Assembly (NCBI GenBank): GCA_016200085.1
Contig: JACQFL010000004.1
Location: 1 to 64,000 of the forward strand
Direction: 5' to 3'
DNA from: Candidatus Rokuibacteriota bacterium
GTDB taxonomy: Bacteria; Methylomirabilota; Methylomirabilia; Rokubacteriales; CSP1-6
Length of the DNA: 64,000 nucleotides
Positions 1 to 64,000 of this stretch are shown here, in pieces. The first letter of the stretch is position 1; each line of letters opens with the position of its first letter. A program made the position numbers and the translations under genes. The notes beneath the pieces were generated by a model. The model did no database searches. It saw nothing but the letters and a program-made list of their open reading frames with translations, and was not told the DNA's origin.

Positions 1-34
1 GGGATCGCCCTGGCGCGAGCCAAGGCTCCGTCAT
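1..34 (-). CDS. Possible 5' end of a gene leaving the window
   Basis: On the minus strand an ATG at position 34 follows a GAGGAG ribosome-binding-like sequence and opens a frame (MTEPWLAPGR...) that runs off the left edge. Only eleven codons are visible, so nothing can be said about function. It would continue the same direction as the SDR and solute-binding genes to its right. Confidence 0.3.
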   Translation of the reverse strand, partial: MTEPWLAPGRS

Positions 35-192
35 AGACTCCTCGTTGTGCTGCTGGCGTGAACAGGCCCCCGGAATCATGCTGCTGCCTGAGGGCTCGCG
101 CCTCAACGGCCAACCGATTTTTGCGCCGGAAAGTAGCTAGCGGCTCCATCCTTCTCGGCGCCCGGGTGGTCTCGGCGGGCCGGCCGACGCGG

Positions 193-1014
193 TCAGCCGA
201 TGAACAGACCGCCGTTGGGCGACAGCCACTGGCCCGTGAAGAACGAGCTCTCGTCGGAGGCGAGGAACAGGGCGGTGGCGGCGACTTCCGAGGGGTCGGC
301 CATGCGGGCCATCGGGGTGCGGGCGAGGAGCGACTTCTTCATCAGCGGGGACATCGCCTCGGTCATCGGGGTGTCGATGTAGCCCGGGCAGATGGCGTTG
401 ACGCGGATGTTGCGCGAGGCGACCTCGCGCGCGACCGCCCGGGTGAAGGCCAGGATCCCGCCCTTGGCCGCGCTGTAGTGCGGCACCGCTTCGAGCCCCC
501 ACGCGGCGATGCTGGAGAGGTTCACGATGGCGCCGCGGTTCTCGCGGCTCATCAGGCGCAGCGCCTCCCGCGTGCAGTAGAACGTGCCGTTCAGGTGCAC
601 TGCGATCATGCGGTGCCAGACCTCGTCGGTCATGTTCATGGTGACGTCGAGGTGGGTGGTGATCCCCTGGCCGCTCACGGCCTCCATCACGCGTGCGTCC
701 GCTCGCTGGCGCACCTCGCTCCACTCGCCCGGCCGGCTGGAGCCGATCCCCGCGTTGTTGACGAGGATGTCGAGCTGGCCGTACGCGCGCTCGACCGCCT
801 CGAACATGGCGCGGACCTGGGCGCTGTCCGAGACGTCGGCCGCCATGGCGCGGCCGCGACCATCGGGCAGCTCGCCCACGGTCTTCTCGGCCCGCTCGCG
901 CGTGAGGTCGTTGACCACGACCCGGGCGCCTTCCTCGGCGAAGCGCAGCGCGATGGCGCGACCGATGCCGGAGCCCGCCCCCGTGACGAGCGCGACCTTG
1001 TCTTCGAGCTTCAT
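193..1014 (-). CDS. SDR family NAD(P)-dependent oxidoreductase
   Basis: Classical short-chain dehydrogenase of 273 residues, slightly longer than the usual 250. The N-terminal Rossmann motif TGAGSGIG lies near residue 11, the NNAG motif near 88, and the YSAAK catalytic pair near 180, preceded by NLSSIA that supplies the serine. An insertion of about 25 residues after NNAG (SRPGEWSEV...) is unusual and probably caps the substrate pocket. The protein ends with a substrate-side SPNGG segment typical of 3-oxoacyl-ACP-reductase-like members. The substrate cannot be told. It lies 28 bp downstream of a family 5 solute-binding protein gene on the same strand, so both may be transcribed together. Confidence 0.93.
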   Translation of the reverse strand: MKLEDKVALVTGAGSGIGRAIALRFAEEGARVVVNDLTRERAEKTVGELPDGRGRAMAADVSDSAQVRAMFEAVERAYGQLDILVNNAGIGSSRPGEWSEVRQRADARVMEAVSGQGITTHLDVTMNMTDEVWHRMIAVHLNGTFYCTREALRLMSRENRGAIVNLSSIAAWGLEAVPHYSAAKGGILAFTRAVAREVASRNIRVNAICPGYIDTPMTEAMSPLMKKSLLARTPMARMADPSEVAATALFLASDESSFFTGQWLSPNGGLFIG

Positions 1015-1042
1015 GGTGCCCTCCGTGTCGTCGGATTGGCCG

Positions 1043-2587
1043 TCAGGGCAGCGCGCCCGTGCTGTCGAGGCTCACCGTCCAGAAGCGATGGAAGCCGGTG
1101 GGGTGCAGGCGCAGGCCACGGACCTCCGGCCGCGCCACCGCCCAGACCAGGCGGACGTACAGCGGGATCCACGGCAGGTCCTCGGCGAGGATCGCCTGCC
1201 CGCGCTGGTAGAGGCGCTGGCGCTCGGGCCGGAACGCCAGCTGGCTGGCGCGGATGAGGACGTCGTCGAGCCGGGGGTTGCGATAGAAGGAGAAGTTCAG
1301 CGCGCGCGGCCCGCGGGTGGCGCCCTCGCTCGTCGAGAGCGGATAGAGGAAGAGGTGCGGGTCGCCCGCGAAGACCGTCGCCTCGGCCAGCACCATCTCG
1401 TGATCGCCCGCCTCGCGCGCCGCCTTGACGGTGGCCACCGGCTCGGCCCGGATCTGCGCCGGCATCTCCGCGGCGTCCAGCATCAGCTGGATCGGCTCGC
1501 CCAGCCGCCCGGCCAGCCCGTCGTCGCCGGAAGGGACGAGGAGGGTCGCCTTGAACCCTTTCGGCCAGCCGCCGTCCCGCAGGAGCGCGGTCACGGTCTC
1601 GCGGCTGCCGCCGAGGACCGGCGACCCCTCGCGCCGGGCCCACACGCCGGGCGGCAGGAACGATTGCAGCGGCACCGCGCTGCGCTCGAGCGCGACGCCG
1701 ATCACGGCCGGGTCCAGCGCCGCCGCGACGGCCTGCCGGATCTTCTTGCGCGAGAACGGCTCCTTCTCCGTCTGGAACGCGAGGTAGCCGACGCGCAGCC
1801 CGGGGATCGACAGCGCGTTGTCGTTGCGGCGCGGCGGCCCGGGCGGCAGCCACACGTCGAGCGCGCGGGCGTCCATCTCGGCCTGGGCGTGCTCGTCGGA
1901 GCCGACCTCGAGGAACACCAGGCGATCCGCGCGGGGGCTGCCCGCCCAGTGTCCCGTCACCGCTTCCAGCACGAGCCGGCCGGGCGAGGCCTCGATCACC
2001 CGATAGGGCCCGGTGCCGGCGTAGCGGACGCCGTCCGGGCCCGGCGTGGCGCGCGCGAGGCCGAACGCCGGATGGGCGAGCACGGTCAGGAGCGGCGCGT
2101 ACGGCTGGGCGAGCACGATCTGCAGCGTCCGCGCGTCGGCGGCGCGCACCTCCTTGACGACACCCGGCAGCCCGCGGAGCATCGCCGCCCACGCCGGGGC
2201 GGCGCCGGGCTGGACGTCGGGCTTGAGAAAGCGTTCGAACGATGCGGCCGCCTCGACCGCCGTCAGCGGCGTGCCGTCAGAAAACTTGACGTTCTCGCGC
2301 AGGGTGAAGGACCAGGTGAGCCCGTCGCGCGACGCCGCCCAGCGCACGGCGAGCGCGGGCTCGACGTCGGTCGTCACCTCGCGCCACGCCACGAGGGTGT
2401 CGAAGACCTGGCGGGCGATGACGGGAACGGCGCCGTCGATGGCCGCCGCGGGATCCACCGATACGGGGACGCCGGCGATCCCGATGCGCACCTCGCGGCG
2501 CGGCGCCTGCGCGGTCAGCGCGGTGGGCGAGGCGGCAGAAATGACCAGGGCGCAGAAGGAAAGCCCGAGCACGCTCACGGCGCGCAT
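1043..2587 (-). CDS. ABC transporter substrate-binding protein, family 5
   Basis: Periplasmic binding protein of the peptide/nickel/opine (SBP_bac_5) type, 514 residues. A Sec signal peptide (MRAVSVLGLSFCALVISA) precedes the mature start after LTAQA. The family hallmarks follow: DPAAAIDG, a LAVRW...DGLTWSFTLRENVKFSDGTPL block and a GTGPYRV segment. I start it at the ATG directly before the signal peptide rather than the track start 18 codons upstream, because those extra residues would put charges before the hydrophobic core. No permease or ATPase genes of the Opp/Dpp type are adjacent, so it is an orphan binding protein here. The ligand is unknown. Confidence 0.9.
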   Translation of the reverse strand: MRAVSVLGLSFCALVISAASPTALTAQAPRREVRIGIAGVPVSVDPAAAIDGAVPVIARQVFDTLVAWREVTTDVEPALAVRWAASRDGLTWSFTLRENVKFSDGTPLTAVEAAASFERFLKPDVQPGAAPAWAAMLRGLPGVVKEVRAADARTLQIVLAQPYAPLLTVLAHPAFGLARATPGPDGVRYAGTGPYRVIEASPGRLVLEAVTGHWAGSPRADRLVFLEVGSDEHAQAEMDARALDVWLPPGPPRRNDNALSIPGLRVGYLAFQTEKEPFSRKKIRQAVAAALDPAVIGVALERSAVPLQSFLPPGVWARREGSPVLGGSRETVTALLRDGGWPKGFKATLLVPSGDDGLAGRLGEPIQLMLDAAEMPAQIRAEPVATVKAAREAGDHEMVLAEATVFAGDPHLFLYPLSTSEGATRGPRALNFSFYRNPRLDDVLIRASQLAFRPERQRLYQRGQAILAEDLPWIPLYVRLVWAVARPEVRGLRLHPTGFHRFWTVSLDSTGALP

Positions 2588-2765
2588 GCTGCTCTTATAC
2601 GTGGAACCCGGTATCGTCGCTACCCGTTTCCCCATCAGCATGAGCGCGTCGCGCTTCGGTACGGAACTTGCTCAAGAAATCGACCATGGAGTGCCGCGCG
2701 CGCAGCACGTCGGCGAAACGCTGGAAAATGTTGGGAATCGACCGCTCCGACGCGGTGTGGCATCC

Positions 2766-2795
2766 TTGACTTTCGTTTTTGCCGCCGCCTATACT
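2766..2795 (+). promoter_or_regulatory. Sigma70 promoter of the proteasome operon
   Basis: TTGACT and TATACT are separated by 18 bp and lie about 75 bp upstream of the proteasomal ATPase start. The leader between them carries no other gene. This is one of the closest matches to the sigma70 consensus in the window. Confidence 0.7.
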
Positions 2796-2871
2796 TCGAG
2801 CAGCGGTTCAGTCTCTGAGCGACTGAGAGGCGGCGAGAGGCTCACCACGGGCTAGGAGAAGGGAAAGGGCT

Positions 2872-4689
2872 ATGAAGGAGTTCGACAAGAAGGGTAGCCC
2901 GGGCCGCGAGGGGTTCTCCAAGTTCCTCCCCGCGTCGATGTCGGACACGAGCACCCGCCGCCGGCTGACCGAGTACGAGATCCAGGTGCAGGATCTCCAG
3001 GCGTACGCCCGCTCGCTCGAGAACGAGACCGTGCACCTGCGCAAGAAGCTCGAGGACGGGCCGAAGGAGTTCATGGTCATCGAGAACAAGCTGCGCGAGG
3101 CCAACCGGCAGCTCGTCCAGGCCTTCAACCAGAACGAGAAGCTGGTCAACGCGCTCTACGAGGCGCGCGAGCAGATCTCCTCGCTGAAGGAAGAGGTCGA
3201 CAAGCTCTGCGCGCCGCCCTCGACCTACGGCGTCTTCCTGTCGACCAATGAGGACGGCACGGTCAACATCCTGTCGCAGGGACGCAAGGTCAAGGTCAAC
3301 GTGCATCCGTCGATCAAGCTCGACACCCTGAAGCCCGGCCAGGAGCTGATCCTGAACGAGGGCCTCAACGTCATCGAGGCGGCGACCTACGAGATCCAGG
3401 GCGACGTCGTGATCCTCAAGGAGAAGCTCGACGACGAGCGCGCGGTGGTGACCCTGCGGGCCGACGAGGAGAAGGTCGGCATCATCGCCGATCCCCTGCG
3501 CGACCTGCGCCTCAAGGTCGGCGACCACATCCTCATGGACGCGCGCTCGGGCTACCTGCTCGAGCGGCTGCCCAAGAGCGAGGTGGAGGACCTGGCCCTC
3601 GAGGAAGTGCCGGACATCGGCTACGACGACATCGGCGGCCTCGGCAACCAGATCGAGTCGATCAAGGACGCCGTCGAGCTGCCGTACCTCTATGCCGACT
3701 ACTACAAGGAGCACAAGCTCACGCCGCCCAAGGGCGTGCTGCTCTACGGGCCGCCCGGCTGCGGCAAGACCATGATCGCCAAGGCCGTGGCCAACAACCT
3801 CGCCGAGAAGGTCTCGGAGAAGCGCGGCGAGAAGATCAAGGGCTTCTTCCTCAACATCAAGGGGCCGGAGCTCCTGAACAAGTACGTGGGCGAGACCGAG
3901 CGCAAGATCCGTGAGATCTTCACCAAGGCCAAGGAGAAGGCCGCCGAGGACGTGCCCGTCGTCGTGTTCTTCGACGAGATGGACGCCCTCTTCCGCACCC
4001 GCGGCACGGGCATCTCCTCCGACGTGGAGACGACCATCGTGCCCCAGCTGCTGGCGGAGATCGACGGCGTCGAGGGGCTGAAGAACGTCATCGTCATCGG
4101 CGCCTCGAACCGGCAGGACCTGATCGACCCGGCCATCCTGCGCCCGGGCCGCCTCGACGTGAAGATCAAGATCGAGCGGCCGGACCAGACGGCGGCCAGG
4201 GACATCTTCCAGAAGTACCTGACGACGGACATCCCGATCGCCGAGGCCGAGGCGCGCGCGCACGGCGGCGACCTCGGCAGCGCCGTGGAAGCCATGATCG
4301 GCCAGACGGTAGAGGCGATGTACAGCCTCAGCGAGGAGAACCGGTTCCTCGAGGTCACGTACGCGAACGGCGACAAGGAGGTCCTGTACTTCAAGGACTT
4401 CTCGTCGGGCGCCATGATCGAATCGATCGTGCGGCGCGCCAAGAAGCTGGCCCTGAAGCGCTTCATCGCCGGCGGCAACAAGGGCGTCGCCGGCGACGAC
4501 CTCCTCAACGCCGTGCGCGAGGAGTTCAAGGAGAACGAGGACCTGCCGAATACCACGAACCCCGACGACTGGGCGAAGATCGCCGGCAAGAAGGGCGAGC
4601 GGATCGTCTACGTGAAGCCGCTGATCAGCGAGAGCAAAGAGAAGCAGAAGAACGTCGAGCGGGTGGTCACCACCGGCCAGTACCTGTAA
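2872..4689 (+). CDS. arc: Proteasomal AAA+ ATPase (Mpa/ARC)
   Basis: Ring ATPase that recognises pupylated proteins, unfolds them and feeds them to the 20S core. 605 residues. Order: a coiled coil from about residue 30 to 115 that in this family binds Pup, the OB domains (about 115-250), then the AAA module with Walker A GPPGCGKT near 292 and Walker [10 protein letters not shown] near 363. The C-terminus ends GQYL, the family's gate-opening tail that docks into the proteasome alpha ring. It opens the operon with dop, prcB, prcA and pafA downstream on the same strand. A GGAGAAGGGAAAGGG stretch precedes the ATG. Length and motifs are complete. Confidence 0.97.
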
Positions 4690-4695
4690 GGAAGA

Positions 4696-4723
4696 GGGGG
4701 GCCCGCCTCGGGGCCCCCCATTT
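4696..4723 (+). terminator. Hairpin between arc and dop
   Basis: Perfect 9-bp stem GGGGGGCCC / GGGCCCCCC with a 6-nt loop, followed only by ATTT. It starts 7 bp after the arc stop codon. The weak U tract suggests partial termination or mRNA stabilisation rather than a full stop, since dop follows 60 bp later in the same direction. Confidence 0.55.
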
Positions 4724-4783
4724 CCCCCCGGCGTTACACTGACGCGCGGGGGGTTTGTTTCTGCCTCCACGGAAGAGGGACGA

Positions 4784-6283
4784 ATGGCCATCCCGAAAGT
4801 CATGGGCATCGAGACCGAGTACGGGATCCTGGTGAGGAACCAGCCGGACTTCAACCCGATCCTGTCCTCCCTGCTGCTGATCAACTCCTACGAGACCTAC
4901 CGCTCCTCGCGGATCCGGTGGGACTACGAGGCGGAGAGCCCGCTGCGGGATGCCCGGGGCTTCGAGTACATGGAGGAGAAGGACGTCCCCTCCAAGGAGG
5001 AGTCGCGCCTCATCAACCTCATCCTGTCCAACGGGGCGCGCTTCTACGTCGATCACGCCCATCCGGAGTACTCGAGCCCCGAGACGACCAACCCGCGCGA
5101 TTGCGTCATCTGGGATCGCGCGGGCGAGCGCATCGTCAACCTGTCACGCCAGCGCGCCGAGGCGGTCTCGCCGCCCGAGCAGCGGATCCTCATCTACAAG
5201 AACAACAGCGACGGCAAGGGCAACTCCTACGGCACCCACGAGAACTACCTCATGGATCGCAAGGTGCCCTTCGCGCGGATCGTGCAGCACATGATGCCGT
5301 TCTTCGTGTCGCGCCAGGTCTTCTGCGGCGCGGGCAAGGTGGGGGCGGAGAACAACACCGACCCCTGCGACTACCAGATCTCCCAGCGCGCCGATTTCCT
5401 GGAGACCGAGGTCGGGCTGGAGACCATGCACTCGCGGCCCATCGTCAACACGCGTGACGAGCCCCACGCCGACCCCGAAAAGTACCGGCGCCTGCACGTC
5501 ATCGTGGGCGACGCCAACATGAGCGAGGTGACCAACTACCTCAAGGTCGGCACCATGGCCCTCGTGCTCAGCATGGTCGAGGACGACTTCATCGACCGCG
5601 ATCTCTCCATCGACGGGCCGGTGGCCGCCTACCGCAAGGTCTCCCGCGACCTCACCTGCCGGGAGACCTTCCGGCTCAAGGACGGCCGCCAGGTCTCCGC
5701 GGTGGACCTGCAGCGCGAGTTCCTCGACCTGGCCCGCCGCTACTTCAAGGACCGCGAGCACGAGCCCTGGGTCGACGAGGTCATGGCGCGCTGGCAGCGC
5801 ACGCTCGACGGCCTCGCCGACGACCCCCTGCGGCTCTCGCGCGAGCTGGACTGGGTGATCAAGCGCCACCTCATCGAGAACTACATGGAGAAGCACTCGC
5901 TGGAGTGGAACGACTCGCGCGTCCAGATGATCGACCTCCAGTTCCACGACATCCGCCCGGGCCGGGGGCTCTTCTACAAGCTCGAGGAGGCCGAGGCCGT
6001 CGAGCGCCTGTGCACCGACGACGAGATCGCCAAGGCCATGTACGACCCCCCCAAGGACACCCGCGCGTACTTCCGCGGGATGTGCCTGCAGCGCTACGCG
6101 GACGAGATCGTCTCCGCGAGCTGGGACTCGGTGATCTTCGACCTCAAGGAGGGCCCGCTGAAGAAGATCTTCATGCTGGAGCCGCTCCGGGGGACGGAGG
6201 CGCACGTGCGGCAGCTCCTGACGGAGTCGCCGACCGCCAGCGATCTCCTGCGCAACCTCTCACGGCCGACGTACGGCGTATGA
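4784..6283 (+). CDS. dop: Pup deamidase/depupylase Dop
   Basis: Carboxylate-amine-ligase-fold enzyme that deamidates the C-terminal Gln of Pup and removes Pup from substrates. 499 residues, the usual Dop length and longer than PafA. The start GIETEYGI holds the ATP/metal glutamate; FYVDHAHPEYSSPE carries the catalytic aspartate at about residue 90. The extra segment at residues 20-75 between those motifs is the Dop-specific insertion that PafA lacks, which separates it from the paralogue three genes downstream. NTRDEPHAD and VGDANMSEV motifs are shared with PafA. The RBS-proximal sequence is GAAGAGGGACG. Confidence 0.95.
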   Translation: MAIPKVMGIETEYGILVRNQPDFNPILSSLLLINSYETYRSSRIRWDYEAESPLRDARGFEYMEEKDVPSKEESRLINLILSNGARFYVDHAHPEYSSPETTNPRDCVIWDRAGERIVNLSRQRAEAVSPPEQRILIYKNNSDGKGNSYGTHENYLMDRKVPFARIVQHMMPFFVSRQVFCGAGKVGAENNTDPCDYQISQRADFLETEVGLETMHSRPIVNTRDEPHADPEKYRRLHVIVGDANMSEVTNYLKVGTMALVLSMVEDDFIDRDLSIDGPVAAYRKVSRDLTCRETFRLKDGRQVSAVDLQREFLDLARRYFKDREHEPWVDEVMARWQRTLDGLADDPLRLSRELDWVIKRHLIENYMEKHSLEWNDSRVQMIDLQFHDIRPGRGLFYKLEEAEAVERLCTDDEIAKAMYDPPKDTRAYFRGMCLQRYADEIVSASWDSVIFDLKEGPLKKIFMLEPLRGTEAHVRQLLTESPTASDLLRNLSRPTYGV

Positions 6284-6305
6284 CGAGCCCCGGCGAGGGA
6301 CACGC

Positions 6306-7124
6306 ATGACCGACGACCGCTGGCTGAGCGCGTTCAACGACTACGCCGCCTGCAGCTTCACCGACCTGCTCCGCCGCCAGTCCCCCCACCTGCTGCCCGG
6401 CTTCCCCGGCGCCGCCGAGGACCCGACGCCGGCGCCGGCGGTGCCGCACGGCACGACGGTCCTCGCCCTGCGCTACCGCGACGGCGTCATCATGGCGGGC
6501 GACCGGCAGGCCACCGCCGGGTACCAGATCGCGAGCCGCCGCATCGAGAAGATCTTCAAGTGCGACGACCTCTCGGGCATCGGGATCGCGGGCGCGGCCG
6601 GCCCCGCCGTGGAGATGGCCAAGCTCTTCCAGACCGAGCTCGAGCACTACGAGAAGGTCGAGGGCGACAACCTCTCCCTCGACGGCAAGGCCAACAAGCT
6701 CTCCCAGATGGTGCGCATGAACCTGCCCGCGGCCATGCAGGGGCTCGCGGTGGTGCCGATCTTCGCCGGCTTCGACGAGAAGGCCGGCGCGGGACGGCTG
6801 TTCAAGTACGACATCACGGGGGGCCGCTACGAGGAGCGCGACTACGACTCGCAGGGCTCGGGCTCCAAGGACGCGCGCGATTCGCTCAAGAAGCTGTGGC
6901 GCCGGGACATGGGCCGCGAGGACGCGCTCCGCGCGGCCCTGGAGGCCCTCTACGACGCCGCCGACGAGGACGTCGGCACCGGCGGGCCCGACCTCGTGCG
7001 CGGCATCTTCCCCAGCGTGAAGACCATCACGCGGAGCGGGTTCAGCGAGGTGGGCGAGGACGAGGTGCGCCGGGTGTGCGAGGCGATCCTCGGCGAGCGC
7101 GCCAAGGCCGAGACCGGGGCCTGA
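6306..7124 (+). CDS. prcB: 20S proteasome beta subunit
   Basis: Catalytic subunit of the 20S core, 272 residues. A propeptide of about 49 residues ends at HG, after which TTVLALRYRDGVIMAGDRQAT begins; autocleavage should expose Thr50 as the N-terminal nucleophile. GDRQAT and the glycine-rich GIAGAAGP segment are typical of actinobacterial-type beta subunits. It follows dop by 22 bp and precedes prcA by 3 bp, the same prcB-prcA order as in mycobacteria. In mycobacteria pup lies between dop and prcB; here there is no room for it. Confidence 0.96.
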   Translation: MTDDRWLSAFNDYAACSFTDLLRRQSPHLLPGFPGAAEDPTPAPAVPHGTTVLALRYRDGVIMAGDRQATAGYQIASRRIEKIFKCDDLSGIGIAGAAGPAVEMAKLFQTELEHYEKVEGDNLSLDGKANKLSQMVRMNLPAAMQGLAVVPIFAGFDEKAGAGRLFKYDITGGRYEERDYDSQGSGSKDARDSLKKLWRRDMGREDALRAALEALYDAADEDVGTGGPDLVRGIFPSVKTITRSGFSEVGEDEVRRVCEAILGERAKAETGA

Positions 7125-7127
7125 GCC

Positions 7128-7820
7128 ATGCCGCTGCCCTACTACGTCAGCCCCGAGCAGATGATGAAGGACAAGGCGGAGTATGCCCGCAAGGGCATCG
7201 CCCGCGGACGGTCCATCGTCACCCTCGAGTATCGCGAGGGGATCCTGCTCGTGGCCGAGAACCCGTCGACCCTGCTCCACAAGATCTCGGAGATCTACGA
7301 CCGCATCGCCTTCGCCGGGGTGGGCAAGTACAACGAGTTCGAGAATCTGCGGATCGCGGGCATCCGGCACGCCGACGTCAAGGGCTACTCCTACAGCCGC
7401 GGCGACGTGACGGCCAAGGCGCTGGCCAACGCGTACTCGCAGGCCCTCGGCAACATCTTCACCCAGGACATCAAGCCCTTCGAGGTCGAGGTGCTGGTGG
7501 CCGAGGTGAGCGACGGCAACGGCAGCAAGAACGAGATCTACCACATCCTCTACGACGGCACCATCGAGGACGAGAAGAACTACGCAGCCATGGGCGGTCA
7601 GGCCGAGGAGATCCGCCGTTTCCTCAAGGACCATTATCAGGACGCCATGACGCTCGACGACGCCGTCCAGCTCGGCGTCCGCGCGCTGAACGTCACCCAG
7701 AACAAGACCCTCAGCAGCAAGGACCTCGAGGTCGCGGTGCTCGACGCCACCAAGGCGCGCCGCAAGTTCCGGCGCATCCCCGCCGAGGTCCTGACCCAAC
7801 TCCTGGGCGCGCCCGGCTAG
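7128..7820 (+). CDS. prcA: 20S proteasome alpha subunit
   Basis: Structural subunit forming the outer gate rings that bind the ATPase tail. 230 residues. The N-terminal MPLPYYVSPEQMMKDKAEYARKG matches the alpha-subunit gate helix region and it has no threonine nucleophile. VEVLVAEV and YHILYDGT strands follow the proteasome fold. The start codon lies 3 bp after the prcB stop, implying translational coupling and equal stoichiometry. Confidence 0.95.
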   Translation: MPLPYYVSPEQMMKDKAEYARKGIARGRSIVTLEYREGILLVAENPSTLLHKISEIYDRIAFAGVGKYNEFENLRIAGIRHADVKGYSYSRGDVTAKALANAYSQALGNIFTQDIKPFEVEVLVAEVSDGNGSKNEIYHILYDGTIEDEKNYAAMGGQAEEIRRFLKDHYQDAMTLDDAVQLGVRALNVTQNKTLSSKDLEVAVLDATKARRKFRRIPAEVLTQLLGAPG

Positions 7821-7842
7821 GACGTGCTAGGCTGAGGGCCAG

Positions 7843-9198
7843 ATGAAGCGCCGGATCTTCGGCCTCGAGAACGAGTACGGTCTCACCTGCACCCTGAACG
7901 GCCAGCGCCGCCTCTCCCCCGACAACGTCGCGCGGTACCTGTTCGAGAAGGTCATCCCGGGCGCCCGCAACGCCAACGTCTTCCTGGAGAACGGCGCGCG
8001 CCTGTACCTCGACACGGGCTTCCACCCGGAGTACGCCACGCCCGAGTGCGACGACGTGGCCGAGCTGGTCGTCCACGACAAGGCGGGCGAGCGGATCGTG
8101 GAGGACCTCCTCCACCAGGCCGAGAAGCGGCTGCGCGAGGACGGCATCTCCGGCAACATCCTGCTCTTCAAGAACAACACGGACTCGGCGGGGAACTCCT
8201 ACGGCTGCCACGAGAACTACCTCGTCAGCCGCGACGTGTCCTTCCAGCGGCTGGCCGAGGCGCTCATTCCCTTCTTCGTCACCCGGCAGATCTTCGCGGG
8301 GGCGGGCAAGGTGCTGCAGACGCCGCGGGGCTTCCACTACTGCCTGAGCCAGCGCGCCCAGCACATCTGCCAGGAGATCTCGGGCGCCACCACCTCGTCG
8401 CGCTCGATCATCAACACGCGCGACGAGCCCCACGCCGACGCCGAGCGCTACCGCCGCCTGCACGTCATCGTGGGCGACTCGAACATGTCGGAGGTGGCCA
8501 CCTACCTCAAGATCGGCACCACCGCGCTCGTGCTCGACATGATCGAGGACGGCTTCTTCGACCGCGACTACTCGCTGCAGTCGCCCGTGCAGGCCATCCG
8601 CGACATCTCGCACGACCCCACCCTGCGCGAGACGGTCAAGCTCAAGGACGGCCGGTCCATCAGCGCGCTGGACATGCAGCTCGAGTACCTCGAGTACGCG
8701 AGCCGATACGTGGACTCGATCAGCCCCGACCCGGCCACGAAGGACGTGCTCGCCCGCTGGACGGACGTGCTGACCAAGCTGGAGACCGACCCCAACCAGC
8801 TCAGCCGCGAGCTCGACTGGGTCATCAAGCGCGAGTGGATCCAGCAGTACATGGACAAGAACCGCCTGTCCTGGCGCGATCCGAAGATCTCGCTGATGGA
8901 CCTCCAGTACCACGACATCCGCCCCGACCGCGGGCTCTACTACAAGCTGGCCGCCCGGGACATGGTGGACCGCATCACCGACGACGCGACGATCGAGCGC
9001 GCCAAGCACGAGCCCCCGCAGACCACGCGGGCGCGGCTGCGCGGCGAGTTCATCCGCCAGGCCAATCTCAAGGGCAAGGACTACCGCGTGGACTGGGTGT
9101 ACCTGAAGCTCAACGACCCGGAGCGCGAGACCATCCTTTGCAAGGATCCGTTCCAGTCCCACGACGAACGGGTCGCGCGGCTGATCCGCTCGTTCTGA
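7843..9198 (+). CDS. pafA: Pup--protein ligase PafA
   Basis: Attaches Pup, through its C-terminal glutamate, to substrate lysines. 451 residues, the normal PafA length. The N-terminus [15 protein letters not shown] includes the ATP-site Glu9 and lacks the Dop insertion; [16 protein letters not shown] carries the catalytic aspartate, Asp57. [17 protein letters not shown] and NTRDEPHAD follow, and the C-terminal domain is intact. It closes the proteasome operon 22 bp after prcA. A second, truncated copy of its first ~120 codons occurs at 31748-32155 on the other strand. Confidence 0.96.
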
Positions 9199-9232
9199 TC
9201 GCCGGGGCGGCGCCCTCCGGGTCTCCCCGGTG

Positions 9233-9847
9233 ATGCACGACCCGATGTACCACGACGGCGCGCGCCGGCTCCAGGATCGCTTCGACACGCGCCGGCTCGC
9301 CGATCGCCTGGTCGAGGTCGTCACCCACGGCACGTTCACGGACGCCGAGCGGGCGTTCATCGAGAGCCGCCCCCTCTTCTTCCTGGCCACCGCCGACGCC
9401 GACGGCCATCCGGACTGTTCGTACAAGGGCGGGCGGCCCGGCTTCGTCCGCGTGATCGATCCGCGGACGCTCGCCTTTCCCAGCTACGACGGCAACGGGA
9501 TGTTCAAGAGCCTCGGCAACATCCTCGTCAACCCGCACGTCGGGATGCTCTTCATCGACTTCGAGCGCCCCCGGCGCCTGCGCGTGAACGGGCGGGCCAC
9601 CGTGTGTGACGACGATCCGCTGCTCGCCGATTTCGTCGGCGCGCAGCTGATCGTGCGGGTGGAGGCCCACGCCATCTTCCCGAACTGTCCGCGCTACGTC
9701 CACACGATGCAGGTCCTCGAGCCGTCGCCCCATGCGCCGTGCGAGGGCCACACGCCGCCCATCCCCGACTGGAAGCGCCGTCCCGAGTTCCGCGAAGTGC
9801 TGCCCGCCGGCGATCCGGCCGCCACGCCGCCGGCCGACCAGGGGTGA
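9233..9847 (+). CDS. Pyridoxamine 5'-phosphate oxidase family protein
   Basis: Split-barrel flavin-binding protein of 204 residues. The core segment PLFFLATADADGHPDCSYKGG and the following YDGNGMFKSLGNI strand match the PPOX-like family, which binds FMN, F420 or haem. The longer C-terminus (CPRYVHTMQ...EPSPHAP) is seen in a subgroup of unknown substrate. The GTG at 9230 sits directly before this ATG; either may be used. It starts 34 bp after pafA and may be co-transcribed, but no link to the proteasome is known. Confidence 0.85.
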   Translation: MHDPMYHDGARRLQDRFDTRRLADRLVEVVTHGTFTDAERAFIESRPLFFLATADADGHPDCSYKGGRPGFVRVIDPRTLAFPSYDGNGMFKSLGNILVNPHVGMLFIDFERPRRLRVNGRATVCDDDPLLADFVGAQLIVRVEAHAIFPNCPRYVHTMQVLEPSPHAPCEGHTPPIPDWKRRPEFREVLPAGDPAATPPADQG

Positions 9848-9866
9848 TGCGCGGCCCCGAGGGGCA

Positions 9867-9896
9867 TTGACACTCGCTGTCGGCGCGTTGTACAAG
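9867..9896 (+). promoter_or_regulatory. Probable promoter of the bactofilin gene
   Basis: Consensus TTGACA followed after 17-18 bp by GTACAA/TACAAG, about 20 bp upstream of the bactofilin ATG. The -35 box is perfect and the -10 box is weak. Confidence 0.45.
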
Positions 9897-9914
9897 GTTC
9901 ACCACTTTCCCACC

Positions 9915-10334
9915 ATGCGCTGGGGCAAGCGTCGAGCCAAGGGTCACCACCGGCCCGCCGACCTCTCGGCCTTCATCGACGAAGGCTCCGAGATCGAGGG
10001 CACGTACGCCTTCCGCGGTACCGTCATGCTCAACGGGAAATTCCGCGGCGAGATCCAGACCTCCGACACGTTGATCGTCGGCGAGAAGGGCGTGATCAAC
10101 GCGTCAATCCGGGCGGGAGTCGTGTTGATCAGCGGCGAGGTGGTGGGCAACGTGATGGCCATCGACCGCGTGGAGCTGCGCGGCAGCGCGCGCCTGTTCG
10201 GCGACGTCGAGGCCCCCGTGGTCGTCATCGAGGAAGGCGTCATCTTCGAGGGCCACTGCCGGATGACGAAGCCCAAGCCGGCGGAGGCTGCTGCACCCGC
10301 GCGCGATCTCTCGGTCGTCTCGCTCAAGCGCTAG
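9915..10334 (+). CDS. Bactofilin family protein
   Basis: Small cytoskeletal beta-helix protein, 139 residues, which polymerises without nucleotide and helps organise cell envelope or polarity. The central part (residues about 18-110) is a series of short repeated strands (IEGTYAFRGTVMLNGKFRGEI, GEKGVINASI, SGEVVGNV, GSARLFGDV) as expected for the right-handed beta helix. A short basic N-terminus (MRWGKRRAKGHH) and a disordered Ala/Pro C-terminus flank it. I use the ATG at 9915; the longer track frame runs through the upstream PPOX gene. Confidence 0.9.
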   Translation: MRWGKRRAKGHHRPADLSAFIDEGSEIEGTYAFRGTVMLNGKFRGEIQTSDTLIVGEKGVINASIRAGVVLISGEVVGNVMAIDRVELRGSARLFGDVEAPVVVIEEGVIFEGHCRMTKPKPAEAAAPARDLSVVSLKR

Positions 10335-10379
10335 CCGACGCTACGACCCGCCCTCGCGTTCGCGAACGTCGGTCTTCCG

Positions 10380-10613
10380 ATGATCGCGATCTATCTGCCG
10401 ACCGCCTGGCTTGCCCTGATCGTGATCATCCTCGCCGAAGCTGGCTACGGCATACGGCGTCTCCCGCTGCCGGCGGGGCGATCCTTGCTCTCGCAGACGA
10501 TAGTGAATGGCGCCTCGACGCTTGTCGGCCTGCCGGTGACGTGGGTCGTGCTCGCCATCGTCGAGGGGCTCCTCGGTGAACCGGTTCACGATGTTCATGC
10601 TCCCGGTCAGTGA
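10380..10613 (+). CDS. Small membrane protein of unknown function
   Basis: 77-residue frame with two hydrophobic stretches, IYLPTAWLALIVIILAEAGYG (residues 3-24) and TLVGLPVTWVVLAIVEGLL (47-66), so probably two membrane helices with a short basic loop between them. No family recognised and no clear ribosome-binding site. It lies alone between the bactofilin and the convergent hut operon. Hydrophobicity pattern is the only support. Confidence 0.45.
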   Translation: MIAIYLPTAWLALIVIILAEAGYGIRRLPLPAGRSLLSQTIVNGASTLVGLPVTWVVLAIVEGLLGEPVHDVHAPGQ

Positions 10614-10703
10614 GCGCCTGGTTCGCCTGGTTGGCATCGTCTATTCGCTATTCACGGTCATTCACGGATCGCCGTGAGCGGCCTGGTCCAAGAAGTCGAC
10701 CGG

Positions 10704-12233
10704 TCAGCTGATAGGCCCGACCGCGTGTTCGACGGCGGCCAGCACGCTGCCGTCGTCCACCAGCGCCAGCGCGGCGTCGAGGTCGGATTTGAGCCAGCGG
10801 TCGGCGTCGAGGCGGGGGATGCGCGCGCGCACGGCGGCGCGGGCGGCCGCGCTCCCCCGCCCCGGCGCGAGCGGCGCGCGGAAGTCGAGGGCCTGGGCGG
10901 CGAGCAGCAGCTCGATGGCCACGACCTGGCGCGCGTGGCCGACGGCGGTGCGCGCCTTGAGGGCGGCGCCGGCGGCCATCGCGTTGTAGTCCTCCTGGAG
11001 CCCGGAGGCCGGGATCGAGTCCACGCTGGCGGGCACCGCCAGCCGCTTGCACTCCGCCACCAGCGCCGCAGCGACGTACTGGGCGATCATGTAGCCGGAG
11101 TGCACGCCGCCGTGCGGCGAGAGAAACGGCGGCAGCGCCTCGTTGGTCAGCGGGTTCACGAGGCGGTCGATGCGCCGCTCGCTGATGCCCGCGAGCTGGG
11201 CGAGCCCGATGGCGAGCGTGTCGAGCGCGACGCCGAGAGGCTCGCCGTGGAAGTTGCCGCCCGTCAGCACCGCGCCGTCACCGTCGGGGAAGACGAGCGG
11301 GTTGTCCGTCACGCTCGTCAGCTCGCTCTCGAGGATCGCGCGGGCGAAGCCGATCGCCGAACGCGCGGCGCCGTGGACCTGGGGCATGCAGCGCAGGCTG
11401 TAGGCGTCCTGCACGCGCGTGCAGTCGCGATGCGACGCGATGATCGCGCTGTCGGCGGTGAGCCGGCGCAGGTTGGCGGCGGAGGCTGCCTGCTCCGCGT
11501 GCGGCCTCAGCCGCTGGATGCGCTCGTCGAACGCGGCGTTGCTGCCCATGAGCGCCTCGAGCGACATGGCGCCGGCGACGTCGGCCAGCCGGGCCAGCCG
11601 CGCGGCGTCCGCGACGGCGAGGGCGCCGACGCCGGCCATGAGGTGCGTGCCATTGAGGAGCGCGAGGCCTTCCTTGGCCTCGAGCACGAGCGGCGCCACG
11701 CCCGCCCGCGCCAGCGCCTCCCGCGCGGGCCGGCGCGCCCCAGCCACCCACGCCTCGCCCTCGCCGATCAGACAGCCAGCCACGTGGGCGAGCGGTGCGA
11801 GGTCGCCGCTCGAGCCGAGCGAGCCGCGCTCGGGCACGACGGGATGCACGCCGGCGTTGAGGCAGGCCACGACCGCGGCCACGACCTCCGGCCGCACGCC
11901 CGACGCCCCCCGCGCCAGCGAGGCGGCGAGGAGCAGCATCATGGCGCGCACCTCGGCCTCGGGCAGGGGCGCGCCGACGCCGCCGGCGTGGCTCAGCACG
12001 AGGTTGCGCTGGAGCGCGGCGCGCGCGGCGGGCGGGATCACGACGTCCTTGAGCTTGCCCACGCCCGTGGTGATGCCGTAGATCGGCGCGTCGCTCCGCC
12101 CGAGCCGCTCGACGTAGGCGCGGCTCGCGCGCATGGCCTCGAGCGCGCGCGGGGCCAGCCGCACGGGCTCGGCCGCGCGGGCCACGGCTTCCACGGCCTC
12201 GAGGGTGAGCGGGCCGCCGTCTAGATCGACCAT
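10704..12233 (-). CDS. hutH: Histidine ammonia-lyase
   Basis: Deaminates histidine to urocanate, the first step of histidine degradation. 509 residues, the normal HutH length, starting at the ATG of MVDLDGGPLT. Family segments present: YGITTGVG near 52, the prosthetic-group loop GSLGSSGDLAPLAH near 138-150, SVTDNPLVF, and NFHGEPLGVALD. The MIO cofactor is normally made from Ala-Ser-Gly; here the triad reads Ser-Ser-Gly (141-143), which the family signature tolerates but is uncommon. The start overlaps the end of the upstream amidohydrolase by 13 bp, so it is the last gene of the hut operon. Confidence 0.94.
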   Translation of the reverse strand: MVDLDGGPLTLEAVEAVARAAEPVRLAPRALEAMRASRAYVERLGRSDAPIYGITTGVGKLKDVVIPPAARAALQRNLVLSHAGGVGAPLPEAEVRAMMLLLAASLARGASGVRPEVVAAVVACLNAGVHPVVPERGSLGSSGDLAPLAHVAGCLIGEGEAWVAGARRPAREALARAGVAPLVLEAKEGLALLNGTHLMAGVGALAVADAARLARLADVAGAMSLEALMGSNAAFDERIQRLRPHAEQAASAANLRRLTADSAIIASHRDCTRVQDAYSLRCMPQVHGAARSAIGFARAILESELTSVTDNPLVFPDGDGAVLTGGNFHGEPLGVALDTLAIGLAQLAGISERRIDRLVNPLTNEALPPFLSPHGGVHSGYMIAQYVAAALVAECKRLAVPASVDSIPASGLQEDYNAMAAGAALKARTAVGHARQVVAIELLLAAQALDFRAPLAPGRGSAAARAAVRARIPRLDADRWLKSDLDAALALVDDGSVLAAVEHAVGPIS

Positions 12234-13516
12234 CCCCGGGTGAGCTCCCGCACGCGCGCGAGCAGGTCGTCCTCGTCGACGGTCGCCAGCCGCCGGCCGG
12301 CGACGACGTGGCGGCCGTGGACCCAGACGTCGGTGATGGCGCGCGGCGACATCGCGTAGACCACGCTCTTCACGAGATCGGTGCGCGGGTGGAGCGAGGC
12401 GTCCTCCAGGTCGACGGCGACGAGATCGGCCAGGCGCCCCGCGGCGACGGCGCCGGCCTCGAGGCCGAGGATCCCCGCGCCGCCCGAGGTGCCGAGCGCG
12501 AACGCGGTGCCCGCGGAGAGCGCGGTGCCGTCGAGCAGGCGGACGCGCTGCAGGAGCGAGGTCATCCGCATCTCCTCGAAGACCGACAGCCGGTTGTTGG
12601 TGCAGCCGCCGTCGGTGCCGAGCCCGATCCTCACGCCCGCGCGGAGCATCTCGGGGACGCGGGTGACGCCGTCGCCGAGGAACATGTTGCTGCTCGGGCA
12701 GTACGCGAGCGCGGCGCCCCGCGCGCCCATGAGCGCGATCTCCTCGTCGTCGAGCCACACGCAGTGCACGCCGATCGTGCGCGGGCCCAGCACCCCGAGG
12801 CGCTCGAGGTAGCGGATCGGGGTCGCGCCGTGCTCGCGCAGGGTGTGCTCGCCCTCGTACCGTCCTTCCGCCACGTGGATGTGGAAGGGCGTGCCGGCGG
12901 CCTCCGCGACCTCGAAGCCCGCGCGGATCATGGCCGGCGAGGCCCCGTGCGGGCTGTGCGGCGCGGGCTGCACGCTGACGGTGGCGTCGCCCCGGTAGCT
13001 CTCGACGAGCTCGCGCGTGCGGCGGGCGGCGTCGGGCGGCGTCTCGCGATAGCGCCCCGGCGCGCCTTCCCAGTCGTACATGGTCCGGGCCAGCACGAGC
13101 CGGATCCCGATCTCGTGCGCGGCCGCGATCACCGCCTCGGCGTTCTCGTTGCCGGCGTCGGTCAGGTAGAAGAAGTCGACGCAGGTGGTGGCGCCGTGCA
13201 GCAGCATCTCCGCGAAGGCGAACTGCGCCCCCAGCGCGATGCCCTTGCGGTCCAGCCGCGTGGAGAAGGGATAGAGCACGCGATCGCGCCAGCCCATGAA
13301 GTCGAGGTCGTCGCCGAGCCCGCGCAGCAGCGACTGGAAGGTGTGGCAGTGGGCGTTCACCGTGCCGGGCAGGAGCGCCCGGCCGGCGAGCGCGACGTCG
13401 CCGGCCCGCGCCGCCCCCGCCGGCTCGACGGCCACGATGCGGCCCCCGGCGAGGTCCACGGCGTGGGCGGCGCGCCAGCCGCCGGGCGTGAGCACGAGGT
13501 CCGGCACGAGCCTCAT
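12221..13516 (-). CDS. Amidohydrolase, probable formimidoylglutamate deiminase-type (hutF-like)
   Basis: Metal-dependent deaminase of the amidohydrolase superfamily, 431 residues. NAHCHTFQ near 54 gives the two metal histidines, HIHVAEG and GVHCVWL supply later ones, and GLGTDGG the catalytic aspartate. Its place between hutI and hutH suggests it converts formimidoylglutamate, as HutF does. The sequence style (PGTVNAHCH, CPSSNMFLGDG) also fits adenosylhomocysteine/guanine-type deaminases, so the substrate is inferred from context only. No HutG or HutE is seen nearby. Overlaps its neighbours by 4 bp (hutI) and 13 bp (hutH). Confidence 0.85.
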   Translation of the reverse strand: MRLVPDLVLTPGGWRAAHAVDLAGGRIVAVEPAGAARAGDVALAGRALLPGTVNAHCHTFQSLLRGLGDDLDFMGWRDRVLYPFSTRLDRKGIALGAQFAFAEMLLHGATTCVDFFYLTDAGNENAEAVIAAAHEIGIRLVLARTMYDWEGAPGRYRETPPDAARRTRELVESYRGDATVSVQPAPHSPHGASPAMIRAGFEVAEAAGTPFHIHVAEGRYEGEHTLREHGATPIRYLERLGVLGPRTIGVHCVWLDDEEIALMGARGAALAYCPSSNMFLGDGVTRVPEMLRAGVRIGLGTDGGCTNNRLSVFEEMRMTSLLQRVRLLDGTALSAGTAFALGTSGGAGILGLEAGAVAAGRLADLVAVDLEDASLHPRTDLVKSVVYAMSPRAITDVWVHGRHVVAGRRLATVDEDDLLARVRELTRGWSI

Positions 13517-14772
13517 CGCGAGACCACCAGCCAGCCGCGCTTGAGCACGCGGCTCACGTGGTTCACCCCGTAGACGTACGAGAGATGGCGCCAGTTGGGG
13601 ACGTCGGCGAGCAGCATGTCGCACCACGCGCCCGGCCGCAGCGATCCGACCTCCCCTTCGAGCCCCATGGCGTGGGCGGCGTTCAGGGTGACGCCCAGCA
13701 AGGCCTCCTCGGGCGACATCTTCATCTGGCTGACCGCCATCGTCATCACGAGCTGCAGGTTGCAGCCCATCGACGAGCCCGGGTTGAAGTCGGAGGCGAG
13801 CGCCACGCGCGCGCCGGTCTCGAGGAAGGCGCGCGCGGGCGCGTACGGCAGGCCGAGGAAGAAGGCCGTGCCCGGCAGCAGCGCGGCGGTCACCCCGGCC
13901 TCCTTCATCCGGGCCACGCCCTCGGGCCGCGCCCGGAGGAGGTGATCGGCGGAGAGCGCGCCGATCTCCGCGGCCAGCTCGGCCCCGCCCAGGGTGACGA
14001 ACTCGTCGGCGTGGAACTTCGCCCGGAGCCCCCGCTGCGCGCCCGCCTCGAGGATTCGCCGCGCCTGGGCGACGGAGAAGACGCCCTCCTCGCAGAACAC
14101 GTCGACGTAGCGCGCGAGCCGCCGCTCGGCCACGGCGGGCAGCATCTCGTCGACCACGAGGTCGACGTAGGCGTCCGGGCGGCCCTTGAACTCGGGCGGG
14201 ATCTCGTGGGCGCCGCAGAAGGTCGCGTGCACCTCGACGGGCTGCAGCTCCCCGAGCCGCCGGATCGCCTCGAGCATCTTGAGCTCGTCGGCGGTGGTGA
14301 GGCCATAGCCCGACTTGATCTCGACCGTGGTCGTCCCGTGGCGCAGCAGGGTGGCCAGCCGCGGCAGCGCGAGCTCGACGAGCTCGTCCACGCTGGCGGC
14401 GCGGGTGGCGCGCACGGTGGAGAGGATCCCGCCGCCCGCCGCGGCAATCTCCTGGTACGACGCCCCGGGCGCGCGCAGCGCGTACTCGTGCTCGCGCGAG
14501 CCCGCGTGGACGAGGTGGGTGTGGGAGTCCACGAATCCCGGCAGCCCGACGCGCCCGTGGGCGTCGAGCTGCCGCGCCGCCGGCGGGATGCCGACGGCGC
14601 TCGCGAGCCGCGACTGGGGCCCGACCCACACCACGCGCCCGGCCGCGGCGGCCATCGCCGCCTCCGGAATCACGCCGAGGAGTCCGTCGCCGAGCGCCGG
14701 CTCGCAGGTGACCAGCTCGCGCAGGCCCGTGACCACGAGGTCGACGCCGGCGGGATCGCCGGGTACGCTCAT
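13513..14772 (-). CDS. hutI: Imidazolonepropionase
   Basis: Hydrolyses imidazolonepropionate to formimidoylglutamate, the third step of histidine degradation. 419 residues. Metal-binding [11 protein letters not shown] near 80, the SGYGLTT and [14 protein letters not shown] segments, KFHADEF, and ASDFNPGS with the catalytic aspartate are all typical. The ATG at 14772 overlaps the hutU stop by 4 bp (ATGA), indicating translational coupling. Confidence 0.94.
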
Positions 14773-16436
14773 GAGGTGATGCCGGGCAGATCCAGGCGGT
14801 GGCGGCGCGCGGCCTCGATCGCCTCGGGATAGCCCGCATCCGCGTGACGCATGATCCCGGTGCCCGGGTCGGTCGAGAGCACGCGCGCGAGGCGTCGCGC
14901 GGCGTCGGGCGTGCCGTCGGCGACCACCACCATGCCGGCGTGGAGCGAGTAGCCGATGCCCACGCCGCCGCCGTGATGCACGCTCACCCACGTCGCGCCC
15001 GCCGCCGTGTTCAGCAGCGCGTTGAGCACGGGCCAGTCGGCGATGGCGTCGGAGCCGTCGCGCATGGACTCCGTCTCGCGGTTGGGCGAGGCGACGGAGC
15101 CCGAGTCGAGGTGGTCGCGCCCGATCACGATCGGCGCCTTGACCCGGCCCGTGGCCACGAGGTCGTTGAAGATGGCGCCGGCCTTGGCGCGCGCACCGTA
15201 GCCGAGCCAGCAGATGCGCGCGGGGAGGCCCTGGAAGCGCACGCGCTCCTGGGCCAGACGCAGCCAGCGCACGAGGCGCTCGTCCTCGGCGAAGGCCTCC
15301 ATCAGCGCGCGATCGGTCACGTAGATGTCCTCGGGCTCGCCGGAGAGCGCGACCCAGCGGAAGGGCCCGTTGCCCTCGCAAAACAGCGGGCGGATGAACG
15401 CGGGCACGAAGCCGGGATAGGAGAAGTCGCCGACCCCGGCCTCCCCGGCCTCGTGACGGATGTTGTTGCCGTAGTCGAAGAGCACCGCACCCTGCCGCTG
15501 GAATTCGAGCATCGCACGCATGTGCGCCGCCACCGACTCGCGGGCGCGGCGCAGGTACTCCTTCGGGTCGCGGGCGCGCAGGACGGCCGCCTCGGCCGGA
15601 GTCAGAGGCGCGGGGATGTATCCGTTGATCATGTCGTGGGCCGAGGTCTGGTCGGTCACCACGTCGAAGTGCGCCCCGCGCGCGGCGAGCGCCGGATGCA
15701 CCTCGGCGGCGTTGCCGTGCAGCGCGATCGAGAGCGGCCGCCGCGCCCGCCGCGCCTCCTCGGCCCACGCCAGCGCCTCGTCGATGGAGCGCGTGGCGCG
15801 GTCCACGTACGACAGGCGCAGCCGCCGCTCGATGCGCTCGTCGTCGACCTCCACGATGATGGCCACGCCCTCGTTCATCGTGATGGCGAGCGGCTGGGCG
15901 CCGCCCATGCCGCCGAGCCCCGCGGTGAGCACGAGCCGGCCCGCGAGCGAGCCGCCGAAGTGCTTCTGCGCGCAGGCGGCGAAGGTCTCGTACGTGCCCT
16001 GGAGGATCCCCTGGGTACCGATGTAGATCCACGAGCCCGCGGTCATCTGGCCGTACATCGTCAGCCCCATCGCCTCGTAGCGCCGGAAATGCTCCCAGTC
16101 GCCCCACGCGGGCACGAGCAGCGCGTTGGCGATGAGCACCCGCGGGGCCTCGGGATGGGTGTCAAAAACCCCGACAGGCTTGCCGGACTGCACGAGCAGG
16201 GTCTGGTCCGCCCGCAACCGCTGCAGCGTCGCCACGATGCGGTCATACGCCTGCCACGAGCGAGCCGCCTTCCCCGTCCCGCCGTAGACGACGAGGTCCT
16301 CCCAGCGCTCGGCGACGTCGGGATCCAGGTTGTTCATCAGCATCCGCATCGCCGCTTCTTGCGGCCAGCCGAGGCAGGAGCGCGCGGCGCCGCGCGGGGC
16401 GCGGACGGGCTCGCGGGGCCGCAGCGGATCGCTCAT
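14769..16436 (-). CDS. hutU: Urocanate hydratase
   Basis: Converts urocanate to imidazolonepropionate with NAD+ as electrophilic cofactor. 555 residues, full length. Recognised by NNLDPDVAE near the N-terminus, [10 protein letters not shown], the glycine-rich [12 protein letters not shown] (NAD site), [14 protein letters not shown], and the C-terminal [13 protein letters not shown]. First gene of the minus-strand hut operon; a GGGAGGCGTC ribosome-binding region precedes the ATG. No hutC-type repressor gene is adjacent. Confidence 0.96.
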
Positions 16437-16502
16437 GACGCCTCCCGGCGCGGGACGGTGAGTGCCCGGTTTTCTGGAGTCACTCTACCCCACATTTTCG
16501 GC

Positions 16503-16530
16503 TTGCACGCTGAGCGCAGACGGGCATAAT
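16503..16530 (+). promoter_or_regulatory. Promoter of the secreted protein gene
   Basis: TTGCAC and CATAAT separated by 16 bp, about 37 bp upstream of the ATG at 16568, which has a strong AAGGAGGAA ribosome-binding site. The interval 16437-16567 therefore holds the divergent control regions of hutU and this gene. Confidence 0.55.
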
Positions 16531-16567
16531 CGTCCGGAAGCTTTCCCGCCCTGCCAAGGAGGAACCA

Positions 16568-17062
16568 ATGACCGTCACGCGCCACTGGCCGCTTGTCCTC
16601 GCCGTGCTCCTCGCGCTCGTCACGCCCCCGCTGGCGCGGGCGACCACGACGCCGCCGATCTCCGGCAACGTCCTGGGCATCGTCATCTGCCAGCCGCCGC
16701 AGTGTCCGGGGCAGGCGTTCGCGGGATCGTTCGTGGGCACCATCGACACCAGTGCGGTGACCACGGCCTTCGGGGTGTCGATCCGGTATGACCACCTCCC
16801 CACCCTGAGTGATCCGCCGATGCCGATCGCGGCCGGAGGCTGGATCATCCATCCGGCGGTCTCGGCGCCGAGCTATGGCGGGTCGGTCACGAACGGCACG
16901 ATCACGGCGATCGGGATCCATGGCCAGCCGACCAACACGTACATGGTCAGCGCCACCTTCGTGTTGACGCCCGGCGGCGTCTCCGCCGGCACCCTGACGT
17001 TCTCGGGGATCCTGAACGCCAACGCGATCCCGCCCAGCATGATCGGGTCGCTCAGCCAGTAG
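16568..17062 (+). CDS. Secreted protein of unknown function
   Basis: 164 residues. A clear Sec signal peptide (basic MTVTRH, hydrophobic WPLVLAVLLALVTPPLA, cleavage after ARA) is followed by a Gly/Thr/Ser/Ile-rich beta-strand-like domain with a single close cysteine pair (ICQPPQCPG). Strong ribosome-binding site and its own promoter. I do not recognise the family; the composition suggests an extracellular beta-sandwich or a domain resembling PEP-CTERM-type secreted proteins, but no sorting tail is present. Confidence 0.75.
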   Translation: MTVTRHWPLVLAVLLALVTPPLARATTTPPISGNVLGIVICQPPQCPGQAFAGSFVGTIDTSAVTTAFGVSIRYDHLPTLSDPPMPIAAGGWIIHPAVSAPSYGGSVTNGTITAIGIHGQPTNTYMVSATFVLTPGGVSAGTLTFSGILNANAIPPSMIGSLSQ

Positions 17063-17376
17063 CGGCTTCGAGCTGCATGGCGCGGATGGATTCCTCGCGG
17101 ATCTCTTCGGTCAGCCGCGCCGTGCAGGCCGCGAACTCCGGAGCGGTCTTCATCGTGTAGCGGCGACGGTGCGGCAGGTGGGCCAGCGAAGAACAGCGCG
17201 CGCGCACGAGCCCACCGTACGTTCCACGGCGACGACGGCGCGGCGCTTCTGCATGGTGGGTTCCTCCGGGGCGGATTATACTCGCGGCCGGTGGACGCAC
17301 CGACCGACCCGCAGCGAGGTGACGGCCCCGTCATGATCCCCACCCGCGTCGCGCGCGGGCGCGCCGTCGTGATCCC
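17063..17376. other. Intergenic stretch with no convincing gene
   Basis: About 310 bp before kdsB. A minus-strand frame (17052-17300) ends in a plausible soluble segment (MKTAPEFAACTARLTEEIREE), but its upstream part is arginine-rich low-complexity sequence and there is no good start or ribosome-binding site. A short plus-strand frame ends inside the kdsB start. Neither is called. Confidence 0.4.
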
Positions 17377-18111
17377 GTGGCGCTGACCGTCCTCGGCGTG
17401 ATTCCCGCCCGGCTGGCCTCCTCGCGGCTGCCGCGCAAGGTCCTGCGCGAGATCGCGGGCAAGCCGATGGTCGTCCACGTCTACGAGCGGGCGCAGGCGG
17501 CGCGGCGCCTCACCGACCTCCTCGTCGCCACCGACTCCGACGAGGTCATCGACGTCTGCCGCAGCCACCACGTCCCCGCGGTGATGACCTCGCCCGATCA
17601 CCCCTCGGGCACGGACCGCGTGTGGGAGGTCGCGCAGGGCCGCGTGGCCGACATCTACGTGGGCATCCAGGGCGACGAGCCGCTGCTCACTCCTGGCCAC
17701 ATCGACCTGCTCGTGACGCCCTTCATCCGGCGGCCCGAGACCCAGGTGACCACGCTCAAGATCCGCGCGACGCCCGAGGAGGTCGCGAGCCCCCACAGCC
17801 CCAAGGTCGTCTGCGACGCCCTCGGGCAGGCCCTGTATTTCTCGCGGCACCCCATCCCGTTCGATCGCGACGGCCGCGGCGTCGTGCACTACAAGCACAT
17901 CGGTCTGTACGCCTACCACCGGCACGCGCTCGACGCCTTCCATCGGATGCCGCCCTCGACGCTCGAGCTGACGGAGGGCCTGGAGCAGCTGCGCTTCCTG
18001 GAGCACGGCATCCCCATCGTGGTCTCGGAGACCACCGAGGCGCAGATCGGTGTCGACACCGAGGAGGACCTCAGAGCCGTCGAAGCCCTGCTCGCGCGCC
18101 GCTCGTCGTGA
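17377..18111 (+). CDS. kdsB: 3-deoxy-manno-octulosonate cytidylyltransferase
   Basis: Activates Kdo as CMP-Kdo for lipopolysaccharide inner-core synthesis, so its presence implies a Gram-negative outer membrane. 244 residues, GTG start. The nucleotide-binding N-terminus IPARLASSRLPRKVL, the ATDSDEVIDVC segment, SGTDRVWEV, and the metal-binding GIQGDEPL are all present, followed by HIGLYAYHR and a C-terminal LTEGLEQLR typical of KdsB. Its TGA overlaps the GTG of the downstream MFS gene by two bases. Confidence 0.95.
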   Translation: MALTVLGVIPARLASSRLPRKVLREIAGKPMVVHVYERAQAARRLTDLLVATDSDEVIDVCRSHHVPAVMTSPDHPSGTDRVWEVAQGRVADIYVGIQGDEPLLTPGHIDLLVTPFIRRPETQVTTLKIRATPEEVASPHSPKVVCDALGQALYFSRHPIPFDRDGRGVVHYKHIGLYAYHRHALDAFHRMPPSTLELTEGLEQLRFLEHGIPIVVSETTEAQIGVDTEEDLRAVEALLARRSS

Positions 18112-19316
18112 CGTCCCGGCCCGCCCTCGGGCCGTGGGGGATCGTGACCCTCATCCTGCTCGCCCAGACGGCGGCGTGCGTCGGGCCGCTCGGCATCCCG
18201 GCCATCGCCTCGCTGATCCGCGCCGACCTCGGGCTCACGCTGACCCAGGCCGGCTCCTTCCTCTCCGCCTACTACATCGGGCCCATCGTGATGTCGGTGC
18301 CCGCGGGCACGCTCGCCGACACCTGGGGCGTGGCGCGCACGCTGATCCTCGGCCAGGTCGTGATCGCGGGCGGGCTCCTCGCCGCGAGCGCGGCCGGCTC
18401 CTACCCGATGGTGATCGCGCTCCTGATCGTCGCCGGCCTCGGCTACGGGATGCTCAACCCGACGTCGACCAAGGCCGCGATGGGCTGGTTTCCGCCGCGC
18501 CAGCGCGCCACCGTCGTGGGGATCAAGCAGATCGGGCTGCCTGCGGGCGGGGTCATCGGCGCCGCGCTGTTGCCGGCGCTCGCCCTCGCCGTCGGCTGGC
18601 GGCTCGCGGTGGCCGCCTCGGCGGCGCTCATCCTCGTGATGATCGTCGCGTCGGTGATCCTCTACCGCGATCCGCCCGGCGAGATCCTCGCGCGGCCGCC
18701 GGGCGCGAAGAGTCCGCTGCGGACCGTGCTGGCGATGCGCGATCCCTGGCTGGTAGGCCTCGCGTCCCTCGTCTTCGCCGCCATGCAGACGGTCTGGATG
18801 GCCTTCCTCGTCCTTTATCTGGAGGCCGTCGTCGGCCTGCCGCTGCTCGTGGCCAGCGCCTACCTCGCGCTGGCCCAGCTCGCCGGCGCGATGGGACGGA
18901 TCGTCTTCGGCCTCCTTTCCGACCGGGTGTTCGCGGGCGACCGCCGCTTGCCGCTGCTCATCGCGGGCGCGGGCAGCACGCTCTGCTCGATCGCGATGGC
19001 GTTCACGGGCCCCGGCGCCTCCGCGGCGTGGCTCGTGCCGCTCGTCTTCGTCTTCGGTCTGGTCGGCATCGGCTGGAACGGCGTGCACCACACGCTGATG
19101 GCCGAGCTCGCCGGTCCGGCTGCGGCGGGCACGGCGGTGGGGCTCGGGCTGGCGCTCTCGTCGATCGGCGTCACCGCGGGGCCGCCGCTCTTCGGGCGCT
19201 CCGTCGAGCTGATGGGCGGGCTCTACCGGCCGGCGTGGCTCGGCCTGGCCGGCGTGATGGTGCTGGCCATGCTGGTGCTCCTGGCGATCCGCGAGCGGCG
19301 CGGCATGGTATCGTAA
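18108..19316 (+). CDS. MFS transporter
   Basis: Major facilitator carrier of 402 residues, starting at the GTG that overlaps the kdsB stop. About twelve hydrophobic segments; the cytoplasmic loop after helix 2 reads GTLADTWGVARTL, a form of the family's loop 2-3 motif, and its counterpart LLSDRVFAGDRR occurs after helix 8. Resembles cyanate/glyoxylate-type carriers in general shape but the substrate cannot be assigned. Followed 8 bp later by a second, distinct MFS gene. Confidence 0.88.
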   Translation: MTSRPALGPWGIVTLILLAQTAACVGPLGIPAIASLIRADLGLTLTQAGSFLSAYYIGPIVMSVPAGTLADTWGVARTLILGQVVIAGGLLAASAAGSYPMVIALLIVAGLGYGMLNPTSTKAAMGWFPPRQRATVVGIKQIGLPAGGVIGAALLPALALAVGWRLAVAASAALILVMIVASVILYRDPPGEILARPPGAKSPLRTVLAMRDPWLVGLASLVFAAMQTVWMAFLVLYLEAVVGLPLLVASAYLALAQLAGAMGRIVFGLLSDRVFAGDRRLPLLIAGAGSTLCSIAMAFTGPGASAAWLVPLVFVFGLVGIGWNGVHHTLMAELAGPAAAGTAVGLGLALSSIGVTAGPPLFGRSVELMGGLYRPAWLGLAGVMVLAMLVLLAIRERRGMVS

Positions 19317-19324
19317 TCGGCGCG

Positions 19325-20554
19325 ATGAGCCGGCGGCCTCTCTTCTACGGCTGGGTGGTCCTCGCCGCGTGCACGAGCGTGGTCTGCGTTGGCCTGGGCG
19401 CGATGTTCTCGCTCGCGGTGTTCGTCAAGCCGATCGAGGAGGCCACGGGCTGGAGCCGCAGCGGCATCTCGACGATCGCGCTGATCAACTGGCTCGCCAT
19501 GGGCGCCGGCTCGTTCTTCTGGGGGGCGCTGTCCGATCGCTACGGCGGCCGCGTCGTCGCCCTGGCGGGCGGGCTGCTGCTCGGCGCCGGGCTCGTCGCC
19601 TCCAGCCAGGCCACGTCCCTCGGCGCGCTCTTCGTGACGTACGGGGTGCTGGTGGGCTTCGGCGTCGGCGCGTTCTACGCGCCCCTCACGGTCACGGCGG
19701 CGAAGTGGTTCCCGAACCGGCGCGGCCTCGCGGTGGGCACGGTCTCGGCCGGCATCGGGATCGGCGTGCTCGTGACGGCGCCCTTCGCGCGCTGGCTCAT
19801 CATCCGCTACGACTGGCAGGCGGCCATGGCGATCCTCGGGGATCTGTCGTGGCTCCTGATCCTGCCCGTCGCGCTCCTGATCCGCGAGCACCCGCCGGTG
19901 CCGGCCTCGGCCGTGCCGCAGGCGGGCGGGGCGCGCGAGCGTGACTTCACGGCGGCCGGGGTCATGCGCACGCCGCAGTTCTGGGCCATCGCGATCACCC
20001 ACTTCGCCTGCTGCGCCGCCCATTCCGGGCCGATCTTCCACATGGTGACCCACGCCGGAGACCAGGGGATCGCGCGGATGGCGGCGGCGACGGTGCTGAG
20101 CGTCTCCGGCCTCTCCTCGGTGGCCGGGCGCATCGCCACCGGCATGCTGGCCGATCGCTACGGAGCCAAGCCGACCCTCGTGGCCGGCCTGGCCGTGCAG
20201 GCGGTCCTGGTGTTTCTCTACCTGTTCGCCCACAACCTGCTCGCCTTCTACGTCCTGGCGCTCGTCTTCGGCCTGTCGTACGGCGGCGTGATGCCGCTCT
20301 ACGCCCTGCTCGTGCGCGAGTACTTCGGCGAGAAGGTGATGGGCGCCGCGTACGGTGGGGTGTTCCTGATCTCCACGCTCGGCATGGGCCTCGGCTCGTA
20401 CGCCGGCGGCTTCATCTACGATCACTTCGGCAGCTACGCGTGGCTCTTCATGACCTCGGCGCTCATCGGCGCGCTGGGGGTCTTCGTGGCCATGACGTTC
20501 CGCCCGCCCCGGATGCTCGCCACGCCGGTCCCCGCCATCGCCGGCGGCCGCTGA
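19325..20554 (+). CDS. MFS transporter, oxalate/formate antiporter (OFA)-like
   Basis: 409-residue twelve-helix carrier. The N-terminus FYGWVVLAACTSVVCVGLGAMFSLAVF and the GALSDRYGGRVV loop 2-3 motif are typical of the OFA/monocarboxylate branch, and ADRYGAKP repeats the motif in the second half. Probably moves small organic acids; the exact substrate is unknown. It follows the other MFS gene by 8 bp and ends the kdsB transcription unit. Confidence 0.87.
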   Translation: MSRRPLFYGWVVLAACTSVVCVGLGAMFSLAVFVKPIEEATGWSRSGISTIALINWLAMGAGSFFWGALSDRYGGRVVALAGGLLLGAGLVASSQATSLGALFVTYGVLVGFGVGAFYAPLTVTAAKWFPNRRGLAVGTVSAGIGIGVLVTAPFARWLIIRYDWQAAMAILGDLSWLLILPVALLIREHPPVPASAVPQAGGARERDFTAAGVMRTPQFWAIAITHFACCAAHSGPIFHMVTHAGDQGIARMAAATVLSVSGLSSVAGRIATGMLADRYGAKPTLVAGLAVQAVLVFLYLFAHNLLAFYVLALVFGLSYGGVMPLYALLVREYFGEKVMGAAYGGVFLISTLGMGLGSYAGGFIYDHFGSYAWLFMTSALIGALGVFVAMTFRPPRMLATPVPAIAGGR

Positions 20555-20643
20555 GCCGAGCAGGCTGCTGAGCACGGCGCCGCGGGGGCGTACGGCTCGC
20601 CGTCGGGAGCGGATCTCGCCGCGCGCAGCCTGCGCGGCTGCCG

Positions 20644-20673
20644 TTGACACTCCCGGGGGGACGGTGTTATCAA
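20644..20673 (+). promoter_or_regulatory. Promoter of the eroded sugar ABC operon
   Basis: Consensus TTGACA, 18-bp spacer and TATCAA, about 115 bp upstream of the Tat-leader stub at 20788. Confidence 0.6.
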
Positions 20674-20787
20674 TTCGTCACATTTCCCGGAGGTTTAGCC
20701 CGCGCGGCCGCCCGTGCCCCGACCCCGTGGACAACACCTGACCCCTGGACGGCGAAGCGTCCAGTCCGATCAAGGAGGATCTGTCGG

Positions 20788-20886
20788 ATGAAGAGCGGCA
20801 TCGACCGGCGTGAGTTCATCAGGGTCTCCGGCGCCACGGCGGCCGTCGCCGTCACGATCAAGATCGAAGATCGGAAGGACGGGTAA
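20788..20886 (+). pseudogene. Tat leader stub of a lost sugar-binding protein
   Basis: Only 32 residues: MKSGIDRREFIRVSGATAAVA is a normal twin-arginine leader start, but after it comes VTIKIEDRKDG and a stop where 400 or more residues of binding protein would be expected. The ribosome-binding site AAGGAGG is strong and the promoter intact. In CUT1 sugar ABC operons the order is binding protein, permease, permease, ATPase; here the binding protein body and first permease appear deleted, leaving the leader joined to the last codons of a preceding gene. Deletion is inferred from context. Confidence 0.6.
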
Positions 20887-21739
20887 ATGCTCATCGAGCG
20901 GAAGTGGAAGAAGTGGGTGTACTTCTACATCCCGCTCACCCTCTTCATCATCGGCACCCTCTTCCCGTTCTACTGGATGTTCATCACCGCCATCCGGGCC
21001 CGACTCCGAGCTCTACCGCTCCTGGCGTGCCGTCAACAACGCGCCCTTCTGGACGCTGCACCCGACGATCGAGCACTTCCGCGACCTGATGGCCAAGACC
21101 ACGTTCCCGCACTGGCTGTGGAACACGTTCTTCATCGCGGTGTTCTCCACGATCATCTCGCTCTTCTGCGGCCTGCTCGCGGGCTACGCGCTCGGCCGGC
21201 TGAAGTTCCCCATGGCGGGCACGCTGGGGACCTCGATCTTCGTGACGTACCTGGTGCCGCCGACGCTGCTCTTCATCCCGCTCGCCAACATCATCCGCAC
21301 GTTCCAGCTCGGCGACACGCCGTGGGCCCTGATCCTCACCTATCCGACGTTCCTCATCCCCTTCTGCACCTGGCTCCTCATGGGGTACTTCAAGACCATC
21401 CCCAAGGAGCTCGAGGAGTGCGCGCGCATCGACGGGGCCACGCGCTTCGGGGCGATGGTGCGCATCATCTTTCCCATCGCGGTGCCCGGCATCCTCTCGG
21501 CGGGGATCTTCGCCTTCACCCTGTCCTGGAACGAGTTCATCTATGCGCTGGTGTTCCTGTCGTCGCCCGAGAAGAAGACGGTGCCCGTGGGCGTCGTCTC
21601 CGAGCTCATCCGCGGCGACATCTACTTCTGGGGGCAGCTCATGGCGGGGGCCCTGCTCGGCTCGATCCCCGTCGCCCTCGTGTACTCGTTCTTCGTGGAA
21701 TACTACGTCACCGGGCTCACGGGCTCGGTCAAGGGCTGA
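20887..21739 (+). pseudogene. Carbohydrate ABC transporter permease (CUT1, MalG-type), frameshifted
   Basis: Inner-membrane permease of about 283 residues once repaired. The first 36 residues (MLIERKWKKWVYFYIPLTLFIIG...FITAIR) lie in one frame. The rest (PDSELYRSW onward to the TGA at 21739) lies in another, and one extra base near 20998 separates them. The EAA loop EECARIDGATRFGAM that contacts the ATPase and six helices are present. Gene starts directly at the end of the leader stub and is followed by its UgpC/MalK-type ATPase. The single-base change may be a real mutation or a sequence error. Confidence 0.75.
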
Positions 21740-21814
21740 CGCCGCCGGCGCCGCCCGCAGCGCCCGGAGCACGTCCCGGCCCCGGGGAACCTATTTGAGG
21801 GACAGGAGAGATCA

Positions 21815-22906
<1,092 letters not shown>

Positions 22907-22941
22907 CTAACTCGGAGGGGGGCTGCGCCCCCCTTCCGAGC

Positions 22942-23020
22942 GTCGGAGGGGGCCTCGACGGCCCCCTCCGAAACCTCCCCCAGCGAAAGGGATTGCGCGG
23001 GCAAAGCCCGCGCTCGGACG
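22942..23020. repeat. Dispersed palindromic repeat, copy A
   Basis: Two nested inverted repeats, GGGGGCC..GGCCCCC and GCGCGGGC..GCCCGCGC, flank a CCTCCCCCAG core. A second copy, in the opposite orientation, lies at 42551-42632 with most positions conserved. Both sit in short intergenic gaps. Confidence 0.65.
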
Positions 23021-23919
23021 TGGCGACACCACAGACTCGCAAACGAGAGATTCGGCGACTCGTCGTCGCGTATGCGCTCATGGCGCCGGCGCTGGTGCTC
23101 GTGCTGGGGGTGCTGGCGTATCCCGTCGGGTGGGAGGTGTGGGTCAGCCTGACGGACTTCTCGACGCGGCTCGACGGGCCACCCTCGTTCGTCGGGCTCG
23201 CGAACTACCTGGCGCTGGGGCGAGAGCCCGAATTCTGGCACGCGCTCACCGTCACCGTCGCGTACTTCGTGCTGACGACGGGCCTCAAGCTCGCGATCGG
23301 CACAGCCATGGCGGTGGCTCTCGCCGGGCCCTTTCGCGGCCGCGCGCTCGTCTTTCTCGCCGTGTTCCTGCCGTGGGCCTACCCGGGCAGCGTGACGGTG
23401 ATCGCGTGGTTCTGGATGCTGAACCCGCCGCTCCTGACGTCGTATGCCGTGGCCATGGGGGGCGTGAAGCACGCCTTCGACGGCCTCTTCGGCACCGGCG
23501 CGTGGGCGTTCCTCTCCGTCGCCCTCTTCAACGTCTGGCGCGGCGCCTCCTTCACCGCCGTCTTCCTGCTCGCCGGGCTCAACGCCCTGCCCACCGAGCT
23601 CTTCGACTACGCGCGCCTCGAGACGCGCAACGCCTGGCAGCGCTTCCTGGCCGTCACCCTGCCGCTGCTGCGGCCGTACCTCGCCCTCGCCGTGTTCCTC
23701 TCGTTCACCACGGCGTTCGCCGATCTCGCCAATGTCTGGATGCTCACCGGCGGCCGCATCGTGTTCCCGGTGCTCGGGACGCAGGCGTACTGGCTCGGCA
23801 TCCGCAACGGCCAGTTCGCGGAGGCGGCCGCGCGCTCGCTCTCGCTGGTGCCCCTGCTGGTGCTCGCGCTCGTGGTGCTCTTCCGCTGGTTCGACCCGCC
23901 GCGGGAGCGCGCCGCGTGA
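23020..23919 (+). CDS. Carbohydrate ABC transporter permease (MalF/UgpA type)
   Basis: First membrane subunit of a CUT1 importer, 299 residues from the GTG at 23020, which lies at the edge of the dispersed repeat. Helices start at VVAYALMAPALVLVLGVLAYP; the EAA loop reads FDYARLETRNAWQRFLAVTLPLL. No binding protein precedes it; the upstream ATPase may serve it. Pairs with the permease 13 bp downstream. Confidence 0.88.
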   Translation: MATPQTRKREIRRLVVAYALMAPALVLVLGVLAYPVGWEVWVSLTDFSTRLDGPPSFVGLANYLALGREPEFWHALTVTVAYFVLTTGLKLAIGTAMAVALAGPFRGRALVFLAVFLPWAYPGSVTVIAWFWMLNPPLLTSYAVAMGGVKHAFDGLFGTGAWAFLSVALFNVWRGASFTAVFLLAGLNALPTELFDYARLETRNAWQRFLAVTLPLLRPYLALAVFLSFTTAFADLANVWMLTGGRIVFPVLGTQAYWLGIRNGQFAEAAARSLSLVPLLVLALVVLFRWFDPPRERAA

Positions 23920-23932
23920 GCGGGCCGCGCGC

Positions 23933-24805
23933 GTGACGCGCGTGGCTTCGAGGCGCGCGCGCCGCGTGGCCCAGGGCACGCTGATGGCGCTCATCGCGGC
24001 CTACAGCCTCTTCCCGATCTACTTCATCACCGTGCAGTCGCTGAAGACGCCCCAGGAGGACGTCTTCGGCAGCCCGCTCTGGGTCACCGACCCGAGCTTC
24101 GAGAACTACACCGAGCTCTTCGAGGGGGCGAAGGCCCGCCCGCGCGGCTTCGTCATCCTGCCCCGCGTGCCCTTTCTCGACTGGCTCGCCAACTCCGCCC
24201 TCGTGCTCGCGGGCAGCCTCGCCGTCACCCTCGCCGCCGCCGTGCTCGCCGCCTACGCGCTCGGGCGGCTCCAGCCCCCCGGCTGGCGCTGGTGGCGCCG
24301 CGCGCTCTTCGCGACGTACGTCGTCCCGCACACCATCCTGTTCGTCCCGCTCTACCAGGTCATCATCCGTCTCGGCCTCGACGACAGCCACGGCGCGCTC
24401 GTGCTCATCTACTCGACCATGGCCCTGCCCTTCTGCGTGTGGATCCTCTCGGCGTACTACCAGCATTTGCCCCGCGAGATCGAGGAGGCCGCGCTCATCG
24501 AGGGCGCCTCGCCGGCGACCGCGTTCGTGCGCATCGTGCTGCCGATGAGCCGCAACGTCCTGATCGCCGCCGCCCTGTTCACGGTGGGCACGGTGGGCAA
24601 CGACTTCATGCTCGCCTCGATCTTCCTGCTCGATCCGACGAAGCAGACGGTGGCGGCGGGGCTGGGCGTGATGGACGTGAGCCTGGAAGAGCTGGTCACC
24701 GTCGCGGGGGTCAACCTCGCGGCGATCCCCGTGGCCGCCGCCTGCGCGGTGTTCGCGCGGGGCTACGTGCGGGGGCTCACCGCGGCGATGGTGGAGGGGG
24801 CGTGA
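23933..24805 (+). CDS. Carbohydrate ABC transporter permease (MalG/UgpE type)
   Basis: Second membrane subunit of the importer, 290 residues, GTG start 13 bp after the partner permease. Helix 1 is LMALIAAYSLFPIYFITVQSL; the EAA loop reads EIEEAALIEGASPATAF. About six helices. It carries a longer periplasmic loop (DVFGSPLWVTDPSFENYTEL) than the frameshifted homologue at 20887. Substrate unknown. Confidence 0.88.
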   Translation: MTRVASRRARRVAQGTLMALIAAYSLFPIYFITVQSLKTPQEDVFGSPLWVTDPSFENYTELFEGAKARPRGFVILPRVPFLDWLANSALVLAGSLAVTLAAAVLAAYALGRLQPPGWRWWRRALFATYVVPHTILFVPLYQVIIRLGLDDSHGALVLIYSTMALPFCVWILSAYYQHLPREIEEAALIEGASPATAFVRIVLPMSRNVLIAAALFTVGTVGNDFMLASIFLLDPTKQTVAAGLGVMDVSLEELVTVAGVNLAAIPVAAACAVFARGYVRGLTAAMVEGA

Positions 24806-24889
24806 GGATGAGGCCGCGCGACGGATCCTGGCGAAGGTCTTCCCACAAGCACTCCCCGGCCTGAGGTTCTCGCTGAAACGGCCCGTCAT

Positions 24890-24918
24890 TTGACGCCTTC
24901 CGGGCCGTCGGCTAGAAT
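24890..24918 (+). promoter_or_regulatory. Promoter of the toxin-antitoxin pair
   Basis: TTGACG, 17-bp spacer, TAGAAT. Transcription should start about 24925, inside the array of 10-bp repeats that follows directly. Confidence 0.65.
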
Positions 24919-24923
24919 CCTGG

Positions 24924-24960
24924 TAACACCAAGTAACACCAAGTAACACCAAGTAACACC
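24924..24960 (+). repeat. Four 10-bp direct repeats, probable autoregulatory operator
   Basis: TAACACC occurs four times at exact 10-bp spacing (unit TAACACCAAG), one helical turn per unit, between the promoter and the antitoxin start. Ribbon-helix-helix antitoxins bind such phased arrays to repress their own operon, so this is the likely operator. The role is inferred from position. Confidence 0.65.
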
Positions 24961-24970
24961 GAGGGCAGCT

Positions 24971-25267
24971 ATGCGCACCCGTCACACCATGACCGTGTCC
25001 CTGCCGCCCGCGATGGCCCGCGAGGTCGAGGCGGTCCGGAGATCTGAACACCGTACCCGCTCCGAACTGGTCCGCGAAGCCCTGCGGACGTACTTCACCG
25101 TGCGCCACGCCTACACACCCACCCAGCCAGAGCTCCGCGCGATCGAACGAGGCCGCGCAGCCTTCCGCCGGGGCGACTCGATCACCCTCGATGACTTCCG
25201 AGCCTCCGTGGACGCTGCGGGTCGCAAAGCCCGCGCAAAAAAGCGTCCGGCGCGCGCCACGGCCTGA
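24971..25267 (+). CDS. Ribbon-helix-helix antitoxin (CopG/ParD-like)
   Basis: 98 residues. The N-terminal strand and helices MTVSLPPAMAREVEAVRRSEHRTRSELVREALRTYF form a complete ribbon-helix-helix DNA-binding domain (residues 7-42); the C-terminal half is charged and suited to wrap a toxin. The first gene of a two-gene unit, with a phased-repeat operator just upstream. Its last 77 bp overlap the toxin gene in another frame, a strong sign of coupled expression. Confidence 0.85.
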   Translation: MRTRHTMTVSLPPAMAREVEAVRRSEHRTRSELVREALRTYFTVRHAYTPTQPELRAIERGRAAFRRGDSITLDDFRASVDAAGRKARAKKRPARATA

Positions 25268-25469
25268 ACGCGAGCGCCTCATGAAGGCGCTCGGCGAGAT
25301 GCAGCGAAACCCGTTCACGGGCGATGTCGCACGTCTCAAGGACCAACCCTCCGCCTTTCGCCGGCGAGTCGGCGATTGGCGGGTTTTCTTTGATGTCCAT
25401 CCGGACGCCCGCCTGGTCGAGGTGACCGCCATCGCGCGGCGCACGACGACCACCTACCGCAAACGGTAG
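25191..25469 (+). CDS. RelE/ParE-family toxin
   Basis: 92 residues. WTLRVAKPAQKSVRRAPRPERERLMKALGEM and RVGDWRVFFDVHPDARLVEVTAIARR match the RelE fold, whose members cleave ribosome-bound mRNA or, in the ParE branch, poison gyrase. RelE-like members of this type begin with the WTLRVAK strand, so the ATG at 25191 gives the right N-terminus despite the long overlap with the antitoxin. The branch, and so the target, is not certain. Confidence 0.85.
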   Translation: MTSEPPWTLRVAKPAQKSVRRAPRPERERLMKALGEMQRNPFTGDVARLKDQPSAFRRRVGDWRVFFDVHPDARLVEVTAIARRTTTTYRKR

Positions 25470-25528
25470 GTCCACCCGTCACTTGCCGCGAGAGATCTTC
25501 GCGTCTGCCTCAGGTTTGCGCGGCTCGA

Positions 25529-26407
25529 CTACAGTGATTGCGCTGGGACGACGAGGTGTTCTCGCAGCTCTCCCAACGCTGCTTCGAGGCGCTCCGGTGC
25601 GACAGTTGGGAGCCGCACGACGAGGTGCCGCACTCCGGCGTGTCGATACTGTTGCAACCCCTCGCGTGTCACCGGCGCGTTTGCCACGACGCCAATGAAG
25701 AGATCATCGACGTTCCGACCAGCCTCTGTGGCGTACTGGTTCAGGCGCTGCACCAGGGGCGCGGCTTCCTGGGAAGAGAGGTGGAAGCCGAGCCAGCCAT
25801 CACCGACCTCGACGGCCCGACGCAAGGCTGGCACCGTATGGCCCCCGAAAATGATGGGGGGATGCGGTTTCTGTATCGGTTTTGGAAACGATTTCACCGG
25901 CGGAAAGGCACAAAACTCTCCTTGAAAGGACGGCGTATCCTGAGTCCACAGCACGCGCATGACCTCGAGGTATTCACACGTGCGCTGCGCTCGACGCTCC
26001 GGAGGAATCCCGAGCGCTTGAAACTCCTCTGTGAGCCAGCCAATGCCAACCCCGAAGAGCAACCGGCCTTTCGAAAGCCGGTCCAAGCTGGCGACGAGCT
26101 TCGCGGTGATGAGGGGGTTACGCTGCGGGACCAGACAGATACCCGTCGCCAATTTGATCCGGCTGGTGTGTGCGGCGGCAAAGGCCAGCGTCACGAACGG
26201 GTCGAGGAGATCCGCATCCGTGACAGAGATTTTCCCGCTTTCGTTATACGGATAGCGTGACGTATAGCTGTCCTGGGCGAAGAGGACCACATGTTCCGGC
26301 GCCCACAGCGATGCAAACCCCATGTCGTCGGCGGTGCGGGCAATCTGACCGACGATGTCTGGATCGGCAGTTCGCGCGACCCCAATCGAAAACAGTCCGA
26401 CTTCCAT
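25529..26407 (-). CDS. LLM class F420-dependent oxidoreductase
   Basis: Luciferase-like TIM-barrel flavin/F420 enzyme of 292 residues. Family segments: ADDMGFASLWAPEHVV near 27, a LATGICLVPQRNPLITAK strand-helix near 90, DRLSKGRLLFGVGIGW, and PPIIFGGHTVPALRRA. Start chosen at the ATG after GGGAGGGAGGG; the track frame is 32 codons longer. It is the F420-type subgroup by sequence style; the substrate is unknown. Stands alone and convergent to the toxin-antitoxin pair. Confidence 0.9.
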   Translation of the reverse strand: MEVGLFSIGVARTADPDIVGQIARTADDMGFASLWAPEHVVLFAQDSYTSRYPYNESGKISVTDADLLDPFVTLAFAAAHTSRIKLATGICLVPQRNPLITAKLVASLDRLSKGRLLFGVGIGWLTEEFQALGIPPERRAQRTCEYLEVMRVLWTQDTPSFQGEFCAFPPVKSFPKPIQKPHPPIIFGGHTVPALRRAVEVGDGWLGFHLSSQEAAPLVQRLNQYATEAGRNVDDLFIGVVANAPVTREGLQQYRHAGVRHLVVRLPTVAPERLEAALGELREHLVVPAQSL

Positions 26408-26763
26408 GACTACCCTCCCTCCCTCGCTGCAGACATGTTCGTCACCCCGCATGTGCCATGGCCCAGCCCCTTCGCCCACGTGCAGAGACACTCCCCTGGG
26501 CACATCATGGCCACTTCGCTGAACACTTCAGATCTTTCAGGGGCTTCGACGCTTGTGATGATTCCATGTTCGATTCGTAGTGCGCCTCGGCGACCAACGA
26601 GGGCTCCCGACCGTGCTGGCAATGTAGCGGCGCTGCGAAGCCCAACGTGTCTCATGGCCACACATCCGGGACCCTGTGACGTGCGCGTCGGCACTCAAGG
26701 TGAAGTCCTGGACTTGCTGGAGGGAAGACGGTCGATGTAGGTGATTGAAACGCCCCTTCCCCA
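26408..26763. other. Non-coding or degraded stretch
   Basis: About 350 bp with lower GC than its surroundings. No frame here has a start with a ribosome-binding site or a recognisable protein. It may contain the decayed 3' part of the truncated gene to its right. Confidence 0.4.
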
Positions 26764-26940
26764 TCACGTAGGGGCGATCATATCGAATCCGACGCGAGCG
26801 TATGCCATGACTTTCACGATCTTTCCATCCCATTGATCTGGGTTCGCGATCAACGTGATCAACGAGATCGGATAGACGACGTGCTCGTCCTCAGGCACGG
26901 CGGGTGAAGCCCCGACCGTCAGCAGACACCCGGCCGCCAT
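26764..26940 (-). pseudogene. Truncated secreted protein
   Basis: 58 residues: a short signal peptide (MAAGCLLTVGASPA) and a segment VVYPISLITLIANPDQWDGKIVKV. I associate this with a widespread small secreted family in which PISLIQLIANPEKYDGK-like sequence is followed by about 90 more residues. Here the frame stops soon after (FDMIAPT), so the gene looks truncated. The true start could lie further upstream. Family memory only; not verified. Confidence 0.45.
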
Positions 26941-27029
26941 GATCAACGTACCGATGTTGGTTCGACCGATGCGACAACGCGAGATCGTCCGGGTCTCTCT
27001 GTCCCCACGCGGTCCGGACACCCTGTGCT

Positions 27030-28043
27030 CTACGGCCGCAACCGGATCACCCGGTGCTGCGCGGACTCCGCGACGTACAGCCACCCCCGCCCGTCGGGCA
27101 CGATGCCCTCGGGGTCGGCGAGGCCGGAGGCGACGGTGGTCACGGCGCCCGCCGGGGAGACGTGGAACACGCGGCCGGTGTGGAAGCCGCCGCTGACGTA
27201 CGCGCCCCCCTGGCGGTCGGTGACCATGCTGATGCGGTCGTACTGCGCCGTGGGCAGGCGCGCGAAGAAGGTGAACGCGCCGTCGGAGGTGAGCCGGTAG
27301 AGATGGCCGCCCGATCCCAGCAAGAGGAGATCCCCGCCCGCCAGCGGCGCCACCGCCAGCAAGCGCGGCAGCATGCCCCCGCCCTTGCGGCCGCCCCAGC
27401 CGCGGGGAAACAGCGGCGCGAGGCTGGCCAGGCGGCGCGGCAAGGGGATCTGGGGATCGAGGGTCAGCCGGAACACGAGCGGGCCGCGGTAGTCCTCGTC
27501 CTTGAACTGCTCGAGCCCCGGCGGCGGGCGATCCTCCGCGCCGTGCGCGCGCGGGTCGAAGACGTAGTCGATGACGAGCAGGCGGCCCTCGGCGTCGAAG
27601 CTGAGCCCGCCGCTGCCCGCCAGGCGGGTGAGGCCCGTCGCGTAGAGCACGAGCCGGCCGTCCTCGCCCATGCGGAAGATGCGCGCGCCGTTCTCCTCCC
27701 CGAGATAGAGGTCACGGCTCCCGGACGGGATGGCGAGGCTCCCGAGCGTGGCCGCGGCGTGCTGAGCGAAGGGAATCCTCAGAGCGGGCTGCCGCGCGAG
27801 GTCGACCGGTAGCTCACCCTCGAGGTCGACGCGCGAGATCTCGGCGGCGGTGTCGCCGCGCGTGCCCGGGCTGAGCACGACGAGGATGCGTCCGTCGAGC
27901 GCCAGCTGCAGCGGGCGCGAGATGCCGGTGGCGACGATCTCGACCGCGGGCTGCGCATCGGGCGGTGGCGCCCAGGGCTCGAACGCGCAGAGCACGAGGG
28001 CGCCGGCCAGAGCGCCGGCGCCCCCGATTCGTGACGATCGCAC
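27030..28043 (-). CDS. Secreted beta-propeller (NHL/SMP-30-like) protein
   Basis: 337 residues, GTG start, with a signal peptide ending about residue 30 (ALAGALVLCAFEPWAPPPDAQ). The rest is a repeated pattern of four-stranded blades, e.g. DGRLVLYATGLTRLAGSGGLSFDAEGRLLVID and PEGIVPDGRGWLYVAESAQHRVIRL, the latter a typical NHL/gluconolactonase blade. Likely a periplasmic or extracellular scaffold or lactonase; no catalytic residues can be picked with certainty. It lies 48 bp downstream of a cupin gene on the same strand. Confidence 0.8.
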   Translation of the reverse strand: MRSSRIGGAGALAGALVLCAFEPWAPPPDAQPAVEIVATGISRPLQLALDGRILVVLSPGTRGDTAAEISRVDLEGELPVDLARQPALRIPFAQHAAATLGSLAIPSGSRDLYLGEENGARIFRMGEDGRLVLYATGLTRLAGSGGLSFDAEGRLLVIDYVFDPRAHGAEDRPPPGLEQFKDEDYRGPLVFRLTLDPQIPLPRRLASLAPLFPRGWGGRKGGGMLPRLLAVAPLAGGDLLLLGSGGHLYRLTSDGAFTFFARLPTAQYDRISMVTDRQGGAYVSGGFHTGRVFHVSPAGAVTTVASGLADPEGIVPDGRGWLYVAESAQHRVIRLRP

Positions 28044-28091
28044 CGTTCACACCTCCGCCGGCCGCGTCAGGCGGCGGCCGGCGTTCGGGCG

Positions 28092-28580
28092 TTACTCGTC
28101 GGCCTTGGCCTGCTCCGAGGTGGCGCCGCCCGGCGTGGCGAGCAGGAGCTGCAGGAAGCGCAGGGGCTTCGGCCCGGTGTTCATCGCGTTGAACCAGAGC
28201 CCGGTCGGCTGGGCGACCGATTGGCCCTCGCCGTGGTACTGGATCCCCGAGGTGCCGATCGGACCGCCGTCGGTGTCGACCACCAGCGTCCCCTCAAGGA
28301 CGTAGATGTACGAGGGCACGAGGAAGCGCATCTTGCCCGTCTGCCCGCCCGGCTCCAGGGTGAGCGTCTGGCCCATCAGCACGACGGGTACGGTCATCCC
28401 GATGCGGGGCATGACGCCCGTGGAGCTCACCGTCGGCACCGCCTTCACGCCCTTGGGCTGCGCGGGCTTGGCGTCCTGGGCCTGGGCGGGCGCGACGCCC
28501 GGCCCGCGGTACTGGGCGTGGGCGCCCGCGACGAACACGAACAGCCCAACGACGATGGCCACAGCAGTTCTCAGTCTCAT
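28092..28580 (-). CDS. Secreted cupin-domain protein
   Basis: 162 residues with a signal peptide (AVAIVVGLFVFVAGAHA). The domain from about 60 to 150 has the cupin pattern LTLEPGGQTGKMRF...IYVLEGTLVVDTDGG and IQYHGEGQSVAQP, a small beta-barrel often binding a metal; the usual HxH is replaced by PGGQTGK, so metal binding is doubtful. Downstream of two sugar permeases by 38 bp on the same strand. Confidence 0.75.
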   Translation of the reverse strand: MRLRTAVAIVVGLFVFVAGAHAQYRGPGVAPAQAQDAKPAQPKGVKAVPTVSSTGVMPRIGMTVPVVLMGQTLTLEPGGQTGKMRFLVPSYIYVLEGTLVVDTDGGPIGTSGIQYHGEGQSVAQPTGLWFNAMNTGPKPLRFLQLLLATPGGATSEQAKADE

Positions 28581-28617
28581 GATGCCCTCCCCGACTACGG
28601 TGTCGCGTGCACTGCGG

Positions 28618-29490
28618 TCACTTGATCGCTGCGCCGGTGATGCCCGAGATGAACCTGTCGAGGAACAGGTTGTACACGATGGCCACCGGCACGCCCACGA
28701 GCAGCGCTCCCGCCATCAGCGAGCCCCAGAAGTAGACGTCGCCCCGGATCAGCTCGGTGGCCACCCCGAGCGGCACCGGCTTCTGATCGGAGATCGACAC
28801 GAAGGCCAGCGCGTACAGGAAGTCCTGCATCGACAGCGTGAACGAGAAGATCACGGAGGTGATCACGCCCGGGATGCTGACGGGCAGCACCACGCGCAAG
28901 AGCGCGCCCATCTGGCCGCAGCCGTCGAGCATCGCGGCCTCCTCGATCTCGAACGGCACCGTCTTGAAGAACCCCATGAGCAGCCACGTGCAGAACGGGA
29001 TGGTGAAGGTCGGGTACACCACCACCAGCGACCACCACTCGTCTTGCAACCCGAGCGTGCTGACCACGCGGGCGAGCGGGATGAACAGGATGATGGCGGG
29101 AACCAGGTACGTCATGAAGATGCCGATACCCATGTTCTCGGCGAAGGGCAGGCGCAGGCGCGCCAGCGCGTAGCCGGCGGGCACCGCGGTCACCAGGGTG
29201 ATGGCGGAGACGAAGAAGGAGATCGACATCGTGTTGAGGATCCAGTCGCCGTAGAAGGTCCGGTGGAACAGGAAATCGAAGTTCTTCCACGTGGGCGGCA
29301 GGTGGAACCAGAACGGCACCACGTCCATCCGGTAGAGGTCGGCCTCCTGCTTGATGGCGGTGACCGCCATCCAGAACAGGGGGAACACCGCGAGCAGGAG
29401 GAAGGGGGTCAGCCCGAGGTAGATCAGGGCGTGACGCCGGATCTCCTTCTGCCGGTGCGTGCGCGGCACGGCCAGGGCGACGACGGCCAT
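28618..29490 (-). CDS. Carbohydrate ABC transporter permease (MalG type)
   Basis: CUT1 permease of 290 residues starting with MAVVALAVPRTHRQKEIRRH; helix 1 is YLGLTPFLLLAVFPLFWMAVTAI. The EAA loop reads EIEEAAMLDGCGQMGALLRVVLPVS. It closely resembles the frameshifted permease at 20887 (TWLLMGFFKTVP versus TWLLMGYFKTIP; GVATELIRGDVYFWG versus GVVSELIRGDIYFWG), so the two systems are paralogous. The start overlaps the partner permease stop (ATGA). Confidence 0.9.
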   Translation of the reverse strand: MAVVALAVPRTHRQKEIRRHALIYLGLTPFLLLAVFPLFWMAVTAIKQEADLYRMDVVPFWFHLPPTWKNFDFLFHRTFYGDWILNTMSISFFVSAITLVTAVPAGYALARLRLPFAENMGIGIFMTYLVPAIILFIPLARVVSTLGLQDEWWSLVVVYPTFTIPFCTWLLMGFFKTVPFEIEEAAMLDGCGQMGALLRVVLPVSIPGVITSVIFSFTLSMQDFLYALAFVSISDQKPVPLGVATELIRGDVYFWGSLMAGALLVGVPVAIVYNLFLDRFISGITGAAIK

Positions 29491-30473
29491 CAGAGCTGTC
29501 GCCGCCGCAGCGTGCGGAGCAGGAGGACGATCGCGGGCAGCAGCAGCGGGAACAGGAACAGCGAGATTGCCGCGCCCCGCCCGAGCGCGCCCGCCTTGAT
29601 GCCGGTGTTGTAGGCCAGCGTGGGCAGGATCTCGGTGGCGCCGTCGGGCCCGCCGTTGGTCAGCAGATAGACGATGCTCAGGTCCGACAGCGTGAAGACG
29701 GTGTCGAACGCGCTGCCGATGAAGAGGATGGGCGCGATCATCGGCACGATCACCTTGCTGAAGCGCTGCATGAACGAGGCGCCGTCGACCTTGGCCGCCT
29801 CGATGATCTCCGGAGGGACCGAGGTCATGCCCGCCATGAGCACGATGGCGCCGAAGGGGAAGCCGCGCCACACGTTGACGAACATCACCGAGAGGAGCGC
29901 CAGGCCCGGCTGGCCGAGCCAGATGGGCCAGTCCGGGGAGCCGTAGCCGCCGATCAGGTGCAGCCGGCTCAGCGCCCAGTTGAGCACGCTGAACTGCGAG
30001 TCGAACATCCACTTCCACCCGAGCACGCTCACCGCGATGGGCAGCGTGAACGGGATGACGATCAGCGCGCGCACCACCTTGCGGCCCTTGAAGGGCTGGA
30101 TCAGCAGGAAGGCGAGCGTGGTCCCGAGCAGGCCCTTGAGGATCCCGGCGCCGATGGTGAAGACCAGGGTGTTGCGCAGCGCGACGTAGAACGTCGAGCT
30201 CTCCAGCGCGGCCCGGAAGTTCTCGAGCCCGACGAAGCTCGCCACCGGCGAGCCGACCGAAGCGTCGCTCATGGCGAGGTACAGCGAGAAGAGGAAGGGG
30301 AGCCCGACGAGGAGGCCCACGTAGAGCATGGCCGGGGCGAGGAGCGTGTAGCCGAAGAGGTAGCGGCGGGCGGTGGGGGTCTGATACCAGGATTGCCCCC
30401 GGGCGTGCCCGCGCACCGCGACCGACAGCGACGTGCCGGGCGACGCGCCACCGCCCGCCGAGACGCGCGCCAC
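29490..30473 (-). CDS. Carbohydrate ABC transporter permease (MalF type)
   Basis: 327 residues, GTG start. Cytoplasmic N-terminus of about 40 residues, then LFGYTLLAPAMLYVGLLVGLPFLFSLYLAMS as helix 1; the EAA loop is EIIEAAKVDGASFMQRFSKVIVP. Forms the heterodimer with the overlapping MalG-type gene. Neither a binding protein nor an ATPase lies beside them; the UgpC-type ATPase at 21815 is a candidate partner. Confidence 0.9.
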   Translation of the reverse strand: MARVSAGGGASPGTSLSVAVRGHARGQSWYQTPTARRYLFGYTLLAPAMLYVGLLVGLPFLFSLYLAMSDASVGSPVASFVGLENFRAALESSTFYVALRNTLVFTIGAGILKGLLGTTLAFLLIQPFKGRKVVRALIVIPFTLPIAVSVLGWKWMFDSQFSVLNWALSRLHLIGGYGSPDWPIWLGQPGLALLSVMFVNVWRGFPFGAIVLMAGMTSVPPEIIEAAKVDGASFMQRFSKVIVPMIAPILFIGSAFDTVFTLSDLSIVYLLTNGGPDGATEILPTLAYNTGIKAGALGRGAAISLFLFPLLLPAIVLLLRTLRRRQL

Positions 30474-30474
30474 G

Positions 30475-30507
30475 CTAGGCCTTGTGGCGGTTCACGTCGG
30501 TTCTCAT
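30475..30507 (-). pseudogene. Ten-codon remnant or leader peptide before the permeases
   Basis: ATG-initiated MRTDVNRHKA with a GGGAGG ribosome-binding site, stopping 2 bp before the permease GTG. Its start resembles the first residues of Tat-type binding proteins, so it may be the stub of a deleted solute-binding gene, parallel to the one at 20788. A leader peptide coupling translation to the permease is the alternative. Confidence 0.35.
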
Positions 30508-30587
30508 CGAAGACCTCCCTTGGGGGGGACCTGCCTCGCGTGGTGCCACGGGACACGACGCGGCCGGTTTCGGAACAAGGTACTCGT

Positions 30588-30616
30588 GTTTAGTCTCGTA
30601 GACCCGCAATTGTCAA
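30588..30616 (-). promoter_or_regulatory. Possible promoter of the second sugar permease operon
   Basis: On the minus strand, consensus TTGACA is followed after 17 bp by CTAAAC, 80 bp upstream of the ten-codon frame. The -10 element is poor. Confidence 0.4.
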
Positions 30617-30671
30617 GGTGAATCCGCCCGGGTGAATCCGTCCGGATGTCCTCGCGTGCTACCCTCGCCGC

Positions 30672-31067
30672 GTGCGCCGGCCCTTGCTCGTCCTCGTCCT
30701 CGCGCTCGCCGGGATCGGCGCGTTCACGGGCGGTCTCGCGTGGCTGCTGGACACCCCCAGGCCGCCCGCCCAGGCCCCGCGCGTGGAGCGCCTCTGGATC
30801 GGGCTCTGCGCCACCTGCCACGGCGTGGACGGCCGCGGCTCGTGGCGCGCCGCCCTCTTCCTCATTCGACCGGGTGATTTCAGCGCCCCGCGATCGCTGC
30901 GGGACGAGTCCGACCAGTACCTCTTCGACGTCATCAAGTACGGCGGCGCGCCGATCGGGAAGCCGGGCATGCCGGCCTTCGGGTCGAGCCTGAGCGACGC
31001 GGACGTCGAGGCACTGGTGACCTACGCGCGCGGGCTGGGTCGGCCGACTGGTCCGCCTCGCCGGTAG
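30672..31067 (+). CDS. c-type cytochrome, membrane-anchored or secreted
   Basis: 131 residues from a GTG start. N-terminal helix LLVLVLALAGIGAFTGGLAWLL serves as signal or anchor. One haem motif CATCH near residue 46 and a downstream methionine in KPGMPAFGSSLSDADVEALVTYARGL as the likely axial ligand, the usual monohaem cytochrome c layout. Isolated gene; electron partners are not visible nearby. Confidence 0.88.
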   Translation: MRRPLLVLVLALAGIGAFTGGLAWLLDTPRPPAQAPRVERLWIGLCATCHGVDGRGSWRAALFLIRPGDFSAPRSLRDESDQYLFDVIKYGGAPIGKPGMPAFGSSLSDADVEALVTYARGLGRPTGPPRR

Positions 31068-31121
31068 GACGATAGGGCCGGGGCTCGAGTCTGTCCAGAC
31101 CCGGAGGATGGAGCGCCGTCA

Positions 31122-31199
31122 TCAAGCGTGCCCATGCGTCAGAATCGACGCGAGCCCATCGGCGATCGGCTCGGGAATGCGGAGTGCCCGCAGGGCGTT
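31122..31199 (-). pseudogene. Detached C-terminal end of the metallophosphoesterase
   Basis: Directly in frame after the TAG of the upstream gene, the codons read NALRALRIPEPIADGLASIL and end at a TGA. This is the helix that normally ends YfcE/MJ0936-like phosphoesterases. The roughly 30 residues that should connect it to DGDPRA are missing. Hence an internal deletion rather than simple truncation. Confidence 0.55.
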
Positions 31200-31763
31200 C
31201 TAGCCGGCCCGAGGGTCGCCGTCGCGAGGCTGCCCCACGCTTCCCGGGTTGATCAGCGTGCGGCCGTCGACGCGTCGGATCATCGGGAAGTGCGTGTGAC
31301 CGAGCACGATGACGTCCTCGTCGATGCCGTCGATCTCGGCTCGGAGGTGGTCCTCGGGCGCGTCCGGCGTCAACGTGTAGCGATAGAGATGCTCGTGCGG
31401 CGAGGCGTGCACGCTGAAATACTTCGTCCCGTCGGCCTCGAGGAGGCCGCTCAGCGGCAACGTCCCGAGATACGCGACCTGGGCGACCGACAGCATCGTC
31501 CGATGCGCGGCGCGGGTGGCCTCGGCGAGCGGCTTGCTCGCCGGCGCGCAGCGACAATCCACCCGATGGGCAAGCGCCTCGTCGTGATTGCCCCGCACGC
31601 TCAGCGTGGCATGCTGGCGGACGAAGTCGACGACCTCGCCTGGATGGGGGCCGTACGAGACGAGGTCGCCGCCCACCATCAGTCTGTCGTACGGTTCCGC
31701 AGCGACGATGGCCTCGAGTGCCGGCCAGTTCGCGTGGATGTCGGAGATCACGAGGATACGCAT
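31200..31763 (-). CDS. Metallophosphoesterase (YfcE/MJ0936-like), C-terminally damaged
   Basis: 187 residues of a calcineurin-like phosphodiesterase. Metal-binding motifs are complete: [10 protein letters not shown] near 7, [12 protein letters not shown] near 30, RGNHDEA near 57, and GHTHFP near 155, followed by [16 protein letters not shown]. The active site is therefore intact, but the last strand and helix are cut off by a stop, with the original C-terminal helix still readable after it. Starts 16 bp inside the end of the truncated pafA copy and is the last gene of the first fluoride-riboswitch operon. It may keep some activity. Confidence 0.8.
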
Positions 31764-32155
31764 ACCTCATTCTCCTCTAGCTTGGCGTGACAGCCGTAGG
31801 AGTTCCCCGCCGAGTCCGTGTTGTTCTCGAAGAGCAGGAGGTTGCCGGAGATGCCGTCCTCGCGTAGCCGCTTCTCGGCCCGGTGGAGGAGGTCCTCCAC
31901 GATGCGCTCGCCCGCCTTGTCGTGGACGACCAGCTCCGCCACGCTGTCGCACTCCGGCGTGGCGTACTCCGGATGGAACCCGGTGTCGAGATAGAGGCGC
32001 GCGCCGTTCTCGAGGAAGACGTTGGCGTTCCGGGCCCCGGGGATGACCTTCTCGAAGAGGTAGCGGGCGACGTTGTCGGGCGACAGGCGCCGCTGGCCGT
32101 TCAGCGTGCAGGTCAGACCGTACTCGTTCTCGAGGCCGAAGATCCGTCGCTTCAT
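31748..32155 (-). pseudogene. Truncated second copy of pafA
   Basis: 135 residues. The first ~119 match PafA at 7843-9198 with only about four substitutions, including the ATP-site GLENEYG and catalytic [16 protein letters not shown], and break off at NSYGCH, after which 11 unrelated residues lead to a stop at the phosphoesterase gene. At DNA level the two copies differ at many third positions, so the piece was under protein-level selection or came from a relative before truncation. More than two thirds of the enzyme is missing, so ligase activity is unlikely. Its ATG overlaps the DUF6062 stop (ATGA). Confidence 0.88.
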
Positions 32156-32994
32156 GAGACGTCCTCCCCGACGGGCCGGGATGGCGCACGGCTGTCGCCG
32201 GCAGAGGTTGCGGGCTTCACGGGGGACATGGAGTGCCGAGAGGCGCGCCGCGTCGAGGACGGCGCGTGCACGTCGTTACCGAAGACGCTCTTGGCGCCAG
32301 CGAACATCTCGAAGGCGCGCGTATACGAGGCCGTCTCCTCCGCGGTGTACGGCTCTCGATTGCGGTAGTCGTGCTTGGCGACGAACGAGCCGATGTCGCG
32401 GCCGATGCCCGCCCACTTCGCGCGGGTGCGATCCACGAGCATGCGCGCTTCGTGGCGCTCGGGGTTCCCTTCCAGAGCGGCGAACAGGTGCGGCACGCAA
32501 AGACCGTCGGACCTCGCGTAGCCGGCCTGGAGGTCGCCGTCGTCGATGAACTTGACGATGGTGTCGAGATAGCGCCGCTCCGAGTCGGCGGCGTGGACGC
32601 AGGCCGGACACGCCGCGCGCGCGCGGTAGAGATCCATGACCCCCGGACGCCGGGCGCCACCGAACAAGGCCCTCAACCAGCGGCGACCTCGGCTCTGACC
32701 CGCTCGCGCCGCCAGCCGCTCGGTCCGGCTCAGCGCCAGCCTGACGAGGTCGTCGTAGATGATCGCCGCGCCGAAGCGTGAGCTGCCGATCTCGAGGAGC
32801 AGCCACGTGTGCCAGTTGCAGAAGCCCCACGCCGCCCGAATGACCCGGCGGGTGCCGGGGTCCGTGACCTGCTCGTACAGGAGCGAGTCCAGGTAGCTAC
32901 GGCTCTCGTGCGTGACGCACCGGCAGACGGGGCAGCCCGGCTCCGCGCATGCTTCCACGAGCCGGAAGTACCCGATGAACCTCTCCTCGCTCAT
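32152..32994 (-). CDS. DUF6062-like cysteine-rich protein
   Basis: 280 residues from the ATG after GGAGGG; the track's TTG start lies seven codons upstream. Four short cysteine/histidine motifs recur: GCPVCR near 19, GFCNWH near 61, ACPACV near 130 and LCVPHL near 165, suggesting two metal- or disulfide-linked units. No signal peptide, so probably cytoplasmic. I associate it with DUF6062; function unknown. It is the first gene behind fluoride riboswitch 1 and is translationally coupled to the pafA remnant. The C-terminal 30 residues are Pro/Ser/Ala-rich. Confidence 0.75.
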
Positions 32995-33024
32995 CCCCCA
33001 AACCCTCCGTCGCAACGGCCGGAT

Positions 33025-33109
33025 AAACGAAAACCCCTACCGGCGCCTTCCGGTAGGGGTCATCAGCCCCGCGTCAGGCGGGGCGGTTGGGGGCGAACCC
33101 CATCGCCAA
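33025..33109 (-). promoter_or_regulatory. Fluoride riboswitch 1 (upstream of the DUF6062 gene)
   Basis: Read on the minus strand: GGCGATGGGGTTCGCC, an AACCGCCCCG...CGGGGC stem, then CTGATGACCCCTACCGG, the conserved layout of the crcB-motif fluoride aptamer. CCCCTACCGG pairs with CCGGTAGGGG and is followed by TTTTCGTTT, an intrinsic terminator that overlaps the aptamer 3' strand. Fluoride binding should prevent terminator formation and switch the downstream operon on. Confidence 0.88.
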
Positions 33110-33123
33110 CTCGCTACACCCTC

Positions 33124-33151
33124 ATTATCGCCCGGCGCTCTCCCTGGTCAA
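33124..33151 (-). promoter_or_regulatory. Promoter of riboswitch 1 operon
   Basis: TTGACC, 16-bp spacer, GATAAT on the minus strand, ending about 15 bp upstream of the aptamer. The same arrangement (TTGACT-16-GATAAT) precedes riboswitch 2. Confidence 0.65.
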
Positions 33152-33170
33152 GAATCGTTGGGCGGAGGCG

Positions 33171-33303
33171 TCATCCGCGGAGCAGCACCACGCCGCGACC
33201 GACGGCAATCCCGAGGAAGCACAGAGGCTCAGGCAGATCGTCGTCGTCACCAAGATGTTGATCAGGGCCTGGTGCCAGGCGCCGCCGGATCGGTGTCCTC
33301 CCT
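33171..33303 (-). pseudogene. Probable C-terminal remnant of crcB (fluoride channel)
   Basis: After the antiporter stop the minus strand reads GAWHQALINILVTTTICLSL in one frame and CFLGIAVGRGVVLLRG then a stop in a second frame. Joined across a one-base shift, this resembles the last helix of CrcB/Fluc channels (gAW..AL.NvL...cL...LG...GR). The N-terminal helices and the conserved Asn/Phe fluoride-path residues are absent. It would have been the second gene behind riboswitch 2. Assignment rests on pattern and on the riboswitch context. Confidence 0.5.
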
Positions 33304-33336
33304 TGCGAAGACGGCCAGCCTGCGGCGCCGGCGAGC

Positions 33337-34560
33337 CTAGCCAGGCTGTCGCGCGCTACGCGCGGGCGCCGCGGGCTCGACCCGGCTCTCCTCCTCGGCG
33401 CTGACATCTGCCGCGGGGCGGAGATGCACCGGCATGAAGAAGGCGTTCGCAATGATCGTCGGGACCACGGCGCTGGCGATGACGGTGGCCACGAGGTGCG
33501 AGTACTGCTCCGGCGTGATGACGCCGTGGCTCAGACCGAAGAGGGCAGAGATGGTGCCGAACGTGAGGCCCGTCGACATCATCAGCGTGTAGTAGGTCGC
33601 CTCCTGCCGCGCGTACCGGAAGGTCTTCACCGCGGGGAAGACGCCGATCAGCTTCGTGACCGACTTGGCGAAGAACAGCACGATGAAGACGAGGGGGGCG
33701 GCGACCAGGGCGGGCACCGACACGAACGACCCGGCACGAATGAAGTAGAACGGCGTCAGGAGCCCGAACGTCAAGGTGCGGAGGCGGCGGATGAGCATGT
33801 GGTCATTGCCGACCGTACCCGCCAGCACCATGCCGATCACGTAGGCCGGGAGCACTGGCTCGCTGTCGGCCCACAGCGCGAGGCCGCCGAGCCCGAACAG
33901 AGCGAGCAGGATGAACTTCGCCTCCAGCTCGGACACCCGTCCGCCATATTTCCTGAAGAAGCGCGGGGTGAGGAACGGCAGGACCACGAACGCCACCATG
34001 CTGACGACGACGAAGACCAGCGTCCGCAGGGTGAACGGCGCGAAGATCAGCCCGAGGGCGATGACCGTCCCCAGGTCGTTCACGAAGCAGGCGGCGAGGA
34101 TCGCCTTGCCATACTCCGTGGTGTTGAATCCGAGCTCGAGCATGACGGCATAGACGACCGCCACCGACGTGGTCGACAGGGCCACGCCCGCGAGCCAGCT
34201 GGAAGCGGGTGTCCAGCCCAGGATGTAGTGCGCGATGGCGGCGGCGCCCAGGAACGGCGCGAAGAAGCCGGCGAGGCCTACGACTAGGGCTTCTTTCCAC
34301 TTGGTCCGGAAGATCGCGGGATCGAGCTCGGCCCCGGCCAGGAACGTCAGCACGATCGCGCCAGTGCCGGCCAGGAACGTCACCCAGCCCGACGACGAGC
34401 CGAGCGCGTTGCGGCCCACGAGTGCGCCGATGATGAGCTGGGCGATCGTGCCGACGATGATTTCTGACAGTGCCGTCGAGACCTTGAACCAGATGGCGAG
34501 CAACGTGGCGATGAGCGCCAGCCCAACCCACACGGCGGCGAGAAACCACACGTTCTCCAT
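33337..34560 (-). CDS. Cation:proton antiporter (CPA2/NhaS3-like)
   Basis: Inner-membrane antiporter, 407 residues with about twelve hydrophobic segments. LAGAELDPAIF and AIARACFVNDLG-like segment AILAACFVNDLGTVIALG (the ND pair is the presumed ion site) match the Na+/H+ exchanger fold. No C-terminal TrkA domain; the end is a short acidic tail. It lies 40 bp downstream of fluoride riboswitch 2. Na+/H+ antiporters are known members of fluoride regulons in other bacteria, where they are thought to counter the acid load or ion imbalance of HF entry. Confidence 0.9.
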   Translation of the reverse strand: MENVWFLAAVWVGLALIATLLAIWFKVSTALSEIIVGTIAQLIIGALVGRNALGSSSGWVTFLAGTGAIVLTFLAGAELDPAIFRTKWKEALVVGLAGFFAPFLGAAAIAHYILGWTPASSWLAGVALSTTSVAVVYAVMLELGFNTTEYGKAILAACFVNDLGTVIALGLIFAPFTLRTLVFVVVSMVAFVVLPFLTPRFFRKYGGRVSELEAKFILLALFGLGGLALWADSEPVLPAYVIGMVLAGTVGNDHMLIRRLRTLTFGLLTPFYFIRAGSFVSVPALVAAPLVFIVLFFAKSVTKLIGVFPAVKTFRYARQEATYYTLMMSTGLTFGTISALFGLSHGVITPEQYSHLVATVIASAVVPTIIANAFFMPVHLRPAADVSAEEESRVEPAAPARSARQPG

Positions 34561-34597
34561 TCACACCTCCATCTCGACCGGCCGCAGAATCGCTCAC

Positions 34598-34680
34598 ACA
34601 AAAAAGACCCCTACCGGTGTGTCCCGGTAGGGGTCATCAGCCCGACGCGAGCCGGGCGGTTCAGGCGAACCCCATCACCT
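34598..34680 (-). promoter_or_regulatory. Fluoride riboswitch 2 (upstream of the antiporter)
   Basis: Minus strand: GGTGATGGGGTTCGCC, AACCGCCCGGC...GTCGGGC, CTGATGACCCCTACCGG. The terminator GACCCCTACCGG/CCGGTAGGGGTC with a 6-nt loop is followed by a run of Us (CTTTTTTG). Nearly identical in plan to riboswitch 1; transcription-termination control. Confidence 0.9.
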
Positions 34681-34700
34681 CTGCGTGGTCACGTGGGTCG

Positions 34701-34728
34701 ATTATCGTACACTGCTGGCCCGAGTCAA
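34701..34728 (-). promoter_or_regulatory. Promoter of riboswitch 2 operon
   Basis: TTGACT, 16-bp spacer, GATAAT on the minus strand, about 20 bp before the aptamer. It faces away from the NYN-domain gene that begins 47 bp to the right, so the two genes share this control region. Confidence 0.65.
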
Positions 34729-34774
34729 ACGCAATTTCACCGTCCTCACGGCAATCCGTGCGAGGGTATCGGGC

Positions 34775-35167
34775 GTGAGCCGATGGGCGGTCTTCTTCGA
34801 TGTCGAGAACACCAGCCGCGCCCAGCACGTCGACGAGGTGATGCGTGAGCTGGGGATCGCGGACGGCAATCGGCCGACGGAGTTCGTGGCCCTGGGTAAC
34901 TGGAGGGTCATCGGGGACGATACCGCGCGCCTGCTCGCCAGGCACGGCGCCCGGCTGGTGCACAGCGCGCCCGTCCCCGGCGTGAAGGACTGGAGCGACC
35001 TGCGGATCGCGGCGGCCGCCGGGCTCTGGCTGGGCCACGCCCGCCCCGGTGACCGCCTCGACCTCGTTTCAGACGACCGCGCCTTCGATGCGGTGGGGGA
35101 CGTGGCCGCATCGCTCGGTGTGTCTTTTCGCCGGCTATCCTACCGCCTGCGATCGACGGCTCGATGA
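34775..35167 (+). CDS. NYN/PIN-like domain protein
   Basis: 130 residues from the GTG that opens VSRWAVFFDVENTS; the track start is 30 codons earlier and overlaps the riboswitch 2 promoter. FFDVEN near 6, KDWSDLRIAAAAGLWL near 74 and LVSDDRAFDAVGDVAASLG near 97 give the conserved acidic residues of NYN-type ribonucleases (LabA/DUF88 group), which would coordinate a metal for RNA cleavage. Small single-domain form. Its 3' end overlaps the convergent MFS gene by 28 bp. Function inferred from the fold. Confidence 0.75.
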   Translation: MSRWAVFFDVENTSRAQHVDEVMRELGIADGNRPTEFVALGNWRVIGDDTARLLARHGARLVHSAPVPGVKDWSDLRIAAAAGLWLGHARPGDRLDLVSDDRAFDAVGDVAASLGVSFRRLSYRLRSTAR

Positions 35168-36378
35168 GCCCGCGGCGCGTCTGGCCGCTGGCCGGTCGTC
35201 ACGCGGGGCGCGCTCCGCATCCGATAGAAGATCGGGACGGCGACGATCTGGCAGATCACGGAGAAGGCGATCAACGCGGGCAGGGAGACGTCGTAGAGCG
35301 CGCCCATGAAAGCGCTGCCCGCGAACCAGACCACGCCGTAGATCGAGTTGAAGACCCCGAAGGCCGTCCCCCGCCGCTCGCGGACGATCATCCCCGCAAT
35401 GGCGGCACGGACGATCGACTCCTGCGCCCCCATCCCCACCCCCCACAGCACCGTGCCGATCACGACGAGCGCCGGGCTCGTCGAGAAGACGAACGGAGCG
35501 AAGAGGCAGGACAGCAGCGGCACGAGCGTCAGCACCCGAAAACCTGCCGCATCGAAGAACCGTCCGAGCACGAGTGCGGCGACGGCGTCCGTTCCCATGG
35601 CCAGCGCATAGAGGAGCGGGATCGACGTGTCGGAGGCGACCGCAACCTTCTTGAGGTGAAACGCGATCAGCGGAAAATCGGCGTACCCGGCGGCCAGGAA
35701 TGCCACCGCGACGAGATAGATCCAGAACACCCTGGGAAAACGCTCATCCGGGGCGCGTTCGCCCTGGGCCTCGAGCGCCTGGGGTTCGGGATAGCGAAGC
35801 CGCGCGGCGACGAGGCAGCCGAGCGCGAGGACCGCGGGAATGAGCAGGATGGCGAACGCGGTGTGGTACCCGGCTCGAAGGGCGAGCACGACGGCCACCA
35901 GCACCGGGCCAAGTACCGCGCCGATCTGATCCATCGCCTCGTGCAGTCCGAAGGCCCAGCCGCGCCCCATCCGCGAAGCAGCGTGCGACAGCAGGGCGTC
36001 GCGCGGCGGCGTGCGGATGGCCTTACCGACCCGCTCGGCGATCATGAGCGCTGCCGCCACGTCCCAGCGGCCCGCGAGTGCCAGCAGCGGGACCGCGAGC
36101 ATGTTGACGGCATAGCCGATGAGGATGACACCCCAGTAGCGGCCAGTGCGGTCGGCGAGATATCCCGAGGCGAGACGAAGGCCATACCCGACCAGCTCCC
36201 CGAAGCCGGCCACGATGCCGACGACGGCGCCGCTGGCGCCCAGCACGGCGAGAAACGGTCCGGTGATGGCGCGCGCCCCCTCGTACGTCATGTCCGCGAA
36301 GAGGCTGACGACCCCGATGAGGACGACGAAACCCACCGCCTGCCGGTGTGCCGCGATCGCCTCGATGTCCCGCGCCAT
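35140..36378 (-). CDS. MFS transporter under fluoride riboswitch control
   Basis: 412 residues, starting at MARDIEAIAAHRQAVGF; the 34 codons upstream in the track are riboswitch RNA. Twelve helices; loop 2-3 reads GYLADRTGRYWG. The first half GVVSLFADMTYEGARAITGPFLAVLGASGAVVG identifies the DHA1-like group often annotated as MFS of unknown drug or sugar specificity. Its ribosome-binding site GGAGGG lies inside the riboswitch hairpin. Fluoride control suggests export of a fluorinated or fluoride-linked compound, but that is inference. Confidence 0.9.
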   Translation of the reverse strand: MARDIEAIAAHRQAVGFVVLIGVVSLFADMTYEGARAITGPFLAVLGASGAVVGIVAGFGELVGYGLRLASGYLADRTGRYWGVILIGYAVNMLAVPLLALAGRWDVAAALMIAERVGKAIRTPPRDALLSHAASRMGRGWAFGLHEAMDQIGAVLGPVLVAVVLALRAGYHTAFAILLIPAVLALGCLVAARLRYPEPQALEAQGERAPDERFPRVFWIYLVAVAFLAAGYADFPLIAFHLKKVAVASDTSIPLLYALAMGTDAVAALVLGRFFDAAGFRVLTLVPLLSCLFAPFVFSTSPALVVIGTVLWGVGMGAQESIVRAAIAGMIVRERRGTAFGVFNSIYGVVWFAGSAFMGALYDVSLPALIAFSVICQIVAVPIFYRMRSAPRVTTGQRPDAPRAHRAVDRRR

Positions 36379-36384
36379 TCGTCC

Positions 36385-36465
36385 CTCCGACCGGCGGCCT
36401 GGCATATCGCCGGCAGGAGTCATCAGCCTCGAGCGGAGGCGGTCGCGGGCGGACTCCATCGCCCC
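36385..36465 (-). promoter_or_regulatory. Fluoride riboswitch 3 (upstream of the MFS gene), translational type
   Basis: Minus strand: GGCGATGGAGTCCGCC, CGACCGCCTC...GAGGC, CTGATGACTCCTGCCGG. Unlike the other three there is no U tract. CTCCTGCCGGCG pairs with CGCCGGTCGGAG, and the GGAG of that second arm is the Shine-Dalgarno sequence 6 bp before the MFS start. Fluoride should stabilise the aptamer and free the ribosome-binding site. Confidence 0.85.
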
Positions 36466-36480
36466 GGGAACGACGTGCAT

Positions 36481-36510
36481 ACTCTACGTGCTGTCGCTGA
36501 ATCCCGTCAA
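36481..36510 (-). promoter_or_regulatory. Promoter of riboswitch 3
   Basis: TTGACG, 18-bp spacer, TAGAGT on the minus strand, 16 bp before the aptamer. Back to back with the start of the DUF47 gene. Confidence 0.55.
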
Positions 36511-36538
36511 CGGCGCTACACTCGGAGCCGACGGAGTC

Positions 36539-37177
36539 ATGCGGCGGCTGCTCCCGCGCGAGGTGCGGTTCTTCGACGACTTCGAGGCGCAATCCCAGTG
36601 CCTCGTCCACGCCGCAGGTCTTCTCCGCACCCTCGTCCACGAATTCACGGACGTGCTGGCCTCGGTGACGGCGATCAAGGACGTCGAGCATCGAGGGGAC
36701 GGCATCACGCACGACATCATCGCGCGCCTGCACACGACCTTCGTGACGCCGATCGACCGTGACGACATCCACGTCCTCGCGGTCCGACTCGACGACGTCC
36801 TGGACTATATCGAAGCCGCCGCCTCGGCGCTGCACGTCTATCGCGTGAAGCAGCCAACCCCGGAATGTCGCGCCCTGGCCGACGTGGTGGTGGACGCCGC
36901 GAATGCGGTGGACGGGGCCGTGCGGTCACTCCGCGGCCTCGACGCCGCAGCCTTCTACCGGTGCGCCGACGAGGTGCGCCGGCACGAGCACCGCGCCGAT
37001 GGGTTGCTGCGGCAGAGCATCGCGTCGCTTTTCGATCTCCGAGGCAACGCGATCGACATCCTGAAGTGGAAGGAGATCTACGAGACGCTCGAGGGTGTGA
37101 CGGATCGCTGCGACGATGTCAGCAACGCCATCGAAGCCATCATGCTGAAGATGGCGCCCACGGGCCGCGCTCGATGA
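36539..37177 (+). CDS. DUF47 (PhoU-like) protein
   Basis: 212 residues, all helical, start at MRRLLPREVRFFDDFEAQ. The pattern EFTDVLASVTAIKDVEHRGDGITHDIIARLHTTFVTPIDRDDIHVLAVRLDDVLDYIE is the DUF47 core, with acidic/histidine metal-binding clusters like PhoU. DUF47 genes usually accompany low-affinity Pit phosphate carriers; no pit gene is here. It lies between two fluoride riboswitches (divergent from riboswitch 3, upstream of riboswitch 4), so an additional role in anion stress is possible but unproven. Confidence 0.9.
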   Translation: MRRLLPREVRFFDDFEAQSQCLVHAAGLLRTLVHEFTDVLASVTAIKDVEHRGDGITHDIIARLHTTFVTPIDRDDIHVLAVRLDDVLDYIEAAASALHVYRVKQPTPECRALADVVVDAANAVDGAVRSLRGLDAAAFYRCADEVRRHEHRADGLLRQSIASLFDLRGNAIDILKWKEIYETLEGVTDRCDDVSNAIEAIMLKMAPTGRAR

Positions 37178-37258
37178 ATCGCCGCACCGTCGCTGCTCAG
37201 CCTCTTCCTCGGGCGCCAGCGGCCCCATCGTCACCGCCTGGCTCGAGGCCTCCACCGC

Positions 37259-37286
37259 TTGACCGTGAACGACGATCGGTGATGAT
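37259..37286 (+). promoter_or_regulatory. Promoter of riboswitch 4
   Basis: TTGACC, 16-bp spacer, GATGAT, about 10 bp before the aptamer on the plus strand. The -10 element is weaker than those of riboswitches 1 and 2. Confidence 0.5.
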
Positions 37287-37295
37287 CGTGACGCC

Positions 37296-37382
37296 AAGGC
37301 GATGAGGTTCGCCCCAACCGCCCCACCCGGGGTGGGGCTGATGACCTCTACCGGTCGCGACGGACTGGTGGAGGTTTTTTTG
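37296..37382 (+). promoter_or_regulatory. Fluoride riboswitch 4 (upstream of uspA-like gene)
   Basis: Plus strand: GGCGATGAGGTTCGCC, CAACCGCCCCACCCGGGGTGGGG, CTGATGACCTCTACCGG. The terminator arm CCTCTACCGG pairs, with G-U pairs, to CTGGTGGAGG and runs into seven Us. Transcription-termination type, the same mechanism as riboswitches 1 and 2. Confidence 0.88.
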
Positions 37383-37399
37383 TACGCACGGAGGCCGGC

Positions 37400-37822
37400 A
37401 TGTTCAGGCGCATTCTCGTAGCCTATGACGGGTCCGAAGGCTCACGCGTCGCGCTGACACGCGCCATCGAGCTGGCGCAGGGGCTCGATGCCGAGCTGGT
37501 CAGCATCTCCGTGGAAGAGCATCTGCCCTACTACGCCGCCTCCATCAGCGAGGTCAAGGCCACCAAGGAAGAGATCGACGAGCATTTCCGGGCGCTGACC
37601 AAACAGGCGCGTGACCTCGCGGGTCTGAGCGACGTCAGCATGGAGACGCTCGTGCAGCAGGGACACGAGGTGGAGCGCATCGTCGGTGCGGCGAAGGAGG
37701 GGCGTTTCGACCTTCTCGTCATCGGCTATCACGGCCACAGCGCCATCTTCGAGCGCGCGATGGGCAGCACGGCACAGAGCATCGTCCGTCACGCGCCGTG
37801 TCCGGTGCTGGTCGCGAAATGA
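37400..37822 (+). CDS. Universal stress protein UspA family
   Basis: 140 residues, a single Usp domain. FRRILVAYDGSEGSRVALTRAIELA opens the fold and the C-terminal GYHGHSAIFERAMGSTAQSIVRHAPCPVLVAK contains the ATP-binding G-x2-G-x9-G(S/T) pattern. ATG preceded by GGAGGC. Directly behind fluoride riboswitch 4; Usp genes are a recorded class of fluoride-regulon member in other bacteria. Its TGA overlaps the ATG of a DUF190 fragment by 4 bases. Confidence 0.93.
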   Translation: MFRRILVAYDGSEGSRVALTRAIELAQGLDAELVSISVEEHLPYYAASISEVKATKEEIDEHFRALTKQARDLAGLSDVSMETLVQQGHEVERIVGAAKEGRFDLLVIGYHGHSAIFERAMGSTAQSIVRHAPCPVLVAK

Positions 37823-37884
37823 TGAACGGCAGGCTCATCACCATGGAGAGGGTCCGGGTCCCGCGCTACGAGAAGAGCACGTGA
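37819..37884 (+). pseudogene. C-terminal fragment of a DUF190 gene
   Basis: 21 codons, MMNGRLITMERVRVPRYEKST, overlapping the uspA stop. GLITMERVRV.RY is the standard end of DUF190 proteins, small trimeric-ring proteins typically encoded beside crcB. The remainder of the gene is not upstream on this strand. Confidence 0.55.
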
Positions 37885-37945
37885 GAGAAGACGGCGGGCT
37901 CGGCGCCCTGGCGTCGCTCGCCGCGGAGATCGGCTCCTCCTGCCA

Positions 37946-38079
37946 TCAGCGGGTGCCGTGGCCGAACCCGGCGATCCCCTTGATGACCGTCGTGCCCGCC
38001 ATGCCTCCGTGCGGAGCAGCTCGAGGATCGTGCGGAAAAGAGGCCGGTGATGATGGTGCCGAGGTTCGCGGGGGATCAA
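37946..38079 (-). pseudogene. Central fragment of a DUF190 gene, frameshifted
   Basis: On the minus strand HHHRPLFRTILELLRTE is followed, after a one-base shift, by MAGTTVIKGIAGFGHGTR and a stop. These are the contiguous helix and strand of DUF190 (rPLyeailelLre.GlaGaTVlkGiaGFG). The N-terminus is missing, and the C-terminal part lies on the opposite strand 60 bp away, as if part of the gene had been inverted. Assignment by pattern only. Confidence 0.5.
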
Positions 38080-38116
38080 CCGAGGAAGTGCCGGGAAAGC
38101 ACCCGCGCGGGCGCGG

Positions 38117-38545
38117 CTACCGCTTCTCCACCCGGATCAGCGTGAGCTCGTCGCCCTGGCGCCGCACCGCGAGGCGCACGCGGTCTCCCGGGCGCAGGGC
38201 GGCGGCGTCCAGGAGCGCGGAGTCGGCGAAGATCGCCATGGTCTCCATCGCGCCCATCCCGAGCCCCTCGATCGCTTGATGGCGGACCAGCAGAAGGTTC
38301 GAGGCGGCGCGCGCGACGACCTCGCCCCGCACCTCGTAGGCCGGGGGATGGACGACGGTGAACCAGAGCGCGACGGCGAAGACCGCGACGAAGACGACGA
38401 AGAGGCCGACGACGATGAAGCGGGCGCGCGTGGCGCCGCTCAGCCGAGAGGGGTCCGGGGGGCCACGTCGGGGCCCCCCATGTCGCCTACTCCCGCTCCC
38501 AGTCGAACTCGCGGCTCGCCGCGGCCCGGTCGGGGCGCAGGTCAT
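38117..38545 (-). CDS. Membrane-anchored CusF-like copper-binding domain protein
   Basis: 142 residues. An Arg/Pro/Gly-rich 43-residue N-terminus is followed by one membrane helix (FIVVGLFVVFVAVFAVALWFTVV) and an OB-like domain YEVRGEVVARAASNLLLVRHQAIEGLGMGAMETMAIFAD...LRPGDRVRLAVRR. The GAMETM segment corresponds to the Met-rich copper loop of CusF-like domains. The ATG used overlaps the end of the upstream gene by 59 bp; a CTG at 38443 would give a shorter form starting just before the helix. Confidence 0.65.
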   Translation of the reverse strand: MTCAPTGPRRAASSTGSGSRRHGGPRRGPPDPSRLSGATRARFIVVGLFVVFVAVFAVALWFTVVHPPAYEVRGEVVARAASNLLLVRHQAIEGLGMGAMETMAIFADSALLDAAALRPGDRVRLAVRRQGDELTLIRVEKR

Positions 38546-38873
38546 CGCCGGTGAGCAGCCACTTGACGTTGCACCCCTCTTCGACCACGCCCGTGGCGCT
38601 CTGGTGGGCGCTGCCCATGGTCGTCACGAACAGCGCGACGCCCACGACCATGCTGACACCGCACATGCCCGCCTTGAGCGGTGCGCCGAGGGCGGTCAGC
38701 GCCACCGCGCCCGCGTCGTAGACGTCGGGCCCGCGGCGATCCGAAGCCATGGGCCTGGCGCGATCGGGGGACATGTCCGGGCGCGCGGGTTGCTGGGCGG
38801 ACGCGCGCGGAACGAGCGGAGCGGCCAGGATCAGCGCCAGGGCGACCATCGTGGCGACCATTCGAACGCCCAT
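38487..38873 (-). CDS. Secreted protein of unknown function
   Basis: 128 residues with a signal peptide (MVATMVALALILAAPLVPRASA). The mature part has a Pro/Arg/Asp-rich start and a glycine-rich hydrophobic stretch VALTALGAPLKAGMCGVSMVVGVALFVTTMG that could be a membrane helix, then a single further cysteine in EEGCNVKWLLTG. Not recognised. Overlaps the CusF-like gene downstream; followed by a GC-rich inverted repeat (GGGGGGCC) near 38466-38482 that could act as a terminator. Confidence 0.65.
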   Translation of the reverse strand: MGVRMVATMVALALILAAPLVPRASAQQPARPDMSPDRARPMASDRRGPDVYDAGAVALTALGAPLKAGMCGVSMVVGVALFVTTMGSAHQSATGVVEEGCNVKWLLTGDDLRPDRAAASREFDWERE

Positions 38874-38906
38874 CTCGTCCTCCTTCGACCGGTGCCGGGG
38901 GCCGGC

Positions 38907-38935
38907 TTGGCCCCCCTCGCCGCAGCCATTATAAT
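38907..38935 (+). promoter_or_regulatory. Promoter of the FAH-family gene
   Basis: TTGGCC, 17-bp spacer and a perfect TATAAT, 31 bp before the ATG at 38967, which has a CCGGAGG ribosome-binding site. Confidence 0.7.
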
Positions 38936-38966
38936 CCGAACCACACTCTTCCCGGAGGTTGTCCCG

Positions 38967-39869
38967 ATGAAGCTCGTACGCTTTTCCGCCAACGGTCATG
39001 CTCCGCGCCTCGGCGCCGTCCAGGACGACACGATCCTCGATCTGCAGGGCAGCGTCGCCGCCACCCTGCGCCGCCGCGGCGTGGTGCGCGCGGACGAGAT
39101 CGCCGCCGCCCTCGTGCCCCAGAGCACGCGCCAGTTCCTCGAGGGTGGCGCCGCCAGCCAGGAAGCGGTCGACGGCATCACCGAGCGGGTGACGGTGCCC
39201 CTCGCCGGGGCCCGCCTGCACGCGCCGATCACCGATCCCGGCAAGTTCATCTGCATCGGCCTCAACTACCGGGCCCACGCCGAGGAGGCCGGGGCCGCGG
39301 TTCCCAAGGAACCCCCGGTGTTCTCCAAGTACAGCAACGCGATTCTCGACCCGGGCGAGCCGATCCTCCGGCCGCGCGGCTCCGGCCAGCTGGACTGGGA
39401 GGTGGAGCTCGGCGTGGTCATCGGCCGGCCGTGCCGGTGGGTGACGCGGGACAAGGCGCTCGAGTACGTTGCGGGCTACACGATCATCAACGACGCGAGC
39501 GCGCGTGACTTCCAGTTCCACACCACCCAGTGGGGCCCCGGCAAGATGGCCGACACCTTCGCCCCGCTCGGCCCCTGGATCGTCGACGGCAAGGAGATTC
39601 CCAACCCGCACGTGCTCGAGCTCAAGACGTGGGTCAACGGCAGGCTCATGCAGAACAGCAACACGAAGGACTTCATCTTCGACGTGGGCTACGTCCTGCA
39701 GTACCTCAGCAACATCATGACCCTCTCCCCCGGCGACGTGATCGCCACCGGCACGCCCTCCGGGGTGGGGCTCGGCATGAAGCCGCCGGTGTTCCTGCAG
39801 CCGGGCGACGTCGTGCGCATGGAGATCACGGGTCTCGGCAGGCTGGAGAACCCCGTCAAGGAGGCCTGA
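38967..39869 (+). CDS. Fumarylacetoacetate hydrolase family protein
   Basis: 300 residues. FAH-fold hydrolase/decarboxylase/isomerase: PGKFICIGLNYRAHAEEA, KYSNAILDPGEPI, the metal-binding LDWEVELGVVIG, NDASARDFQ and the closing VIATGTPSGVGLGM are all present. Members act on beta-diketones in aromatic catabolism (fumarylpyruvate, 2-hydroxyhepta-diene-dioate) or on oxaloacetate; the specific substrate cannot be told. First gene of a plus-strand run with the phosphoglycerate mutase and lyase genes. Confidence 0.92.
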   Translation: MKLVRFSANGHAPRLGAVQDDTILDLQGSVAATLRRRGVVRADEIAAALVPQSTRQFLEGGAASQEAVDGITERVTVPLAGARLHAPITDPGKFICIGLNYRAHAEEAGAAVPKEPPVFSKYSNAILDPGEPILRPRGSGQLDWEVELGVVIGRPCRWVTRDKALEYVAGYTIINDASARDFQFHTTQWGPGKMADTFAPLGPWIVDGKEIPNPHVLELKTWVNGRLMQNSNTKDFIFDVGYVLQYLSNIMTLSPGDVIATGTPSGVGLGMKPPVFLQPGDVVRMEITGLGRLENPVKEA

Positions 39870-39873
39870 GGCC

Positions 39874-41073
39874 CTGCTCGACCTCATCGCCCCGCTCGTC
39901 GTCGGCAACGACACGAAGATCGTCCTGCTCTCGCTGGACGGTCTCGGCGGCCTGCCGCGCCCGGAGACGGGCCGGTCCGAGCTGGAGACGGCGCGGATCC
40001 CGCACCTGAACGCGCTGGCGACCCGCGGGGCGTGCGGCCTGCTCCGTCACGTGGCGCCGGGGATCACCCCGGGCAGCGGGCCCGGACACCTCGGCCTGTT
40101 CGGCTACGACCCCGTGCGCTTCCTCGTGGGCCGGGGCGTGCTGGAGTCGCTCGGCATCGAGTTCGACCTGCGGGCCGGCGACGTGGCCGCGCGCGGCAAC
40201 TTCTGCACGGTGGACGCGCGCGGGCTCATCACCGACCGCCGCGCCGGCCGCATCTCGACCGAGACGTGCGTCGCGCTGGTGGACCGGCTGCGCGGCATCC
40301 GCCTGTCCGGTGTCGAGGTGCTCGTCGAGCCCGTGAAGGAGCACCGGTTCGTGCTCGTGCTCCGCGGCCCCGGGCTCGGCGGCCGCCTGAGCGAGACGGA
40401 CCCCCAGGCACTCGGCAAGCCCCCGCTGCCGGTCAGGGGGCTCGACGAGCCCTCGCAGCCGACGGCCGCGCTCGTGAACGCCTTCGTCGAGGAGGCCCGC
40501 CGGCGGCTCGCCGACTCGACCCCGGCGAACATGATCCTGCTGCGCGGCTTCGATCGCCTCCCGGACCTGCCGCGCTTTCCGGAGATCTACCGGATGCGCG
40601 CGGCGGCCATCGCGGCCTATCCGATGTACCGCGGCCTCGCCCGCGTGGTCGGGATGGACATCCTGAAGACGGGCGGCACCTTCGCGGACGAGGTCGCGAC
40701 GCTGCGCGAGCACTGGGCGGCCTACGACTTCTTCTTCCTGCACTACAAGGACACCGACAAGGCCGGCGAGGACGGCGACTTCGAGGCCAAGGTCCAGGCG
40801 CTCGAGCGCCTCGACGCCTTCCTGCCGGAGATCGAGCGGCTCGCCCCGGACGTCCTCGTGGTGACGGGCGACCACGCCACGCCCTCGGTGCTCGCCGGGC
40901 ACGGCTGGCAGCCTGTCCCCGTGGTGCTGGCCGGGCGCTACAGCGGCGCCGACCCCGTGACGGCGTTCACGGAGCGCGCCTGTGCCGCCGGCAGCCTGGG
41001 CATCCTTCCCGCGCAGCACCTGATGCCCCTGGTGCTTGCCAATGCCCTCCGCCTGACGAAGTACGGCGCCTGA
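39874..41073 (+). CDS. apgM: 2,3-bisphosphoglycerate-independent phosphoglycerate mutase, archaeal type
   Basis: Interconverts 3- and 2-phosphoglycerate. 399 residues from a CTG at 39874, 4 bp after the FAH stop and about 10 bp after GGAGG. The track's GTG at 40051 would lose KIVLLSLDGLGGLPRPETG, which holds the first metal-binding aspartate, so the longer form is required. SGPGHLGLFGYDP carries the phosphorylated serine, and VVTGDHATPS the distal metal site. No ATG, GTG or TTG occurs in frame in between, so CTG initiation is the best reading. Confidence 0.88.
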   Translation: MLDLIAPLVVGNDTKIVLLSLDGLGGLPRPETGRSELETARIPHLNALATRGACGLLRHVAPGITPGSGPGHLGLFGYDPVRFLVGRGVLESLGIEFDLRAGDVAARGNFCTVDARGLITDRRAGRISTETCVALVDRLRGIRLSGVEVLVEPVKEHRFVLVLRGPGLGGRLSETDPQALGKPPLPVRGLDEPSQPTAALVNAFVEEARRRLADSTPANMILLRGFDRLPDLPRFPEIYRMRAAAIAAYPMYRGLARVVGMDILKTGGTFADEVATLREHWAAYDFFFLHYKDTDKAGEDGDFEAKVQALERLDAFLPEIERLAPDVLVVTGDHATPSVLAGHGWQPVPVVLAGRYSGADPVTAFTERACAAGSLGILPAQHLMPLVLANALRLTKYGA

Positions 41074-41080
41074 CCCGGCG

Positions 41081-42547
41081 GTGCGTCGTGAGCGCGACAG
41101 CCTCGGGGTCAAGTCCGTGCCCGCGCGCGCGCTCTGGGGAATCTTCACGGAGCGCGCGCGCACGACCTTCGACCTGAGCGGCCGTCCCCCGCATCCGGCC
41201 CTCGTGCGCGCCTACGCGCGCATCAAGAAGGCCGCCGCCCTCGCCAACGCCCGGCTCGGCCGTCTGCCCACCGCCTGGGCACGGGCCATCGCCGGCGCGG
41301 CGGACCGGGTGATCGCCGGCGAGATCCCCGACGCGGCCGTCATCGACCGGCTGCAGGCGGGGGCGGGAACGCCGAGCCACATGAACGTCAACGAGGTGAT
41401 CGCCAACCTCGCCAACGAGCGGCTGGGCGGCCGGCGCGGCGCCTACGCGCCGATCCATCCCAACAACCACGTCAACATCGGTCAGTCGTCCAACGACGTC
41501 ACCCCGACGGCGATCCGCCTCATGGCCCTGGAGCTGCGCCGCCCGCTGCTCGCGGAGCTGGCGGCGCTGGAGCGGGCGCTGCGGGGGCTGGCGCGCCGCG
41601 AGGCTACCGTCGTGAAGCCGGGACGGACCCATTTCCAGGATGCGGTCCCGATCACCTACGGCCAGGTCTTCCGGGGCTGGGCGGAGGCGATCCGAGACGC
41701 CGGGGCGGCCCTCGAGGTCGCGGCCGGCGAGCTCCGGGCGATCGGGCTCGGGGGCACGGCGGTCGGCACCGGCCTCACCGCCCACCCGCGCTTTGCCACG
41801 CTCGTGGCGCGCCAGCTGTCACGGCTGACGGGCGAGCGCCTCCGGCCCGCGCGGAGCGCGGTGACGACGACCTGGAGTCTCCGCCCGCTGCTCGCGTGCT
41901 CGGCAGCGCTCCGCGGCATCGCCGTCGACCTCGGCAACGTCTGCTTCGACCTCCGCCTGCTCGCCTCCGGTCCCCACACGGGGCTGGGGGAGCTGCTGCT
42001 GCCCGAGGTCGAGCCCGGCTCGTCGATCATGCCGGGCAAGGTCAACCCCTCGGTCGTCGAGGCCGTCCAGATGGCGTGCCTGGAGGCGCGCGCTCACGAC
42101 CACGCCGTCGCGCTGGCCGCCGCCGCGGGCGAGCTCGAGCTCAACGTGATGACCCCGCTCGTCGCCGCCGCCCTCGGCGACGCCTTCGACGTCCTGACCC
42201 GCGCGGTGCGCCTGCTGCGCACGCGGTGCGTGGCGGGCCTGCGCGTCGACCGTGCGCGGGTGGCCGCCCTGATGCGGGGCAGCCTCGTCGAGGCGACCGC
42301 GCTCTCGCCCTACCTGGGCTACGAGGTCACCGCGGAGCTCGTGAAGGAGGCGCTCGCCTCGAAGCGGCCGCTCCGCGCCGTGGTCAGGGCGCGCGCGCTG
42401 CTCGACGAGGCCACGCTGGCGCGCCTGCTGCGCCCGGCCGCGCTCACCGGTCCGGCCCTCGTCGACCGCCGCCTGCAGCGCCGCGTGCGCGCTTCACCGG
42501 CCTTCCGCGCCTTCCACGCCTCGCTCGCGACGAGAGCGTCGGAATGA
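41081..42547 (+). CDS. Aspartate ammonia-lyase / class II fumarase family protein
   Basis: 488 residues from a GTG start 7 bp after apgM. Three family regions: TPSHMNVNEVIANLA, HPNNHVNIGQSSNDVTPTAIR, and the signature loop GSSIMPGKVNPSVVEAVQM; KPGRTHFQDAVPIT provides the substrate-binding histidine. The N-terminal SLGVKSVPARALWGI is closer to aspartase than to FumC, but the two cannot be separated safely. C-terminal 60 residues are Arg/Leu-rich. Would release ammonia from aspartate or hydrate fumarate. Confidence 0.88.
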   Translation: MRRERDSLGVKSVPARALWGIFTERARTTFDLSGRPPHPALVRAYARIKKAAALANARLGRLPTAWARAIAGAADRVIAGEIPDAAVIDRLQAGAGTPSHMNVNEVIANLANERLGGRRGAYAPIHPNNHVNIGQSSNDVTPTAIRLMALELRRPLLAELAALERALRGLARREATVVKPGRTHFQDAVPITYGQVFRGWAEAIRDAGAALEVAAGELRAIGLGGTAVGTGLTAHPRFATLVARQLSRLTGERLRPARSAVTTTWSLRPLLACSAALRGIAVDLGNVCFDLRLLASGPHTGLGELLLPEVEPGSSIMPGKVNPSVVEAVQMACLEARAHDHAVALAAAAGELELNVMTPLVAAALGDAFDVLTRAVRLLRTRCVAGLRVDRARVAALMRGSLVEATALSPYLGYEVTAELVKEALASKRPLRAVVRARALLDEATLARLLRPAALTGPALVDRRLQRRVRASPAFRAFHASLATRASE

Positions 42548-42550
42548 CCC

Positions 42551-42632
42551 CTCGTTCGAGCGCGGGCTGTGCCCGCGCAATCCTGATCTGGGGGAGGCTC
42601 GGAGGGGGCCGTCGAGGCCCCCTTCGAAGGCT
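42551..42632. repeat. Dispersed palindromic repeat, copy B
   Basis: Inverted relative to copy A (22942-23020). Contains the same GCGCGGGC..GCCCGCGC and GGGGGCC..GGCCCCC hairpins around a CTGGGGGAGG core. Sits in the 135-bp gap after the lyase gene. Confidence 0.65.
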
Positions 42633-42682
42633 AAAACGGGCTTGTCCTCGGCGCGGCTCGCGTCATACTGACGCCAGAGACC

Positions 42683-43132
42683 ATGCGGTACGTTCTCGTC
42701 TGCCCCGACGACTTTCTCTGGCAGCTCGCCCCGCACGCGGCGGCCGGGCGGGAGGCGCCCGTCTACGTGGTGGCCACGGCGGCCGGGCGAGCGACCATCC
42801 TGCGCCACGGCGGGCAGGCCGTCGCGGGCAATCTCGAGCGCGATGTGGTGTACCGCCGCGTCTTCCGCTCGGGAGACGAGCCCGTGTTCGTCGCCGTGCC
42901 CCCCGACCGGCGCTCGGCGGTGATCGCGGCCATCCGCTCGGTGGCGCCCGGCGCGCCCATCGTGATCTTCGCCGACGAGCGCTCGTGGGCGGGCGAGCTG
43001 CTCGGCGTCCCCAGCGTCGCCCCGGCCGCGTTCACCGACGCGGTCATCGAGCCCGCCCTGCACCGCGCGATCACGCGCGCGTGGACCTCGTGCGCCGCCA
43101 CTTCGCCGCGGCCGACCGCATCCTCGTCATGA
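42683..43132 (+). CDS. TrkA-N-like domain, N-terminal partner of the DHH protein
   Basis: 149 residues. MRYVLVCPDDFLWQLAPH, VYVVATAAGRATILRHGGQAVAGNLERDVVYRRVFRSGDEPVFVAVPPDRR has the alternating strand-helix order of a RCK/TrkA-N Rossmann fold, though the first glycine motif is poor. The last 17 residues are in a different frame from the DHH gene that overlaps it. Similar TrkA-N regions occur fused ahead of DHH domains in other proteins, so this may be the first half of one gene split by a one-base change in the CGCGCGCG run near 43075. Confidence 0.65.
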   Translation: MRYVLVCPDDFLWQLAPHAAAGREAPVYVVATAAGRATILRHGGQAVAGNLERDVVYRRVFRSGDEPVFVAVPPDRRSAVIAAIRSVAPGAPIVIFADERSWAGELLGVPSVAPAAFTDAVIEPALHRAITRAWTSCAATSPRPTASSS

Positions 43133-44082
43133 TGCAGGACGACCCCGATCCCGATGCCATCGCCTCCGCCCTCGCGCTCAAGACGCTCCTCGGCCGGACC
43201 CGCCCCCACGCCATCCTCGGCACCTTCGGGACCATCACGCGGCCCGAGAACCGCGCGCTCACGCGCATCCTCGAGATCGACGTCGAGCAGATCAAGCCGC
43301 GGGCGGTGGCCGACTACGACATGATCGCGATGGTGGACGCGCAGCCAACCTTCTTCGAGGAGGCCCTGCCCGAGATCGACCTCGTGATCGACCACCACCC
43401 CGAGGAGGCGCCGGTGCGGGCGCGGCTGCGCGACGTGCGCCCCGCCTACGGGGCCACCTCGACCATCCTGACCGAGTACCTGCGCGCGGCCGACGTCAAG
43501 CTCACCCAGCGGCTGGCCACCGCGCTGCTGTACGGCATCAAGGCCGACACGCTGCACCTGGAGCGGGGCGCCACGCGCGCCGACATGGAGGCCTTCGCGT
43601 TCCTGCACCCGCTGGCCAATCACAGCGCGTTCCGGCGCATCGAGCGGCCGGAGGTGCCCCTGGAGGCCCTCGACGCGCTCGCGGCCGGCGTGGGGCGGCG
43701 GCGGCTCGTCGACGACGTCATGTTCGTGCACCTCGGCCCGGTGGGCTACCCGGAGCTCATCGCCCAGTTCGCCGACAGGCTGCTGCAGGTCCAGGGGGTC
43801 CAGTGGTCGGTGGTCTCGGGGACCCTGCACGCCGAGGTGCACCTCTCCGTCCGCAACGTGGGCTACGTGCGCGCCGCCGGCGACGTGGTTCGCCAGGCCT
43901 TCGGTGACGTCGGCGGCGCCGGCGGCCACCGGGCGATGGCCAAGGCGGAGGTGCGGCTGCGCGACTGGCGGAGCCACGTCGGCGACACGAGCGACGACGC
44001 GCTCGCCGCCGCCATCGTCACCCGGTTCCTGCGAGCGCTGCGCGGCGGCGACGGCGCGCGAGGCCGCGATGAGCGAGACTGA
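43081..44082 (+). CDS. DHH family phosphoesterase (NrnA/RecJ-like)
   Basis: 333 residues from GTG. Manganese-site motifs MMQDDPDPDAIASAL (first DxD) and DLVIDHHPEE (the name-giving DHH), AYGATSTILTEYL, and a C-terminal DHHA1 domain with GGAGGHRAMA. Members degrade short oligoribonucleotides, pAp or cyclic dinucleotides. It overlaps the TrkA-N-like frame by 52 bp and the mgtE start by 14 bp, so the three are co-transcribed. Confidence 0.9.
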   Translation: MDLVRRHFAAADRILVMMQDDPDPDAIASALALKTLLGRTRPHAILGTFGTITRPENRALTRILEIDVEQIKPRAVADYDMIAMVDAQPTFFEEALPEIDLVIDHHPEEAPVRARLRDVRPAYGATSTILTEYLRAADVKLTQRLATALLYGIKADTLHLERGATRADMEAFAFLHPLANHSAFRRIERPEVPLEALDALAAGVGRRRLVDDVMFVHLGPVGYPELIAQFADRLLQVQGVQWSVVSGTLHAEVHLSVRNVGYVRAAGDVVRQAFGDVGGAGGHRAMAKAEVRLRDWRSHVGDTSDDALAAAIVTRFLRALRGGDGARGRDERD

Positions 44083-45415
44083 GCGACTCATCGACGTGGT
44101 CAAGGAGCTGCTCGAGAGCGGGCGCGAGGAGCGCCTCGCCGACGTGCTCGAGCAGGCCCACGCGGCCGACATGGCGGCGGCCATGCGCGAGCTGCCGCTC
44201 GCCGATCAGGTCCGCGTGTTCCGGCTGCTCTCCGCCGATCACGCGGGCGACGTGTTCTCCGAGCTCGACGACCAGACCCTGCGCGAGCTCGCCCAGGCCC
44301 TCGACGAGAGCGAGGTCTCCCGCATCCTGGATCAGATGCCCTCGGACCGCGTCGTCGAGGTCGTCGAGGAGCTGCCGCCCGAGCAGGCCGAGAAGATCCT
44401 CGACCTCATGGAGGAGGAGAAGTCCGAGGAGGTCCAGGAGCTCCTCGAGTACGCCGAGGGCACGGCGGGCCGGCTCATGTCGCCGGAGTTCGTGGCCGTC
44501 CACGACAGCAGCACCGTCGAGGAGGCCATCGACCACATCCGCAAGTCGGTCTCCGACGAGCGGGCCTTCGAGGTCTACGTGGTCGACGACCACGACCACC
44601 TGGTGGGCGTGGTGCCGCTCCGTCGGCTGATCGTGAGCGATCCCCTGACGCCGGTGCGCGCGCTGCTCGACGAGGAGGTCGTGAGCGCCACCGCCGACAC
44701 CGATCAGGAGGAGCTGGCCCGCATCGTCGCCAAGTACGACCTCGTCGCCATTCCCATCGTGGACAGCCGGCGGCGGCTGCTCGGCGCGGTCAGCGTCGAC
44801 GACGTCGTCGACATCATGGGCGAGGAGGCCTCGGAGGACATCTTCCGGATGGCCGGCTCGGATGCCTCCGAGCTCGAGCGCCATCCGCCGCACCGGATCG
44901 CGCTCATGCGCCTGCCCTGGGTGCTCGTCACCCTGCTCATCGAGCTCGGCGCGGGCGGCATCATCTTCTACTTCAAGCCGACGCTGATCCGCGTGATCCT
45001 GCTCGCGACGTTCATGCCGGTGATCCAGGCGATCTCGGGCAACACCGGGCTGCAGTCGGTGACGATGGTGGTCCGCGGTCTCGCCACCGGCCACGTGGTC
45101 CTCGAGCGCTGGTGGGAGCCGATGTGGCGACAGATCCAGACGTCGAGCATCATCGGGAGCGTGTGCGCCGTCGCCGTGGGGATCGTCGCCGGACTCTGGC
45201 ACGGCACCGTGGCGTTCGGCTTCGTGGTGGCTCTCTCGATGTTCATCTCCGTGAACCTCTCGGGCCTCGCCGGCACCGCGTTTCCGATGCTCTCCAAGCG
45301 CCTGGGCTTCGACCCCGCGATCACGGCGGGGCCGTTCGAGACGGCGTTCCAGGACGTCGTCGGCATCGCGATCTTCCTTTCGCTCGCCACGCTCCTCCTC
45401 GGCTTCATCGGCTGA
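44069..45415 (+). CDS. mgtE: Magnesium transporter MgtE
   Basis: Mg2+ channel gated by cytoplasmic Mg2+. 448 residues: N-terminal superhelical domain (residues 1-125; repeated LADVLEQAHAADMA, LRELAQALDESEVSRILDQM), tandem CBS domains (about 126-255), a connecting helix, and five membrane helices from WVLVTLLIELGAGGIIFYF onward. The pore segment AISGNTGLQS and FPMLSKRLGFDPAITAGPF are typical. Start at the ATG overlapping the DHH gene. Confidence 0.95.
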   Translation: MSETERLIDVVKELLESGREERLADVLEQAHAADMAAAMRELPLADQVRVFRLLSADHAGDVFSELDDQTLRELAQALDESEVSRILDQMPSDRVVEVVEELPPEQAEKILDLMEEEKSEEVQELLEYAEGTAGRLMSPEFVAVHDSSTVEEAIDHIRKSVSDERAFEVYVVDDHDHLVGVVPLRRLIVSDPLTPVRALLDEEVVSATADTDQEELARIVAKYDLVAIPIVDSRRRLLGAVSVDDVVDIMGEEASEDIFRMAGSDASELERHPPHRIALMRLPWVLVTLLIELGAGGIIFYFKPTLIRVILLATFMPVIQAISGNTGLQSVTMVVRGLATGHVVLERWWEPMWRQIQTSSIIGSVCAVAVGIVAGLWHGTVAFGFVVALSMFISVNLSGLAGTAFPMLSKRLGFDPAITAGPFETAFQDVVGIAIFLSLATLLLGFIG

Positions 45416-45574
45416 GCGGCGCCGGCGTTGCGCCGGTGGCCTCGATGTTGCTGGAAACTCAAGGAAATGCCGAGCAGAAGCCTCTTGGCATTCATGCAAC
45501 CCGGCGGTAAGATACCGAGCGCCAATCGAATGACCGGCGGCCGGCCTCTCACCCGGAGTCGCGGAGGACCTCGC

Positions 45575-46204
45575 TTGGACGTGGTGCTGGAGAAGAGGCA
45601 GGTCGTGCGTGCGTACGAATTCTACGCTCCCGTCTACGACTTCATCTTCGACTGGATCTTCGCCCCCGGCCGCGCGGCCGCCATCAAGCACCTGGCCCTG
45701 ACGGCCGCCGACAACGTGCTCGAGGTCGGCATCGGCACCGGGCTGAACCTGCCGCTCTACCCGCCCACCTGCCGGCTCACCGGCATCGACCTCTCGCAGG
45801 AAATGCTCGACAAGGCCGTGGAGCGGGTGCAGAACCTCCTGATGCCGAACGTCACCCTGAAGGTGATGGACGCCACCGCGATGGACTTCGCCGACAACGA
45901 GTTCGACAAGGCGGTCGCGACCTACACGATCTCCGCGGTGCCCGACCCCGTCGCGGTCCTGCGCGAGATGCGCCGGGTCGTCAAGCCCGGCGGCACCCTC
46001 GTCATCCTGAACCACTTCCGCAGCGAGCGCCGCGTGACCGGGCACCTGGAGGACTTCGTGGCGCCGCTGTGCACGCGCCTGGGCTGGAAGTCGAACCTGG
46101 CCATGCCCCCGCTGCTGAAGGCCGTGGGCCTGACGCCGGATCTGGTGTCGAGGGTCAACATGTTCAACGGCTGGCGCCTCGTGAAGTGCGCCAATCGGAA
46201 GTAG
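45575..46204 (+). CDS. Phosphatidylethanolamine N-methyltransferase-like (PmtA type)
   Basis: 209-residue SAM-dependent methyltransferase. VRAYEFYAPVYDFIFDWIFAPGRAAAI at the N-terminus and LEVGIGTGLNLPLYP (motif I), GIDLSQEMLDKA, and AVPDPVAVLREMRRVVKPGG match the Rhodobacter-type PmtA that makes phosphatidylcholine from phosphatidylethanolamine. Start taken as TTG 45575, 7 bp after GGAGG; GTGs at 45581 and 45584 are alternatives. Not preceded by a visible promoter; 159 bp after mgtE. Confidence 0.85.
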   Translation: MDVVLEKRQVVRAYEFYAPVYDFIFDWIFAPGRAAAIKHLALTAADNVLEVGIGTGLNLPLYPPTCRLTGIDLSQEMLDKAVERVQNLLMPNVTLKVMDATAMDFADNEFDKAVATYTISAVPDPVAVLREMRRVVKPGGTLVILNHFRSERRVTGHLEDFVAPLCTRLGWKSNLAMPPLLKAVGLTPDLVSRVNMFNGWRLVKCANRK

Positions 46205-46386
46205 GCCGCGCCGCCCGTCGTTGCGGAGATCCCCGGCCGCCGGCCGCGACGTCTTCGCGATCCAGCTTTCCGACGGCCGCGTCCAGCTGAGCTATCTGCT
46301 GCGGACCCTTGGCGCGACACCGTCGTCCGCCCCGACACGACCCGACACACAGCAGTGCCCCGAGCGAACTCCGCAGCGGCCTGCGA

Positions 46387-47817
46387 CTACAGCGTCGCGC
46401 TGTGGCCGGGGCTGTCGTCGAGGCCCGGGCGGCGGATGCCCCAGCCGGCGAGCTTGGCGAGCACGGTGTTGCGGTGGATGCCGAGGTGGCGGCCGGCGCG
46501 ACTGACGTTCCACCCCAGGCGCTCCAGCACGCGCAGCACGTACTGGCGCTCGAACTGGTCGCACGCCTCGCGCAGGGGCAGCGTGTCGCCGGCCGGCCGC
46601 GCGCCCGTCTCGGGGAGCGCGACGTCGAGCGGCACGTCCTGCAGGTGGATCACCGGGTCGTGGGCGAGCACCACGCAGCGGTGGATGATGTTCTCCAGCT
46701 CGCGGACGTTACCGGGCCAGTCGTAGCGTGTGAGGACGTCGAGCGCGCCGGCCGAGACGCCGCGCACGTCGCGGCTGCACTCGCGGGAGATCTTGCGCAC
46801 GAAGTGCTCGACCAGGTACGGGATGTCGTCCCGCCGCTCGCGCAGCGGCGGCACGTGCACCGGCACCACGTTGAGCCGGTAGTAGAGGTCCTCGCGAAAG
46901 GCGCGGTCGCGCACGGCCTGGCGCAGGCCGACGTTGGTCGCGGCGAGCACGCGCACGTCCACCGGCATCGGCCGGCTGCCGCCGATCCGCTCGACCTCGC
47001 GCTCCTGGAGCACCCGGAGCAGCTTGGTCTGGAGATCCAGGCGGAGCGCGCCGATCTCGTCGAGGAACACCGTGCCGCCCTGGGCCAGCTCGAACTTCCC
47101 GAGCTTCCGGACGTGGGCGCCGGTGAACGCCCCCCTCTCGTGGCCGAAGAGCTCCGACTCGAGCAGGGTCTCGGGGATGGCCGCGACGTTGACGGCGACG
47201 AACGGCTGCTCGCGCCGCGGGCTCCGCCGGTGGATCGCGCGCGCCACCAGCTCCTTGCCCGTCCCGCTCTCGCCGGTGATCAGCACCGTGGCGGAGGTCT
47301 CGGCGATCCGGATGACGAGCTGGTAGATGCGCACCATCTCGGGATGGCGCCCCACCATGCCCTCGAAGCCCGCCGCGGGGCCCACGGGCGTGAGCTCGGA
47401 GCGCAGGCACAGCACCTGGCGCTCGAGGGCGCGCTTGTCCAGCGCGCGCTGCACGATGCTCAGGATGTCGTCGACGTCGAAGGGCTTGATGACGTAGTCC
47501 CACGCCCCGCGCCGCATGGCCTCGACCACGGTGCGCACGTCGTGCACGGCGGTGACGAGGACGACCACGATCGACGGGTCGTGCGCTTTCAGCTTCGGCA
47601 GGAGGTCCGTTCCGGCGTCGCCCGGCATGCGCTGGTCGAGCATGATGAGGTCGACGTCCCGTGATCTCAAGATTTCGAGCGCGCCCTCGCCGTCCTCGGC
47701 CTCGAGGACCTCGGGGCCCTTGTGGAGGATGGCGCGCACGGACGCGCGGACGCCCTCCTCGTCGTCCACGACGAGGACGGTGCCCCGCAGGCCTTCCGCG
47801 CTGAGCCCGTCGATCAT
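46387..47817 (-). CDS. Sigma-54-dependent response regulator (NtrC family)
   Basis: 476 residues. Receiver domain 10-125 with phospho-accepting [10 protein letters not shown] and KPF; AAA+ domain with Walker A GESGTGKE near 180, the sigma54-contact loop GAFTGA and Walker [12 protein letters not shown]-terminal Fis-type helix-turn-helix [24 protein letters not shown]. No histidine kinase gene is adjacent, so it is an orphan here. I start at MIDGLSAEG, 65 codons inside the track frame. Immediately upstream are two GGGATACGTC repeats that could be its own binding sites. Confidence 0.95.
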
Positions 47818-48060
47818 GAGCGGAGCCCGAGCATCGCGGGACACCCCGGAATCGTCAAGACGTATCCCTCGTGATGCGACGTATCCCCCTTGATACGGCG
47901 TGTGGCGTGGGGCGTGCCGATGACTGAGGCAAGGATGCTGCCAGCGCGCGGCGTGCGCTAAAGTCACGGACGGGCAGCCCTTGCCGGAATCCCGGCCGCG
48001 GGCCGGATGCACCGGAACGGGTCGGTTGGACCGAATCAGTGCAGCGGCCCGGCGCCGCGC

Positions 48061-49497
48061 TCAGCGCGCGGCGGGGCGCTCGAAGACGAGGTACTCGCCG
48101 CGCGGGCTGCCGGTGAGGCGGCGGACGTAGACCGGTGCGGAGGCGCCCGGCGCGAGCGCGTCGAGCAGGCGGAACAGCGCCTCCGGGTCGGCCACCGGCT
48201 TCTTGTCGACCTCGAGGATCACGTCGCCGCGCCGGAGCCCCGCGCGGTCGGCGGGACTGCCCGGGGCCACCTGGCTCACCACCACGCCCCGGCCGGTGGA
48301 CAGATCGAAGCGCCGTGCGATCTCGTCCGTCAGCGCGTCGACGGCCATCCCCCAGCGCTCCTGCTGCTCGTCCGTCGAGGCGGGCGCCGCGGCCTCCTCG
48401 GAGGGCATCTCGCCGAGCGTGACGGTGACGCTCACGCGCTTGCCCTCGCGCACGACGACCACGCTCACGGGCCGCCCGGGCGCCACGCCCGCCACGGCCC
48501 GCTGCAGCTCGGGCACCTCGCGTACGGGCGCGCTCGCGAACTCCACGATCACGTCGCCGGGCTTGAGCCCGGCCGCCTCCGCGGGGCCGCCCTTCATCAC
48601 GTCCGCGACGAGAATGCCCTGCCGCTCGGCGACGCCGAAGCTCTTGGCGAGGTCGTCGGTGAGGTCCTGGATGGCGATGCCGAGCCAGCCGCGGACCACG
48701 CGGCCGCTCGCGATGAGCTGGCGCAGCACGTCCTTGGCGGTGTTGATGGGGATCGAGAACCCGATCCCCTGTCCGGTGGCGACGATGGCGGTGTTGATGC
48801 CGATGACGCGCCCGTCGATGTCGAGCAGCGGCCCGCCGGAGTTGCCGGGGTTGATCGAGGCGTCGGTCTGGATGAAGTTCTCGTACGTCGCCACCCCCAC
48901 GCGGTTGCGGGCGGTCGCCGAGACGATCCCGACGGTGACCGTGCGGTCGAGGCCGAACGGGTTGCCGATGGCGATGGCCCACTGCCCGACGCGCAGGCGG
49001 TCGGAGTCGCCGAGCACCGCGGCCGGCAGCGGCTGCCCGCTCTCGACCTTCAGCACCGCCAGGTCGGTCTTGGGATCGCGCCCCACCAGCCTGGCCGTGA
49101 GCTTGCGCGCGTCGGACAGGGTCACGGTGATCTCGTCGGCGTTCTCGACGACGTGGTTGTTCGTCAGCACGTACCCGGCGGGATCGACGATCACGCCCGA
49201 GCCGGTGGCCCGGCCCTCCTCGCGGCGGCGCTTGAAGAAGCGGTCGAAGAACTCGTCGCCGAAGAACTCGCGGAAGCGCTCCAGCGCCTCGGGCGAGCGC
49301 TCGCCCGCCCCGCGCTTGACGCTGGTGCTGACGTTGACGACGGCCGGGGTCACCCGCTCGGCCACGGAGGCGAAAGCGTCTTCCATGGCCCCGAGCACCG
49401 CGCGGGGATTCACCGCGGGCGCCGAGGGCGTCTGGGCGCGGGCCGGCCCGGCGAGCGCGAGGAGCAGGAGCACGGCGAGCGGCGCGCGGCGCATCAT
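48061..49497 (-). CDS. degP: Periplasmic serine protease DegP/HtrA
   Basis: 478 residues. Signal peptide (APLAVLLLLALAGPARA), trypsin-like domain with catalytic His in LTNNHVVENADE, Asp in DLAVLKV and Ser in NPGNSGGPL, then two PDZ domains (about 270-360 and 385-475). Degrades or refolds damaged envelope proteins. The ATG at 49497 overlaps the tilS stop; the ATG at 49509 is an alternative four codons longer. Confidence 0.95.
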   Translation of the reverse strand: MMRRAPLAVLLLLALAGPARAQTPSAPAVNPRAVLGAMEDAFASVAERVTPAVVNVSTSVKRGAGERSPEALERFREFFGDEFFDRFFKRRREEGRATGSGVIVDPAGYVLTNNHVVENADEITVTLSDARKLTARLVGRDPKTDLAVLKVESGQPLPAAVLGDSDRLRVGQWAIAIGNPFGLDRTVTVGIVSATARNRVGVATYENFIQTDASINPGNSGGPLLDIDGRVIGINTAIVATGQGIGFSIPINTAKDVLRQLIASGRVVRGWLGIAIQDLTDDLAKSFGVAERQGILVADVMKGGPAEAAGLKPGDVIVEFASAPVREVPELQRAVAGVAPGRPVSVVVVREGKRVSVTVTLGEMPSEEAAAPASTDEQQERWGMAVDALTDEIARRFDLSTGRGVVVSQVAPGSPADRAGLRRGDVILEVDKKPVADPEALFRLLDALAPGASAPVYVRRLTGSPRGEYLVFERPAAR

Positions 49498-50867
49498 AGT
49501 CCTGCGCATTGTACCAGCCGGAGCTCGAGCACGCGCCGCGTGGCCGGCGTCACCGGGGCCGCCGCCGCGCGGCGCAGGCCGGCGAGCCAGAGGATCACGC
49601 CGTCCGCGGCCACGAGGGGCACGCGCCCGCGCTCCCAGCGCGGCACCCGCGCGCCGATGAGGCACGCCTTCACGCGCCGCTCGCCGCCGCCGAACGCGGT
49701 GAAGCGATCGCCGGCGCGGCGCGCGCGTACCTCGAGTCGCGGCGGCAGGCCGTCCGCGTCGAAGGCGGCGATCGCGGGCTGTCGAGGCACGACGTAGCCG
49801 GCGGCGGGCTGCACGCGCGCCTCGAGCGCGGCGCCGATCTCCTCGAGGGCGAGCGTGCCGGGGACCTCGAAGACCCGCGGCGCAAGCGCCGGGGCCGGCC
49901 GGCTGGCCAGCCGCAGCCATGCGCCGCTCGCCTCCAGGGTGAGGCCCCCGAAGCGGAACGGCCGCGGCGGCGCCGGCGCCAGCACGCGGTCGAGCCCGCG
50001 GTGCACCCACGCGCGGAACGGCGCGCGGCTGCCGAGGGACGCCGCGGCCTGGCGCAACACTTCCCCCGCCACCGGCCGGGGGAGCGCCCGCAGCTCCCTG
50101 AGCGGCAGCACGATCGCCCCGTCATCCGCGATCCCCTCGCCCCGCGCCATCCAGCGCTCGAGGGTGAGACGGCCGACCGACGCCACGGCCTCGACCGTCT
50201 CGCGCAGCCGCCGCGCGGCGGCCGCCAGCGCGGACACGACGTCGCCGTCGAACGCGGCCGCCAGCAGGGGTAGCACCTCGTGGCGCACGCGGTTGCGCGC
50301 GAACTTGAGGTCGCGGTTCGACGGGTCCTCGCGCCAGCCCTCGCCCGCCGCCGCCAGCATCGCGACGAGGTCGCGTCGCCGGCACGCGATCAGCGGGCGG
50401 ACGATGCGCCCGCGCACGGGCGGGATGCCGGCCAGGCCGCGCGGCCCCGCGCCCTCGAGCAGGCGCAGGAGCAGGGTCTCCGCCTGGTCGTCCGCGGTGT
50501 GGCCGACGGCGATGCGCGTGGCGCCGGCGCGCGCGGCGGCGGCGGCGAGCGCGGCGTAGCGGGCCCGGCGCGCGGCGTCCTCGAGCGAGCCGCGCCGCGC
50601 GACGTCGACCGCCACGACCTCCACCGGGACGCCCAGCCGCGCCCCGAGCGCGCGCACGAACGCCGCATCATCACCAGAATCCTCGCGCAACCGATGATCG
50701 ACGTGCGCCACGCTCAAGGTGAGGTCGAGCTCGGACGCCAGCGCGTGCAAGACGTGCAGCAGCGCGACGGAGTCCGCGCCCCCGGACACTGCCACGACCA
50801 CGCGATCCCCGCGCGCAAGCATCGCGTGGTGGCCGATCGTGGCACGGACGGTCTCCAGGACGAGCAT
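49494..50867 (-). CDS. tilS: tRNA(Ile)-lysidine synthase
   Basis: Modifies the AUA-reading tRNA-Ile anticodon with lysine. 457 residues starting MLVLETVRATIGHHAML; the track start lies in the tandem repeat upstream and is not credible. ATP pyrophosphatase loop VVAVSGGADSVALLH, HVDHRLR, GHTADDQAETLLLRLLEGAG, and a C-terminal TilS substrate-binding domain. Essential gene. Co-transcribed with degP. Confidence 0.94.
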   Translation of the reverse strand: MLVLETVRATIGHHAMLARGDRVVVAVSGGADSVALLHVLHALASELDLTLSVAHVDHRLREDSGDDAAFVRALGARLGVPVEVVAVDVARRGSLEDAARRARYAALAAAAARAGATRIAVGHTADDQAETLLLRLLEGAGPRGLAGIPPVRGRIVRPLIACRRRDLVAMLAAAGEGWREDPSNRDLKFARNRVRHEVLPLLAAAFDGDVVSALAAAARRLRETVEAVASVGRLTLERWMARGEGIADDGAIVLPLRELRALPRPVAGEVLRQAAASLGSRAPFRAWVHRGLDRVLAPAPPRPFRFGGLTLEASGAWLRLASRPAPALAPRVFEVPGTLALEEIGAALEARVQPAAGYVVPRQPAIAAFDADGLPPRLEVRARRAGDRFTAFGGGERRVKACLIGARVPRWERGRVPLVAADGVILWLAGLRRAAAAPVTPATRRVLELRLVQCAGL

Positions 50868-50870
50868 GCT

Positions 50871-51154
50871 CAGTCGGCTCCGATCATGGACGCACCGCGT
50901 TCCCGGGACGGGGGGCGGCGGGGGCAGGGCTTCCGGGAGCCGTTGGGTACGCGACGAAAGCGCCTCGCCCATGAGGCGCGAAAGCGCCACGCCAGACGAC
51001 GGTAGGCACAGTCAGTCGGACCCGATCATGGACGCACCGCGTTCCCGGGACGGGGGCGGCGGGGGCAGGGCTTCCGGGAGCCGTTGGGTACGCGAAGAAA
51101 GCGCCTCGCCCATGAGGCGCGAAAGCGCCACGCCAGACGCTCCTAGGCACAGTC
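50871..51154. repeat. Tandem duplication of a 142-bp unit with an inverted tail
   Basis: Two nearly identical 142-bp copies (50871-51012 and 51013-51154; GATCATGGACGCACCGCGTT recurs at exactly 142 bp). Each copy contains the palindrome GCGCCTCGCCCATGAGGCGC. Immediately after copy 2, CTCCCGGAAGCCCTGCCCCCGCCGCCC (about 51160-51188) is the reverse complement of part of the unit. The whole 350-bp gap between tilS and the MoaD-MoaE gene is made of this material; no gene is seen. Confidence 0.85.
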
Positions 51155-51220
51155 AGTCGGCTCCCGGAAGCCCTGCCCCCGCCGCCCCCCCGCCCGACGA
51201 GCGCAAAGGCGAGCAAAGAG

Positions 51221-51892
51221 CTAGCCGCCCTGCAACCCGACCCAGACCTCGCCGTCCTCGAAGTGCTCCTTCTTCCAGACGGGAACCGTGCGCTTGAGGG
51301 TGTCGATGGCGTAGCGGCAGGCCGCGAAGGCATCGCCGCGATGGGCGGCCGAGACCCCGATGAGCACGCTCGACTCGCCGATCTCCAGCCGGCCGATCCG
51401 GTGCAGCATGCACACCCGCTTGACGCCGGGCCAGCGGGCGCGCAGCGTCTCGCCGATCTTCCGCATCTCGGACTCGGCCATCGGCGCGTGCGCCTCGTAT
51501 TCCAGGAACTTCACCGGCCGCCCGCCGGTCTCGTCACGCACCACCCCCGAGAAGATCACGATGCCACCCGCGCCGGGCTCGTCGACGGCGGCGGCCACGG
51601 CATCCGGGGAGAGCGGCTCCTCGACCACGCGGTACTGGTCGCCCCCGACGCCGCCGCTGACCGGCGGGAACAGCGAGAGCTCGTCGCCCGGCTTCAGGGC
51701 GTGATCGGGCTCGACGTATTCCTGGCCGACCGCGAAGAGGGTGAAGGGACGGAACGAGGAGAGCTGCGGATAACGATCGACGACGGCCGCCCAGGCCGCC
51801 TCGACCGTTCCGCCATCGGGAAGCTCGACGTCGAGCCGCTCCCGCCCGGCGGTTTCACGATACCGGGCGAAGAGACGGACCCCGACGCGCAC
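51221..51892 (-). CDS. MoaD-MoaE fusion (molybdopterin synthase)
   Basis: Both subunits of molybdopterin synthase in one 223-residue chain. Residues 1-81 are MoaD (VRLFARYRETAGRE...LSLFPPVSGG); its sulfur-carrying Gly-Gly tail (80-81) is buried at the junction instead of being a free end. Residues about 86-223 are MoaE (VIFSGVVRDETGG, YEAHAPMAESEMRKI, AHRGDAFAACRYAIDTLKRTVPVWKKE with the active-site lysines). Mycobacterial MoaX has the same layout and is cleaved after the Gly-Gly. Start codon GTG or ATG at 51892. Confidence 0.92.
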   Translation of the reverse strand: MRVGVRLFARYRETAGRERLDVELPDGGTVEAAWAAVVDRYPQLSSFRPFTLFAVGQEYVEPDHALKPGDELSLFPPVSGGVGGDQYRVVEEPLSPDAVAAAVDEPGAGGIVIFSGVVRDETGGRPVKFLEYEAHAPMAESEMRKIGETLRARWPGVKRVCMLHRIGRLEIGESSVLIGVSAAHRGDAFAACRYAIDTLKRTVPVWKKEHFEDGEVWVGLQGG

Positions 51893-51907
51893 GGCGTGAC
51901 GCGCCGG

Positions 51908-52234
51908 CTAGAAGCGGTGGGACTGGCCGCAGCCGCAGCTCGACTTCACGTTCGGGTTCTTGATCGCGAAGCCGGCGCCCATCATCTGGTTGTCGACGTA
52001 GTCGATCTCGGAGCCCGCCAGGTACGCCGCGCTGTGCTCGTCGATGTACACCTTCACGTCGCTCGCCTCGACGACCTGGTCGCCCGCGGCTTCCTGGTCC
52101 TCCCAGCCGAGCTCGTACGACATCCCGGAGCAGCCTCCGCCGACGATGCGCACGCGCAGGCCCCACTCGGGCTTGCCTTCTTCCAGGCGGAGCTCGGAGA
52201 TCTTCTTCGCCGCCGTCTCGGTCAACGTCACCAT
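51908..52234 (-). CDS. Iron-sulfur cluster carrier, IscA/ErpA family
   Basis: 108 residues, A-type carrier. VTLTETAAKKISEL start, GLRVRIVGGGCSGMSYEL with Cys35, and C-terminal SSCGCG with Cys100 and Cys102: the three conserved ligands for a 2Fe-2S or 4Fe-4S cluster. The start at 52234 excludes 104 codons of track sequence that belong to the SDR gene in another frame. 15 bp upstream of the MoaD-MoaE gene, consistent with supplying cluster for cofactor synthesis. Confidence 0.94.
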   Translation of the reverse strand: MVTLTETAAKKISELRLEEGKPEWGLRVRIVGGGCSGMSYELGWEDQEAAGDQVVEASDVKVYIDEHSAAYLAGSEIDYVDNQMMGAGFAIKNPNVKSSCGCGQSHRF

Positions 52235-52289
52235 GCGATGTCCTCCGTGGTCACGGCCGGGCCGATGCCCTGATTCACCGCAAAGCTTA

Positions 52290-53009
52290 TCACAGGATGC
52301 CGTCCGCGGGCAGCAGGCGGACCTCTTCCATCGTGGCCCCGTCGGGCAGGCTCGCCATGAGCACCACGGCCCGCGCCACGTCCTCCGGGCGGAGCATGCG
52401 CGCGCGATCGGGGGCGCCGGAGATCTGGTCCCACAGGGGCGTGTCCACCGCGCCGGGAAGCACGACCCCCACGCGCACGCCCTCGTGGCGGACCTCCTCC
52501 GCGAGCACCCGGCTCCACGCGACCACGCCGGCCTTGGTGGCCGCATACGCGGCGCCGCCGGCGATCGCCCGCACGGCGGCGATCGAGGCGACGTTGATGA
52601 TCGTGCCGCGGCGCTGCCGCAGCATCGGCCCGAGCGCCGCGCGGCACGTGACCATCACCGCGCGCAGGTTCACGGCGAGCATCGCGTCCCAGTCGGCGGG
52701 CTTGGCGCCCGCCACCGGGCCGAAGGCGGCGACGCCCGCGGCCGTGACCAGCACGTCGAGCCGGCCGAGCTCGGACAGCACCTGCTCGACAAGCGCCTCG
52801 ACCTCGGCGTCCTGGGTGACGTCGACGGGAATCGCCAGCGCGCGGCCGCCCGCGTCCTTGACGGCGGCCGCGGCCTCGGCCAGATCCGCGCGCGAGCGCG
52901 CCGCCAGCGCCACCGCGGCGCCCTCGGCGGCCAGCGCGACGGCGACCGCGCGGCCGATGCCGCGGCCGGCGCCGGTGACCAGCGCGACCTGCCCCGCGAG
53001 CGCGCTCAT
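52290..53009 (-). CDS. SDR family oxidoreductase
   Basis: 239 residues. VTGAGRGIG near 11, AAGVAAFG in place of NNAG, NVASIAA with the serine near 137, and YAATKAG with the Tyr/Lys pair near 150. The start overlaps the folE stop by 4 bp, so it ends the folE-PTPS operon. In this setting it might reduce a pterin intermediate, as sepiapterin-reductase-like SDRs do, but the sequence itself only shows a general classical SDR. Confidence 0.92.
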
Positions 53010-54571
53010 ATCTGCAGCCCCCGCCCGGTCCTGATCAGCTCCATGAACTCCGCACGCGTCTCCGGCCGGTCCCGGAACGCGCCCAGCATCGCCGAGGTCA
53101 CCGCCTTGGAGTTCTGCTTCTCCACCCCGCGCATCATCATGCAGAGGTGGATCGCCTCGATGACCACCGCGACCCCCCGCGGCTCGAGCACCTCGTTGAG
53201 CGTGTTCGCGATCTGCGTGGTGAGCCGCTCCTGCACCTGCAGCCGCCGGGCGAACACCTCCACGAGCCGCGCGATCTTCGACAGCCCGACGATCTTGTGC
53301 TTCGGCATGTAGGCGATGTGCGCCTTGCCAATGAATGGGAGGAGGTGATGCTCGCAGTTGTGGGTGAGATGGCCACCGACCAGGAATGTCGGATGCGGCG
53401 AACACTTGAAGCTATAGACGATGTACGGTTTGCCCGGCCGCATCACCGGCTTCACCCCGACGACGATTGCGTACGTACTGTCGATCGGAACGTAGAAGTC
53501 GCTCTCCTGGCGGAATCCGTGCTTCCCGTACCACCCGGGTTGATGCCATCGGTGTGAAAGGTAAAGCGCGCCGACGCCGTGCGAGCGACGCTGGACGGGC
53601 GTGTCGAGGTACCGTCCGAGGTCTGCGAGAAATCCTTCGTTCGCGCTGATGATGAACCTCCCAGCCTTGTTGCGGGTCCCGTCCCCGTCAAAATAGCCGT
53701 CGAGGAACCCCTGCATCATCTCCTGTGAGGACGTCACCACCTTCGGAAATCGGAAGGTCTTCGTCTTGCTTCTTGACCCCGTCTCTGACACACCGAGCCA
53801 GCGGCAGAGCTTTTCTCCGATTGCCCTGGACACGACGCGTACTCGATGAGCCTCGACGTCGCGATGAAGAAATCCGGAGGGCACAGCCACCTTCTGAATC
53901 TCGGGCACCGATCCGGGAAAGGCCTGCATCCACATGTCGCGGAAATTCTCCGCGAACCGGCGATCCCGGACGGTCAGACAGATACGACGTCCGTCCTGGA
54001 TACTGCCGTCCGACGCCGCTGCTCCCACGACATAGCCGAGCGGATAACCTGGCTGAGGCAAATAGGGTTCACGGCAGAGCGACTTGGGGTTCATCCACTC
54101 GACACTGGTTCCAGGAGTGAGCCGGCCGGCCTCTTCCCAGCCCGACGACGTCATGACGGGATGGTCGGGCGTCACCCGGAAGCGACCCCGATTTGTGTGC
54201 ACCTCGACGAGGTCACGCGTCTTGCGGGACGAGATGGTCGTGACCCTGGTCTCCTTCAGGAACCCCGAGACCAGCGTCCACAGCTTGTCACCGGCCCGTA
54301 CCTCCCGCGCCGGCTTGGCGCCGTCCACCGCGTTGACGATCTGCTTGCTTGGGACGCACAGGCTGAACAGGTCGATGTCCTTCACGACGACCATCTCGTC
54401 GTAGTCCTCGACGAAGAGGGCGTCGTTGACGATGTCTTCCACCTTCATGTGGTACCCGGCCGTCAGGTAGCGCAGCGACTTCTCCACCCGCTCCGGCGTG
54501 CGCTCCAGGCCCTCGCGCTGCGCGTCCTCGCCCAGCTCCTTGAGGAGCTGCCGGATCACGTCGGAGATCAT
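53006..54571 (-). CDS. folE: GTP cyclohydrolase I interrupted by an intein
   Basis: 521-residue precursor; the mature enzyme would be 187 residues, normal for FolE. N-extein residues 1-71 end ...KDIDLFSL; C-extein resumes [18 protein letters not shown] and runs to the TGA, with QVQERLT and the catalytic [14 protein letters not shown] segment intact. The intein sits exactly before the Cys of CEHHLLPF, a zinc ligand, so the precursor cannot be active until spliced. Makes dihydroneopterin triphosphate from GTP, feeding the two PTPS-family enzymes overlapping upstream by ATGA junctions. Confidence 0.95.
53357..54358 (-). mobile_element. Intein with LAGLIDADG homing endonuclease, inserted in folE
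   Basis: 334 residues inside the folE frame. Block [17 protein letters not shown] with Cys1. Block [13 protein letters not shown] (TxxH). Endonuclease motifs at intein residues about 107-118 ([12 protein letters not shown]) and 218-227 ([10 protein letters not shown]), the paired LAGLIDADG dodecapeptides with their acidic residues kept. Block [20 protein letters not shown]. Block G: HLTHN followed by Cys as +1 residue. All class 1 splicing residues are present, so it should be active. The region looks lower in GC than its flanks, consistent with acquisition. Confidence 0.95.
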
Positions 54572-55026
54572 TCGCCCCCCCGGTACTCGAAGCGGTTCTT
54601 GGCGGTCTCGACCACCGTCACCTGCACGAGCGCCACCTCCGGCCCCGCGTTGCGGATGAGACCCCAGAACGCGCGCGCGAGGCTCTCGCCCGTCGTGACC
54701 ACGCCGGCCAGGGCGGGCACCTCCTCGAGGGCGTAGTGGTCGACGCGGTCGATCACGGCGCCGGCGACGATCGCGTCGAGCCGTCCGAGGTCGACGCTCA
54801 TCCCGGTCAGCGGATCGGGACACCCGGCCACGGTGACCTCCAGGTAGTAGTTGTGCCCGTGCGGCCGCGCGCAGTGGCCGTACAGCCGCGCGTTGGCCTC
54901 GGCGTCCAGCCGCGGGCTCACCAGGCGGTGCGCCGCGCTGAAGTGGTACACGCGCGTGAGCTCGAGGCGGGGCGCGGCAAGAACCGTCAGCGGCGCGCTC
55001 ATCCCCGCCATCAGCGGAGCGCTCAT
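54568..55026 (-). CDS. 6-pyruvoyl tetrahydropterin synthase / QueD family, with catalytic Cys
   Basis: 152 residues. Zinc histidines in YHFSAAHRL (His33) and PHGHNY (His56, His58), and the catalytic cysteine Cys52 in [17 protein letters not shown], the layout of true [28 protein letters not shown] and [11 protein letters not shown] follow. The N-terminus holds a near duplication, [13 protein letters not shown], so the start could be the first or second ATG. Overlaps folE and the second PTPS gene by 4 bp each. Confidence 0.92.
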
Positions 55027-55427
55027 CCCCGATAGTCCACGTAGAGCGTGGGATCCTCCCACACGCGCACCTGCCAGAGCCGCTCCACCCCGAGCTTGGG
55101 CGCGAGCAGGTCCCACACCGCGACGGCGATGTTCTCGGTCGTCGGCACGCGGCCGCGGAAGACGGGGTCCGCGTTGAGGTCGGCGTGATCGAAGCGCTCG
55201 ACCACCGTCTCGCCCACCACGCGCTTGAGCTCGGCGAGGTCGATGACCATCCCCGTCTCGGGATCGATGGGGCCGTGCACGGTGACGTCGAGCGTGTAGT
55301 TGTGCCCGTGGGGGACGGTCAGGCGGCCGAACGTCTCCTCGTTCCGCGCGGCCGGCCAGGCGTCCACCCAGTACCGGTGCCCCGCCGCGAAGCTGAACCG
55401 CCGCGTGCTGTAGCCGCGCGCGCTCAT
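55023..55427 (-). CDS. Second PTPS/QueD family protein, lacking the catalytic Cys
   Basis: 134 residues. Zinc histidines kept (FSFAAGHRY His17; PHGHNYTL His40, His42) and the [23 protein letters not shown] and [11 protein letters not shown] segments match the family. The position of the catalytic cysteine is Leu36 ([12 protein letters not shown]), and the protein contains no cysteine at all, so it cannot use the PTPS or QueD mechanism. It may form mixed rings with its neighbour or catalyse a different pterin step. Confidence 0.92.
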
Positions 55428-56479
55428 ACCGGCAGGGCCTCGAGGAAGCGCGTGGCCACGCGGCCGACGTCGAAGGCCTCGACGTGGCGCGCGGCGGCGG
55501 CGGCGAAATCCTTGCGCAGGCCGTCGTTCTCGAGCAGCGTGGCGAGCGCCGTCGCCAGCTCGTCGGGGCTGCGCGGGTTCACGAGCAGGCCCGTCCGCCG
55601 GTCGGCGACGACCTCGGGCACGGCCGCCGCCCGGCAGGCGACGACAGGCAGTCCGGCCGCCATGGCCTCGAGGAACACGATCCCGAACCCCTCCTGTACC
55701 GTGGGGAGACAGAAACAGTGGGCACGCGCATATTCTACCGCCAGCGCGCTGCGCGAGACGTCGCCGAGGAACGTCACCACCTCGCCCAGCCCGAGGGCCG
55801 TCGCCTGCGCGCGCAGGCGGGCCGACTCCGGCCCCTCGCCTACGATGCGGATGCGCGCCCCGGGGATTCGCTCGCGCAGGATCTGCGCGGCCTCCAGCAG
55901 GTCTTGGAGTCGCTTGCGCGGGTACATCCGGGCCACCGCGAGCACCGTCGGCGCCTCGTGGCGGGGCGGCGCGGCCGCGAAGCGCGGGCGCCAGTCGGCG
56001 AGGTCGATCGGCTCGGGCACCACGCCGATCCTCGCCGGCGCGAGACCGTACACCTCGCTGGCGACGGCGGCGGAGTACCGGCTGGGCACCAGGACGCGAT
56101 CGGCGCGGTGGACGTTGGCCCGCTCCCAGCGCGCCTGCACCCCGAGCAGCACGCGCGTGACCCCGCGCTCGTTGCGGAGCTCGTCGGCGATGATCCCCTT
56201 CAGCGCGACCACGAAGGGGCGCCGCCCCCGCCGGCGGGCCCAGAGGAAGCCGTCGAGGTCGACCCCGACCACCACGTCGGCGGCGGGTGGCGCGAGCGCC
56301 ACGGCAGCGTTGTAGAGCCAGCGGTCGAACGTGTGGACGCCGGTGCGGCGTCCGAGCGGCCGGAGGGCGACCTCGTGGCCGCGGGCGCGCAGGCCGCGCG
56401 CGAGGACGTCGAGCGCGACGAAGGTGCCGCTCCCCTCGATCGGACTCGGGGGAGTCGAGCTCAGGAAGGCAAGACGCAC
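55424..56479 (-). CDS. Glycosyltransferase family 4
   Basis: 351 residues from a GTG that overlaps the enoyl-CoA hydratase stop. GT-B fold: N-terminal LSSTPPSPIEGSGTFVALDVLARGLRARGHEV and C-terminal LAVARMYPRKRLQDLLEAA, IRIVGEGPE, FLGDVSRSALAVEYARAHCFCLPTVQEGFGIVFLEAMAAGLPVVA, with the E-x7-E nucleotide-sugar signature. Transfers a sugar from an activated donor; acceptor unknown. Overlaps the PTPS gene start by 4 bp. A pterin glycosyltransferase role is possible from context but unproven. Confidence 0.92.
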   Translation of the reverse strand: MRLAFLSSTPPSPIEGSGTFVALDVLARGLRARGHEVALRPLGRRTGVHTFDRWLYNAAVALAPPAADVVVGVDLDGFLWARRRGRRPFVVALKGIIADELRNERGVTRVLLGVQARWERANVHRADRVLVPSRYSAAVASEVYGLAPARIGVVPEPIDLADWRPRFAAAPPRHEAPTVLAVARMYPRKRLQDLLEAAQILRERIPGARIRIVGEGPESARLRAQATALGLGEVVTFLGDVSRSALAVEYARAHCFCLPTVQEGFGIVFLEAMAAGLPVVACRAAAVPEVVADRRTGLLVNPRSPDELATALATLLENDGLRKDFAAAAARHVEAFDVGRVATRFLEALPV

Positions 56480-57261
56480 TACCGCCCCTGGAATCGGGGG
56501 GCGCGCTTCTCGAGGAACGCCCGCGTTCCCTCCTTGTAGTCCTCGCTCTCGACCGTCTCCTGCGCCAGCCCCTTGAGCCGCGCGCGCCACTCGTCGGAGA
56601 GGCCCTCGAGGCAGCCCTTGACGGTCATCTTCGAGCCGCGCACGGAGAGCGGCGCGTTGTCGGCCACGCGCGCGAGGTAGTCGTACGTGTACGTCTCGAG
56701 CTCGGCCGCGGGCAGCAGCCGCTGGATGAAGCCGATGGCGAGGGCCTCACGGTCGTCGAGCGTGCGCGCCGAGAACAGGATGTCCTTGGCGTACGCGGGC
56801 CCCACGAGCTGCACGAGCTGGCGCACCGGGTCGGCGCCGTAGATGATGCTGAGCTTGGCGGCGGGGATGCCGTACTTCGAGCCCTCCGCGGCGAAGCGCA
56901 GGTCGCAGCCCATGGCCACCGCCATGGCGCCGCCCATGCAGTAGCCGAAGATCATCGCCACCGTCGGCTTGGGGCACTCGCGGATCGCGGTGTACGCGCC
57001 CTCGGTGGTGGCGTTGTAAGTGAGCGCGGTGGCGGTGTCCTTCCGGTTCTCCTGGAACTCCGAGATGTCGGCGCCGGAGGCGAAGGCCACCGTGCCCGCG
57101 CCGCGCAGCACGATCGCGCGCACGGAGTCGTCCTTGGACAGCCCCGCCATCACGCGCGAGATCTCGGCCCACATGCCGAGGCTGATGGCGTTGCGCATCT
57201 CGGGCCGGTTGAAGACCACGGTCGCGATCGGACCGTCCTGATTGACGAGGATGTCGCTCAT
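56479..57261 (-). CDS. Enoyl-CoA hydratase/isomerase family protein
   Basis: 260 residues, crotonase fold. VVFNRPEMRNAISLGMW near 15, the oxyanion-hole segment FASGADISEF near 60, and FGYCMGGAMAVAMGCDLRFA near 105; the second catalytic glutamate position falls in AAKLSIIYGADPVRQL, which lacks the usual glutamate, so hydratase activity is uncertain and an isomerase or other crotonase reaction is possible. C-terminal EDYKEGTRAFLEKRAPRFQG is standard. First gene of the overlapped run down to folE. Confidence 0.92.
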   Translation of the reverse strand: MSDILVNQDGPIATVVFNRPEMRNAISLGMWAEISRVMAGLSKDDSVRAIVLRGAGTVAFASGADISEFQENRKDTATALTYNATTEGAYTAIRECPKPTVAMIFGYCMGGAMAVAMGCDLRFAAEGSKYGIPAAKLSIIYGADPVRQLVQLVGPAYAKDILFSARTLDDREALAIGFIQRLLPAAELETYTYDYLARVADNAPLSVRGSKMTVKGCLEGLSDEWRARLKGLAQETVESEDYKEGTRAFLEKRAPRFQGR

Positions 57262-57363
57262 GGCACCACCTCGAAGGGCGCGGGATTCACGGGGTCCGAG
57301 TGTAGCAGATGCCGGGAGGCCGCCCCCCCCGCTCGCCGGTCACGCCGACGGCCCGGTGACGCG

Positions 57364-58176
57364 TCAGTGTCCACGCTTCAAGTATTGCTCCGTGAAAGTC
57401 CGCTCGGGCACTCCGGCCCCGATCTTCCGGCCGTGGTAGTGCACCACGGTGACGTGTCGCCGGCCGAAATCCTCCACGTGTGCTCCGCGCCATCGGTACT
57501 TCTCAGACACCTCCTCGATCCCCATCACGGTGAGGCGCTTGAGAAGGCCTCCACTCCGGTCGTAGTAGTCGACGCGCAGGATCACGTCCCGCCCAGCGTC
57601 CACCCAGATGAGCTTCTTCCCGTATGCCGTCTCGCGGACGAGCCGCTCCGCGACGGGGACCGCTTCGAGAACGAGACAGCGCACCCCGCCGAGCGCGTCG
57701 TCGCGGGACGTCCGGTAGCGGTACTCCTCGATCTTCTCGCGCATGATGTCCTCGTAGAGGAAATCGGTGCCCAGGTACCGATCGCCCCGGTTGGCGGGGG
57801 CGATCCGGCGCGTGGTGTGATAGGCGGGCAGGTAGAGCCACTGATCGTTGTCCCGATCCGAGTGCTCGATGGTGAGCACCCCACTCCCCTGGAAGTCGGG
57901 CGGAGAATGGAAGCGGATCAACCGCATCGCGTCGAGCGAGCCCGGCGCCACCTGGCGCTGGTAGATCGTTCCTGTCCGCTCCCGGACCTGTCCGGACGCG
58001 TCGATGAGTTGCATCAGGAACTGCACCTGCTCATCGGAGGCGGTGTCCTGGCGCTGAACGCGACGTATCACGTCGCCGGGATTCGGGGGCTGCCCGCTCG
58101 CCACCCAGGGGGCGAGCAGCACGGCGCTGGCCGCCACCGCGCGCCGCGCGCGGCGTGACCACCGCACCGTCGTCAT
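57364..58176 (-). CDS. Outer membrane lipoprotein-sorting protein (LolA-like)
   Basis: 270 residues with a signal peptide (AVAASAVLLAPWVASG). The domain (SDEQVQFLMQLIDASGQVRERTGTIYQR, IRFHSPPDFQGSGVLTIEH, LYLPAYHTTRRIAP, DILYED-like TDFLYEDIMRE) matches the family of LolA/LppX-type open beta-barrel lipid carriers often encoded with FtsX-type and RND exporters. Would ferry a lipid across the periplasm. Starts 4 bp inside the end of the permease gene, so it is the last gene of the operon. Confidence 0.92.
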   Translation of the reverse strand: MTTVRWSRRARRAVAASAVLLAPWVASGQPPNPGDVIRRVQRQDTASDEQVQFLMQLIDASGQVRERTGTIYQRQVAPGSLDAMRLIRFHSPPDFQGSGVLTIEHSDRDNDQWLYLPAYHTTRRIAPANRGDRYLGTDFLYEDIMREKIEEYRYRTSRDDALGGVRCLVLEAVPVAERLVRETAYGKKLIWVDAGRDVILRVDYYDRSGGLLKRLTVMGIEEVSEKYRWRGAHVEDFGRRHVTVVHYHGRKIGAGVPERTFTEQYLKRGH

Positions 58177-58760
58177 TCGATGGTCCTGTTCCCCAGCGCG
58201 CGGACGATATTCAAGCGATTCAGCATGCGGAGTCCGGGGCCGGCGGAGACGGGGATCAGCACCAGCGTGACGGCGAGCACCTGGACCACATCCCCTGCGC
58301 GGAAGATATCGATCACTTCGTACCACGCCTGAGTCATCTGGGCGTTGAGGTACATGGCCAGTGCGATCCCCACCGGGATGCTGACCAGCGCCGCGAGGCC
58401 GCCCTCACCGAACGCCTGGGCCAGGATGGTCGCGCCCAGCCGTCCCCGCCCGTAGCCGAGACACGCGAAGGTGGCATACTCCGCCTGCCGCTCGCTGATG
58501 GTGAAGTTCACGCTCATGACGATGAAGAGCATGGCCACGAACACGCTCACCCCACAGCTCAAGTACACGACCCGCAGCATCCCCGACATCAGCTTCTGGA
58601 ACGCCCGGGCCACACCCGTCTTCGCGGTGACCTTGGCGACGTAGGGAAGCCCGAGCAGCGGCGCCGTGAGTGATACCGGCGCGACGGACGTCGCGACGTA
58701 CATGCCCGTGGCGGCGTCCTCGAATTCCGTGATCGCCTGCGCCTGGCCGAACGCCATCAT
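58173..58760 (-). CDS. FtsX-like ABC permease, C-terminal part (after frameshift)
   Basis: 195 residues beginning MMAFGQAQAITEFEDAATGMYV in the track; three membrane helices (VVYLSCGVSVFVAMLFIVMSV, LAALVSIPVGIALAMYL, VVQVLAVTLVLIPVSAGPGL) form the last FtsX domain. Translating upstream of that ATG in the same frame gives VRVGDRVGIRIRSGREFIFAVVGIAGEVIPGQV, which continues the reading frame of the gene at 58757-60526. So this is the second half of one gene broken by a single missing base. Confidence 0.85.
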   Translation of the reverse strand: MMAFGQAQAITEFEDAATGMYVATSVAPVSLTAPLLGLPYVAKVTAKTGVARAFQKLMSGMLRVVYLSCGVSVFVAMLFIVMSVNFTISERQAEYATFACLGYGRGRLGATILAQAFGEGGLAALVSIPVGIALAMYLNAQMTQAWYEVIDIFRAGDVVQVLAVTLVLIPVSAGPGLRMLNRLNIVRALGNRTIE

Positions 58761-60526
58761 GACCTGACCCGGGATGACCTCTCCGGCGATGCCGACGACG
58801 GCAAAGATGAATTCCCGCCCGCTCCGGATCCTGATGCCGACCCGGTCACCGACCCGGACCCCAACCGTCGGGCGAGGTCCTGGCTGACGAGCAGCTCATC
58901 GGCCCGGCCGCTCAAGGCGCGTCCCGCCTTCAAGACCGTGCGCTTCATCCCGTCCTCGCGAGGTACGCCCAGGATCTTGACGGACTCGTAACGGCCGCCC
59001 ACCCCGATTTCGGCGAATCGGCGGAAGTACGGCTCGACCCTGGTGACACCGGACAGGGCGCGGATCGGCGCCAGGTCCTCGAGGGGGACGGGGTAGAGAA
59101 AATCGACGGTGAGGTCCCACCCCTCACGCGCGAACACTTGCTCGCTGGTCTGCAGGGCCGACGTCAGGGACATCACGTACGCGATCGCAACACCGAGTGA
59201 GAACCCGATGGCCAGGATCGTGGACAGGGTCCGGCCGGGCCGCCGGATCATGTTCCGGAGGCCGAACCGCACCGGCAGTGGGAAGCGCGCCATGGACCAG
59301 CGCGTCCACCGCATCCAGGCTTCGAAGCCGGCCCGCTCACTCACGGGTGCTCGGATGATGGCTTGCGGCGGCAGGCGGAGCATCCGCGCGACGGGCAACG
59401 CGGCGGCGGCCATCGTCCCGATCACCGCGGCGGCGAACCCGACGGCGAGCAGGCGGGGGACGACGACGGGGATGACCTCCTGGAGACCGATCGCGTCAGC
59501 GGTGGTCGCGGCATAGAGATTCCGGAAGACGAACGCCAGCCCGATCCCGATCACTCCTCCCCCACTTCCCAGGAGCGCTCCGGCGGTGAGGTAGGCCCCC
59601 AGCAGCCGGCGGCGACCATAGCCCAGCGCCAGCAACGCGCCGATCTCCTTTCGCTGGTCGAGCACGAGCCGGTGCACGGTGATGAAGGTCAGCACGAACG
59701 ACAGCGAGCCCAGCATCAGGACCAGGGAGGGCACGTAGACCTGAAACGCCTCCAGGGTCAGCTGCATGTGCCTCCAGATGAAGTGCTCCTCCTTCGCGAT
59801 CACGCGTTCCAGGTTGAGCCGGCCCACTCGCGTGATGACGGCATCCTTCACCGCGCGCGCATCGGCGCCGGGATCGAGCCGGAACAGGAGATCGTTCACC
59901 ATCGTGAAGCCGAGGGCGTCACTCACCCGGGTCAGGCTGGTGAAGACCACGCCCACCGAGCCCTTCTCGGGAACGAAGTAGTCGGGGTTCGCGGTGACGA
60001 TCAGCCACTCGGGGCTGATGACCACGCCGTCGATCCGGCTCTCGTAGGTCTTCTCGCCGACCTGGACCCGGATCCGATCACCCACGCCGAAGCCGTGGAA
60101 CGTGGCGAGCGACCGCTCGACGACCGCGCTCTCGAAATCTCCGGCGCGCAGCGGGCCGCCCGCCGCGATCTCGAGCGCATCGATGGTGGGCGGTACCGTC
60201 TCGAGAAACACGAGCACGCCGGCGATCCGGCTGTGGTCGGGCAAGAACACCGTCCCGGGAAGAACGAGCCGGCGCTCGATGGCGTGCACTCCGGGCACCG
60301 CGGTGAGATCGGGAAGATTCGTCACGTCCTCCGGGAGAAACTGCACCTCCAGCTCGGCGAAGCCCATCCGCTGGAAGAGGACGTCACGGGTATGGAAGCC
60401 GGTGGCGATGGCCATCCCGGTGCCGGCGTAGATGCCGACACCCGACGCCACCGTCAGGGCGACCGCCAGCGCCCGCCAGCGGATCTGCCAGAGATCTCGG
60501 AGCATCTTCCGCTCGAGCACGCGCAT
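58757..60526 (-). CDS. FtsX-like ABC permease, N-terminal part (frameshifted)
   Basis: 590 residues. MacB/LolC-type permease: helix 1 WRALAVALTVASGVGIYAGTGMAI, a periplasmic domain (about 50-260), FtsX domain 1 (VYVPSLVLMLGSLSFVLTFITVHRL onward), and the start of a second helix-periplasmic repeat. The real frame leaves near 58859-58862 in a GGGG run (minus strand); after that this frame ends in Ser/Gly-rich nonsense. One extra G would restore a permease of about 784 residues with the downstream frame. Start at MRVLERKML, 11 bp beyond the ATPase stop. Confidence 0.85.
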   Translation of the reverse strand: MRVLERKMLRDLWQIRWRALAVALTVASGVGIYAGTGMAIATGFHTRDVLFQRMGFAELEVQFLPEDVTNLPDLTAVPGVHAIERRLVLPGTVFLPDHSRIAGVLVFLETVPPTIDALEIAAGGPLRAGDFESAVVERSLATFHGFGVGDRIRVQVGEKTYESRIDGVVISPEWLIVTANPDYFVPEKGSVGVVFTSLTRVSDALGFTMVNDLLFRLDPGADARAVKDAVITRVGRLNLERVIAKEEHFIWRHMQLTLEAFQVYVPSLVLMLGSLSFVLTFITVHRLVLDQRKEIGALLALGYGRRRLLGAYLTAGALLGSGGGVIGIGLAFVFRNLYAATTADAIGLQEVIPVVVPRLLAVGFAAAVIGTMAAAALPVARMLRLPPQAIIRAPVSERAGFEAWMRWTRWSMARFPLPVRFGLRNMIRRPGRTLSTILAIGFSLGVAIAYVMSLTSALQTSEQVFAREGWDLTVDFLYPVPLEDLAPIRALSGVTRVEPYFRRFAEIGVGGRYESVKILGVPREDGMKRTVLKAGRALSGRADELLVSQDLARRLGSGSVTGSASGSGAGGNSSLPSSASPERSSRVRS

Positions 60527-60536
60527 CCCGGTGACG

Positions 60537-61264
<728 letters not shown>

Positions 61265-61268
<4 letters not shown>

Positions 61269-62455
61269 CGATGCAACAGCGGACCGCGTGTCCGCCGTCG
61301 CGCGGCGGGGAGATCGGCCGCGAGCGTGGTCATCAGCCGCCAACCCAGCCTCCCGAGAGCGGGCAGCGCGCCGGCCCAACCCCGGGCGCCCGTGTTCAGG
61401 GCGAGGAAGGCACGAAAGGCATCGGGGCTCCGGGCCAGCGCGCGGATCACCTGGCGGCGTAGCCCCGGGTGCTCGGCGACCCAGAGCACCAGGCGCGTGA
61501 GCGCGAGGTGCCGGCGTCGCACACGCGCGCAGGCCCGGGGGTAGGCCGAGGCGTCCTCACCGGTGGTGGCCTCCACGAGCGCGGCCGCCGAGGCGAAGGC
61601 GAGTGACAGCCCCTCGCCGGTGATCGCGTCGAGATAGCCGGAGGCGTCGCCGACGAGCAGCACCCGGCCACGCGCGATGGGCTTCACGCGGACGTCGAAG
61701 GGGCCCGCTCCGCGCACGGTCGTCTCGGGGCACCCGGCGGCCGGGCCGAGGCGGGCGCGTAGGGCCGGGAACCGCGCCAGGAACGCGTCGTAGCTCGGCC
61801 GCGAGCCGCGGGCTGCCGACCACAGGAAGGCGACGCCGACCCGGTCGGGGCCGACCGGCGTGACGTAGGCCTCCACGCCGTCCGCCCAGTGCACCTCGAC
61901 CACGTCGGACCACGGAGCGACGCGGAAGTGACGCCGTATCCCGAAGCGGCGCCGCCGTCCGGTCGTGACCGCGAATCCGCAGGCCTTCCGCACGTGGCTG
62001 TGCAGGCCGTCGGCGCCCACCAGCCAGCGCGCTTCGAGCTCACCGTGGGTGGTGTGCAGCACCACGTGGTCCGCCCGGTCGGCGACGGCGCCGGCCTCGC
62101 AGTCGTGTCGAAGCTCCACGCCGAGCGCGGCCGCGCGCGCCTCCATGGCCGACGAGAGCACGGTGCGACGGATGCCGAGCCCCGGCCCCTCGACGAAGCT
62201 CGCCTCGGCCGTCGCATCGCCGTCGACGTAGCGGATACCCCGGAACGGTCGGGCGTCCTGGGCGGGGATCTCGACCCCCATCCGGCGTAACCACACCACG
62301 CCGGGAGGCATCAGGCCTTCGCCACAGGCCTTGTCCACCGGACCGTGCTTGCGATCGATCACCACGGCCCGGCGCCCGGCCAGCGCGGCGAGAATGGCCA
62401 CCGCCAGCCCTGCCGGCCCGCCTCCCACGACGGCGTAGTCGACACGGTGACTCAT
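61265..62455 (-). CDS. Geranylgeranyl reductase-like FAD-dependent oxidoreductase
   Basis: 396 residues. Dinucleotide-binding VVGGGPAGLAVAILAALAG, the DKACGEGLMPPGV active-site segment, and the second FAD motif VLLVGDASGYLDAITGEGLSLA place it in the geranylgeranyl reductase/halogenase-like flavoprotein group, which saturates isoprenoid or modifies lipid double bonds. C-terminal region is Arg/Ala-rich. ATG overlaps the AMP-ligase stop by 4 bp, so it probably acts on the product of that enzyme. Confidence 0.92.
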
Positions 62456-64000
62456 CGAGGCGACACGTCCGGCGCAAGAGCGGGACGCCAGCGCGCGAGC
62501 GTGCCCTTCGCCAGCGCGCCGGCCAGCATCCGCGGCGTGACCTTCTCGGCCGGCATCAGCGTGCGCTCGATCCATCGCCGGAGGGTGTCGCCGCGCCGGA
62601 TCTTCCCCGATGACGTGCGCGGCAGGGTGCCCGGCACGAGCACCACCACCAGCGCGGGATCGAGTCCCATGGCGGCAAGGACGGCTTCGCGGCAGCGCGT
62701 CGCGAGGTCGGGCTCGGCGCCCTGCGCCTCCACGAACACGATCAGTCGCTCGGTCTCGTCATCCTGGGGCACGTGGCTGACGGCGGCGACGCCGCCGGCG
62801 CGCACGCCCGGCATCGCCTCGATGGCCTGCTCGATGTCGTGGGGCGCGTAGTTTCGACCGCGAAGGATCACGACGTCCTTGGTGCGCCCACAAACGTAGA
62901 GCTCACCCTCGTGCAGGAATCCAAGGTCACCGGTGTCGAGCCAGCCGTCGGCGATCGCGGCCCTCGTTAGCTCCGGCTGGTGCAAGTATCCGGGCGTGAT
63001 CGACGGCCCCTTCACGCGGATGGGACCGACCGTCCCGATCGGCGCGTCGAGCTCCACCCCGGGCACGGCCTGCCCCACGCTCACCAGCTCGGTCCCGTTG
63101 GCGGCGGGCACGGCGCGTCCGTCGGCAAGGGCGTCACGGTCGAAGCGCGTGGCACGAAAGGGCGTGCGCCAGTCCGAGAAGGTGACGGCGAGCGTGGCCT
63201 CGGCGAGCCCGTACACGGGCGTGAGGGCCTCCGGCCGCAGCCCCCAGCGCGCGAACCGACCCACGAACGCGCGCAGCGTGGTGGCCGACACCGGCTCGGC
63301 GCCGTTGAGGGCGAGGCGCCAGCCGCCGAGATCCACGCCCTCCATCTCTTCGTCCCGGATGCGCTCGGTACACAGGGCATAGGCGAAGTTGGGGGCCGCG
63401 CTCACCGTGGCGCGCGTCCGCGAGAGCGCGCGCAGCCAGAGAGCCGGCCGGGCCACGAACAGCTCGGGCGGGATCAGGGTGAGGGAGGCGGGATGGCAGA
63501 GCGCCAGGAACACGGTACCGATGAGCCCCATGTCGTGGTAGAGCGGCAGCCAGCTCACGCCATGCTCGACGCTATCGGCCCCCGCTTCGAGGAGCACGTC
63601 ACGAATGGCGCTGACGTTGGCGAGCACGTTGGCGTGGGTGAGCGCGACGGGCTTGGGCTCCACCGTGGTGCCGGAGGAGAACTGCGCCAGGGCGAGGTCC
63701 TCGGGGCGCGCCTCGTGGACGACCGCCGGGCCCGTCACGCCGTCGACGTCGACGCAGCCGAGCTCGGGGCGCGCACGGGCGACCGCGTCCCCGAGAACGC
63801 GCCAGGTGCGCGCGCCGGCGAGCACCAGCCGGGCGCGCACGGCCGTGAGCATGGCCGCGGTCCGGGCGTGGTATTCGTCCAGGCGCCCGAGCCGCACGGG
63901 GGGGTAGAGCGGCACGGGCACCGCGCCGGCGAGCTGGACGCCGAAGAAGGCGTGGAAGAAGGCGGCGCCGGTGGGAAGCACGACGGCGACGGTGTCGCCG
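62452..64000 (-). CDS. Fatty-acid-AMP ligase / AMP-binding protein (5' end outside the window)
   Basis: At least 516 residues; the frame continues past the right edge (GDTVAVVLPTGAAFFHAFF at the visible start). Adenylation motifs: FSSGTTVEPKPVALTHANVL (A3), GVSWLPLYHDMGLIG typical of fatty-acyl AMP ligases, VYGLAEATLAV (A5), DGWLDTGDLGFLHEGELYVCGRTKDVVILRG (A7-A8), and RTSSGKIRR with the A10 lysine. Activates a fatty acid as acyl-AMP for loading to a carrier protein or synthase. First visible gene of the lipid operon that runs leftwards. Confidence 0.92.
   Translation of the reverse strand, partial: GDTVAVVLPTGAAFFHAFFGVQLAGAVPVPLYPPVRLGRLDEYHARTAAMLTAVRARLVLAGARTWRVLGDAVARARPELGCVDVDGVTGPAVVHEARPEDLALAQFSSGTTVEPKPVALTHANVLANVSAIRDVLLEAGADSVEHGVSWLPLYHDMGLIGTVFLALCHPASLTLIPPELFVARPALWLRALSRTRATVSAAPNFAYALCTERIRDEEMEGVDLGGWRLALNGAEPVSATTLRAFVGRFARWGLRPEALTPVYGLAEATLAVTFSDWRTPFRATRFDRDALADGRAVPAANGTELVSVGQAVPGVELDAPIGTVGPIRVKGPSITPGYLHQPELTRAAIADGWLDTGDLGFLHEGELYVCGRTKDVVILRGRNYAPHDIEQAIEAMPGVRAGGVAAVSHVPQDDETERLIVFVEAQGAEPDLATRCREAVLAAMGLDPALVVVLVPGTLPRTSSGKIRRGDTLRRWIERTLMPAEKVTPRMLAGALAKGTLARWRPALAPDVSPR

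Follow-up and report, generated by a model that had tools for sequence, protein, structure and literature searches.

The crcB motif (RF01734), the fluoride riboswitch family, has been described as an aptamer with a pseudoknot and an overlapping terminator (PMC2864571). Na+/H+ antiporters are the second most common class of genes controlled by fluoride switches (PMC11139923), and in GI3, a genomic island of Enterobacter cloacae FRM, a universal stress protein (Usp) is under fluoride-switch control (PMC5533749). GI3 contains a single switch, and its operon comprises six genes, among them crcB, eno, ppaC and gpmA. By contrast, the locus analyzed here, in a window of 64,000 nucleotides (the whole stretch of Candidatus Rokuibacteriota DNA that was examined), carries four RF01734 copies in 4.3 kb, serving four separate units. 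We consider it about 85% probable that this locus is a compact fluoride-response island of four independently switched units, three of which come from an operon that has a single switch in relatives, with the MFS transporter unit being of a separate type.

Aptamers, promoters and expression platforms

Searching the window with cmscan at gathering thresholds (34 bits for RF01734) yielded exactly four matches, all scoring above the cut-off, with E-values from 1e-12 to 3e-8. Three are on the minus strand, namely aptamer 1 of the DUF6062 unit (33047..33116; 55.7 bits; pseudoknot GGGG/CCCC), aptamer 2 of the antiporter unit (34621..34688; 52.2 bits) and aptamer 3 of the MFS unit (36407..36472; 42.1 bits; pseudoknot GGAG/CUCC), and one, aptamer 4 of the Usp unit, is on the plus strand (37289..37357; 49.4 bits; pseudoknot GAGG/CCUC). 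The original prediction had called all four motifs, at coordinates that agree with ours within 10-25 nt, the offset arising because that reading included the terminators. The rest of the 3.57-Mb genome, a draft in 57 contigs that is 94.6% complete, contains no further RF01734 matches, so that the four in the window, all within 4.31 kb, are the whole genome set, and the proposal of a dedicated fluoride-response island holds. By our own arithmetic, the chance that four elements scattered uniformly over 3.57 Mb all land in one 4.31-kb span is ~7e-9. A fifth, weak match to a home-made model (50258-50324, minus strand; 17.2 bits) is absent from the Rfam results, lacks consensus positions and lies inside a tilS-like coding frame; we rejected it as a chance match.

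The pseudoknot that the predicted aptamers should possess comprises 5 bp and is complementary in all four, with three different sequences among them, the Usp switch having a compensatory A-U pair. The pseudoknot columns (16-20/63-67) pair in all 27 aligned sequences (100%), with compensatory changes, and pairing of the whole aptamer structure reaches 98.9%, compared to 42-62% in slid controls.

As had been predicted, each of the four aptamers is preceded by its own sigma70-like promoter, which ends 2-12 nt ahead of it. The putative promoters are TTGACC-16-GATAAT in the DUF6062 unit (33124..33151, minus strand; 10 of 12 consensus matches), TTGACT-16-GATAAT in the antiporter unit (34701..34728, minus), TTGACG-18-TAGAGT in the MFS unit (36481..36510, minus) and TTGACC-16-GATGAT in the Usp unit (37259..37286, plus). 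A scan of 8 kb gave six promoter matches, four of which are these, with 0.4 expected.

All four leaders also contain an expression platform that lies ahead of the gene and is mutually exclusive with the aptamer. In three of them, as in the described RF01734 architecture, this is an intrinsic terminator overlapping the aptamer 3' strand: 33032..33061 (minus strand; 12 bp) in the DUF6062 unit, 34606..34635 (minus; T6 tail) in the antiporter unit and 37343..37376 (plus; T7 tail) in the Usp unit. A scan of the MFS switch for a terminator found none; instead, the aptamer 3' strand pairs with the Shine-Dalgarno sequence GGAGGG in a hairpin (36385..36419, minus strand) of -20.1 kcal/mol, with a pairing probability of 0.99 for the Shine-Dalgarno sequence, which is free if the aptamer is held folded. 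The MFS switch hides its Shine-Dalgarno sequence and therefore probably acts on translation, a departure from the described RF01734 arrangement. The MFS aptamer is also the weakest of the four, and the class offers a precedent for decay in genome G036, where a truncated aptamer lies beside an antiporter gene with an in-frame stop. Nevertheless, in all four leaders the pseudoknot is complete, compensatory changes included, and both promoter and expression platform have been kept, which makes it highly improbable that some of the aptamers are decayed copies devoid of regulatory function.

Genes of the four units

Pfam searches recovered the four targets that had been named for these transcription units, as DUF6062, Na_H_Exchanger, MFS_1 and Usp; the accompanying claim that antiporters and Usp are established switch targets agrees with the literature (PMC11139923, PMC5533749).

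The DUF6062 protein (280 aa; 32152..32994, minus strand; PF19538, 58.7 bits against a cut-off of 27) contains two CxxC...CxxH modules, one made up of Cys21, Cys24, Cys59 and His62 and the other of Cys129, Cys132, Cys166 and His169, that are invariant in the alignment of its relatives. A single-sequence AlphaFold model of this protein reached a pLDDT of 40 and was set aside, and a search for relatives in viral contigs found none. The stop of the DUF6062 gene is overlapped by a truncated pafA (Pup ligase) N-terminal fragment (31748..32155, minus; PF03136 positions 1-142 of 441), a probable passenger, and a gene for a YfcE-like calcineurin-type phosphoesterase (31200..31763, minus; PF12850) is probably co-transcribed with the unit. 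The distribution of DUF6062 follows that of the switch (14 of 17 genomes, p=3e-5), and in Variovorax it is under its own fluoride switch; this tight link between DUF6062 and fluoride is apparently unreported.

The second unit encodes a CPA2-type cation:proton antiporter (407 aa; 33337..34560, minus strand; PF00999, 115.7 bits) that matches NapA and KefC relatives and has a conserved TM5-type aspartate, Asp162, invariant in the alignment of 17 sequences. With 101.3 bits against the cut-off of 238.3 for TIGR00932, the NCBIfam CPA2 subfamily, it is classified by these matches as a CPA2 superfamily relative outside that curated subfamily, and by homology it is assigned to the known family of fluoride-switch Na+/H+ antiporters. 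A switch is present on the locus for 68 of its 80 close homologs from many phyla (R1 E<=1e-3), and Usp-like matches occur at 59 of the 80 loci. Across the class, the antiporter family tracks the switch (Fisher p=4e-11, a value inflated by kinship). The antiporter is 65-69% identical to copies in Caulobacter, Methylocystis MJC1 and enterobacterial plasmids, which are followed by Usp, such antiporter-Usp cassettes being exemplified by Enterobacter and Methylocystis plasmids; in the window, by contrast, the two genes run in opposite directions under separate switches.

The MFS transporter (412 aa; 35140..36378, minus strand; PF07690, 100.1 bits on the longer ORF) has fluoride-linked homologs with 50-64% identity, which either possess their own switch in fluoride islands (B. 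tropiciagri, Dyella) or belong to crcB-DUF190-MFS operons. The Usp (140 aa; 37400..37822, plus strand; PF00582, 109 bits against a cut-off of 24) is homologous to those in the fluoride operons of relatives (49-75% identity). Also within the island is a DUF47/PhoU-like gene (36539..37177, plus; PF01865, 117.9 bits) without a fluoride switch of its own; no homolog was found in the fluoride loci of relatives, and its presence is probably incidental.

Origin of the island

Among relatives in this class, one fluoride switch commonly precedes all three of the DUF6062, antiporter and Usp genes. This single-switch operon, in that gene order, occurs in G069, G092, G018 and G006 and, with a dynamin-like gene at its start, in G002, and the operon of G074 combines the three genes with an MFS gene, which we rejected as the counterpart of the one in the window because the two are only 27% identical. 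The three gene families and the promoter-aptamer-terminator plan are shared with the window, whereas the single switch and transcript are replaced there by separately switched units, with the gene order and strands changed. Because relatives have three of its four genes in one operon behind a single switch, the island probably arose when such an operon broke up into units with individual switches, and not by assembly ab initio, the direction of splitting being inferred by parsimony from one genome.

Islands with one switch per unit also exist in Variovorax sp. Sphag1AA, Dyella sp. AtDHG13, the Hyphomicrobiales MAG Centralia_MAG_73, Bradyrhizobium tropiciagri and Sphingobium. In the first four, the individually switched genes encode antiporter, MFS, DUF6062-like, CLC and CrcB proteins; these islands are larger and more spread out, with 9 switches in 24 kb in Variovorax and 8 in 29-32 kb in others, and those of Variovorax and Dyella include exporters, unlike the island in the window. 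The clustering noted in the original prediction is therefore unusual in its density, the highest among the sampled islands (four switches in 4.31 kb; next best, three), but it is not unique in kind.

Alternatively, each gene could have arrived from other fluoride islands with its switch already in place, without the splitting of a local operon. The MFS unit, which resembles the switched MFS units of Bradyrhizobium and Dyella and has a translational platform different from the other three, would fit such piecemeal assembly, as would the one-switch-per-unit layout of proteobacterial islands and the lack of special similarity among the aptamers: identity is 64-77% among the four and up to 83% to aptamers of relatives, so that the four are no closer to one another than to those, and duplication of one switch into four is unsupported as well. 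However, the nearest fetched relatives of the antiporter (73-82% identity), Usp (up to 75%) and DUF6062 (up to 50%) all belong to single-switch operons of the same class, and at least these three genes therefore look native to the lineage. We consider piecemeal assembly possible but doubtful.

Fluoride export and the proposed mechanism

Neither CrcB/Fluc (PF02537) nor CLC (PF00654) had any match in the 94.6%-complete genome, where controls were detected, and neither was found in 27 of the 35 switch-bearing genomes of the class. The original prediction had missed both this lack of known exporters in the genome and the translational MFS unit. Within the family, the switch and antiporter are largely exclusive with CrcB (two genomes with both; Fisher p=5e-4 and 6e-4, values inflated by kinship), a pattern also seen inside four genera (g4, g7, g8 and g23). 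These observations could indicate that fluoride export in this organism is carried out by the antiporter, or by the MFS carrier, in place of CrcB/Fluc and CLC-F and beyond any role in pH or cation balance. Several findings make this unlikely. Among 26 antiporter genomes outside the class, CrcB is present in 21 and CLC in 19, so that there the antiporter accompanies an exporter, which weakens the case for a general replacement; in G063 and G040, a single operon has the antiporter gene followed by crcB; and the antiporter keeps the CPA2 ion-site Asp. Furthermore, 11 genomes of the family have no switch, CrcB, CLC or antiporter, and the absence of exporters therefore does not prove replacement. 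A broader proposal, that the lineage resists fluoride without known exporters through removal of fluoride by the antiporter, or by the MFS carrier with the help of DUF6062, as a third efflux class, with DUF6062 a dedicated metal-site fluoride-response protein, is speculative and improbable.

We favor instead the four-unit island under separate control, with all evidence computational and with fluoride binding, switching, protein functions and the direction of evolution inferred from it. In the proposed mechanism, each leader would be transcribed from its own promoter with the crcB-type aptamer a few bases downstream. When fluoride is absent, a downstream hairpin would take up the aptamer 3' strand, acting as a terminator before the DUF6062, antiporter and Usp genes and as an anti-Shine-Dalgarno hairpin before the MFS gene. 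When Mg2+-fluoride is bound, the pseudoknot would hold the 3' strand, allowing read-through in the three units or freeing the ribosome site in the fourth. The products would relieve fluoride/HF stress: the CPA2 antiporter may counteract acidification and the disturbed cation balance that follow when HF enters, the role of Usp may be that of a general stress protein, some solute may be exported by the MFS carrier, and DUF6062, with its two Cys/His metal-type sites, may protect or sense a metal-dependent target. The DUF6062-antiporter-Usp part would descend from a single-switch operon, with one switch per gene now.

This locus thus presents a riboswitch regulon in which the genes of a one-switch operon would have turned into separately switched units, with two kinds of expression platform serving the same ligand in adjacent units. 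What a cell gains from maintaining four sensors rather than one could be studied here in a natural setting, and DUF6062, an unstudied family, gains a concrete physiological context. In a lineage that has fluoride switches but mostly no known exporter, fluoride transport by the antiporter becomes directly testable.

Four fluoride aptamers with two predicted kinds of expression platform

A search of the window with the RF01734 (crcB motif) model yielded exactly four matches, all above the 34-bit cut-off, at 33116-33047, 34688-34621 and 36472-36407 on the minus strand and at 37289-37357 on the plus strand, in agreement with the original prediction of four fluoride aptamers. No others were detected in the entire 3.57-Mb genome (94.6% complete, 0.33% contaminated). 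The four distinct targets also proposed were recovered by Pfam annotation directly 3' of the switches: a DUF6062 gene (32152-32994), an antiporter of the Na+/H+ exchanger family (33337-34560), an MFS carrier with its start codon at 36378, and a universal stress protein (Usp; 37400-37822). Each aptamer is immediately preceded by its own sigma70-like promoter, as anticipated; a consensus scan of 8 kb produced six matches, four of them at the aptamers (0.4 expected).

Alignment of the window aptamers with those of relatives demonstrated the conserved pseudoknot, with five pairs complementary in all 27 sequences; when partner strands were slid across the whole structure, pairing fell from 98.9% to 42-62%. 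The window pseudoknots come in three sequences, GGGG/CCCC (twice), GGAG/CUCC and GAGG/CCUC, which are complementary throughout, as selection for function would predict.

In the DUF6062, antiporter and Usp leaders, terminators of 12-14 bp incorporate the 3' strand of the aptamer, whereas the same scan found no terminator in the MFS leader. Instead, folding calculations predict a Shine-Dalgarno (SD) hairpin platform, in which the strand CUCCUGCCGGC pairs with GCCGGUCGGAG; the latter includes the SD sequence GGAGGG, four bases 5' of the MFS ATG (-20.1 kcal/mol; SD pairing probability 0.99). With the aptamer segment held out of pairing, mimicking the bound state, the SD core GAGG is predicted to be unpaired. 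Similarly, no U-run is seen at the MFS switch of Bradyrhizobium tropiciagri; a GGGAG just 5' of an ATG is there a possible pairing partner for the switch's 3' strand, and this ATG begins a short open frame that extends into the MFS start. The predicted fluoride-response island is judged to be real and well-formed.

Two plus-strand genes within the island lack their own switch, a DUF47/PhoU-like gene (36539-37177) between the MFS and Usp units, for which relatives' fluoride loci contain no homologue, and a weak NYN-domain (nuclease-like) ORF (34685-35167), which is divergent from the antiporter unit and whose start opposes the antiporter aptamer. The DUF6062 gene shares four bases, covering its stop, with a minus-strand pafA (Pup ligase) fragment (31748-32155) that matches Pfam positions 1-142 of 441, its N-terminal third, is followed by a YfcE-like phosphoesterase, and is either a truncated remnant or a rearrangement. 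Elsewhere in the window, an inverted repeat of ~29 bp (51055-51186, plus strand; a spurious mir-629 match) adjoins repeated GC-rich coding-like sequence.

Relatives of the island and its likely history

At least one fluoride switch is present in 35 of 95 searched genomes of the class, mostly one each. Behind a single switch, the order DUF6062-antiporter-Usp occurs in four relatives (G069, G092, G018, G006), in G002 with a dynamin-like gene leading, and in G074 the same genes are accompanied by a distantly related MFS; CrcB follows DUF6062-antiporter in G063 and dynamin-like GTPase-antiporter in G040. With relatedness ignored, both the antiporter gene (Fisher p=4e-11) and DUF6062 (14 of 17 genomes, p=3e-5) are tied to the switch across the class. 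The most parsimonious account is that the separately switched units arose here by splitting of a single-switch operon. The four window aptamers are no more similar to one another than to those of relatives, so the route may have been duplication or arrival of switched genes. The MFS unit could well have been acquired together with its switch: of its homologues with 50-64% identity, those in B. tropiciagri and Dyella are preceded by a fluoride switch of their own, and those in Aquicella and Chroococcidiopsis belong to crcB-DUF190-MFS operons.

A dynamin-like GTPase lies shortly 3' of the switch at four loci of class members (L037, L045, L053, L042). In G036, the fluoride unit is decayed, with a truncated aptamer (L166:2847-2907) and an in-frame stop in the antiporter gene.

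Larger multi-switch arrangements are found elsewhere: Variovorax sp. Sphag1AA carries nine switches in 24 kb, with a separate one each for antiporter, CLC, CrcB and a DUF6062-like gene, and Dyella sp. AtDHG13 and a Hyphomicrobiales MAG carry 14 and 20 per genome, respectively. The window holds the densest stretch (four in 4.31 kb; at most three in others) within a sample that was picked for antiporter presence, often with several switches, rather than as a survey.

The antiporter family and fluoride export

Of the 80 closest antiporter loci, drawn from GTDB genomes of Acidobacteria, Nitrospirae, Proteobacteria and other groups, 68 have a fluoride switch (E<=1e-3, model built from this class) and 59 a Usp-like match; the window antiporter is thus a member of a known fluoride-switch family. 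According to a 2024 review (PMC11139923), Na+/H+ antiporters rank second in abundance among the gene classes under fluoride switches and serve pH homeostasis. A dynamin-like GTPase homologue is present at 19 of the 80 loci. At L148 (4559-4620 and 4911-4971) and L142 (2344-2404 and 2717-2777), two same-strand aptamers stand in tandem, within 350-400 nt, ahead of a single antiporter gene, a possible double switch.

The search of this genome (94.6% complete) yielded neither of the known exporter classes, CrcB/Fluc (PF02537) and CLC (PF00654), and both are absent from 27 of the 35 switch-bearing genomes of the class. Within the window's family, switch and CrcB are largely exclusive (two genomes with both, 23 with the switch only, 17 with CrcB only; p=5e-4). 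This distribution would fit fluoride export by the antiporter or the MFS carrier itself, which we nevertheless consider improbable: outside the class, antiporter genomes usually also encode CrcB (21 of 26) or CLC (19 of 26), and 11 genomes of the window's family have no switch, CrcB, CLC or antiporter-type system whatsoever. Given this coexistence and these system-free genomes, pH and cation homeostasis is kept as the main reading of the antiporter's role.

DUF6062 and the distinctive features of the island

The link between DUF6062 and fluoride appears unreported, as no paper in the literature searchable in this analysis names the domain. The aligned proteins contain two modules, C21-x2-C24 ... 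C59-x2-H62 and C129-x2-C132 ... C166-x2-H169, with all eight Cys/His residues invariant in 15 of 15 sequences, a pattern suggestive of two metal sites that might act in fluoride stress. A Variovorax relative contains further such modules; the Variovorax DUF6062-like protein at L167:13228-14538, encoded directly 3' of its own fluoride switch, has four CPxC and three CxxH motifs.

The island is distinctive in its multiple switches, its mixed transcriptional and translational control (the latter predicted) and the context of no known exporter found. Its main interest lies in the separately switched layout, the exporter-less setting and the association of DUF6062 with fluoride.
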